Source: a virus
DNA length: 31,621 bases
Direction: 5' to 3' (one strand)
Virus record (IMG/VR): IMGVR_UViG_3300020373_000133
Coordinates: 1 to 31,621 of that record
Shown in pieces: positions 1 to 31,621 of this stretch. A program made the translations under genes and the position numbers. Each line of letters begins with the position of its first letter. Within the stretch, counting starts at the first letter, position 1. The notes under the pieces were generated by a model. That model was not told the origin of the DNA and ran no database searches. It was given only the letters and a program-made list of their open reading frames with translations.

Positions 1-419
1 AACTTCGTGCAGATTATAATCCAAAGGTATTAGAAGTAAATGACCAAATATTAGATATTAAACAAGAGATAGGTGATTTAAAAACTGCCTTGATAGAAAC
101 TGGAGTGGATGTTGGTCCAGCTATTTATTTAGCAAGAACATTTAATACAGATATAGATACAGTTGTTAAGTTTTTTATCTTTATTCTTATTTTTGTGTTT
201 GACCCATTAGCAGTTGCACTAGTAGTAGCTTATAATGTAGCTATAACTGGTAATAGGAAATGGGAAGTATATGGTGAGAGCGAGCGAAAAGATATTATTG
301 ATAATTCATTTAGTAAATATATTTCGCACCGCAAGGATTTTATACCAGATAAACCAAAAGTAGAAGAATCACGGGAAGAAGTACAATCAGAATCTAAAGG
401 TGGGAGAAAAGTAGTTTGA
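1..419 (+). CDS. Partial coiled-coil/membrane protein, C-terminal end
   Basis: The reading frame is open from base 3 at the window edge to the stop at 417-419, so the true start lies outside the window; a TTG at 90 is only an internal candidate. The visible 138 residues begin with a heptad-like stretch (LEVNDQILDIKQEIGDL) that looks like the end of a coiled coil. A hydrophobic segment follows (FFIFILIFVFDPLAVALVVA, in the middle of the fragment), then a charged tail rich in Lys, Glu and Arg. The combination of a long coiled coil with a single late membrane segment containing FDPLAVAL is, from my memory of marine phage proteins, common in uncharacterised phage genes, so I read it as a phage gene rather than host DNA. 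The function is unknown. The gene is followed by a hairpin and a terminator that separate it from the receptor gene. Confidence 0.6.
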   Translation, partial: LRADYNPKVLEVNDQILDIKQEIGDLKTALIETGVDVGPAIYLARTFNTDIDTVVKFFIFILIFVFDPLAVALVVAYNVAITGNRKWEVYGESERKDIIDNSFSKYISHRKDFIPDKPKVEESREEVQSESKGGRKVV

Positions 420-462
420 CGTTAAAAAATGATGTATTTAAAATTTTTAGTTTATACTTATA

Positions 463-485
463 TACGGTAGGGAAAGCCTACTGTA
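463..485 (+). other. Short RNA hairpin downstream of the partial gene
   Basis: The arms TACGGTAGG and CCTACTGTA pair over nine positions including one G-T wobble, closing a five-base loop (GAAAG). It lies 44 bases after the stop codon and 28 bases before the next terminator. There is no T run after it, so it is more likely a 3'UTR stabiliser or processing element than a terminator. The role is inferred. Confidence 0.4.
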
Positions 486-513
486 TGAATTATAAATGAT
501 GTTAACATATAAA

Positions 514-559
514 ACAAAAGGGTATTCTACATTCATTAATTTGGAGGGTACCCTTTTGT
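514..559 (+). terminator. Rho-independent terminator after the partial gene
   Basis: The perfect 11-base inverted repeat ACAAAAGGGTA (514-524) and TACCCTTTTGT (549-559) has a 24-base loop. The 3' arm carries TTTT, and because the arms also hold AAAA it could act on both strands. The loop is long for a terminator, which lowers confidence. It isolates the upstream gene from the receptor gene. Confidence 0.55.
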
Positions 560-571
560 ATTATATGAGAT

Positions 572-643
572 TTGAAAAAAATGCGGACAGGCAGTTGACG
601 CACCTGTGAAAAAATGCGTCTTAACAATAAACAACGAGGAGAC
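572..643 (+). promoter_or_regulatory. Structured leader/promoter region of the receptor gene
   Basis: TTGACG at 595-600 resembles a -35 box; the best -10 at 17-18 bases spacing (around TCTTAA, 619-624) is weak. Two inverted repeats overlap and exclude each other: ACAGG (587-591) with CCTGT (603-607), and GACGCA (597-602) with TGCGTC (615-620). The string TGAAAAAA(A)TGCG also occurs twice, near 572 and near 606. A strong Shine-Dalgarno GAGGAG lies at 636-641, seven bases before the ATG at 649. This looks like an operator or an RNA switch, but no known family is recognised. Confidence 0.4.
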
Positions 644-648
644 GTTTC

Positions 649-3471
649 ATGAAAAACAAACGTAATCTAATCTCATCGGTAATGACGATTCTGATGCCTA
701 TGTTCCTTTTCGGACAAGAAGCAGTAATTGAAGAAAAGGTAAGCACAAGCATTGGTGGAGTTGTTTCTGATGAGTCAGGGGATCCATTAGCTGGAGCTAA
801 TGTAATAGTAGTAGGAACAGATTTAGGTACAGCTTCTTTAGAAGATGGTACTTATTCCATTGAGGTTGGTGACGGTTCTTATACAATTACGGCTCAAGTT
901 ATTGGTTACGAATCATCCACTAAATCTGTTGATGTTAGTGGTGATGTAACACTCGACTTTAGCCTAGCAGTTTCAGCAGTCGAGATGTCAGCGTTGGAAG
1001 TTTTGGCTTCCCGCGCAGATGCAAAGACACCTGTTGCTTATACAACGGTAGGAAAAGAAGTATTGGAATTTCGTCTTGGTTCACAAGATGTACCAATGTC
1101 ACTTAATACTACACCAAGTGTATATGCAACACAACAAGGTGGTGGTGCGGGGGATGCCCGTATCAATGTTCGAGGTTTTAATCAACGGAATGTAGCAGTA
1201 ATGATTAACGGAGTTCCACAAAATGATATGGAAAACGGTTGGGTCTATTGGTCTAACTGGGATGGTGTGGCAGATGCTGCTCAATCTATCCAGATGCAAC
1301 GTGGTCTTAGTGCTGTAAATTTAGCTGCCCCTTCCATTGGTGGAACTATGAATATTATAACTGATCCTACTTCCCATGAAAAGGGTGGTAAGTTCAAACA
1401 AGAAGCTGGTGCAGGAGGATTCATGAAGTCTACTATAAATTATAATAGTGGTTTGATGATGGATGATAAACTTGCATTAAGTGGTACAATAGTACGAAAA
1501 ACAGGTGATGGTGTCATAGACAAGACTTGGACGGACGCTTGGGCATATTATTTTGGAGCTAGTTATCAGGCAAATAAAGATAACAGATTCGAATTATATG
1601 CAATAGGTGCACCACAACGTCATGGACATAATCTATACAAACAGAATCTTGGTGCATACGATGCCGAATTTGCTGCAAGTGTAGATGGATATGATACTGA
1701 AGCACTTGGTGAAGATGGTAAGTTCAAAGATGTTGGTAGGTTTTTTAATCAGAACTGGTCACCAATTGATCCATCATATACTGGTAAACAATACTATTAT
1801 ATGTATGGTGCAAAAACGGTAGACAGACACGATCCTAACTTCCTTAATGAACGTGAAAACTTTTTTCACAAACCATTGGTTAACTTGAATCATTTTATGA
1901 CTATCAATGACAAAACAAGACTGAGTTCAGTATTGTATTGGAGTGGTGGTTCTGGTGGTGGTACAGGTACTTATGGTAGGATTCCTACCTTAGACGCTGA
2001 TGGTACATTAGGTGGAGAGAACTATAAGTTCTATTATGGTCGTAGTCCGTGGACCCGCGATTGGAATGCACTAGTAGCTATGAATAGCGGTGATTCTGAT
2101 ACTGTCTATGTAGACAAAAGAGTAATCACACGTACACATGGTGTTGATAATAATCAATCAGTAGGTATTTTGAGGAATAGTATTAATCGTCAAAATACAC
2201 TTGGTTTGATTTCTAAACTTAATTATGATTTAAGTGATGAACTTCAATTACAAGTTGGTATTGATTGGAGAACTGCTGGTATTGAACACGCACGTGAAGT
2301 TCGTGATTTACTTGGTGGTGATTATTATATGGATTATGCTGATGATAACGCACCAGATGGTAAAAGAGTTGAGTTAGGTGATATAATCGCTTATCATAAC
2401 TCAACTACAGTTGATTGGTTAGGTGGATATGTTCAAGGAGCATATAATTCAGGACCATTAAACGCTTATGGTATGTTAGGATTAACTCAAATTGCATATT
2501 CATACCAAGACCATTTTACAGTAGCAGATGAAAAGATCACAGCTGATCCTATCTCTACTATACAATGGAAAGGTGGAGCAATGTATGATGTTACTGATGA
2601 CGTTAGTGTTTTCGGTAATTTTGGTATAGTTGAAAAACCACCCATTATGGATAATGTGATTTACTTTGATGGAACTGTTGCTTCAGATCCTGCTAATGAA
2701 AGATTCATTAGTTCAGAAGCTGGTGTAAACTATTCTGCTGGTAACTACGCAGTTAAAGTATCTGCTTACAATACAGATTGGAAAGACAGAAATCTTACCA
2801 AGTCTGTAACAAGTGGACAAGGCTCAAGTGGTGATACTGATGTTATATTCCTAAGTGGAATTAATCAGAACCATAAAGGCGTTGAAGTTGAAGCTTCCAC
2901 ACAAATCCTAGATATGCTTAGGTTGGATGCTATAGTAAGTCTTGGTAAATGGCAGTTTGACGGTGATGCTGATGGTAATTATCAAGAAGATGAGTTCAAT
3001 GATGAAGGTCAAGTCATCGGACAGACAACTACACCTTATTCTTATGCATTGGATGGTTTGAATGTAGGTGATATGCCTCAGACATCTTACGCACTTGTTG
3101 GAACACTTACTCCCATAAAGGGATTACAGTTACAGGCAATATACAATCAGTATGATGATAATTATTCTGATTGGAGTCCTGGCGCAAGAGAGTATGATGG
3201 TTCAGACGCAGATGCAGATAGAGAACAAGTATGGAAAGCACCTGGATATTCCAAAGTGGATTTACATGCTTCATATAAACTACCAATTAGTGGATATGAT
3301 GTAACTTTATTTGGTCACGTGTTTAATGCAACTGATGCAATATTTGTTCAAGATGCAGTAGATCATAGTCAGTACAATAGCTATGGAGATAAAACTCACG
3401 CAGCTCATAATGCTGAAGTATTTCTTGGTACACCAAGATACTTTAATCTAGGGTTATCCCTAAATTTCTAA
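649..3471 (+). CDS. TonB-dependent outer-membrane receptor (phage-borne)
   Basis: This complete 940-residue protein is expected in the host outer membrane, where such receptors take up siderophores, vitamins or glycans using TonB energy. Residues 1-22 form a signal peptide (cut before Gln23, FG|QEA). Residues 35-108 form a carboxypeptidase-regulatory-like beta-sandwich (GGVVSDESGDPLAGANV, then GTY). Residues 111-120 sit where Bacteroidota receptors have their TonB-box-like segment. The plug spans about 124-240 and includes RINVRGFN, INGVPQNDMENGWVYWSNW and GGTMNII. The rest is the beta-barrel, ending in Phe (LGLSLNF) as outer-membrane proteins do. The size is normal and no frame is broken. 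There is no SusD-like partner nearby, so glycan uptake is not specifically supported. The gene has a strong SD and terminators on both sides and is surrounded by phage genes, so it looks acquired from a host and kept as an independent unit. The substrate cannot be read from the sequence. Confidence 0.93.
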   Translation: MKNKRNLISSVMTILMPMFLFGQEAVIEEKVSTSIGGVVSDESGDPLAGANVIVVGTDLGTASLEDGTYSIEVGDGSYTITAQVIGYESSTKSVDVSGDVTLDFSLAVSAVEMSALEVLASRADAKTPVAYTTVGKEVLEFRLGSQDVPMSLNTTPSVYATQQGGGAGDARINVRGFNQRNVAVMINGVPQNDMENGWVYWSNWDGVADAAQSIQMQRGLSAVNLAAPSIGGTMNIITDPTSHEKGGKFKQEAGAGGFMKSTINYNSGLMMDDKLALSGTIVRKTGDGVIDKTWTDAWAYYFGASYQANKDNRFELYAIGAPQRHGHNLYKQNLGAYDAEFAASVDGYDTEALGEDGKFKDVGRFFNQNWSPIDPSYTGKQYYYMYGAKTVDRHDPNFLNERENFFHKPLVNLNHFMTINDKTRLSSVLYWSGGSGGGTGTYGRIPTLDADGTLGGENYKFYYGRSPWTRDWNALVAMNSGDSDTVYVDKRVITRTHGVDNNQSVGILRNSINRQNTLGLISKLNYDLSDELQLQVGIDWRTAGIEHAREVRDLLGGDYYMDYADDNAPDGKRVELGDIIAYHNSTTVDWLGGYVQGAYNSGPLNAYGMLGLTQIAYSYQDHFTVADEKITADPISTIQWKGGAMYDVTDDVSVFGNFGIVEKPPIMDNVIYFDGTVASDPANERFISSEAGVNYSAGNYAVKVSAYNTDWKDRNLTKSVTSGQGSSGDTDVIFLSGINQNHKGVEVEASTQILDMLRLDAIVSLGKWQFDGDADGNYQEDEFNDEGQVIGQTTTPYSYALDGLNVGDMPQTSYALVGTLTPIKGLQLQAIYNQYDDNYSDWSPGAREYDGSDADADREQVWKAPGYSKVDLHASYKLPISGYDVTLFGHVFNATDAIFVQDAVDHSQYNSYGDKTHAAHNAEVFLGTPRYFNLGLSLNF

Positions 3472-3484
3472 ATTAGTAAATATT

Positions 3485-3514
3485 ATGGGGGGTTGTAATA
3501 TATCCCCCATTTTT
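3485..3514 (+). terminator. Rho-independent terminator after the receptor gene
   Basis: The stem ATGGGGG (3485-3491) pairs with CCCCCAT (3504-3510) around a 12-base loop and is followed by TTTT. It begins 14 bases after the receptor stop codon. It is a strong GC stem in AT-rich DNA and closes the receptor transcription unit. Confidence 0.85.
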
Positions 3515-3528
3515 ACTAAAAAAAAAGC

Positions 3529-3558
3529 TTGACTCGTATAGTATTTTATTTGTATATT
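3529..3558 (+). promoter_or_regulatory. Sigma70-like promoter P1 for the phosphatase gene
   Basis: TTGACT (3529-3534), an 18-base spacer and TATATT (3553-3558). Transcription would start at about 3564-3566, on or next to the ATG at 3564, so the message is probably leaderless. The module AAGCTTGAC-x-CGTATAG is repeated at the second promoter (4177-4206). It is expected to be read by host sigma factor early in infection. Confidence 0.7.
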
Positions 3559-3563
3559 AGTAT

Positions 3564-4070
3564 ATGCAAAAGAATACTATAATTTTTGATTTAGATGGAA
3601 CTCTTGCTAATATTGATGCAAGGAAAAAGTTAGCAACCAAACCTAATGGTAAATTAGATTGGGATGTTTTCTTTTCGTCTACTAATATTTTGTTAGATGT
3701 TCCTAATGAACCAGTAGTAAAAATGGCTCAGATGTTTGCTGAGAACGGTTTTAATATTGTAATCTTTTCAGGTAGAAATGATAGAAGTTTTCATACTACC
3801 AGAAGTTGGTTATCCAGACATAGAATCCCATTTCAGAAGTTAGTTATGAGACCTGATAAGTTTCTTAATTGGGGCGAAAAGATCGCTAGTGGTAATATTG
3901 CCACTCAAGAAATGAGATTTATGCCTGATGAAATCTTAAAGAAACATATGTTAGATTTGTTTGTTGATATTGATGATGTTTTCTTAGTTGTTGATGATAG
4001 AAACAAAGTTGTAGATATGTGGAGATCATTAGGTTTAACCGTATTTCAAGTTGCTGAAGGTGATTTTTAA
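3564..4070 (+). CDS. Stand-alone polynucleotide 3'-phosphatase (T4 Pnkp phosphatase-domain type)
   Basis: The 168-residue HAD-superfamily protein corresponds in order and ending to the C-terminal phosphatase half of T4 polynucleotide kinase/phosphatase, which removes 3'-phosphates from cleaved RNA or DNA ends so that ligase can reseal them. HAD motif I is DLDGT (D9 is the nucleophile, D11 the acid/base), motif II is FSGR (S69, R71), Lys126-127 sit in the motif III area, and the acidic motif is VVDDR (D144, D145). The C-terminus, FQVAEGDF, resembles the T4 ending VASGDF as I recall it. The 5'-kinase half (P-loop GxxGxGKS) is absent. The first ATG must be the start because DLDGT begins at residue 9. 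The gene has its own promoter and is followed by tRNA-Tyr, which suggests tRNA repair. A general HAD phosphatase is the alternative. Confidence 0.8.
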   Translation: MQKNTIIFDLDGTLANIDARKKLATKPNGKLDWDVFFSSTNILLDVPNEPVVKMAQMFAENGFNIVIFSGRNDRSFHTTRSWLSRHRIPFQKLVMRPDKFLNWGEKIASGNIATQEMRFMPDEILKKHMLDLFVDIDDVFLVVDDRNKVVDMWRSLGLTVFQVAEGDF

Positions 4071-4075
4071 TTAAT

Positions 4076-4155
4076 GAGTGCGTAGTCCGATTTGGCAAGG
4101 AGAACGGCTGTAACCCGTTTTAACCATCAAGTAGGTTCGAATCCTACCGCACTCA
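4076..4155 (+). tRNA. tRNA-Tyr (anticodon GTA)
   Basis: Acceptor stem GAGTGCG (4076-4082) with CGCACTC (4148-4154) and discriminator A4155. A short D-stem starts at 4086 (TCC with GGA) with GG in the loop. Anticodon stem AACGG/CCGTT (4103-4107, 4115-4119) encloses loop CTGTAAC with anticodon GTA at 4110-4112. The variable arm is 11 bases (4120-4130), extended as expected for Tyr. T-stem GTAGG/CCTAC has loop TTCGAAT. CCA is not encoded. It starts 5 bases after the phosphatase stop codon and probably shares its transcript from promoter P1. It decodes UAU/UAC, both common in this AT-rich genome. Confidence 0.92.
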
Positions 4156-4176
4156 CAAAAAAACTAAAGAAAAAGC

Positions 4177-4206
4177 TTGACACGTATAGCTTTTTATGCT
4201 TATATT
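4177..4206 (+). promoter_or_regulatory. Sigma70-like promoter P2 for the endonuclease-like gene
   Basis: A perfect TTGACA (4177-4182), an 18-base spacer and TATATT (4201-4206). It shares AAGCTTGAC-x-CGTATAG and the spacer length with promoter P1. The predicted start of transcription is near 4213, only a few bases before ATG 4217, or about 16 bases before ATG 4229. Confidence 0.75.
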
Positions 4207-4216
4207 ATAGTAGATA

Positions 4217-4840
4217 ATGAGAGATAATATGAAAGATTTGACAAATAAAATTCAAAATTTAGGAGATCGTCGTTTTTGGGATGAATTTATTCCAGTATTT
4301 AATGACTATCTTGATCACCGTTTACGTGTAGAGAATAAGTTTAGTATTAAAAAATACAATTGTATTAAAGAGTACTATGATGGTAGTGGTTCAAATCAAT
4401 CTACTCAAGATTTTACAAAAGGTGTTGCAGGAACATTTGAATCTATCATTGAATTGATAGCTACTAATCATGCTATGGATTATTTTGCTTGTGCTTCTGA
4501 TGGTTTTGACGGTATTGATGTTGGTATAGAAAAAGAATTTAAATTAACAATGGGTTTAGGTAATTCTTGGACTGGTAATAAAAAGTCTGTTAAAGTACCT
4601 AATCACCTACTTGTAAAAATGGAAGTTGAAAATAATAAAATATCAAAGTTGGGTGTTTACGAAGCGAATTTGGATGAATGTGAAGATTCTTCTTGGTATA
4701 ATAATGGTGATGGTAAAAAAGGTAATTATACTACTTTAAGATTTCACAAAAATGATATAGATAACGTTTCTTGTATTTATGGTAACTTAATACCTAAACT
4801 TAAATGGTGTGGTGTAGAATTAGAAGAAATAACTTATTAA
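4217..4840 (+). CDS. Putative PD-(D/E)xK restriction-type endonuclease
   Basis: In this 207-residue protein, the segment GFDGIDVGIEKEFKL (97-110) gives an Asp (98 or 101) followed by E107-F-K109, the D...(D/E)xK core of PD-(D/E)xK nucleases. Glu75 in the preceding helix could be the usual N-terminal acidic residue. The stretch GNSWTGNKKSVKVPNHLLVK (115-134) and a second half with W160, repeated Gly/Lys and IYG (187-189) read like small type II restriction enzymes that I remember only in general outline. It would cut DNA in the cytoplasm; the site is unknown. No methylase is adjacent; a Dam-like methylase lies about 6 kb downstream. It is transcribed from its own promoter P2. The start could be 4217 or Met5 at 4229. 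Function is inferred from motif reading only and needs structure prediction. Confidence 0.5.
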   Translation: MRDNMKDLTNKIQNLGDRRFWDEFIPVFNDYLDHRLRVENKFSIKKYNCIKEYYDGSGSNQSTQDFTKGVAGTFESIIELIATNHAMDYFACASDGFDGIDVGIEKEFKLTMGLGNSWTGNKKSVKVPNHLLVKMEVENNKISKLGVYEANLDECEDSSWYNNGDGKKGNYTTLRFHKNDIDNVSCIYGNLIPKLKWCGVELEEITY

Positions 4841-5202
4841 TGAATAGTAATAATACTGATTATAATAAAAAACTTATAGAGTTTATGAATTATTTGGAAA
4901 ATAGATTTACAGAAGAATCTAATACACGGGATACATATCCTGATAAGTATTCTATAAAAATGATTAAAGGTCGTAGATTTGATAGAATAGTTTATGATAA
5001 TAAGTTTGATTTTAACCGTATACATTGTTTTGTAGAACGGAATACTGGTAATATTTATAAACCTGCTGGTTGGAGATCACCAAATACAAAAGGTAATTGT
5101 ATCAGAGGTTCTATATATGATAAAGAAACTTTTAAAAATGCCGACAGATTCGGTGGGTGGTTATATTTAGAAAGCTCTAATGGAGCAAGATGGCATAGAT
5201 GA
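4840..5202 (+). CDS. Conserved-looking phage protein of unknown function
   Basis: A 120-residue protein. I place the start at ATG 4840, which overlaps the previous stop as TAATG; an in-frame ATG at 4804 would lie deep inside the upstream gene. The core KYSIKMIKGRRFDRIVYDN, then HCFVERNTGNIYKPAGW and RGSIYD, resembles, from memory, a small family found in marine T4-like phages with the pattern F-(V/I)-(D/E)-R-x-T-G-(D/N)-I-x-K-(A/P)-x-W followed by RG-(N/S)-I-(F/Y)-D. No enzyme motif, membrane segment or metal site is visible. It is coupled to the endonuclease-like gene upstream and to the Lys-rich gene downstream (ATGA overlap at 5199), so all three are probably co-transcribed. Confidence 0.75.
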   Translation: MNSNNTDYNKKLIEFMNYLENRFTEESNTRDTYPDKYSIKMIKGRRFDRIVYDNKFDFNRIHCFVERNTGNIYKPAGWRSPNTKGNCIRGSIYDKETFKNADRFGGWLYLESSNGARWHR

Positions 5203-5795
5203 GTAATGTAGTAAAGGTAATTAAAAAACCTATAGCCGTTAAAAAAACTGCTAAAACAGTAGCAGTTAAAAAAATTGCTAAAATAAAAAAAGCTGGTGTT
5301 GGAAAACATTATGAAAAGATTGCAAGAAATAAATCTTTATATGGTAAAAGAATTAAACAATTAAAAGCCATTACAAACGATGAGAATTATATACCATCAC
5401 GTGGTACTACTGGAACTAAACTTGCAAATTCATATCATGATTTTATATTTAGTATGTATGGAGCTTTAATAAGTGGTAGAAAGATTACACCCAAAATGGA
5501 ATCATCTATTACAAAGATAGTTAAAACTTACGCTGATTGGTTGAAGAAAGAAAACGATCCAGAACATAAAAAGAAAAAAGAAAAATATATTGAAGATAGT
5601 TTATTTAAAATTAGTATGATTGAAAAGTTATTAGAGGAAGCTAACTATACTAGATCCTATGAATCAAATTCAAAATGGTTTTTAAATTCTATTTCCGAAC
5701 AGGTTAAAAAACGTGGTAGTTTAACTGTTAAACAGAGAAAAGCTTTAAATAAAATGTATAAACAATTTACAAAAAAAATAGAAAAGGGAAAATAA
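5199..5795 (+). CDS. Lysine-rich basic protein, unknown function
   Basis: A 198-residue protein. Residues 1-45 form a Lys/Ala/Val tail (KKPIAVKKTAKTVAVKKIAK) resembling histone H1-like tails; the rest is predicted helical and positively charged, with HKKKKEKY near the centre and KKIEKGK at the end. The tail suggests nucleic acid binding, which is inference. The start overlaps the previous stop (ATGA). No family is recognised. Confidence 0.7.
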   Translation: MSNVVKVIKKPIAVKKTAKTVAVKKIAKIKKAGVGKHYEKIARNKSLYGKRIKQLKAITNDENYIPSRGTTGTKLANSYHDFIFSMYGALISGRKITPKMESSITKIVKTYADWLKKENDPEHKKKKEKYIEDSLFKISMIEKLLEEANYTRSYESNSKWFLNSISEQVKKRGSLTVKQRKALNKMYKQFTKKIEKGK

Positions 5796-5800
5796 AATAA

Positions 5801-6232
5801 ATGGCTCGTAAGAAGAAAATAGAGTATCACTCTTATTATGAAGGACATTTACGGTATATGGCTTGTAAGGTATGTGGAAGATATCAGAATGTTGGCGAAG
5901 AAGCTATAGGAGTAAAATGTAGTAGATGTGTTAATTTTTCAGTACCATTAGAAGAAACTAAAAGTTATAAACCAACTGGTCGTCCAGCAGGATGGCATTG
6001 GATGAATGAGTTCGTAGATAAAGATGGTAATGTATTTCACAAGGGTAAAGAACAACCTAAATTGAAGGGCACGCTAAAACCTACAAAGGTTAAACCATCT
6101 AAGAAAAGAAAAAATAAACGTCGTACAAGAGAACAAATGTTAGTTGCTCGACATAAGGAAAAGAAAGTAGCTTTGAAAAAAGCAGTTAAGAAACAACAAG
6201 ACTTTCTAGATCATAATATAAATAAAGGATAA
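5801..6232 (+). CDS. Small zinc-ribbon protein with basic tail
   Basis: A 143-residue protein. Cys22-x2-Cys25 (ACKVCGRYQNVG) and Cys40-x2-Cys43 (VKCSRC) form a four-cysteine zinc-ribbon knuckle pair with 14 residues between. From about residue 85 the chain is very basic (KPSKKRKNKRRTREQ), a likely nucleic-acid-binding region. Zinc ribbons of this size occur in transcription and translation accessory proteins, but I recognise no specific family. The ATG at 5801 starts 6 bases after the previous stop. Role is unknown. Confidence 0.75.
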   Translation: MARKKKIEYHSYYEGHLRYMACKVCGRYQNVGEEAIGVKCSRCVNFSVPLEETKSYKPTGRPAGWHWMNEFVDKDGNVFHKGKEQPKLKGTLKPTKVKPSKKRKNKRRTREQMLVARHKEKKVALKKAVKKQQDFLDHNINKG

Positions 6233-6235
6233 AAA

Positions 6236-6418
6236 ATGTCAAGAAAAGAATTTGTAGAATCAAGTGGTAATTTTTCATTATATGGTGTAGCAAGATTCAC
6301 AACATATATGTTATCTGCTATAGCACTATATTTGGAAAATTTTCAAGTAGCTGCAATAGCATTTGGGTTTGGAGCCACACTTGGTTTCATTCGTAGATTA
6401 GCGAGAATTTGGGAATAA
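6236..6418 (+). CDS. Small membrane protein
   Basis: A 60-residue protein with a hydrophobic central region (residues 16-53, FTTYMLSAIALYL and VAAIAFGFGATLGFI), enough for two short or one long membrane segment, and a positively charged end RRLARIWE. It is probably in the host inner membrane. It starts 4 bases after the previous stop. Function is unknown; it is too short to assign as a holin on hydrophobicity alone. Confidence 0.65.
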   Translation: MSRKEFVESSGNFSLYGVARFTTYMLSAIALYLENFQVAAIAFGFGATLGFIRRLARIWE

Positions 6419-6419
6419 T

Positions 6420-6608
6420 ATGTCTAAAAAGAAATGGTTACAAGAAAAAGTTTTTGTAGATGAATATGGTAGAGAATATAATCTATCAGATGTTCCAATG
6501 ACTTATATGACAAGAAGTGAGTCATTTAAAAAGCAAAATTTTGATAAGAAAAAAATAAATGAACTTTATCATAAAGATAAGAATACAATAATAATTGATG
6601 GGTGTTAA
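6420..6608 (+). CDS. Small basic hypothetical protein
   Basis: 62 residues beginning MSKKKWLQEKVF and containing a conserved-looking DEYGREYNLSDVP segment. It is soluble and basic with no recognised motif. The start is two bases after the previous stop and the downstream gene starts two bases after its stop, so it sits inside a tight operon, which is the main support for it being real. Confidence 0.6.
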   Translation: MSKKKWLQEKVFVDEYGREYNLSDVPMTYMTRSESFKKQNFDKKKINELYHKDKNTIIIDGC

Positions 6609-6610
6609 TA

Positions 6611-6760
6611 ATGGCTAAAAAGAAAAAGTCTATACCGTTTCACATAGCTCATAATTATAAACAATATGAGTTAAAGGATGGTACAAAGTTTTGGGCAAAA
6701 GATGATGAATCATCTAAAGATTATATTAAATTTGTAGAGGAAAAAAATGCCAAGAAGTAA
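6611..6760 (+). CDS. 49-residue hypothetical protein
   Basis: The frame runs from ATG 6611, two bases after the previous stop, to TAA 6758-6760. It begins MAKKKKSIPFHIAHNYKQYE and ends in VEEKNAKK, and overlaps the next gene by 14 bases. It fills the operon gap exactly, and its Lys-rich start matches its neighbours. No function is recognised. Confidence 0.55.
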   Translation: MAKKKKSIPFHIAHNYKQYELKDGTKFWAKDDESSKDYIKFVEEKNAKK

Positions 6761-6965
6761 ACATCATAAGAAAAAAATGAATGATTCTAAGTGGAGAAAG
6801 TTGAGTAATATTCGTAGAGCTCTACGTAGACATATGGAAGCTAATGACGGAGATATACCAGATTGGTTTATTGAAAACCACTATTCCGATTCTGGTAGAT
6901 ATAAGAGAAAAATTAATGTTAAAGAAAAATCAAAAAAATCTAAGTTTAGGAAAATAAATGTTTGA
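6747..6965 (+). CDS. Basic 72-residue hypothetical protein
   Basis: Very basic at both ends (MPRSKHHKKKMNDSKWRK and KEKSKKSKFRKINV) with a middle segment GDIPDWFIENHY. It may bind nucleic acid by charge, but no fold is recognised. It overlaps the genes on both sides (6747-6760 and 6958-6965). The purine-rich sequence just before the start (GAGGAAAAAA) can serve as a ribosome site. Confidence 0.6.
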   Translation: MPRSKHHKKKMNDSKWRKLSNIRRALRRHMEANDGDIPDWFIENHYSDSGRYKRKINVKEKSKKSKFRKINV

Positions 6966-7044
6966 ATTTATAGTAGTTTGTTTGTTGGCATATATTGCAT
7001 TTAAATTGTGGGATAATGATTATAAAAACACACCAAAGTTTTAA
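6958..7044 (+). CDS. 28-residue single-membrane-segment miniprotein
   Basis: The frame ATG 6958 to TAA 7042-7044 encodes MFEFIVVCLLAYIAFKLWD plus a short polar tail. Residues 2-17 are a plausible membrane helix. It overlaps the gene before it and shares its last base with the ATG of the deformylase gene (TAATG at 7044), as its neighbours do. Its short length keeps confidence moderate. Confidence 0.45.
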   Translation: MFEFIVVCLLAYIAFKLWDNDYKNTPKF

Positions 7045-7697
7045 TGACAAAAATAATTAATTGTTTCAAAGAAGATAATCCAGTTATAAATAAAAAACTG
7101 AGAAAGGTTACAATAGATGAAGGACTACATATTGCGAAAGATTTATTCAACATCCTCGCAGAACGGAAGGATGGTATTGGTCTTGCAGCTAACCAAGTGG
7201 GTATTGACGCCGCTGTTGCTGTGGTTAATGTTAGGGAGCCACTTATATTAATTAATCCTGTTATTAAAGAACAATGGGATGAAATTTCTTATTATGAAGG
7301 TTGCTTATCATATAAAGGTAAGGGAGTTGATACTAAAAGATTTAAGAATATAGTTATACATACTGAACAAGAAGAATGTGATTGGTATTTTAGTGGAGTA
7401 GATAACCCAACTAAAGGTAAAGGTAGTTGGGAACAAGAACAAAATATAAAAAAAGATAATGAATTAAGATTACTAGAATCTATTTGTGTCCAACACGAAA
7501 TAGACCATTTGAATGGAGTTACAATAATGGATAGAGAACATAAACTAGAACCTATTAAAGTTAAACAGAAATGGGGAAGAAATGAAATTGTCGGAATTAC
7601 GGATGGTGAAACTTATAAAGAAATTAAATACAAAAAAGCTAAACCACTTATAGATAGTGGTAAATGGGAAATCTATATTGGAGGACCTATAACTTAA
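7044..7697 (+). CDS. def: Peptide deformylase with insertion and C-terminal extension
   Basis: Removes the formyl group from the N-terminal Met of new proteins, using an active-site metal at the ribosome exit. All three family motifs are intact: GIGLAANQVG (44-53), EGCLS (85-89, metal ligand Cys87) and QHEIDH (150-155, metal ligands His151 and His155, catalytic Glu152). The gap between Cys87 and His151 is 64 residues, about 20 more than the 42 in the E. coli enzyme, because of an inserted Gly/Lys/Glu-rich stretch near 112-140 (GVDNPTKGKGSWEQEQN). About 45 residues follow the usual end of the catalytic core, containing EIKYKKAKPLIDSGKWEI, which I do not recognise. Phage deformylases are known from marine phages, where they are thought to help translate phage or photosystem proteins. 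The ATG overlaps the previous stop. Confidence 0.9.
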   Translation: MTKIINCFKEDNPVINKKLRKVTIDEGLHIAKDLFNILAERKDGIGLAANQVGIDAAVAVVNVREPLILINPVIKEQWDEISYYEGCLSYKGKGVDTKRFKNIVIHTEQEECDWYFSGVDNPTKGKGSWEQEQNIKKDNELRLLESICVQHEIDHLNGVTIMDREHKLEPIKVKQKWGRNEIVGITDGETYKEIKYKKAKPLIDSGKWEIYIGGPIT

Positions 7698-8119
7698 TGT
7701 TTGACAAAACAATAAAACTTACAGGAGAATATCCAAGTGATTTTAAACCAACAATGTCGGTAATGGAAATTCAGAAACACTTTAGTGCATATGAATTTCA
7801 TGACGCAAGAATGTTAGATGGATCAAAATGGGAATATACAAAAGAACATGAAGGTGATTTAGTTGTATTTAATGCTAATGTATTGATGCCTAATTATGGT
7901 AAAGTATGGTTTGGTGATTTAAATCTTACAGAAGATTATAAAACATTGAAAAAAATAGCGGAATCTTTAAATACAATTCTCTATATATTATGGGAGATGG
8001 ACGCGAGATTTGGAGAAGAAAATAAACCGATTAATGAATTGTTTGATAAAGCAGTATGGAATACTGAAGAAGAAAAACCAACTAATGAGTGGTATAGAAA
8101 GAAAGTTTCTAATAGATGA
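7697..8119 (+). CDS. Hypothetical 140-residue protein
   Basis: I choose ATG 7697, which overlaps the deformylase stop as TAATG; an in-frame ATG at 7664 lies inside that gene. The protein begins MFDKTIKLTGEYPSDFKP and contains YEFHDARMLDGSKWEYTK, DLVVFNANVLMPNYGKVWFG and YILWEMDARFGEE. It appears soluble and mixed alpha/beta. The FNANVL...KVWFGDLNLT portion looks like paired beta strands. No family or active-site motif is recognised. It overlaps guaB by ATGA at 8116, so it is translated with the enzyme genes. Confidence 0.7.
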   Translation: MFDKTIKLTGEYPSDFKPTMSVMEIQKHFSAYEFHDARMLDGSKWEYTKEHEGDLVVFNANVLMPNYGKVWFGDLNLTEDYKTLKKIAESLNTILYILWEMDARFGEENKPINELFDKAVWNTEEEKPTNEWYRKKVSNR

Positions 8120-9504
8120 GTAAATTATTAGCATATGATGATGTAAATATTGTTCCTAAATATTCAGAGTTGGTTTCTCGTAAAAGAGTTAATTTAAATA
8201 CTAAGTTAACAAAGACTTTAAATATTAAAATACCTATAGTATCTTCACCAATGGATACTGTAACTGAATATGATATGGCTTTGGAAATGATGAGTTTGGG
8301 TGGTGTTGGAGTTATACATCGTTTTATGAGCATTAAAGAACAATCTGATATAGTAAAAAAGTTAAATTTAAATAAAAAATTATGGGGTCAGTTTATATCA
8401 GAAAATGTAACTTTAGAGAATGAAGTAGATTCTATGTTTGCTTATGCAGGCACAATAATTGGTTCCAAAACTAAACCACTTGAGGAGTATACATTAAAAG
8501 AATGGAAATTTTTATTGGATGAAACATTAGATAATCATCCAATTACATTACATCTAAGTGCTACCAGGTCTTATTATAGGAAAATATTTAAACTAAAGTT
8601 TGGACATGATGTAGATCTTGATTACTTTGACGTACATAAACGACAGATAGATCTTAATTCTATAAAGGTAAGTAAACAGAAATTAAAACTTATAAAAGAC
8701 TTTTATAAAAGTATGAAAAGTTTACAAGAAAATATAAGTAAATTACCAATATGTGCCGCAATAGGTGTTAAAGGAGATTATTTAGAAAGGGCTGAAGAAT
8801 TAGTCAAAAATGGGTGTAATGTGTTACTTATAGATGTAGCGCATGGACATCATAAATATGTAGGAGAAGCCATTGAAGAAATCAAAACCAAGTTATCAGG
8901 AGTTGAAGTCATTGCGGGATCAGTTGCAACAGCAGAAGCGACTGAATACTTATGTGAAAAAGGAGCGGACTCGATTAGAGTCGGAATTGGAAATGGATCG
9001 TTATGTGAAACGAGAATTAGAACGGGTGTCGGAATCCCTCAAGTGTCTGCTATCCGTGATTGCGTCGCCGTTGCTGATGATTTTAGCACTCCCGTTATTG
9101 CTGATGGTGGTGTTCGCGATATTGGGGATGTGTGTAAAGGACTTGGTTGTGGGGCTGATACGATTATGTTGGGTTCCCTTTTATCTGGTACAAAAGAAAG
9201 TCCAGGAGAAATTGAAAAAGTAGGCAAATGGCCTAATGAACAGTTATATAAAAAATATAGAGGTTCCGCATCATTGGACTCTAAAAAATCAAGAGGTGAT
9301 AATAAAAATGTCGAAGGAAATCACAAAGTCATTCCCTATAAAGGGAAAGTCAAAAGAATCCTTAGAGATATACAAGAGGGACTTTGTAGTGCTTTCAGCT
9401 ATGTTGGTGCTAACAATATTTCTGAGTATCATTCTAAAGTAGAATTAATAGAGGTGACAAGTGCGGGAAATATTGAAGGAAAACCACACTTACTAGATAC
9501 TTAA
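8116..9504 (+). CDS. guaB: IMP dehydrogenase / GMP reductase family enzyme lacking CBS domains
   Basis: A 462-residue TIM-barrel enzyme that would convert IMP to XMP (or GMP to IMP if a reductase). It starts with YDDVNIVPKYSELVSR, then PIVSSPMDTVTE and GGVGVIHRF; after residue ~206 come AAIGVKGDYLERAEELV, LLIDVAHGHH, AGSVATAEA, the catalytic loop GIGNGSLCETRIRTGVGIPQ with Cys297, VIADGGVRDIGD and a late PYKGKVKRILRDIQEGL...SYVGA. Residues about 84-206 occupy the CBS (Bateman) position but show no CBS pattern; they are Lys-rich and unrecognised. The segment ILRDIQEGLCSAFSYVGA and the poorly matching flap (YRGSAS) lean toward GMP reductase, the DVAHGHH and AAIGVKGD parts toward dehydrogenase, so the reaction direction is unsettled. 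It overlaps the previous gene by ATGA. Confidence 0.88.
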   Translation: MSKLLAYDDVNIVPKYSELVSRKRVNLNTKLTKTLNIKIPIVSSPMDTVTEYDMALEMMSLGGVGVIHRFMSIKEQSDIVKKLNLNKKLWGQFISENVTLENEVDSMFAYAGTIIGSKTKPLEEYTLKEWKFLLDETLDNHPITLHLSATRSYYRKIFKLKFGHDVDLDYFDVHKRQIDLNSIKVSKQKLKLIKDFYKSMKSLQENISKLPICAAIGVKGDYLERAEELVKNGCNVLLIDVAHGHHKYVGEAIEEIKTKLSGVEVIAGSVATAEATEYLCEKGADSIRVGIGNGSLCETRIRTGVGIPQVSAIRDCVAVADDFSTPVIADGGVRDIGDVCKGLGCGADTIMLGSLLSGTKESPGEIEKVGKWPNEQLYKKYRGSASLDSKKSRGDNKNVEGNHKVIPYKGKVKRILRDIQEGLCSAFSYVGANNISEYHSKVELIEVTSAGNIEGKPHLLDT

Positions 9505-9524
9505 ATAAAAATCGGAGTGCGTTT

Positions 9525-9671
9525 ATGTTAGATGTGGAAAATTTAATTGAGTTGTTAAGAGAAGCAATAGAAGAACAAGAGTGGCAAATAGTAGAACAAG
9601 TATTAGAAAAATTGACAGAAGAATTGGACAATCCGTTTGATGAATATCAAGAAAATGAATTGGATTGGTAA
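9525..9671 (+). CDS. Acidic 48-residue protein
   Basis: ATG 9525 to TAA 9669-9671, preceded by CGGAG at about 10 bases. The sequence, MLDVENLIELLREAIEEQEW then VLEKLTEELDNPFDEYQE, is strongly acidic and predicted as two amphipathic helices. From memory it resembles very small acidic proteins seen in T4-like cyanophages. The role is unknown; it fills the gap between guaB and the cold-shock gene. Confidence 0.55.
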   Translation: MLDVENLIELLREAIEEQEWQIVEQVLEKLTEELDNPFDEYQENELDW

Positions 9672-9698
9672 TAGTAAAAGAGTAATATAGGAAATAAA

Positions 9699-9908
9699 AT
9701 GAATACAGGTACAGTAAAATGGTTTGATGCTAAAAAAGGTTACGGTTTCGTAGCAGATTCAGCATCGACTGATACAGATTACTTTGTGCATTTCTCCGAA
9801 ATTCAAACAGATGGCTTTAGGACTTTAGAAGAAGGTCAAAAAGTTACGTTTGAAATCGGTGAAGGTGACAAAGGTCCAGTAGCTAAAAACGTTACAACAA
9901 CGGACTAA
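9699..9908 (+). CDS. Cold-shock protein (CspA family)
   Basis: A 69-residue single OB-fold protein that binds single-stranded RNA or DNA and melts RNA structure. It has the family start ([16 protein letters not shown]), RNP1 KGYGFV (13-18) and RNP2 YFVHF (28-32), the conserved EGQKVTFEI, and an ending GPVAKNV. The length is that of CspA. A weak ribosome site (AGGAA) precedes the ATG. It lies 7 bases upstream of the tmRNA, so the two are very likely in one transcript or the tmRNA is processed from it. An RNA chaperone next to tmRNA fits a translation-support role. Confidence 0.95.
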
Positions 9909-9915
9909 GTAATAT

Positions 9916-10352
9916 GGGGCGGACAGGTTTCGACTGGTGTTATTTGATAATAGAGTGCAACAGAGTTTGAGTAGACTCGTGAAAAAAGACTCACAAACCC
10001 AAAATGGCGATAAATCGCTACAAGGGTTGGAAATTGATTGGCATTTAGCCAATACAGAACGGATGTTTGACGTTTTCGTTGAACCCGTGATGGATTCTCA
10101 ACCAACTTACGCTTACGCATAAGTTCTTGGGTTGTCTAACACCCGAGCATAAAATAAGTTAGACAAACGGTGGTTTCGTTGGATTACTACCTATTTGAAA
10201 TCCAACCCTGAGCAACACAGAGATATGTTGTCGTAGTTGAGAAACGAACTCAATGGTGTTTTGTTGATTTTAACCGATTAGAAATCAAATAAGTTGTGAA
10301 TGACTTTATATTAAAGACAGACAGGACGGGAGTTCGAATCTCCCCCGCTCCA
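9916..10352 (+). ncRNA. ssrA: Phage tmRNA
   Basis: Transfer-messenger RNA, which frees stalled ribosomes and adds a degradation tag. The tRNA-like ends are clear: acceptor GGGGCGG (9916-9922) with CCGCTCC (10345-10351), discriminator A10352, T-stem GGGAG/CTCCC (10328-10332, 10340-10344) with loop TTCGAAT, and the signature GGTTTCGACTGG near the 5' end. CCA is not encoded. The tag frame ends at TAA 10120-10122, and the tag ends QPTYAYA. The resume codon is either GCC 10048 (24-residue tag, starting ANTER) or AAT 10051 (23 residues; upstream TAGCC resembles E. coli TAGTC). The ending TACGCTTACGCATAA lines up with the E. coli TACGCTTTAGCAGCTTAA but gives YAYA rather than YALAA. The 437-base length is long for this RNA. 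SmpB and the tagging machinery would come from the host. Confidence 0.95.
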
Positions 10353-10396
10353 CAAAAAAGGTTATGAAAATAATGGTAAAACATAATTTTAAAACA

Positions 10397-10404
10397 TATT
10401 TATA
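10397..10404 (+). promoter_or_regulatory. TATTTATA motif before the 3D-domain gene
   Basis: The octamer TATTTATA lies 21 bases before ATG 10426, in the gap after the tmRNA. The same octamer precedes other genes of the late part of the window (14114, 14146, 27252, 31393). It is the reverse complement of the T4 late promoter TATAAATA, so its orientation is ambiguous. On the + strand the overlapping TATATAAAATA also resembles a T4 late box. Confidence 0.35.
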
Positions 10405-10425
10405 TAAAATAACGGGAAAGTAAGA

Positions 10426-10962
10426 ATGCATAAACTAATTGATTCAACTAGTGTATTGGCACTTATCCTTTTGATAACTTTTTCAAATGGATTTATTTCA
10501 GTCAATATATTAGAAAAAAATAAGAGATATTATAACTCTTTAATAGAAACTATTAAAGAGGAAAATGTTGCATTAACTGAAACTCTAACAGAGTTAAAAA
10601 GTGAAGGAATGGACGTGACTGTAACTATGTACCAACCTGTTCGTTTGCAAACTGATTCTACACCGAACATTCTCGCAGATGGAACGCGTATTAGGACGGA
10701 AGATGCGTCCAATTATAAATTTATAGCGGTGAGTAGAAATCTTTTGGAACGATGGGGTGGTTGGTTAAATTACGGCGATTTTGTTTTACTTAAAGGTACA
10801 GAACATAAAGATGGTGTATATCAAGTTAGAGATACAATGAATAAACGTTGGGTTAATCGTATAGATATTCTAGAATCTGTTAGTGTTAAACCATATAAAT
10901 TTGAAAAGGCTAAAATACATAAAACAGATTTAGTACATTTTAATAAAGTGAGTAATGAATAA
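10426..10962 (+). CDS. Membrane-anchored 3D-domain protein, putative murein-lytic enzyme
   Basis: A 178-residue protein. Residues 7-28 are an N-terminal membrane anchor or uncleaved signal (VLALILLITFSNGFISVNIL), followed by a short coiled coil (30-60) and a C-terminal double-psi barrel of the '3D' type (65-150): VTMYQPV, ADGTRI with Asp85, AVSRNLL, GWLNYGDFVLL with Asp118, GVYQVRDTMN with Asp136, and RIDIL with Asp147. These Asp residues match the three-aspartate idea of the family, which includes MltA-like lytic transglycosylases. It would act on peptidoglycan from the inner membrane or periplasm, as an endolysin (signal-anchor type) or during entry. No other lysin is visible in the window. 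Substrate and catalysis are inferred. Confidence 0.72.
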   Translation: MHKLIDSTSVLALILLITFSNGFISVNILEKNKRYYNSLIETIKEENVALTETLTELKSEGMDVTVTMYQPVRLQTDSTPNILADGTRIRTEDASNYKFIAVSRNLLERWGGWLNYGDFVLLKGTEHKDGVYQVRDTMNKRWVNRIDILESVSVKPYKFEKAKIHKTDLVHFNKVSNE

Positions 10963-10975
10963 TTAAGGTTGTTGA

Positions 10976-11845
10976 ATGATAAGTTATATCGGTGGTAAAA
11001 ACCGTATGGCTAAATGGATTGGGAATTATATTCCTAATGATATAGAAACATATGTAGAAGTTTTTGGTGGGGCATTTTGGGTATATGTCAATGGACAGGT
11101 ACATAAAAAACCCATTTTAAAAAATGTTATATATAATGATTTTAATAGATATATGACAAATTTATTTGCGTGTTGTAGAAATCCACAAGAATTTTTAAAG
11201 TCAATGGATGAAATTGTTGCACAAAATTCTGATTTATTCTATCAATATAAAACAGATGTATTTGAAAATAAAAATATTAAAGATATAGAAATACCAGATT
11301 ATGATTATGGTATGAAATATGCCTATATAGTTACACAAATATTTTCAGGGTTAAATCCAGAAAAAGGTAAATTTATAGATTTAAAAGGAAAGTATAGTTC
11401 TAAATTTGATGCATTTAGAAGAAGATTAAAAAATCCTGCGGTTATAGAAAAATTAAATAAAATAACTAATGTTGAAAATATGGATTGTGAAGAAGTTATT
11501 AAAAAATATGATAGTCCTAAAACATATTTTTATGTAGATCCACCTTATTGGAAAACAGAAAATTATTATTCATTACATGATTTTGATACAGATGATCATA
11601 AAAGATTAGCTGATGTATTAAAAAATATAGAAGGTAGATTTAGTTTGTCATATTATGATTTTGAGCAATTACATGATTGGTTTCCAGAAGATGAATATGA
11701 GTGGGAATTAAAAGATTTTGTAAAACCAGCTTCTGCACAAAAAGGCAAAAGCCAAAATAAAGGAACAGAGTTATTGATTATGAATTATCAATTAGAAAAT
11801 AAAAAAGAAAAAGTTAAAAATATAGAACATAAGTTTTGGAGTTAA
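10976..11845 (+). CDS. Dam-like D12-class N6-adenine DNA methyltransferase
   Basis: A 289-residue protein that would transfer a methyl group from SAM to adenine N6 in a short DNA site. The N-terminus SYIGGKNRMAKWI is the usual start of the D12 class, YVEVFGGAFWVYV is the SAM-binding motif (FxGxG variant, FGGAF), and the catalytic motif is DPPY (188-191) in YFYVDPPYWKTENYY. The middle region (INDF-like NVIYNDFNRYMTNLF) also fits the class. The target could be GATC, but GATC sites are still common in this window and the specificity is not proved. Possible roles are protection from host or phage nucleases (including the endonuclease-like gene at 4217) or marking of replication. The gene starts 13 bases after the previous stop. 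Confidence 0.88.
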   Translation: MISYIGGKNRMAKWIGNYIPNDIETYVEVFGGAFWVYVNGQVHKKPILKNVIYNDFNRYMTNLFACCRNPQEFLKSMDEIVAQNSDLFYQYKTDVFENKNIKDIEIPDYDYGMKYAYIVTQIFSGLNPEKGKFIDLKGKYSSKFDAFRRRLKNPAVIEKLNKITNVENMDCEEVIKKYDSPKTYFYVDPPYWKTENYYSLHDFDTDDHKRLADVLKNIEGRFSLSYYDFEQLHDWFPEDEYEWELKDFVKPASAQKGKSQNKGTELLIMNYQLENKKEKVKNIEHKFWS

Positions 11846-11848
11846 ATT

Positions 11849-12634
11849 ATGGTTACACTTACAACTGATCAAATTGTAGAAAGATACAAAGAGTTAATGG
11901 AAATGGTAGAAACTCATTTAGAGGGGGAAACTCTCGAAGGAGTTAAATCTATCATTAGCCATTTTGAAAATAGATTAATGGAAGCACCAGCTTCAGGTAG
12001 ATTAGATTACCACAATTGTTTCGTTGGTGGATTTTTAGATCATACCGTTAGAGTTGCTACAACTGCATTAAAGGTAAAGAAACAATTTGAGGATTTGGGA
12101 GTTGAAGTACAACATCCAGATTCGGATGTTTTTTTAGCTGCTATGTTTCATGACTGGGGAAAACTTGGTGATTTAGATACACCATATTATAAAGAACAGG
12201 ATTCAGAATGGCATCGTAATAAGCTTGGAGAATTTTATAAACATAATGAAATTGGAGAATATATGTCTGTAACAGATAGGTCTTTATGGATACTTCAACA
12301 GTTTAATGTTAATGTAAGTACTGAAGTTTGGAAAGCAATTAAAATGTCGGATGGAATGTTTGATGCTGGAAATGAGCAGTATTATAGAAAACCTTCAGCT
12401 ACCAGAAATGTATTACATTATATAGTACATATGGGAGATTGGATGGCAACGGTTGCAGAAAAACAACATCATGTTCAAGGTGAAGTAAAACAAAAAGAAA
12501 AAGAAGAAGAATCTATTGAGAAGTTTAAAGAGCAAATGGAAACTACTAATGAGGTATTATCTGCAACGGAAGAAACTCAAGTTTCAGGTGATAGAGCTAA
12601 AGAACTTTTTGAAGAATTATTTGGAGATAACTAA
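11849..12634 (+). CDS. HD-domain metal-dependent phosphohydrolase
   Basis: A 261-residue protein with the HD pattern: His65 (FLDHTVRVA), His101-Asp102 (AAMFHDWGKLGD), His132 in YKHNEIGEYM, and a later MGDWM that could supply the last Asp. HD proteins hydrolyse phosphate esters of nucleotides or nucleic acids with two metal ions. The substrate cannot be deduced; nucleotide salvage or second-messenger hydrolysis are both possible. Residues 205-261 are a Glu/Lys-rich tail outside the domain. It starts 3 bases after the methylase stop and overlaps the next ATG by one base (TAATG). Confidence 0.8.
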   Translation: MVTLTTDQIVERYKELMEMVETHLEGETLEGVKSIISHFENRLMEAPASGRLDYHNCFVGGFLDHTVRVATTALKVKKQFEDLGVEVQHPDSDVFLAAMFHDWGKLGDLDTPYYKEQDSEWHRNKLGEFYKHNEIGEYMSVTDRSLWILQQFNVNVSTEVWKAIKMSDGMFDAGNEQYYRKPSATRNVLHYIVHMGDWMATVAEKQHHVQGEVKQKEKEEESIEKFKEQMETTNEVLSATEETQVSGDRAKELFEELFGDN

Positions 12635-12900
12635 TGTTAGTAGAAATATTATTAGGAGTTTTTATTATAGCGTCTATAATTGAAGGATATGTAATTTGGA
12701 ATATGATGAAGAAAGTAGAACGATTGGAAGATTGGATAGAAACGTATACAGAAAAAATTTATGGAGCTTATAGTGAAATGCAATTATTAGATGATAGAGG
12801 AGTATTTGAGGCGGATGATGAAGTAGGGGATGTATTTAGTCAATTAAAAGATGTTACACAACAATTAAGTCAAGAAGGGGTAGAAGAAGATGCCAGTTAA
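12634..12900 (+). CDS. Small membrane-anchored acidic protein
   Basis: 88 residues: one N-terminal membrane helix (2-25, VEILLGVFIIASIIEGYVIW), then an amphipathic segment MMKKVERLEDWIETYTEKIY and an acidic stretch GVFEADDEVGDVFSQLKDV. From memory the FEADDEVG segment recurs in a small protein beside the late sigma gene in T4-like cyanophages. The function is unknown. It overlaps gp55 by 11 bases. Confidence 0.72.
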   Translation: MLVEILLGVFIIASIIEGYVIWNMMKKVERLEDWIETYTEKIYGAYSEMQLLDDRGVFEADDEVGDVFSQLKDVTQQLSQEGVEEDAS

Positions 12901-13609
12901 GAAAAAGAAGAAAAGTAAAATATATTTTGGGCAAAAAACTGAAGATGCAATTATTAGATATAATAAATGCGATAAACAACATATTAAAAATAGAATTTAT
13001 GAAGAACACATAGATGCGGCTTTTAATAAGTTAGCTGAAAATTTAATTCATACATTTAAATTTTATTATTTTGATGTACCATTAACAGATGTAAAACATG
13101 AAGTTGTAGCATTTCTATTAATGAATATGCATAAGTATGTACCAGAGAAAGGTAAGGCATTTTCATATTTCAGTATTGTTGGTAAGAATTGGTTAATATT
13201 ACATAATAATAATAATTACAAAAAAATGAAACAACATACAGCATTAGATGTATTAGATTTTAAAAGAAATATAGGTATGGAAGAAGCTAATAAAGAGGAG
13301 ATTGAATATTATAATGATTTTGTAGAACAAATGGTAAATTATTGGGAAAATAATTTAAATAATTTTTTTAAGAGAAAAAAAGATTTAAATGTAGCTTATT
13401 CTGTTTTAGAGTTATTTAAAAGACGATCAACTTTGGAAAACTTTAATAAGAAAGCTTTATATATCTTGGTTCGTGAAATGACAGGTTCTAATACTCAACA
13501 TATTACTAGAATTGTAAATCAAATGAAACAACAGTATTTACTTTTAAATACAGAATATCAAAAAGATGGTACTATAGATACATCTAATACGGGATCTATA
13601 TTTGCATAA
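12890..13609 (+). CDS. 55: T4 gp55-like late-transcription sigma factor
   Basis: A 239-residue protein that would replace host sigma factor on RNA polymerase and direct it to late promoters. Segments match what I remember of cyanophage gp55: IYFGQKTEDAIIRYN, AAFNKLAENLIHTFKFYYFD, DVKHEVVAFLLMNMHKY, KAFSYFSIVGKNWLILHNNN. The last is the sigma-like core-binding and -10 region. The end is less conserved. It is the last + strand gene before a terminator, at the junction with the late tail module. No gp33 or gp45 homologue is in the window. The gene starts with MPVKKKKK inside the upstream gene. Confidence 0.82.
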   Translation: MPVKKKKKSKIYFGQKTEDAIIRYNKCDKQHIKNRIYEEHIDAAFNKLAENLIHTFKFYYFDVPLTDVKHEVVAFLLMNMHKYVPEKGKAFSYFSIVGKNWLILHNNNNYKKMKQHTALDVLDFKRNIGMEEANKEEIEYYNDFVEQMVNYWENNLNNFFKRKKDLNVAYSVLELFKRRSTLENFNKKALYILVREMTGSNTQHITRIVNQMKQQYLLLNTEYQKDGTIDTSNTGSIFA

Positions 13610-13622
13610 TTAACTTATATAA

Positions 13623-13720
13623 ATGATAATGAGATTCAGTCTCACTATCATCATAATTAAAGATTCAACCGATTTTTAGTTTCCACTAATAGACAGACTT
13701 AAAAACAACCGAATCTTTAA
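13623..13720 (+). ncRNA. Candidate structured RNA (3'UTR of gp55 or a small RNA)
   Basis: There are two hairpins. The first (13623-13651) has arms ATGATA-A-TGAG and CTCA-C-TATCAT with one mismatch around loop ATTCAGT. The second is a 64-base element with a perfect 10-base closing stem TTAAAGATTC (13657-13666) with GAATCTTTAA (13711-13720); inside, TTTTTAG (13673-13679) can pair with CTTAAAAA with one bulged base. Three bases later comes a strong terminator. No known RNA family is recognised. It may be a stable 3' end of the sigma-factor message or an independent RNA. Confidence 0.4.
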
Positions 13721-13722
13721 AC

Positions 13723-13754
13723 AAAAAAAGGGAAGTATTTACTTCCCTTTTTTT
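13723..13754 (+). terminator. Bidirectional Rho-independent terminator
   Basis: A perfect 14-base inverted repeat, AAAAAAAGGGAAGT (13723-13736) with ACTTCCCTTTTTTT (13741-13754), and a four-base loop ATTT. The T run on + and the A run on - let it stop transcription from both sides: gp55 on + and the small reverse-strand gene on -. Confidence 0.92.
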
Positions 13755-13797
13755 ACATCTAATAGGCATAGGCATACCTATCAAAATATTCCACTGC

Positions 13798-14022
13798 TTA
13801 CTTGCTGCGGAATAAACCAACCAATACCAATAAAGCTACGAGTCCAGCGAATCCGCCTTCCCCAAACTTAGAGATAATTGCTGTTAGGTTTCCAATAACA
13901 TTGACACCAAAAATGCCTGTTCCGAAGATTACTTCGGAAATAGCACCTATGGCAACAAAGGATAGCATTAAATGAGCTAAGTCATCAATATATCCTTTAA
14001 CCATTGTTACGACTTCCTTCAT
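13798..14022 (-). CDS. Small hydrophobic membrane protein, holin candidate
   Basis: A 74-residue protein on the reverse strand, the only convincing one in the window. It has two hydrophobic stretches, about 15-42 (LAHLMLSFVAIGAISEVIFGTG) and 58-71 (FAGLVALLVLVGLF), and ends in positive charge (FRSK). The size, two membrane segments and charged end fit a class II holin, which would open the inner membrane for a lysin such as the 3D-domain protein. No sequence family is recognised. The start is supported by GGGAG about seven bases upstream in the reverse strand. It ends at the shared bidirectional terminator. TATAAATA boxes in reverse orientation at 14146-14153 and 14114-14121 could serve as late promoters. 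Confidence 0.72.
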   Translation of the reverse strand: MKEVVTMVKGYIDDLAHLMLSFVAIGAISEVIFGTGIFGVNVIGNLTAIISKFGEGGFAGLVALLVLVGLFRSK

Positions 14023-14113
14023 GGTTATTCTCCCGTTAGTTATGTTTCATCATAAGGGTATGTTTTCCCTCTAAAATAACTATTTAAGTGACTATATTTC
14101 CGAAATTCTTATA

Positions 14114-14153
14114 TATTTATATACAAGAGGTTTTTAAGTTAGTTATATTTATA
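14114..14153 (-). promoter_or_regulatory. Two T4-late-like boxes (TATAAATA on the reverse strand)
   Basis: TATTTATA on + at 14114-14121 and 14146-14153 reads TATAAATA on -, identical to the T4 late consensus, 92-125 bases upstream of the reverse gene start at 14022. For the + gene at 14180 the same octamer is 26 bases upstream, with TATAAT at 14158-14163 as an alternative -10 box. Direction is therefore undecided. Confidence 0.45.
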
Positions 14154-14179
14154 AGTGTATAATAAGGTAAAATTCAATC

Positions 14180-14581
14180 ATGTCAGATTATAAAGTATTT
14201 AAAGAAAAATCGTTGGCCGATATATTTGAAGATATCTACAACAACTCATCAGATAATAAAAAACAGTTAGATGTGTTGATTAGAGAAGTAGTGCAATTTA
14301 TTAAAGATGGAGATACTGCGGTACAGTTAATTCCAGCTATTAAAGAATATTTAGATATTAAGGTTAAGAACGATGAACAGTTAGTAAAAATGGCAGCCAT
14401 TGTACAAAGATTGGTAGTAGGAGAGCAAAAAGGTTCTAGTGAGTTCGAATTTGGTTTGTCGGACAAAGAAAAAGAAGATTTGTTAAAATCATTAGATCCA
14501 GTAGCTAAGGATTTACAAAAATATACAGATGAAATTAATAGTAAAATAGACCCAGAACCCTCTAAAATAGTAGAATCATAA
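14180..14581 (+). CDS. Hypothetical protein at the head of the baseplate cluster
   Basis: A 133-residue acidic protein with mainly helical character and no membrane segment. It starts MSDYKVFKEKSLADIFEDIY and ends in a charged tail. A long helix covers about 30-90 (QLDVLIREVVQFIKDGDTAV, YLDIKVKNDEQLVKMAAIV). It overlaps the spike gene by one base, which supports a tail-related role such as a chaperone or a small structural component. This is inference from position. No family is recognised. Confidence 0.7.
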   Translation: MSDYKVFKEKSLADIFEDIYNNSSDNKKQLDVLIREVVQFIKDGDTAVQLIPAIKEYLDIKVKNDEQLVKMAAIVQRLVVGEQKGSSEFEFGLSDKEKEDLLKSLDPVAKDLQKYTDEINSKIDPEPSKIVES

Positions 14582-15696
14582 TGGCATATATTGAGGTAGA
14601 TAAACAAAAATTTTTTGTCAATAGTGAGCCAGTAGGGACTGTACCTGATTTAAATAAAGGTATTACAAGTCGATTAGAAGTATATAATTTAGTAAAGCAA
14701 TTTATGGAAGATGCGAGAGCTGTTCCATTTGAAATAGATTTTTTACAAATTAGTAAAGTTTGGGATAATAAAGAAGAAATAGAATCAGATATTTCGAAAT
14801 TTGGAATGGTAAGTGGTAAATTTATATATAGTCAATCCAAAAAAATGCCTACTCCAGTTAGAGCGTATCCAGTTGATGTAGATAATTTAGAATTACCAAT
14901 ACCAGGTGAAATTGTTTGTGTTATAAAGTATTGGGATAAAAATTATTATTTTGATAAAATAAGTATAGAAGGCGCATCTTCTAATTTTGATCCAGCGCTA
15001 GGAAAAACAACTTTACCAAAAGATATAGTAGAACTTTTAAAAGAAAGAATTAAAGACTATGATGCACCCAAGAAGCCTATCAAAAGACCTTATATACAAC
15101 AGGGGTCAAAGTCAATTAATAGTAGATATGGTAGTTCAATTTTATTTGATCATAATGGTGTAAAACCAACTATAAGATTAAGTAATAATCAAAGTCAAGT
15201 TGGTAATTCACCATATTTTGAATCTAAATTTTATACGGAAGGTTCAACTATATTGATAGATAGTGGTACAACAGACCCATTTCCTAGAGCGTCTGTACAA
15301 GGGGTTAAAGAGTTTGCAGATAATCATGGTGATAAGGTAATAATAAATTCTAATCAATTAATTTTTCAAGCTAAGAGGGATAATATACATATTAATACTC
15401 CTAAGACTTTATATTTAAATGCACCAAGTGTTTATATTGGAAATGAGCCAGCAACAATGGCTGAATCATTATCATTAATTTTAGAAGATATATGTGATTT
15501 AATTGATATTTTAATAACAGGAGTATCAGCAACACCACAAGGAAATCCAGCTATGGGAGGACCTATGAGACCAAATCAAGCTATGGCATCTATAAGAAAG
15601 TCGTTAAAGAATAAAGAATTTTATGCAATACCAGATAAACATAGTATAAAACAATTAGATGAACCAAAAATACTAGCAGCTGAGGATATAAGATAA
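14581..15696 (+). CDS. Baseplate central spike protein (gp5/gpV-like, no lysozyme domain)
   Basis: A 371-residue protein. Residues about 78-134 form an OB-fold-like beta barrel (GMVSGKFIYSQ, PIPGEIVCVIKYWDKNYYFDK), the domain found at the base of T4 gp5 and P2 gpV spikes. The region from about 178 on has short beta repeats (SSILFDHNGVKPTIRLSN, DKVIINSNQLIFQAKRD, INTPKTLYLNAPSVYIGN) in the style of a beta-helix needle. The T4 gp5 lysozyme domain is absent, as in many marine relatives. The tail (290-371) is helical and then extended. It would form the tip that pierces the outer membrane. Its place before gp25 and gp6 supports this. It overlaps the gene before and after by one base. Confidence 0.72.
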   Translation: MAYIEVDKQKFFVNSEPVGTVPDLNKGITSRLEVYNLVKQFMEDARAVPFEIDFLQISKVWDNKEEIESDISKFGMVSGKFIYSQSKKMPTPVRAYPVDVDNLELPIPGEIVCVIKYWDKNYYFDKISIEGASSNFDPALGKTTLPKDIVELLKERIKDYDAPKKPIKRPYIQQGSKSINSRYGSSILFDHNGVKPTIRLSNNQSQVGNSPYFESKFYTEGSTILIDSGTTDPFPRASVQGVKEFADNHGDKVIINSNQLIFQAKRDNIHINTPKTLYLNAPSVYIGNEPATMAESLSLILEDICDLIDILITGVSATPQGNPAMGGPMRPNQAMASIRKSLKNKEFYAIPDKHSIKQLDEPKILAAEDIR

Positions 15697-17186
15697 TGGC
15701 TAAAACTTTTGCAGGAAAAGCACTATCAGGTGGTATAAATAAAGTGGCTGATTCTATAATGTCACCTATTGGGAGATTGAAAGAGATAAATAGGGCTTTA
15801 AAAAAATCTCTTAAAGTAGGTACAATAACGGAAGAGGAGCTCCGACGGTTACTTGAAGAAGGTGAGAAAATACAATTGACTTTGCGTAAAGTTCCAATAG
15901 ATGAAATGGATACTGTTATAAAAACTACAAAGAATGTAGTTAAAGGAGTTAAGGTTGGGAAAGACGTAGCAGAAACTACAATGGTTGGCGTTAGTGGTCC
16001 ACTTAAACCACAATTAATGATTTCTGAGCAGAGTGATAAACTTATTACTGATGTGGAAGATACATTAGAATCTACAAAATCCCAAGTTAATAAGGTAAAA
16101 ACAGAATATGCTGGACTGAATTCAGAGATGATAGAGATGGCAGAGTTGGCAGATGCACATAGACAAGCAAAATTATTAAAAGATAGAGAATTTTCTGTAG
16201 AAATAGAACAAAGATGGTTAGCTAACGAAAGTGAGGGAACAACTGATTTATTTTACATGGGTGATAGGACGGAGGCGTATTCAAATCAAATTAGAGATTA
16301 TGTTCATGCGGATCCAAGAAGATATGCTAAAGTATTATCAGATGCTAAGAAGCGTGGTCCCAAAGTATTAGAGGCGATTAGAGGCAGTCAGGCAGAAAAT
16401 TGGCTTCTAAATACAAGAGTTGAAATTGAAATAAAAATGAATTGGAAGTTAGTAGATTGGATTTTGGATTATAGAGATTGGTATGATCTTAAGGTTGAGG
16501 TAAATAAAAGGAGCGAGAAAATAAATAGACAAAACAATCCGCTTAGCGAATCTGAAAAGGAAGCTTTGAGAAAAGAGAATCGGATTGATTGGAAAACTAT
16601 GGATGAATTGAAACTTAAACTAAAAGGTTTAAAAGCTGATTATAACAAAAATGTTGCAGATTTACAACAGTTAGGATTTCAGGAAGACCCTAACCCTGAT
16701 AAATTAGATCCTACTGGGAGAATAACTGGGAATGAATATACTTTGGTACTTACTGATAGACAAAAACAATTGCTAGATGAATCAGTAGGAGTAATTGCAT
16801 TACAGGAAGTGCATATAAGGACCGCGACGGTAACAAATGTAACCGAATGGAAAAAAGGGTCTCACAGTGCAGCACACGGGAGTGCACACACTGGAGAAAC
16901 AGGGATAACTGATACATTTACACATGACTCAAGACAAGAATTTAAGACACAAGGTGGTAAGAGTAACACGGTGTATTGGTTTACTGATGAAGAAAAAGAT
17001 GGTGAGGCCAGAAGTGAATTTATTGTACAAAATAGATATGGTACTTTTGTACTTGATCAGTCATATATAGGTAAAGAAGGATCTTCTATGGGAATAGAAG
17101 CAGTTGCAGAAAGACCTGAATCACAAAAAAATCAAGGACCATTTGCATCATTAGTTGAGTGGACACAAAATGCATTGGGCGGATAA
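15696..17186 (+). CDS. Large hypothetical baseplate-cluster protein
   Basis: A 496-residue protein. The N-terminal third is helical and charged (KEINRALKKSLKVGTITEEELRR and a Val/Lys-rich KNVVKGVKVGKDVAET), residues 130-170 are a probable coiled coil (ESTKSQVNKVKTEYAGLNSEMI), and 250-330 are Lys/Glu-rich. The C-terminal third (about 350-480) is polar and appears to be beta-rich (VRTATVTN-like strands, RSEFIVQNRYGTFVLDQSYIG). No enzyme motif is seen. It may be a tail hub or tape-measure-like component because it sits between the spike and gp25, but no family is recognised. Confidence 0.65.
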   Translation: MAKTFAGKALSGGINKVADSIMSPIGRLKEINRALKKSLKVGTITEEELRRLLEEGEKIQLTLRKVPIDEMDTVIKTTKNVVKGVKVGKDVAETTMVGVSGPLKPQLMISEQSDKLITDVEDTLESTKSQVNKVKTEYAGLNSEMIEMAELADAHRQAKLLKDREFSVEIEQRWLANESEGTTDLFYMGDRTEAYSNQIRDYVHADPRRYAKVLSDAKKRGPKVLEAIRGSQAENWLLNTRVEIEIKMNWKLVDWILDYRDWYDLKVEVNKRSEKINRQNNPLSESEKEALRKENRIDWKTMDELKLKLKGLKADYNKNVADLQQLGFQEDPNPDKLDPTGRITGNEYTLVLTDRQKQLLDESVGVIALQEVHIRTATVTNVTEWKKGSHSAAHGSAHTGETGITDTFTHDSRQEFKTQGGKSNTVYWFTDEEKDGEARSEFIVQNRYGTFVLDQSYIGKEGSSMGIEAVAERPESQKNQGPFASLVEWTQNALGG

Positions 17187-17210
17187 GAATTTAATAAAGG
17201 GAGTATGGAA

Positions 17211-17717
17211 ATGAAAAAAAGTGAACTAGTAAGAATAATAGAAACAGTAGTTCGTAAGGAAGTTAAAAAACAAATGAATGAGATATTTATAAACGACGAT
17301 AAATCATCTCAACTTTCCGAATTAGTTTCAAAATCAGTAACAGAAACAGAGTTTAAAGAACCAATTAGAAAAAAATATAAAGTTGGTAAGAAAGAAGAAG
17401 TAAAATATACAGAAAATAAGGCTATAAATAAGGTTTTGAATGAAACTCGAGGTGGATTACCACAAGGAGACGGAACAGAATCTTATCCTACGATGGGCGG
17501 AGGAGTATTTGATTCTAGTAAAGTAACAGAGGTAGCAATGAATAGTGGTGAATTTGGAAACACAAACGAATTTAAAAGAGAATTAGGAGCCGCTATGACT
17601 GTTAAGGCAGCAGGAGTATCAGTTGATAAAGTTCCTGAGTCCACAATGAATGCACTCACAAGAGATTATAGTGGTTTAATGAAAGCGATAGATAAGAAGA
17701 AAACAAATGGCGTCTAA
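17211..17717 (+). CDS. Hypothetical protein between spike and gp25 genes
   Basis: 168 residues from ATG 17211. An ATG at 17205 is in the same frame, but the GGGAG at 17199-17203 lies seven bases from 17211 and only one base from 17205, so 17211 is preferred. It begins MKKSELVRIIETVVRKEVKK and ends with LTRDYSGLMKAIDKKK. From memory, proteins of this style (a KSEL start, a Gly-rich middle with GGGVFDSSKV, and an LTRDYSxLMKAI end) occur in the baseplate region of marine T4-like phages. The function is unknown. It overlaps the gp25 gene by 11 bases. Confidence 0.65.
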   Translation: MKKSELVRIIETVVRKEVKKQMNEIFINDDKSSQLSELVSKSVTETEFKEPIRKKYKVGKKEEVKYTENKAINKVLNETRGGLPQGDGTESYPTMGGGVFDSSKVTEVAMNSGEFGNTNEFKRELGAAMTVKAAGVSVDKVPESTMNALTRDYSGLMKAIDKKKTNGV

Positions 17718-18111
17718 TAGAGAATACGATAGTGATCCAGATGTATATATAGGAGTAAAATTACCTATAGAGTTTGGTAATAGTGGGTTTTGGAATAAAA
17801 CTTCTACTACTATAGAACAGGCTGAATATAATTTAAAAAATTTACTTTTAACTAAATTTGGCGAAAGACCTGCTCATCCAGATTTGGGATGCAGGTTGGC
17901 ACATTTAAATTTTGAGCAATTGGATGACAGTATTATAGTAAAAGCAGAGGAAGATATAACTGAAGCAGTTAGTAAATGGCTACCATATTTAAATATAGTT
18001 AAAGTAGAACCTACTATCAATCAAGATGCCAGTAGGTTGAATGTAAAAATAACCTATACTTTAAAAACAGATAAATCACAGGTTGGTGTTGCAACAGTTG
18101 ATTATAAGTAA
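17707..18111 (+). CDS. 25: Baseplate wedge protein gp25 (GPW/gp25 family)
   Basis: A 134-residue protein, close to the T4 gp25 length. It has the family core LLTKFGERPAHPDLGCRLAH, matching the T4-type RGE.P..P..G pattern, and the alternating strands after it (LNIVKVEPTINQDASRLNV, KITYTLKTDKSQVGVATV). gp25 joins the sheath to the baseplate wedge in contractile tails. It starts inside the upstream gene and is followed after 16 bases by the gp6 gene, the order seen in contractile tail clusters. Confidence 0.9.
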   Translation: MASNREYDSDPDVYIGVKLPIEFGNSGFWNKTSTTIEQAEYNLKNLLLTKFGERPAHPDLGCRLAHLNFEQLDDSIIVKAEEDITEAVSKWLPYLNIVKVEPTINQDASRLNVKITYTLKTDKSQVGVATVDYK

Positions 18112-18127
18112 TAAGGAGAAATAGTAT

Positions 18128-20041
18128 ATGCCGAATAATAAAGATATAAATTATATAGGAAGAGATTTTGCTAGTTTACGTCAAAATTTGATGGACTATG
18201 CTAAAACATATTTTCCTACAGCATATAAGGATTTTAATGAGGTTTCGCCTGGTATGATGTTTTTAGAATCAGTTGCGTATGTTGGTGATGTGATGGGTTT
18301 TTATACTGATGCGGTATTTAAAGAATCTTTATTACCTTATGCTGAAGAAAAAAATCAAATATATAATATAGCACAATTTATGGGATATAGACCAAGATTG
18401 ATATCCCCGTCATTAACTAAAATAAGATTTTCACAAGAGTTACCAGCTAGAGTTGATGATGATGCACAACCAGATTATGATTATGCGATGAATATAAAAT
18501 CTGATACTAGAGTTTTTTCTCCAGTACATGGCGTAGAGTTTAGATTATTGTCAGATTGTAATTTTAAAACTGGACAAGGTAGCCAAAGCTCACAAATAGA
18601 AAGAACTGGTAATTGGTCAACAGGTTTAAAATATTTTAGAATATATAAAACTGTAACTGCTATAAGTGGGTTTGCTAAAAAAGAAACTTTTTCTTTTGGG
18701 GGACCTCAAAAATATGATAAGCTAGTTTTATCTGAAGATAATGTAACAGAAATTTTATCAGTTACAGATAGTGATGGAAATACTTGGTATGAAGTTCCTT
18801 ACTTGGCACAAGATATGGTTTTTTCTGAATTTCAAAATTTAGCTGAAAATGACAGTTCTCTTGTTCAATATGATGAAACTAATCCTTATATTATAAAAAG
18901 ATTAAAAACATCTAAAAGATTTAGAACGTATGTAAGGTCTGATAAAAAGACAGAAATAAGATTTGGAGCTGGAACAGAAGTAACTCCAGATGAAGAATTA
19001 ATTCCAAATCCAGATAATGTAGGTTCAAATTTACCAGGATCTCCATCTAAATTAGGAATTGCATTTGATCCTAATAATTTTACAAATACCAGGGCTTACG
19101 GTGAAGCACCATCTAATACTACTTTAACTATACATTACGCATATGGTGGAGGATCAAAACATAATGTTAGGTCAGGGGATATAAATACTTTTGCTAGTAA
19201 AGTTCTATCATCATTTGCAGGAAATTTAGATTCTACAAAATTAGCTCGCGTTAGAAAATCAATTAACTTAACAAATGTAGAACCATCATCAGGAGGAATG
19301 GATGCAGAATCAAATGAAGAAATAAGACAAAATGCATTAGGTCATTTTCAGGCACAAGCTAGAATGGTAACAAGAGATGATGTTATTACTAGAGTGTATG
19401 CGTTACCAGAGAGATATGGTAATATTGCTAAAGCTTATGTTGTACAAGATGAACAAATTTCTACTCCCGCTGGAGAAAAACCCAAATTCGAAAAAAATCA
19501 GTTAGGTTTGAATTTATATACGTTAGGATATAATAATAATAAAAAATTAGTAAAATTAAATACAGTTACTAAGAATAATTTAAAAACTTATTTAGGTAGA
19601 TTTCGTATGTTAACTGATGCAATTAATATTAAAGATGCTTATATAATAAACATAGGAATTAGATTTGATATTTTAGTAAAACGTGGATATAATAAAAATG
19701 AAGTTTTATTAAGGGCAATTGCTAAAATGAGAGAATTTTGGAATAGTGATAATTGGCAAATAAATCAACCTATTGTAATAGCAGAATCAGTTGCAGAATT
19801 GTTAAAGGTAGAAGGAGTGCTTGGAGTTGAAAAGCCATCGGATAGTAATCCATTAGGTACTAATTTAGCTATAACAAACAAATATGATACTTCTAAGGGA
19901 TATTCTGGCAATGTATATGATTTGGCAGACTCAATGGTACTTAAGAATGGAGTTATTTATCCATCAAAAGACCCATCAATATTTGAAGTAAAATTTCCAG
20001 AACAAGATATAATCGGTAGGGTAATAGGAGATATAGCATAA
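18128..20041 (+). CDS. 6: Baseplate wedge protein gp6 (baseplate J family)
   Basis: A 637-residue protein, near the T4 gp6 length (660). The N-terminus contains DINYIGRDFASLRQNLMDYAKTYFP, EVSPGMMFLESVAYVGDVMGFYTD and AQFMGYRPR, the typical start of gp6/J proteins; the later region has SGGMDAESNEEIRQNALGHF, RMVTRDDVITRVYALPERYGNI and a C-terminal wedge domain. It forms the inner ring of the baseplate. A ribosome site AAGGAGAA lies just upstream of ATG 18128. Its stop overlaps the next start (TAATG). Confidence 0.9.
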   Translation: MPNNKDINYIGRDFASLRQNLMDYAKTYFPTAYKDFNEVSPGMMFLESVAYVGDVMGFYTDAVFKESLLPYAEEKNQIYNIAQFMGYRPRLISPSLTKIRFSQELPARVDDDAQPDYDYAMNIKSDTRVFSPVHGVEFRLLSDCNFKTGQGSQSSQIERTGNWSTGLKYFRIYKTVTAISGFAKKETFSFGGPQKYDKLVLSEDNVTEILSVTDSDGNTWYEVPYLAQDMVFSEFQNLAENDSSLVQYDETNPYIIKRLKTSKRFRTYVRSDKKTEIRFGAGTEVTPDEELIPNPDNVGSNLPGSPSKLGIAFDPNNFTNTRAYGEAPSNTTLTIHYAYGGGSKHNVRSGDINTFASKVLSSFAGNLDSTKLARVRKSINLTNVEPSSGGMDAESNEEIRQNALGHFQAQARMVTRDDVITRVYALPERYGNIAKAYVVQDEQISTPAGEKPKFEKNQLGLNLYTLGYNNNKKLVKLNTVTKNNLKTYLGRFRMLTDAINIKDAYIINIGIRFDILVKRGYNKNEVLLRAIAKMREFWNSDNWQINQPIVIAESVAELLKVEGVLGVEKPSDSNPLGTNLAITNKYDTSKGYSGNVYDLADSMVLKNGVIYPSKDPSIFEVKFPEQDIIGRVIGDIA

Positions 20042-21162
20042 TGCATTATTTTGAATATGCATCAGCAGATGCCACAATGTATGAAGGAGCAGTTACTCAA
20101 TCTCAGAATACTGGATTGGATGAAATATTAGAAATACGTAAGGATACTAATAATAATGCTAGTGTAATAAATGTTTCTCGAGCGTTAATTAAATTTGATT
20201 TAACAGAAATTTCTAAATCAATATCATCTGGATTAATTACGTCAGGATCAGATACAAAATTTTATTTAAATCTTTATGATGCAAATTCATCTAATTTAAC
20301 TACATCACAATCTTTATATGCACATCCAGTAAGTCAATCTTGGACTGCTGGAGAAGGTAAATTTTATGATAATCCTAAAGATGAAGAAGGTGTTAGTTGG
20401 AGATATAGACACGGAGCAGTAGATGGTACTCAATGGGTAAGTGGTAGTAATAATACAGGGGGAAATTGGTATAGTGGAAGTGGATATCAAGCTTCACAAT
20501 CTTTTGAATGGGAAACAACTGATATGCGAATGGATGTAACTGATATTATGTGGACTTGGATAGATGGAAGAGTACCAAATGAAGGATTTATGATTAAAAG
20601 AAGTGGAAGTGTTGGTAATTCTGATTCGGGAGCAGAGGAAGGAGATACCACAAAGTATGGACATTTTGCATTTTTTAGTAGAGAAACAAATACAATTTAT
20701 CAACCTAAGTTAGAAGTACTTTGGAATGATTACTCTTTTAATTCTGGTTCTTTATCACCATTAGTTTCCTCGGACTTAGAAGATTTAGTAGTTTATATGA
20801 AAGGGTTAAGATCTGATTATAAAGAAAGTTCAAAAGTAAAATTTAGACTTGTAGGTAGAGAAAGATATCCAACTAAAACATATTCTACTACAACTGTTTC
20901 TGATAATTTAACAGTTAAATATTTACCAACAGGGTCGTGTTATTATAAAATAAAGGATGCATTGACTGAGGATGTAATGGTACCGTATGGAAGTGGTTCA
21001 TTAATTAGTTGTGATTCTACTGGAAACTATTTTAATTTTTGGATGAATGGATTACAAGCAGAAAGATATTATGAAATAGAATATAAGGTTGTAAGTGGTA
21101 GTGGCGCCAGTCAAACAGTAAATTATTACGGTGGTGATTTTAAATTCAAAGTGAGTAGATAA
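20041..21162 (+). CDS. DNRLRE-like baseplate-associated protein
   Basis: A 373-residue protein. Residues about 1-230 resemble the DNRLRE beta-sandwich family: DATMYEG, LDEILEIRKD, VSRALIKFDLTEIS, FYLNLYDANS, QSWTAGEG, DMRMDVTDIMWTWIDG, GFMIKRSG, HFAFFSRET, YQPKLEVLW. This family is found in extracellular and carbohydrate-binding proteins. Residues 235-373 look like a second, fibronectin-like beta domain (FRLVGRERYPTKTYSTTT, RYYEIEYKVVSGSGAS). It is probably part of the baseplate or a short fibre with surface-binding capacity. It is coupled to gp6 and to the next gene by one-base overlaps. Confidence 0.7.
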   Translation: MHYFEYASADATMYEGAVTQSQNTGLDEILEIRKDTNNNASVINVSRALIKFDLTEISKSISSGLITSGSDTKFYLNLYDANSSNLTTSQSLYAHPVSQSWTAGEGKFYDNPKDEEGVSWRYRHGAVDGTQWVSGSNNTGGNWYSGSGYQASQSFEWETTDMRMDVTDIMWTWIDGRVPNEGFMIKRSGSVGNSDSGAEEGDTTKYGHFAFFSRETNTIYQPKLEVLWNDYSFNSGSLSPLVSSDLEDLVVYMKGLRSDYKESSKVKFRLVGRERYPTKTYSTTTVSDNLTVKYLPTGSCYYKIKDALTEDVMVPYGSGSLISCDSTGNYFNFWMNGLQAERYYEIEYKVVSGSGASQTVNYYGGDFKFKVSR

Positions 21163-21641
21163 TGCCTTATTCTAAAGAGGAAGTTAAACATACTGCCTTC
21201 GTTAATAGATTAGTTTCACAATACAAGGCAGATTATGATAATAATGTAGAGAAAATATTAACAAGTCATTTTAATTCTAAGAAGGATATAGATGATTTGG
21301 CAAAACCTGCAGTTATAAATGAACCACCTAAAGATAAAAATGATAGATATATTTTATTTCAAAATGTTGATAACGAGTCATTCGATAACAGTATAGATTT
21401 TGAACATGGAGTGTGTAATTTTATAATACAGGTTCCACATAAAAGAAAATTAGCAACACCACATTTAGTATCAGAAGAATTAGATACAACTTTTAAACAA
21501 GTTGGTGAAATAATAACAGAAGAAGATTCTAATACTGTAGCTAAACAAACGGATGAAACACAAGCACAAATAAAACATCTACAAGAAACTGGAGTACCTA
21601 TAAGTGCCGCTAGTCTTGCAGATCAATTTGGTGGGCAATAA
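21162..21641 (+). CDS. Hypothetical tail-cluster protein
   Basis: A 159-residue, acidic protein. It starts MPYSKEEVKHTAFVNRLVSQ, with a probable beta region IDFEHGVCNFIIQVPHKRKL and a helical tail (AQIKHLQETGVPISAASLAD). No family is recognised. It overlaps the upstream gene by one base and is followed after two bases by the giant tail gene, so it may be a partner or chaperone of either. That is inference from position. Confidence 0.65.
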   Translation: MPYSKEEVKHTAFVNRLVSQYKADYDNNVEKILTSHFNSKKDIDDLAKPAVINEPPKDKNDRYILFQNVDNESFDNSIDFEHGVCNFIIQVPHKRKLATPHLVSEELDTTFKQVGEIITEEDSNTVAKQTDETQAQIKHLQETGVPISAASLADQFGGQ

Positions 21642-21643
21642 CA

Positions 21644-24600
21644 GTGAGTTTTAAATTATCAGATAATAAATTATCTACCTTAGGTATGAGAGAGTTATCA
21701 CCAGAGTTAAAATTTGGTAAAGCTCGAGATAGGTTTGGTTCAAGAGATTTTATTTTAATAAAAGCTTTTGATCAAACTGGTGCGGTTTTAGGAACAAGAA
21801 AAATTTGGCAATCAAGTGTTGTTGGAGATAACTTTGAGATAAATCTTGCCGAAATTATAAATTCATTTGGAATATTAACTGGAAATATTAGTTTAGAATA
21901 TTATTTTTTAAGAACAGAAGCTGGGTCATATAAGTCTGTATTATTAGATAGTGAAAGTATAGTTTATCGTGGGAGACCTATAAAAAGAAAGGGCGGACTT
22001 TATAAATCAACTATTTCTGCACCAAAGGCAGATAAAGATTTTCTACTTAATCAAGAAGAAGAAATACAAAATGTTGATGTTGGAGGTGAAAGAGTTTTTT
22101 CTAAAAAACTTTGTTATAATATAGCTGGAATATCACCTGATAGAACAGAGATAAAAGTAAGAATGAAACCAGATGATCTTTTAAAAGGTAATGCATATTA
22201 TAAAGGTAGATTTAGTGGTTTTGGTAGTGATATTGATGATAGGTTAATATTATCTTCACAACAAATATCTTATAAGTCTTTAGGTTTAGATAGTAGTGTG
22301 ATAGAAGCGGTGGAAGATAACACTATGGCTTCTTCTACTCAACTTATAAATTTTATTGAAAAAGCTAGGTCTTTTGAAAATAAAATATTGGTAGAAATTC
22401 CAGATTTCTTTTTAATATCGACTACAGAAAAAGAAGTAAGAACAACTACTAAAGAATATTTTAAAGAAGATAAACCAACACATATACCAACTATAACGCA
22501 ATCAAGTGAATCTGAAGGAAAGCAGTGGGTATTTGCACGTGATTACACTGGGAATACTGAAGGTGAATGGGTATCTAATGCTGAAGGTATAGAATTTACT
22601 GGAGATGGAAATGTAATATGGTCTAATAATTTAGTATCGGGCATGCCATTAACAATTGCTTCTAATAGAGATCTACATAGTGAGCATTCTAATGAAGATA
22701 TTACTACTTCATTAATTACAGCAATGCCAACTACAGATCCAATTACCACATGGACAGTTACTAATGATGGTAGTACCACAACTGGTCAGCAATCAGATTA
22801 CAACAATTATGCAGATTATTCAGGACAACAAGATGATGATTATGGTAATTATGGACAATCAGGAGATAGTGAAGAAGAAGTTTATATAATTGCATTTTCA
22901 TGGTCATCACCATTTAGATCTTGGTTTGATAATAACGCAAATGGTAAGTTTCAACACCATCTGTATGGAAATGCTTTGATGAGTAATGTTCAGTTATTTA
23001 ATTATATTGCCGATAAATTAGATCAACAGTTTATAGAATATATAGATGGTGAAAGGGCTATACCAGCAACAGAATTAGATATAGATTTAAATGAATGTAT
23101 GATGAATATGATGGAAGAATATGTGTATCTAGATGCTTCACAAGATTCACCTACATATTGGCGTGATGTAACTACAACAGAAATGGTAACTACAACTGAA
23201 TATGAACCATTCATAGGAGAGTTTCAAAATTATTCATTAAATAGAGGAGATGGGGATAAAGTACGTAGTTTATCATCAAAAATTACACCACAAGAATTTG
23301 CTGAGAAATATAATATAACATATGAAGATATAAATGATAATATAAATAAAATTAGATTGATATCACGTAAAAGAGATACTAGAGATTTATCTTATTATGC
23401 TGTGACTGGTAATTCTAGTTTAAATCTTGTTATAAATAAAGATTATGGGAAAGATACTGGTTTAATGTTAGTAAAATTTCTTAATCCATTACCATTTGGA
23501 ACAGGAATAGGGCAAGATATATTTTTTGTAAGAGAAGTTATTTCACCACATTTTTGTGATGTTAATTTAGTTAATTATACTGATCCAGTAATACCAACTT
23601 CTATTTTGAGATTACCTACTGGAGTGGGTGGTGGAATGGAACCTGCAATTAGAGAAAGACAAACTGAATATCAATCCTATGATGATTTATTATTAGTTAG
23701 TAGTTCTCAAGCTAAAGAAATAGAACGGGATATAATAAGTGGATCTATAAATGAAGTAAGATTAAATTTAGATTATTCTAATCCAGATAATTTTATTAAA
23801 TTTAGTTCAGCGAGACGTAGATTGGAAAATTTTAAAACTAAACTAGAAAAATTAGAATTATATGATGCATATAGTCAATCAATTGCAGGGACTTATTATG
23901 ATACTGGATATTTGGGAAATGCTGCAAATACAGTAATACAAAATGCTGGTACGGATGCTAAAAGGTGGGAAAATGCTAGTAGTGAAGTTATAAATAGTTT
24001 TGATGGGTATGAAAGATATTTGTATTTTGATAGTTCTTCATATTCTTCAGGAAGTGCAGGATTATTTTATGATGCATCATGGCCTAAACAGAATAGTACT
24101 AAACCTTATACTTTATATGAAGTATCATCTTCACAAGGAGTTGATTGGTATAATTTAAATCATACTAGCTCATCAACTTATGATAGAGATAATATAGATA
24201 GACTTGTATATCATTTACCAGATCATATGAGAGATGATTCAGCTAATGAAGAATTTTTAAAATTTATGGATATGACTGGACATCACTTTGATAATTTAAA
24301 AAATTATTTAGATAGATTTGGACAAACCTATGAAATTGATGAATCTTTAGATAAAGGATTGTCTAAACAACTTGTGTACTCTGTAGCAAAAAGTTTTGGA
24401 TGGAATTTACAAGGTGGATATGATTTAGCTAAATTAGATAAATACTTTTTTGGAAAATCGGTAGACCCTGTAAATAAATCAACAAGTATTTATGCTAGTG
24501 CTTCTTTACAAGATATTTCACGTGAGGTGTGGAAAAGAATTATTGCTAATATGCCATTTTTCTTAAAGTCAAAAGGAACTGTGGAATCATTAAGAGGATT

Positions 24601-27220
24601 AATAAATTGTTATGGTATTCCATCTACTATATTGAGAGTGAGAGAATATGGTGGACCAACTATTACAGAAGTAGAACCTATATATGAAACAAGTAGGAAA
24701 TTTACTAAAGCATTAGATTTTAAAACAGCTCAATATGTTTCTGGTTCTTGGTCACATTCATTAGGATTGGGTGGAACACAGGTTCCAAATACTATAGAAT
24801 TTAGATATAAGGCGGCTTCAAGTTCTGATCAGACATTAGTTCAGGGTGGTAATGGAGCTACAGGTGATCAATTTGGAATTTATTTAAAAGATAATGCTTC
24901 GGCTGATAACATTGGTAGATTATCATTTACACTAAGTGGGTCTGCGGGATATGTTACATCATCAACTGAACCTTTACCACTATATAATGGAGATTTTTGG
25001 TCTGTAATGTTAACAAAACAGGTAATTTCGGAAGATTTACTTGCTAAAAATAATTTTGAAACTGGTTCATTTCAATTACCATTTAATGTTTGGCAGAACG
25101 GAGTTGGAGTAATAGCGAGCGCTAGTGATGAAGTTTATAATGGTAACTATTCTATGAAGGTTACTCAAAATAATCCAGGTTATAGAACTTATTCTGCACC
25201 ATTCCAAAATTTTGATGGCACAGTTAATGTGTGGGGAGATGCTAGATTTATAACTGCATCTAGGTCTGATCAATTTGATTTTTCAGTATATGCTAAAGTA
25301 TCTGGTAGTGGTGGAGTAACTGCTAGGTTAGTTGTACTTGAATTAGATAGTGATGGTAGAATAATTAATGATGTTCCAGTTAAATATCCTAACACAAATA
25401 CTTTACCAGATCCAGGATCGGGTGGATATCATTATATTGATAAGTCTATTACTACAAATTGGGAGAAAATAAGTTTTAGACCAACGTTATTACAACCATC
25501 TACCGCAAATATTTCTCTACAATTATCATTTACTCAACCAAAAGATGCTCCAAGACGTTCAGTGTATTTTGATAATGGCACATTTAATAGATATTTTCCT
25601 AGTACGGAATCTGGTAATAATGTAAATTATAATTTAGTAGCTAAACAATATGATGCTGGTAGAGATGTAATTCAATATGAATCTGAAACAAATTTGTTTA
25701 TGCCAGGAGATGAAAATGCAGCATCACAATCTTATAATACTGCGTATAATAATACAGGTTCATTATATATAGGTGGATATACTACAAAAGATTTTGGAGG
25801 ACAATTTAGTGGTTCTATGATGGAATTTAGATTGTGGAAATCTAGGTTGAATGTAAAATCATTCGATGCACACGTAGAAAATCCACAATCTTATGTAGGA
25901 AATAGTTTAAGTGCTTCTTTCGAGGATATAGCTTTACGATATAGTTTTAATGAATCAAAAAACCACAATAGTGATACATCAGTTAGAGATACTTCGACAG
26001 ATCAATCTACACCAATTGCAGGCATAGCTACAGGTTTCGCAGATGAAACAAGTTATTCTAATGTTGTTGATAGAACTAAATTTCCACTCCCAAAAATAGG
26101 TGGAATTAGAAGAAATGCAAATAAGGTAAGAATTGAAACAGCAGAGTATTTAGATAGAATAGGTGAAAATATAAATTTAAGTCCAACGGAAAGAGTTGAA
26201 GTTTCTTCTTTTGATAGGTCACCGTTAGATTCAAATAAGATTGGAGTGTATTTTAGTCCCATAGATGTTATAAATCAAGATATAATAAATCAATTAGCAG
26301 ATTTTAATTTTGACCAATATCTCGGTGATGCCAGAGATGATACAGAATATCAATATAGGGATTTAGAAGCGGTAAAATTAGAATATTTTAAGAAATATAC
26401 AGGTGCTAATAATTTTTGGGATTATATGAGATTATTAAATTATTTTGATCATTCATTATTTACACAATTAGAATCTTTACTACCAGCAAGGAGTCAAGCT
26501 GTTGTTGGAGTATTGGTGGAAAATAATATTTTAGATAGAAATAAACAAGCTATTAATCATCCAGTATTTGAAAATCCACTATTTGAAGATACTATTAAAT
26601 TAAAAGATGTAGATAGTGATATTGTCTCACAAAGTGCAGAAAATAATTATTATGAAGTTACTCAAAATGTAACTAGACTAGATAGGGAAATGGATGAAGA
26701 TTCTACATATGAATTTCATTCAGATAATCAATATCATGAATCAACTATTAGTGGGGATATTTTTTCTAAACCTTCAATGAGAGATTTCAATAGAGTAGAT
26801 GGTTTTGGTCATTTTGGAAGAAACTATACTACTTCTAGTATTACTTATGGAGGTCCTACGGGAGTTTTTACAGAATCTATAAATATGATAAATAATCAAA
26901 GAGTTTCCATATTTAATAAAAAACCTTCGTATACTTATAGTAGTAAGAAAAACTTTTTAGTAGGAAGTGCAAGTGCGGTTTCTTTTGTAACTTCAAGTTT
27001 TGAAAAATTAACAGAAAATTCAACAGGATTGCGTAGAATAAATTTTGAAGGTAGTAAAAATACAGATACTACTGCTTTATCAACATTAGATGTTAATGGA
27101 AAGAAGGATTATAGTCCAGTTACCTACATATTAACAAATCCATATGCGTTAGTAAGTGATGCGCGCGAAAGTGTACAATTGAGAACAGAGTTTGATACGG
27201 AAGGTAATGAACAGCAATAA
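21644..27220 (+). CDS. Giant tail protein with gpI-like, LamG and carbohydrate-binding-like regions
   Basis: A 1858-residue protein starting at GTG 21644, two bases after the previous stop; translation coupling seems likely because no strong ribosome site is seen. Residues 1-640 are unknown, with low-complexity acidic Gln/Tyr/Asp-rich stretches near 375-405. Residues 850-1010 (VYHLPDHMRDD, FLKFMDMTGHHFDNLKNYLD, NMPFFLKSKGTVESLRGLIN, YGIPSTILRVREYGGP) resemble the P2 gpI tail-protein type. A LamG-like fold covers about 1023-1430 (TIEFRYKA, FWSVMLTK, SLYIGGYTTKDFGGQFSGSM, MEFRLWK), and it is interrupted by a CBM4/9-like region at about 1131-1322 (NNFETGSFQLPFNVWQNG, DEVYNGNYSMKV, SVYFDNGTF). 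The rest is unknown. It is likely a baseplate rim or fibre-attachment protein that binds glycans. Domain calls are by pattern only. Confidence 0.78.
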   Translation: MSFKLSDNKLSTLGMRELSPELKFGKARDRFGSRDFILIKAFDQTGAVLGTRKIWQSSVVGDNFEINLAEIINSFGILTGNISLEYYFLRTEAGSYKSVLLDSESIVYRGRPIKRKGGLYKSTISAPKADKDFLLNQEEEIQNVDVGGERVFSKKLCYNIAGISPDRTEIKVRMKPDDLLKGNAYYKGRFSGFGSDIDDRLILSSQQISYKSLGLDSSVIEAVEDNTMASSTQLINFIEKARSFENKILVEIPDFFLISTTEKEVRTTTKEYFKEDKPTHIPTITQSSESEGKQWVFARDYTGNTEGEWVSNAEGIEFTGDGNVIWSNNLVSGMPLTIASNRDLHSEHSNEDITTSLITAMPTTDPITTWTVTNDGSTTTGQQSDYNNYADYSGQQDDDYGNYGQSGDSEEEVYIIAFSWSSPFRSWFDNNANGKFQHHLYGNALMSNVQLFNYIADKLDQQFIEYIDGERAIPATELDIDLNECMMNMMEEYVYLDASQDSPTYWRDVTTTEMVTTTEYEPFIGEFQNYSLNRGDGDKVRSLSSKITPQEFAEKYNITYEDINDNINKIRLISRKRDTRDLSYYAVTGNSSLNLVINKDYGKDTGLMLVKFLNPLPFGTGIGQDIFFVREVISPHFCDVNLVNYTDPVIPTSILRLPTGVGGGMEPAIRERQTEYQSYDDLLLVSSSQAKEIERDIISGSINEVRLNLDYSNPDNFIKFSSARRRLENFKTKLEKLELYDAYSQSIAGTYYDTGYLGNAANTVIQNAGTDAKRWENASSEVINSFDGYERYLYFDSSSYSSGSAGLFYDASWPKQNSTKPYTLYEVSSSQGVDWYNLNHTSSSTYDRDNIDRLVYHLPDHMRDDSANEEFLKFMDMTGHHFDNLKNYLDRFGQTYEIDESLDKGLSKQLVYSVAKSFGWNLQGGYDLAKLDKYFFGKSVDPVNKSTSIYASASLQDISREVWKRIIANMPFFLKSKGTVESLRGLINCYGIPSTILRVREYGGPTITEVEPIYETSRKFTKALDFKTAQYVSGSWSHSLGLGGTQVPNTIEFRYKAASSSDQTLVQGGNGATGDQFGIYLKDNASADNIGRLSFTLSGSAGYVTSSTEPLPLYNGDFWSVMLTKQVISEDLLAKNNFETGSFQLPFNVWQNGVGVIASASDEVYNGNYSMKVTQNNPGYRTYSAPFQNFDGTVNVWGDARFITASRSDQFDFSVYAKVSGSGGVTARLVVLELDSDGRIINDVPVKYPNTNTLPDPGSGGYHYIDKSITTNWEKISFRPTLLQPSTANISLQLSFTQPKDAPRRSVYFDNGTFNRYFPSTESGNNVNYNLVAKQYDAGRDVIQYESETNLFMPGDENAASQSYNTAYNNTGSLYIGGYTTKDFGGQFSGSMMEFRLWKSRLNVKSFDAHVENPQSYVGNSLSASFEDIALRYSFNESKNHNSDTSVRDTSTDQSTPIAGIATGFADETSYSNVVDRTKFPLPKIGGIRRNANKVRIETAEYLDRIGENINLSPTERVEVSSFDRSPLDSNKIGVYFSPIDVINQDIINQLADFNFDQYLGDARDDTEYQYRDLEAVKLEYFKKYTGANNFWDYMRLLNYFDHSLFTQLESLLPARSQAVVGVLVENNILDRNKQAINHPVFENPLFEDTIKLKDVDSDIVSQSAENNYYEVTQNVTRLDREMDEDSTYEFHSDNQYHESTISGDIFSKPSMRDFNRVDGFGHFGRNYTTSSITYGGPTGVFTESINMINNQRVSIFNKKPSYTYSSKKNFLVGSASAVSFVTSSFEKLTENSTGLRRINFEGSKNTDTTALSTLDVNGKKDYSPVTYILTNPYALVSDARESVQLRTEFDTEGNEQQ

Positions 27221-27251
27221 AACTAAATTAATAATAAACTTAATTTATATA

Positions 27252-27277
27252 TATTTATAGATAACAAAGGTTGTCTA
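27252..27277 (+). promoter_or_regulatory. TATTTATA motif and adjacent hairpin before the 235-residue gene
   Basis: The 92-base gap between the giant tail gene and ATG 27313 holds TATTTATA at 27252-27259 and a small hairpin AGATAAC/GTTGTCT (about 27259-27276, loop AAAG, one wobble), followed by the palindrome ATGATATCAT. CGGAG lies 10 bases or so before the ATG. It probably marks the start of a new late transcript; the direct evidence is only the recurring octamer. Confidence 0.4.
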
Positions 27278-27312
27278 TGATATCATATATTACAAATCGG
27301 AGAAGTTAAAAA

Positions 27313-28020
27313 ATGGCGTATTTAAATAAAACGACGCAGGTATTGAAGGCTATTCTTACCAATAAAGGTAGAGAAAAGCTAGCACAAGGTAATTTTGATG
27401 TTACTCATTTTGCTTTAGCAGATGATGAAGTAGATTATACATTATGGGATACCGCGCACCCGTCAGGGTCAGATTATTATGGAACCGTAATTGAAAATTT
27501 ACCATTATTGGAACCAGTACCAAATGAAACAAGTGTGATGAGATATAAACTTTTACGAAGCACAGATCATTTGGATAGGAGTAGCGGAATGAAGATGGCT
27601 ACTATTGGAGGTACTTTTAATAATAGAGTAAATACTAATAGTGGAATATTAGATTTAAGTTGGAAAAATGTTAGTAATGTTGGGGATGAAGATTCTATAC
27701 AATGTAGTACTATTAATTTACATTCTAATTCTACCCCTGAAGCATATAGCTATACTTTGCTTAATACAAATATAGCTTTTTTATATTTAGATGATTCTCC
27801 ATCTACTGCTGGTAGATTTGCACAACCGACAGAACAATCTTTAAGATTTAGGGCTTCTCAAACACTTATAGCGCCATCAGGTAATAATACTATTAAAATT
27901 AAAGCTAAGAGAATTACTAGTACACAAGATGCTTCAAAGACGTCTTTGATAGTTACAGGAGTAAAATCTGGGGCAACCGCGGCATTGACAATTAGAGTAA
28001 ATTATAAGGCAAATGAATAA
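27313..28020 (+). CDS. Virion structural protein, paralogue A1
   Basis: A 235-residue protein. The N-terminal 80 residues (MAYLNKTTQVLKAILTNKGR, FDVTHFALADDEVDYTLWD, NLPLLEPVP) are related to the next gene. From memory the pattern LTxxGRxxLAxG...ITxFALADDxVDY is typical of marine phage tail or neck structural proteins. The remainder is Ser/Thr-rich and probably beta-structured, as expected of a particle-surface protein. It has a ribosome site CGGAG and ends overlapping the next start (TAATG). Confidence 0.68.
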   Translation: MAYLNKTTQVLKAILTNKGREKLAQGNFDVTHFALADDEVDYTLWDTAHPSGSDYYGTVIENLPLLEPVPNETSVMRYKLLRSTDHLDRSSGMKMATIGGTFNNRVNTNSGILDLSWKNVSNVGDEDSIQCSTINLHSNSTPEAYSYTLLNTNIAFLYLDDSPSTAGRFAQPTEQSLRFRASQTLIAPSGNNTIKIKAKRITSTQDASKTSLIVTGVKSGATAALTIRVNYKANE

Positions 28021-28511
28021 TGGCATTTTTGGATAAAAGTCAAACTATTTTCGTAGACGCTGTTTTGACTGAATTAGGTAGACAACGATTGGCAACTAAT
28101 GGGAGTCTTAATATTACTCAGTTTGCATTAGCAGATGATGGTGTAGATTATAATCTTTTTGATGTAACTACAGATGCCGATTCTTGGGATAAAGCTATTT
28201 TACAAATGCCTTTATTAGAAGTTTCGACTAGAAGTATAGCAGTAGCAGAGGATGGTAAAGATGGAGCAATGAAATTTCCATTAAAAGATTCGTTAGCTGA
28301 TACAGTAGATGCAGTAAATGTAACAGGAATCCCAGCATCGACAGAAACGGCAGGAGCTTTTGATTATATTGTTTTCTCACCAGTTACAGAAAATGGTGAG
28401 GAAGAAGAATATATTTTCACTTTACCAGATGATACTTTTGTTGATGTATTTAAAGAAGGTCAAATAATCAATGTTGGAGAAATTGATGATGGAGGACCTT
28501 CACAAGAATAA
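28020..28511 (+). CDS. Virion structural protein, paralogue A2
   Basis: A 163-residue, acidic protein. Its N-terminus (MAFLDKSQTIFVDAVLTELG, LNITQFALADDGVDYNLFD, LQMPLLEVS) matches the upstream gene over about 75 residues, so the two arose by tandem duplication; the C-terminal halves differ. No function beyond a structural role is supported. The start overlaps the stop of A1. Confidence 0.68.
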   Translation: MAFLDKSQTIFVDAVLTELGRQRLATNGSLNITQFALADDGVDYNLFDVTTDADSWDKAILQMPLLEVSTRSIAVAEDGKDGAMKFPLKDSLADTVDAVNVTGIPASTETAGAFDYIVFSPVTENGEEEEYIFTLPDDTFVDVFKEGQIINVGEIDDGGPSQE

Positions 28512-28523
28512 TGGAGTTAATAA

Positions 28524-28823
28524 ATGCCAATTAAAACAGTAACGGGGAAAAAATTTATATTAGTAGCTAAACCAGTTGTTGGTAGAACCAACGCGATTTT
28601 CCCAGATAAGACAGTATTTATTTCTGGGAAAGGAACTACTTCTGGTAAGGAGTTTGGATCTAAGATTACAGTTAAAGCAGGAAACCCGAAAATTAATTTA
28701 AATGGACGATTATTTAAAGTTGATGGAACAGTCGCAGCAGCAGCACAATCAACTTCAGGAACAACTTCTACTGTTGAAAAACCAATTTCACGGTTTACAT
28801 GGTCGGCAGGCAATTTGGAGTAA
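28524..28823 (+). CDS. Small hypothetical structural protein
   Basis: A 99-residue protein rich in Gly, Lys and Thr (TAIFPDK-like and SGKGTTSGKEFGSKITVKAG) with a probable beta core and an Ala/Ser/Thr linker (AAAAQSTSGTTSTVEK) before a final segment ISRFTWSAG. The linker suggests a flexible surface protein. A ribosome site GGAG precedes the ATG by 8 bases. An overlapping reverse-strand frame was rejected. No family is recognised. Confidence 0.62.
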   Translation: MPIKTVTGKKFILVAKPVVGRTNAIFPDKTVFISGKGTTSGKEFGSKITVKAGNPKINLNGRLFKVDGTVAAAAQSTSGTTSTVEKPISRFTWSAGNLE

Positions 28824-28826
28824 ATA

Positions 28827-29141
28827 ATGGGATTAACTGATAGTACATCAATAACAGCACCAGCATCTATACAATTTACTAATCAATCTATTGGGGATGA
28901 AATTATTAGTTATGATTGGTCATTTGGAGATGGATCACATTCATCAACTATTAGTCCAACTCACGTATTTAATACTGCTGGAACTTATACAGTGACTTTA
29001 GTAGTAGAAAATGAGGCAGGAACTAGTACAAAGAGTCATAATATAGTAATATCTAATGCGGGTAATGGTAATGGAGGTACCTCAGAAGATGATCCACCAT
29101 TTGATCCTGATGAGGACAAATATAATGGAATGGATGTATAA
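28827..29141 (+). CDS. Single PKD-domain virion protein
   Basis: A 104-residue protein. Residues 5-80 are a PKD domain: SYDWSFGDGSH, SPTHVFNTAGTYTVTLVVEN and EAGTSTKSHNIVISN, the standard Ig-like order of the family. A Gly/Asn/Asp linker and acidic tail (GGTSEDDPPFDPDEDKYNG) complete it. PKD domains occur on surface proteins and bind sugars or proteins. On a phage it may be a decoration or fibre-attachment piece, which is inference from the family and the neighbours. Confidence 0.78.
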   Translation: MGLTDSTSITAPASIQFTNQSIGDEIISYDWSFGDGSHSSTISPTHVFNTAGTYTVTLVVENEAGTSTKSHNIVISNAGNGNGGTSEDDPPFDPDEDKYNGMDV

Positions 29142-29176
29142 TTAGGATGGAAATTTTTAATGAAAATAATATTTAA

Positions 29177-29184
29177 TATAAATA
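29177..29184 (+). promoter_or_regulatory. T4-late-like box TATAAATA
   Basis: Exact match to the T4 late consensus in + orientation, 11 bases before ATG 29196. It is immediately followed by AGGAG (29184-29188), the likely ribosome site. The two signals overlap too closely for this box to drive the same gene unless the message is nearly leaderless, so it may be a chance match. Confidence 0.3.
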
Positions 29185-29195
29185 GGAGTATATAA

Positions 29196-30266
29196 ATGGC
29201 CATAGGACAACAATCAGGAGTGTTTCAAGGATTTGATGTAAATGAAGATGTTGTGGCAAACCGTGTTACTACTGTATCTAGTGGTATATGGTCGAGCGGG
29301 GGAACTACAATATCGTCAGGGTCTTCAACTGCAGGATTCTTTTCATCTTCAGCACAAAGTGCATCTAGTGGTGATTATTACGTAGATGTACATCAAGAAG
29401 CAACTTCTTCATCAACATCAGAAGTGCAGTTTAGTATAGCTTATGGACATTATGCAGGAAGTGGTTCAAAAAATGCTACTGACGGTACAAATGCATCTCA
29501 AGCAGTTTATTCACAATTTAAAAATATAATACTTGCACCTACAAAGGCTAAATTTCAATATGGAGCTGCAGGTAGTGAAACAGATTCAAATAATGGATAT
29601 TTTATAGCAGTTTCTAGAGCTCGTATGAGAGAGAAGATAGACCCAGGTAATTGGGAATTACGAATAGGTGGTATGGCAAATGGTGACGCGCTGAGATTGA
29701 TTGATGATAGTGATGCTACTACAAATTCAAGTGTATCTAAAGGGACTACTTATTTTAATATAGTTACTGGAAGTATCAGTGGCGGAACAGCTGAATATAA
29801 ATTAGATGGGACTTCCAAACAATATTATGGAAGATTTTACCCATACTTGGGAGTATATTATTTAGATGCTAGTAAATTGGATTTAAATTCTGGAGCAACT
29901 CAAAAGGGTGTTAGTATAGCTACTGCAGGAAGTACAAATGCGGATGATGCTAATTCTTTAAAGTTATTCAATAAATTAAATACTACTGGTGGGTATTTCC
30001 AATCTCGTAGAGAAGAAGATATTAAATCGACACATTATTTCTGTAGGGTAAAAAATAGTAGATATAATTTTAGTCAAAATCCCACTTACTATACTGGAAG
30101 TGGTGAATTAACAAATCCAAATTTTACTACTGATCCTCGTACTTATATTACTACTGTAGGATTGTATAATGCTAATAGTGAATTGTTAGCGGTGGCTAAA
30201 CTTAGTAAACCATTTTTAAAAACACCAGCGAGAGAAGCGGTAATAAAAGTACGACTTGATTTTTAA
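29196..30266 (+). CDS. Tail structural protein, paralogue B1
   Basis: A 356-residue Ser/Gly/Thr-rich protein. The first 100 residues are low-complexity (SSGIWSSGGTTISSGSS). The last 100 residues contain NPTYYTGSGELTNPN, TVGLYNANSELLAVAKLSKP and a basic end, a C-terminal module shared with the next gene. From memory the pattern SVGLYNxNxELLAVAKLSxP occurs in several marine phage structural proteins. It is probably part of a tail or fibre assembly. The AGGAG ribosome site is at 29184. Confidence 0.7.
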   Translation: MAIGQQSGVFQGFDVNEDVVANRVTTVSSGIWSSGGTTISSGSSTAGFFSSSAQSASSGDYYVDVHQEATSSSTSEVQFSIAYGHYAGSGSKNATDGTNASQAVYSQFKNIILAPTKAKFQYGAAGSETDSNNGYFIAVSRARMREKIDPGNWELRIGGMANGDALRLIDDSDATTNSSVSKGTTYFNIVTGSISGGTAEYKLDGTSKQYYGRFYPYLGVYYLDASKLDLNSGATQKGVSIATAGSTNADDANSLKLFNKLNTTGGYFQSRREEDIKSTHYFCRVKNSRYNFSQNPTYYTGSGELTNPNFTTDPRTYITTVGLYNANSELLAVAKLSKPFLKTPAREAVIKVRLDF

Positions 30267-30279
30267 GTGAGGTGAGCCT

Positions 30280-31380
30280 ATGTTTAAGTCTATTGGAGAT
30301 GGCAATTCTACAATAACCCCATTTAAAGTTTTTAAGGAGCATACTTTTACAGAGGCTGACAGTGGAAGTGGAGTTTTTACTGTACCAGGTACTAGTGGGA
30401 GCTTACATAATTTTAATACAGGTTCTGCTACATCAAAATCTATCGGTACTATAAATTCATTATCAGAATCACTTGGGAAAGATAAAGATTCTTGGTATAG
30501 CGTAGGTACTTTTTATAATTTACCTGTTTACAATTCAGTTAATCATTTATATTATAAGTTTGAACAACAAAATAATCCATTGGGGGCTTCGCCACAACCT
30601 CAATTTAGTTTTAATCAAGACCCATGGCCTAGAGATTCATCTGGGTCATTTTTAAATAAAATACATCAAAGTGTAAATGTCTTTAATATACCTAGAAAGT
30701 TTTTTGGTGAAGAAATAAAACCAGGAACTGTACAACTTATTGATAATTCATTAACAGATGTAAGTCTTACATTAGTGGATGATACAAGAGGACATTTATA
30801 TGAGTCGGTTTATTCATCAAGTTTCGCAAAAAGATCCTCATCTTTATCTGGTTCTAATGTGGTTGTAGGTGATGCAGTAGGTAACGTATTTTATGATCAA
30901 GGTTTAATTGTAATAACGGATACTGGATCACGATATGGAAATGTGGGAACATTAAATGGATCTGATGGTTGGAGTTTAAAATTTCAAGGAACTAAAACAA
31001 TCAGAGAATATGAATATTTGTGCAATATACAAGAGTATGAATATAATGGTACAGATAATATAAGTGCAACTCCTGGTAGAAGTGGATCACAATTACTTGG
31101 TAGTAATTTAAGTGGATATTTTATGGAAGGAATACATACTCAATTAACAGGATCAATGTATAATGTAGTTGGTACACAGGAAGAATATGATTCTAGTTCA
31201 GTATATAGACCATCTGGTATGTATGAAAATTTTGTAACACATTCAGAGTTTAATCCATATGTAACGAGTGTTGGGTTATATAATGATAATAAAGAATTAT
31301 TAGCCGTAGCTAAATTATCTAGACCTATAAAAAAACCTAAAGAATATGACATTTCTTTTACTATTCGATTCGATAATTAA
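30280..31380 (+). CDS. Tail structural protein, paralogue B2
   Basis: A 366-residue protein. The C-terminal end (PYVTSVGLYNDNKELLAVAK, SRPIKK and an ending FTIRFDN) matches the end of B1, while the N-terminal three-quarters differ, with Ser/Gly-rich loops (SGSGVFTVPGTSGSLHN). Likely a sister structural protein. A ribosome site GAGGTGA precedes the ATG at about 5 bases. An antisense frame in the 3' end was rejected as a shadow. Confidence 0.7.
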   Translation: MFKSIGDGNSTITPFKVFKEHTFTEADSGSGVFTVPGTSGSLHNFNTGSATSKSIGTINSLSESLGKDKDSWYSVGTFYNLPVYNSVNHLYYKFEQQNNPLGASPQPQFSFNQDPWPRDSSGSFLNKIHQSVNVFNIPRKFFGEEIKPGTVQLIDNSLTDVSLTLVDDTRGHLYESVYSSSFAKRSSSLSGSNVVVGDAVGNVFYDQGLIVITDTGSRYGNVGTLNGSDGWSLKFQGTKTIREYEYLCNIQEYEYNGTDNISATPGRSGSQLLGSNLSGYFMEGIHTQLTGSMYNVVGTQEEYDSSSVYRPSGMYENFVTHSEFNPYVTSVGLYNDNKELLAVAKLSRPIKKPKEYDISFTIRFDN

Positions 31381-31392
31381 TTCATACTTAAA

Positions 31393-31400
31393 TATTTATA
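31393..31400 (+). promoter_or_regulatory. TATTTATA motif before the secreted-protein gene
   Basis: The octamer TATTTATA is 31 bases before ATG 31432 in a 51-base gap. The flanks AATATTTATAAC closely match the copy at 14146 (ATATTTATAAG), and a separate TTTGGAG ribosome site lies near the start codon. This is the fifth copy of the motif in intergenic or leader positions. Confidence 0.35.
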
Positions 31401-31431
31401 ACTGTATAGAACTTTTTATTTGGAGATAAAA

Positions 31432-31621
31432 ATGAAAAAATTATTGACTTTAATGTTGTTATTATCAACAACTTTGTTTAGTCAAATAGAAGGAGTGTTT
31501 TCAAACTTCTTTAAGTACTCAACTGTATATGCTGGATTTAATTTAACTTCACCAAAATGGGAAGATGATAGATATTCACTTTCAATGATTGACCCTGAAA
31601 CGGGAATGGAAAATTGGTTAA
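31432..31621 (+). CDS. Partial secreted, possibly outer-membrane protein
   Basis: The open frame runs from ATG 31432 to the window end (63 codons shown). Residues 1-17 (MKKLLTLMLLLSTTLFSQ with the cut after Ser or Gln) form a classic signal peptide. After this comes FFKYSTVYAGFNLTSPKWED, with alternating strands (Tyr/Phe/Trp-rich) that look like the first strands of an outer-membrane beta-barrel. It sits at the end of the tail cluster with its own upstream motif and a good ribosome site (TTTGGAG). It is probably placed in the host envelope by the phage. The role is unknown; spanin, adhesin or porin-like options remain because the rest is not visible. Confidence 0.7.
   Translation, partial: MKKLLTLMLLLSTTLFSQIEGVFSNFFKYSTVYAGFNLTSPKWEDDRYSLSMIDPETGMENWL

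What the first reader, a model, noticed from the sequence alone, without database searches (positions are those of the whole stretch)
4217..4840. Possible solitary restriction-type endonuclease in a phage
GFDGIDV...EKEFK plus the GNSWTGNKKSVKVPNHLLVK region look like a PD-(D/E)xK type II enzyme. It has its own early promoter and no adjacent methylase, so it could attack host or competing phage DNA, with the phage protected by the Dam-like methylase at 10976 or by modified bases.
Basis: inference. Interest (0 to 1): 0.55.

Follow-up and report, generated by a model that had tools for sequence, protein, structure and literature searches.

The report
Solitary phage restriction-type DNA-cutting enzyme
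A marine virus of bacteria carries a lone gene that looks like a restriction-type DNA-cutting enzyme; in viruses of ocean cyanobacteria its distant relatives sit beside a DNA-marking gene, so those viruses may carry a cut-and-protect weapon of which this virus shows only the cutting half.

Summary
It matches PHROG_11812 (no function; E 1e-8) and an unnamed cyanophage family (window-free profile 44.2 bits; best of 1,000 shuffles 7.5). D98, E107 and K109 are invariant in 21 of 21 aligned rows; D101 is not. A homologue's AlphaFold model (pLDDT 85) has type II restriction enzymes as nearest solved folds: NaeI (Z 10.1), then 3ndh, BglI, SwaI, DpnI, EcoRV. The window protein's own model is poor (pLDDT 56) and matches nothing. 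T4-like cyanophages thus seem to carry a type II restriction-modification pair; the window has only the nuclease half in its 31.6 kb. Its Dam-like methylase is another class, so that protection is unsupported. CCGG is absent from the window (17 expected), but 9 of 10 nuclease-free cyanophages lack it too: not diagnostic. Activity, target and self-protection are untested.

The parts
4217..4840 (+). Solitary PD-(D/E)xK restriction-endonuclease-like gene, 207 aa; Met5 (ATG at 4229) is an alternative start
   Evidence: ORF list; PHROG_11812 E 1.1e-8; window-free profile E 3.5e-13; homologue fold
4508..4510 (+). Codon of D98, predicted metal-binding Asp
   Evidence: invariant in 10 of 10 and 21 of 21 rows; role inferred
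4535..4543 (+). Codons of E107-F108-K109, the ExK motif
   Evidence: E and K invariant in 10 of 10 and 21 of 21 rows; role inferred
4571..4618 (+). TGN..S.K.......K stretch (residues 119-134), invariant family signature, possibly DNA contact or active-site loop
   Evidence: role inferred
4177..4206 (+). Sigma-70-like promoter candidate (TTGACA-18-TATATT)
   Evidence: total number of such sites is not above chance
4076..4156 (+). tRNA-Tyr (gta) just upstream, marks a variable tRNA-bearing stretch
   Evidence: relatives L038 and L039 have a tRNA-Cys in the stretch between the kinase gene and the homologue of ORF 5801 and no nuclease there
3564..4070 (+). Polynucleotide kinase/phosphatase-like neighbour, conserved left flank
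   Evidence: PHROG_505 E 8.5e-34; syntenic in L038 and L039
4840..5202 (+). Downstream gene whose ATG overlaps the nuclease stop codon (TAATG); unknown function; a homologue is present without the nuclease in L038
   Evidence: PHROG_818 E 2.1e-14; sequence; 31% homologue in L038
10976..11845 (+). D12-class (Dam-like) adenine methyltransferase; not the family's usual partner
   Evidence: PF02086 E 2.1e-22; phrog_56 E 3.8e-44

Best explanation
The gene encodes a diverged, solitary member of a phage family of small EcoRV-like PD-(D/E)xK type II restriction endonucleases. Its relatives in T4-like cyanophages form, with an overlapping downstream beta-class DNA methyltransferase gene, a two-gene type II restriction-modification cassette. 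The enzyme would act as a dimer, bind one short site, use D98, E107 and K109 with Mg2+ to cut both strands, and spare DNA that is modified at, or lacks, that site. In a cyanophage the methylated phage genome would be spared while the unmethylated host chromosome (or an unmethylated rival phage) is cut. In the window phage the nuclease sits alone as an accessory gene in a variable, tRNA-bearing stretch; the phage must avoid self-cutting by lacking sites, by a methylase elsewhere in its unsequenced genome, or by other base modification. Shown here: the family link, invariant residues, the fold of a homologue, the gene pairing, absence of the partner in 31.6 kb. Inferred: cleavage, dimer, target, biological role, self-protection.
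For: Window-free profile 44.2 bits, next frame 5.2, best of 1,000 shuffles 7.5; PHROG_11812 E 1.1e-8. D98/E107/K109 invariant in 21 of 21 rows. Homologue L021 (P-TIM40 protein): pLDDT 85.3, pTM 0.83, D90 just before a strand and E99/K101 in the next one. Foldseek against the PDB: of the 50 rows shown (595 at E <= 10), 42 are type II restriction enzymes, many of them repeat EcoRV entries, one is the homing endonuclease I-Ssp6803I, seven are unrelated. VIA-align: NaeI Z 10.1 (rmsd 3.6, 153 aligned), 3ndh (ThaI by recall) 7.4, BglI 7.2, SwaI 7.0, DpnI 6.8, EcoRV 5.3; 49 of the 50 rows shown are restriction or R-M enzymes, one is Hjc. The MTase gene start overlaps the nuclease gene end by 8, 17 or 20 nt in 37 of 37 loci; the 17 phage records with the nuclease are exactly the 17 with the >=76%-identical MTase. 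The MTase is N6_N4_Mtase (E 4e-40) with PDB relatives such as the PvuII, RsrI, MboIIA and DpnA MTases. The close relatives L038 and L039 lack the gene at the same spot, and no frame of the whole records G001-G005 encodes it.
Against: The window protein's own model is poor (pLDDT 56.1) and finds no restriction enzyme. The best Foldseek PDB E-value is only 2.1e-3, none at or below 0.001; Z is below 8 apart from NaeI, a range the tool calls common. No Pfam, NCBIfam or PADLOC nuclease model matches, and PADLOC's best model for the MTase is 'orphan methyltransferase'. A solitary nuclease without a visible antidote is a liability and could be inactive. Many of the 37 loci and 17 records are near-identical; there are about seven named cultured phages.
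Confidence: 0.7

Rival explanations
1. Decayed restriction enzyme that lost its methylase and is no longer active.
For: Only 24-31% identity to the paired family, a few short gaps against it between the ExK strand and the C-terminus, and no partner in 31.6 kb.
Against: Open frame kept, the D, E, K and signature residues all kept, identical in a second contig.
Confidence: 0.15
2. Modification-dependent nuclease (DpnI/BisI-like type IIM): it cuts DNA methylated by the host or a rival, so it needs no partner methylase.
For: DpnI (Z 6.8), Eco15I and NhoI are among the fold neighbours; would explain solitude in the window.
Against: In 37 of 37 other loci the gene overlaps a methyltransferase gene, which could make a methyl-dependent cutter suicidal; NaeI ranks above DpnI by more than 3 Z units.
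Confidence: 0.06
3. Free-standing homing endonuclease that spreads its own gene, using a PD-(D/E)xK core (as I-Ssp6803I does, by recall).
For: I-Ssp6803I is in the Foldseek list (E 3.3e-2); the gene is a patchy accessory gene near a tRNA gene.
Against: Linkage to a methyltransferase in 37 of 37 other loci and NaeI as best fold are not homing features; L038 and L039 carry other genes at the spot rather than a clean empty site.
Confidence: 0.04
4. Host-DNA-degrading or repair nuclease of the phage replication machinery without real sequence specificity (a DenA- or Holliday-resolvase-like role).
For: PD-(D/E)xK folds serve such roles (general knowledge); archaeal Hjc appears at Z 4.3.
Against: Accessory distribution: a profile found it in none of 10 other cyanomyovirus records, none of 13 further relatives of the window phage and none of the frames of G001-G005 (several of these are fragments); the MTase linkage.
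Confidence: 0.05

Closest known systems
NaeI (endonuclease domain) and other EcoRV-like PD-(D/E)xK type II REases (3ndh = ThaI by recall, EcoRV, SwaI, DpnI, PvuII, HincII)
   Same: Predicted fold of a family member (NaeI Z 10.1 over 153 residues); spacing of D, E and K (9 and 2 residues) equals that of NaeI D86/D95/K97, which I recall and did not see in a call
   Different: 9% identity to NaeI in the structural alignment, which covers only NaeI residues 10-170 of a 304-residue chain; target unknown
PHROG_11812 and the cyanophage homologues (Syn9 gp61, P-TIM40 gp059, S-MbCM6_045, S-H35 gp034, S-RIM4, S-MS29, Syn10)
   Same: Homologous over most of the protein; same invariant residues
   Different: The cyanophage genes overlap a beta-class MTase gene; the window gene is alone. 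That the cyanophage proteins are PHROG_11812 members was not tested
Chlorovirus and marseillevirus R-M systems (CviAI and others)
   Same: Virus-borne nuclease plus methylase, proposed to attack host DNA (chloroviruses) or competitors (marseilleviruses) (PMC7253447, passages read)
   Different: Viruses of eukaryotes; no homology was tested here; the window shows no cognate methylase
HHPV4I, m6A-dependent nuclease of an archaeal virus
   Same: Virus-encoded restriction enzyme (PMC10101028, start of abstract and passages)
   Different: Has SRA and winged-helix domains by its abstract and needs methylated DNA; not this family

Membership tests
EcoRV-like PD-(D/E)xK type II restriction endonuclease | D ... 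(D/E)xK residues present and conserved | tested here: met
   D98, E107, K109 invariant in 10 of 10 and 21 of 21 rows
EcoRV-like PD-(D/E)xK type II restriction endonuclease | PD-(D/E)xK core fold, family homologue | tested here: met
   P-TIM40-type homologue, pLDDT 85; best solved folds are type II REases, NaeI Z 10.1
EcoRV-like PD-(D/E)xK type II restriction endonuclease | PD-(D/E)xK core fold, window protein itself | tested here: inconclusive
   pLDDT 56.1; no meaningful match
EcoRV-like PD-(D/E)xK type II restriction endonuclease | Mg2+-dependent cutting at a specific short site | not testable with these tools
   needs purified protein
Type II restriction-modification system | Nuclease gene paired with a DNA methyltransferase gene, cyanophage homologues | tested here: met
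   37 of 37 loci, overlapping genes; in L123 the MTase frame is interrupted. That the MTase protects against the nuclease is not tested
Type II restriction-modification system | Nuclease gene paired with a DNA methyltransferase gene, window | tested here: not met
   No PF01555 in the 31.6 kb or in the 24.7-kb twin contig; a D12 MTase lies 6 kb away. The genome is partial, so the phage may hold one elsewhere; the window gene is filed as a solitary nuclease, not as an R-M system
PHROG_11812 | Profile match over most of the protein | tested here: met
   E 1.1e-8, residues 51-201 of 207
Free-standing homing endonuclease | Cuts the empty allele of its own insertion site | not testable with these tools
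   relatives L038 and L039 hold other genes at the spot

The most novel reading that the evidence does not exclude
T4-like marine phages carry complete type II restriction-modification operons as offensive weapons against host and rival DNA, and the window phage has turned one into a one-gene weapon: it keeps only the nuclease and is immune because its genome has been purged of the target (candidate CCGG, 0 observed against 17 expected), rival phages' nucleases being also a reason why marine cyanophages lack CCGG.
Probability: 0.12. Interest if true: 0.85.

Novelty: new variant of a known kind. Interest (0 to 1): 0.58.

Why it matters
The 'hypothetical protein + DNA methyltransferase' pair of named phages such as Syn9, P-TIM40 and S-MbCM6 can be cloned and assayed at once. 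If it is a true restriction-modification pair, cyanophages bring their own restriction system into marine picocyanobacteria, a way to destroy host DNA or exclude competitors that the passages I read describe for chloroviruses and marseilleviruses. A solitary relative with an intact active-site motif poses a sharp question: how does a virus carry a restriction enzyme without its antidote?

Tried and rejected
CCGG as the target. The window lacks CCGG entirely (0 against 17.4 expected; the only one of 256 tetramers with no copy), and 11 of 12 nuclease-bearing records sampled, the window included, have none (the twelfth, Syn9, has 1 against 96 expected). This looked decisive until the control: 9 of 10 nuclease-free cyanomyoviruses also have none in 60-kb samples (S-SM2 is the exception, 15 against 42). 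Among 18 nuclease-free non-cyanophage records (5 whole, 13 sampled; absence of the nuclease), 3 have none; of the 13 with 45% or more identity at the kinase gene, 0 of 13, though some of these are near-duplicates. So the zero is unusual for the window's own kin but common in cyanophages; kept only as a hypothesis.

Dam-like methylase as antidote: no link found; the family's partner is beta-class. GATC is 70 against 104 expected in the window: reduced, not absent.

Bacterial source: of 395 Bacteroidota genomes one had a hit, the Nonlabens assembly, whose contig looks like a cyanophage; the genome-contig scan gave the same single contig; no plasmid match. Known specificity through the MTase: three plasmid and two phage MTase relatives opened had no annotated restriction nuclease directly beside them, but many neighbours are hypothetical and a putative VRR-nuclease lies three genes away in phage 1N2-2. 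The first structure model and its searches led nowhere.

Fold families that did not appear in the lists are not excluded by that.

Full report
The observation. The 207-aa ORF at 4217-4840 is intact and is encoded identically in another IMG/VR contig. It lies 3' of a tRNA-Tyr gene at 4076-4156 and of a polynucleotide kinase/phosphatase-like gene (PHROG_505), in a 31.6-kb phage record. A baseplate-wedge-like protein of the record (18128-20041) is nearest to Microcystis phage Mel-JY01 (44.7%), with Flavobacterium phages immuto at 38.5%. The next gene's ATG at 4840 overlaps the nuclease stop. The promoter at 4177-4206 is a good consensus match (11 of 12), but the number of such sites in the region is what shuffles give (27 against 27.3).

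What it is related to. No Pfam, NCBIfam or PADLOC match and one PDB-sequence hit at E 1.4, an antibody chain, taken as chance. PHROG_11812, function unknown, matches at E 1.1e-8. tblastn with the window protein gives only weak hits, to nine cyanophage records (E about 0.1); from these the family was built up with P-TIM40 and Syn9 proteins and IMG/VR contigs. To avoid circularity, a profile of 20 homologues without the window was run against the 383 window frames of 30 or more residues: this ORF scored 44.2 bits (E 3.5e-13), the next 5.2, and the best of 1,000 shuffled copies 7.5. In that alignment and, D98, E107 and K109 pair with the family's D, E and K.

Active site and fold. D98, E107, K109, T119-G120-N121, S124, K126 and K134 are invariant in 10 of 10 rows and in 21 of 21 distinct rows; D101 is not. 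AlphaFold on the window-led alignment of 18 rows was poor (pLDDT 56) and gave no restriction enzyme. With a cyanophage homologue (identical to the P-TIM40 gp059 protein) leading 21 rows it gave pLDDT 85.3, pTM 0.83, with D90 just before a strand and E99/K101 in the next strand. Foldseek's best PDB hit is NaeI (E 2.1e-3; no hit at 0.001 or below); 42 of the 50 rows shown are type II restriction enzymes (EcoRV many times, 3ndh, Eco15I, DpnI, NhoI, PvuII), one is I-Ssp6803I, seven are unrelated. VIA-align on Foldseek's 1000 best: NaeI Z 10.1, rmsd 3.6, 153 aligned; 3ndh (ThaI by recall) 7.4; BglI 7.2; SwaI 7.0; DpnI 6.8; BcnI 5.4; EcoRV 5.3; NlaIV 5.3; MvaI 5.3; HincII 5.0; 49 of the 50 rows shown are restriction or R-M enzymes and one is Hjc. 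Only NaeI stands above the Z 7-8 that the tool calls common, but the list is nearly all one functional class. In BFVD 11 viral models match at E 0.001 or better, ten of them without a name or 'uncharacterized'.

The missing partner. In 34 of 34 loci L003-L036 a beta-class methyltransferase ORF follows, and in 37 of 37 (L003-L036, L121-L123, that is every fetched homologous locus other than the window and its twin contig) its start overlaps the nuclease gene's end: start minus end is -16 in 17, -19 in 12, -7 in 8. In L123 the methyltransferase frame is interrupted after 34 codons. The loci include near-duplicates; the seven named phages opened are S-MbCM6, P-TIM40, S-MS29, Syn9, S-H35, S-RIM4 and Syn10. 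Of 76 phage records with this methyltransferase at E 1e-30, 17 have 76% or more identity and the other 59 are below 60% (60 of 76 were listed); the 17 are exactly the 17 records with the nuclease at E 0.01. So the wider methyltransferase family occurs without this nuclease (PADLOC's best model for it is 'orphan methyltransferase'), but this subfamily came with the nuclease every time. That is what a type II restriction-modification operon looks like. Sullivan et al. (PMC3037559, passages) list an N6A-methylase among genes shared by many cyanophages; whether it is this gene I did not test, and the word 'restriction' was not found in that main text. Motif IV of the methyltransferase, TSPPY, is of the type I recall as typical of N4-cytosine enzymes; its target base is not settled here.

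In the window the partner is absent: no PF01555 match in G000 or in the twin contig G006. The D12 methylase at 10976 (PF02086 E 2.1e-22) is another class; of five relatives searched one, G004, has a 58% homologue. The close relatives L038 and L039 keep flanking genes but have other small genes and a tRNA-Cys instead of the nuclease; no frame of the whole records G001-G005 encodes it and a profile found it in none of 13 further relatives. So the nuclease is an accessory gene in a variable, tRNA-bearing stretch.

Target site. The window has no CCGG (17.4 expected). Nuclease-bearing cyanophages also have none in 40- to 120-kb samples (10 of 11; Syn9 has 1 against 96 expected). But nuclease-free cyanomyoviruses lack it too (9 of 10), so in cyanophages the loss does not follow the nuclease. 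Among the window's nuclease-free kin, 3 of 18 lack it, and 0 of the 13 closest. Loss of whole palindromes is common in this kin (GATC 0 against 282 in G004; ACGT 0 against 83 in G005), and avoidance of recognition sites is described for prokaryotic viruses (PMC6286503, start of abstract and passages). CCGG is therefore a guess worth one assay, no more.

How it most likely works. As a cutter of unmodified DNA: in cyanophages the pair would cut host or rival DNA while the phage's own methylated DNA is spared. Precedents are chloroviruses (use of the host nucleotide pool) and marseilleviruses (weapon against competitors) (PMC7253447, passages); PMC10101028 (passages) says restriction enzymes are found in prokaryotes, with those of some chlorella and giant viruses as exceptions. 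For the solitary window enzyme I give 0.7 to a restriction-type nuclease of this family, 0.15 to an inactive relic, and 0.15 to modification-dependent, homing or repair roles together. No step of activity has been tested.

Noticed in passing
W01-W15 and G402-G407 samples: CCGG is missing from nearly all marine cyanomyovirus records sampled (10 of 11 with and 9 of 10 without the nuclease). Some lack another palindrome altogether in 60 kb: S-ShM2 no TTAA (214 expected), Syn1 no GTAC (175), S-SM2 no CTAG (93).
   Followed up: partly
L023 (NZ_RMVE01000006.1): The 188-kb contig in the Nonlabens xiamenensis assembly encodes a nuclease 97.6% identical to P-TIM40's and the identical methyltransferase; the contig is also about the size of the P-TIM40 genome, so it is probably a cyanophage contaminant.
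   Followed up: partly
window 649-3471: A 940-aa TonB-dependent receptor (plug, barrel and CarboxypepD_reg domains) lies beside phage genes; a relative (L038) has an 80% homologue at the same place.
   Followed up: partly
G004 (119-kb relative), G002, G003, G005: GATC is absent or nearly so (0 against 282, 0 against 211, 0 against 116, 2 against 276 expected), although G004 encodes a 58% homologue of the window's Dam-like methylase.
   Followed up: no
L123:3605-4392: The methyltransferase frame next to an open nuclease frame is interrupted after 34 codons: a possible second nuclease without a working partner, or a sequencing error.
   Followed up: no
window 7044-7697, 8116-9504, 9699-9908: Peptide deformylase, IMP dehydrogenase and cold-shock protein genes in the phage record.
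   Followed up: no
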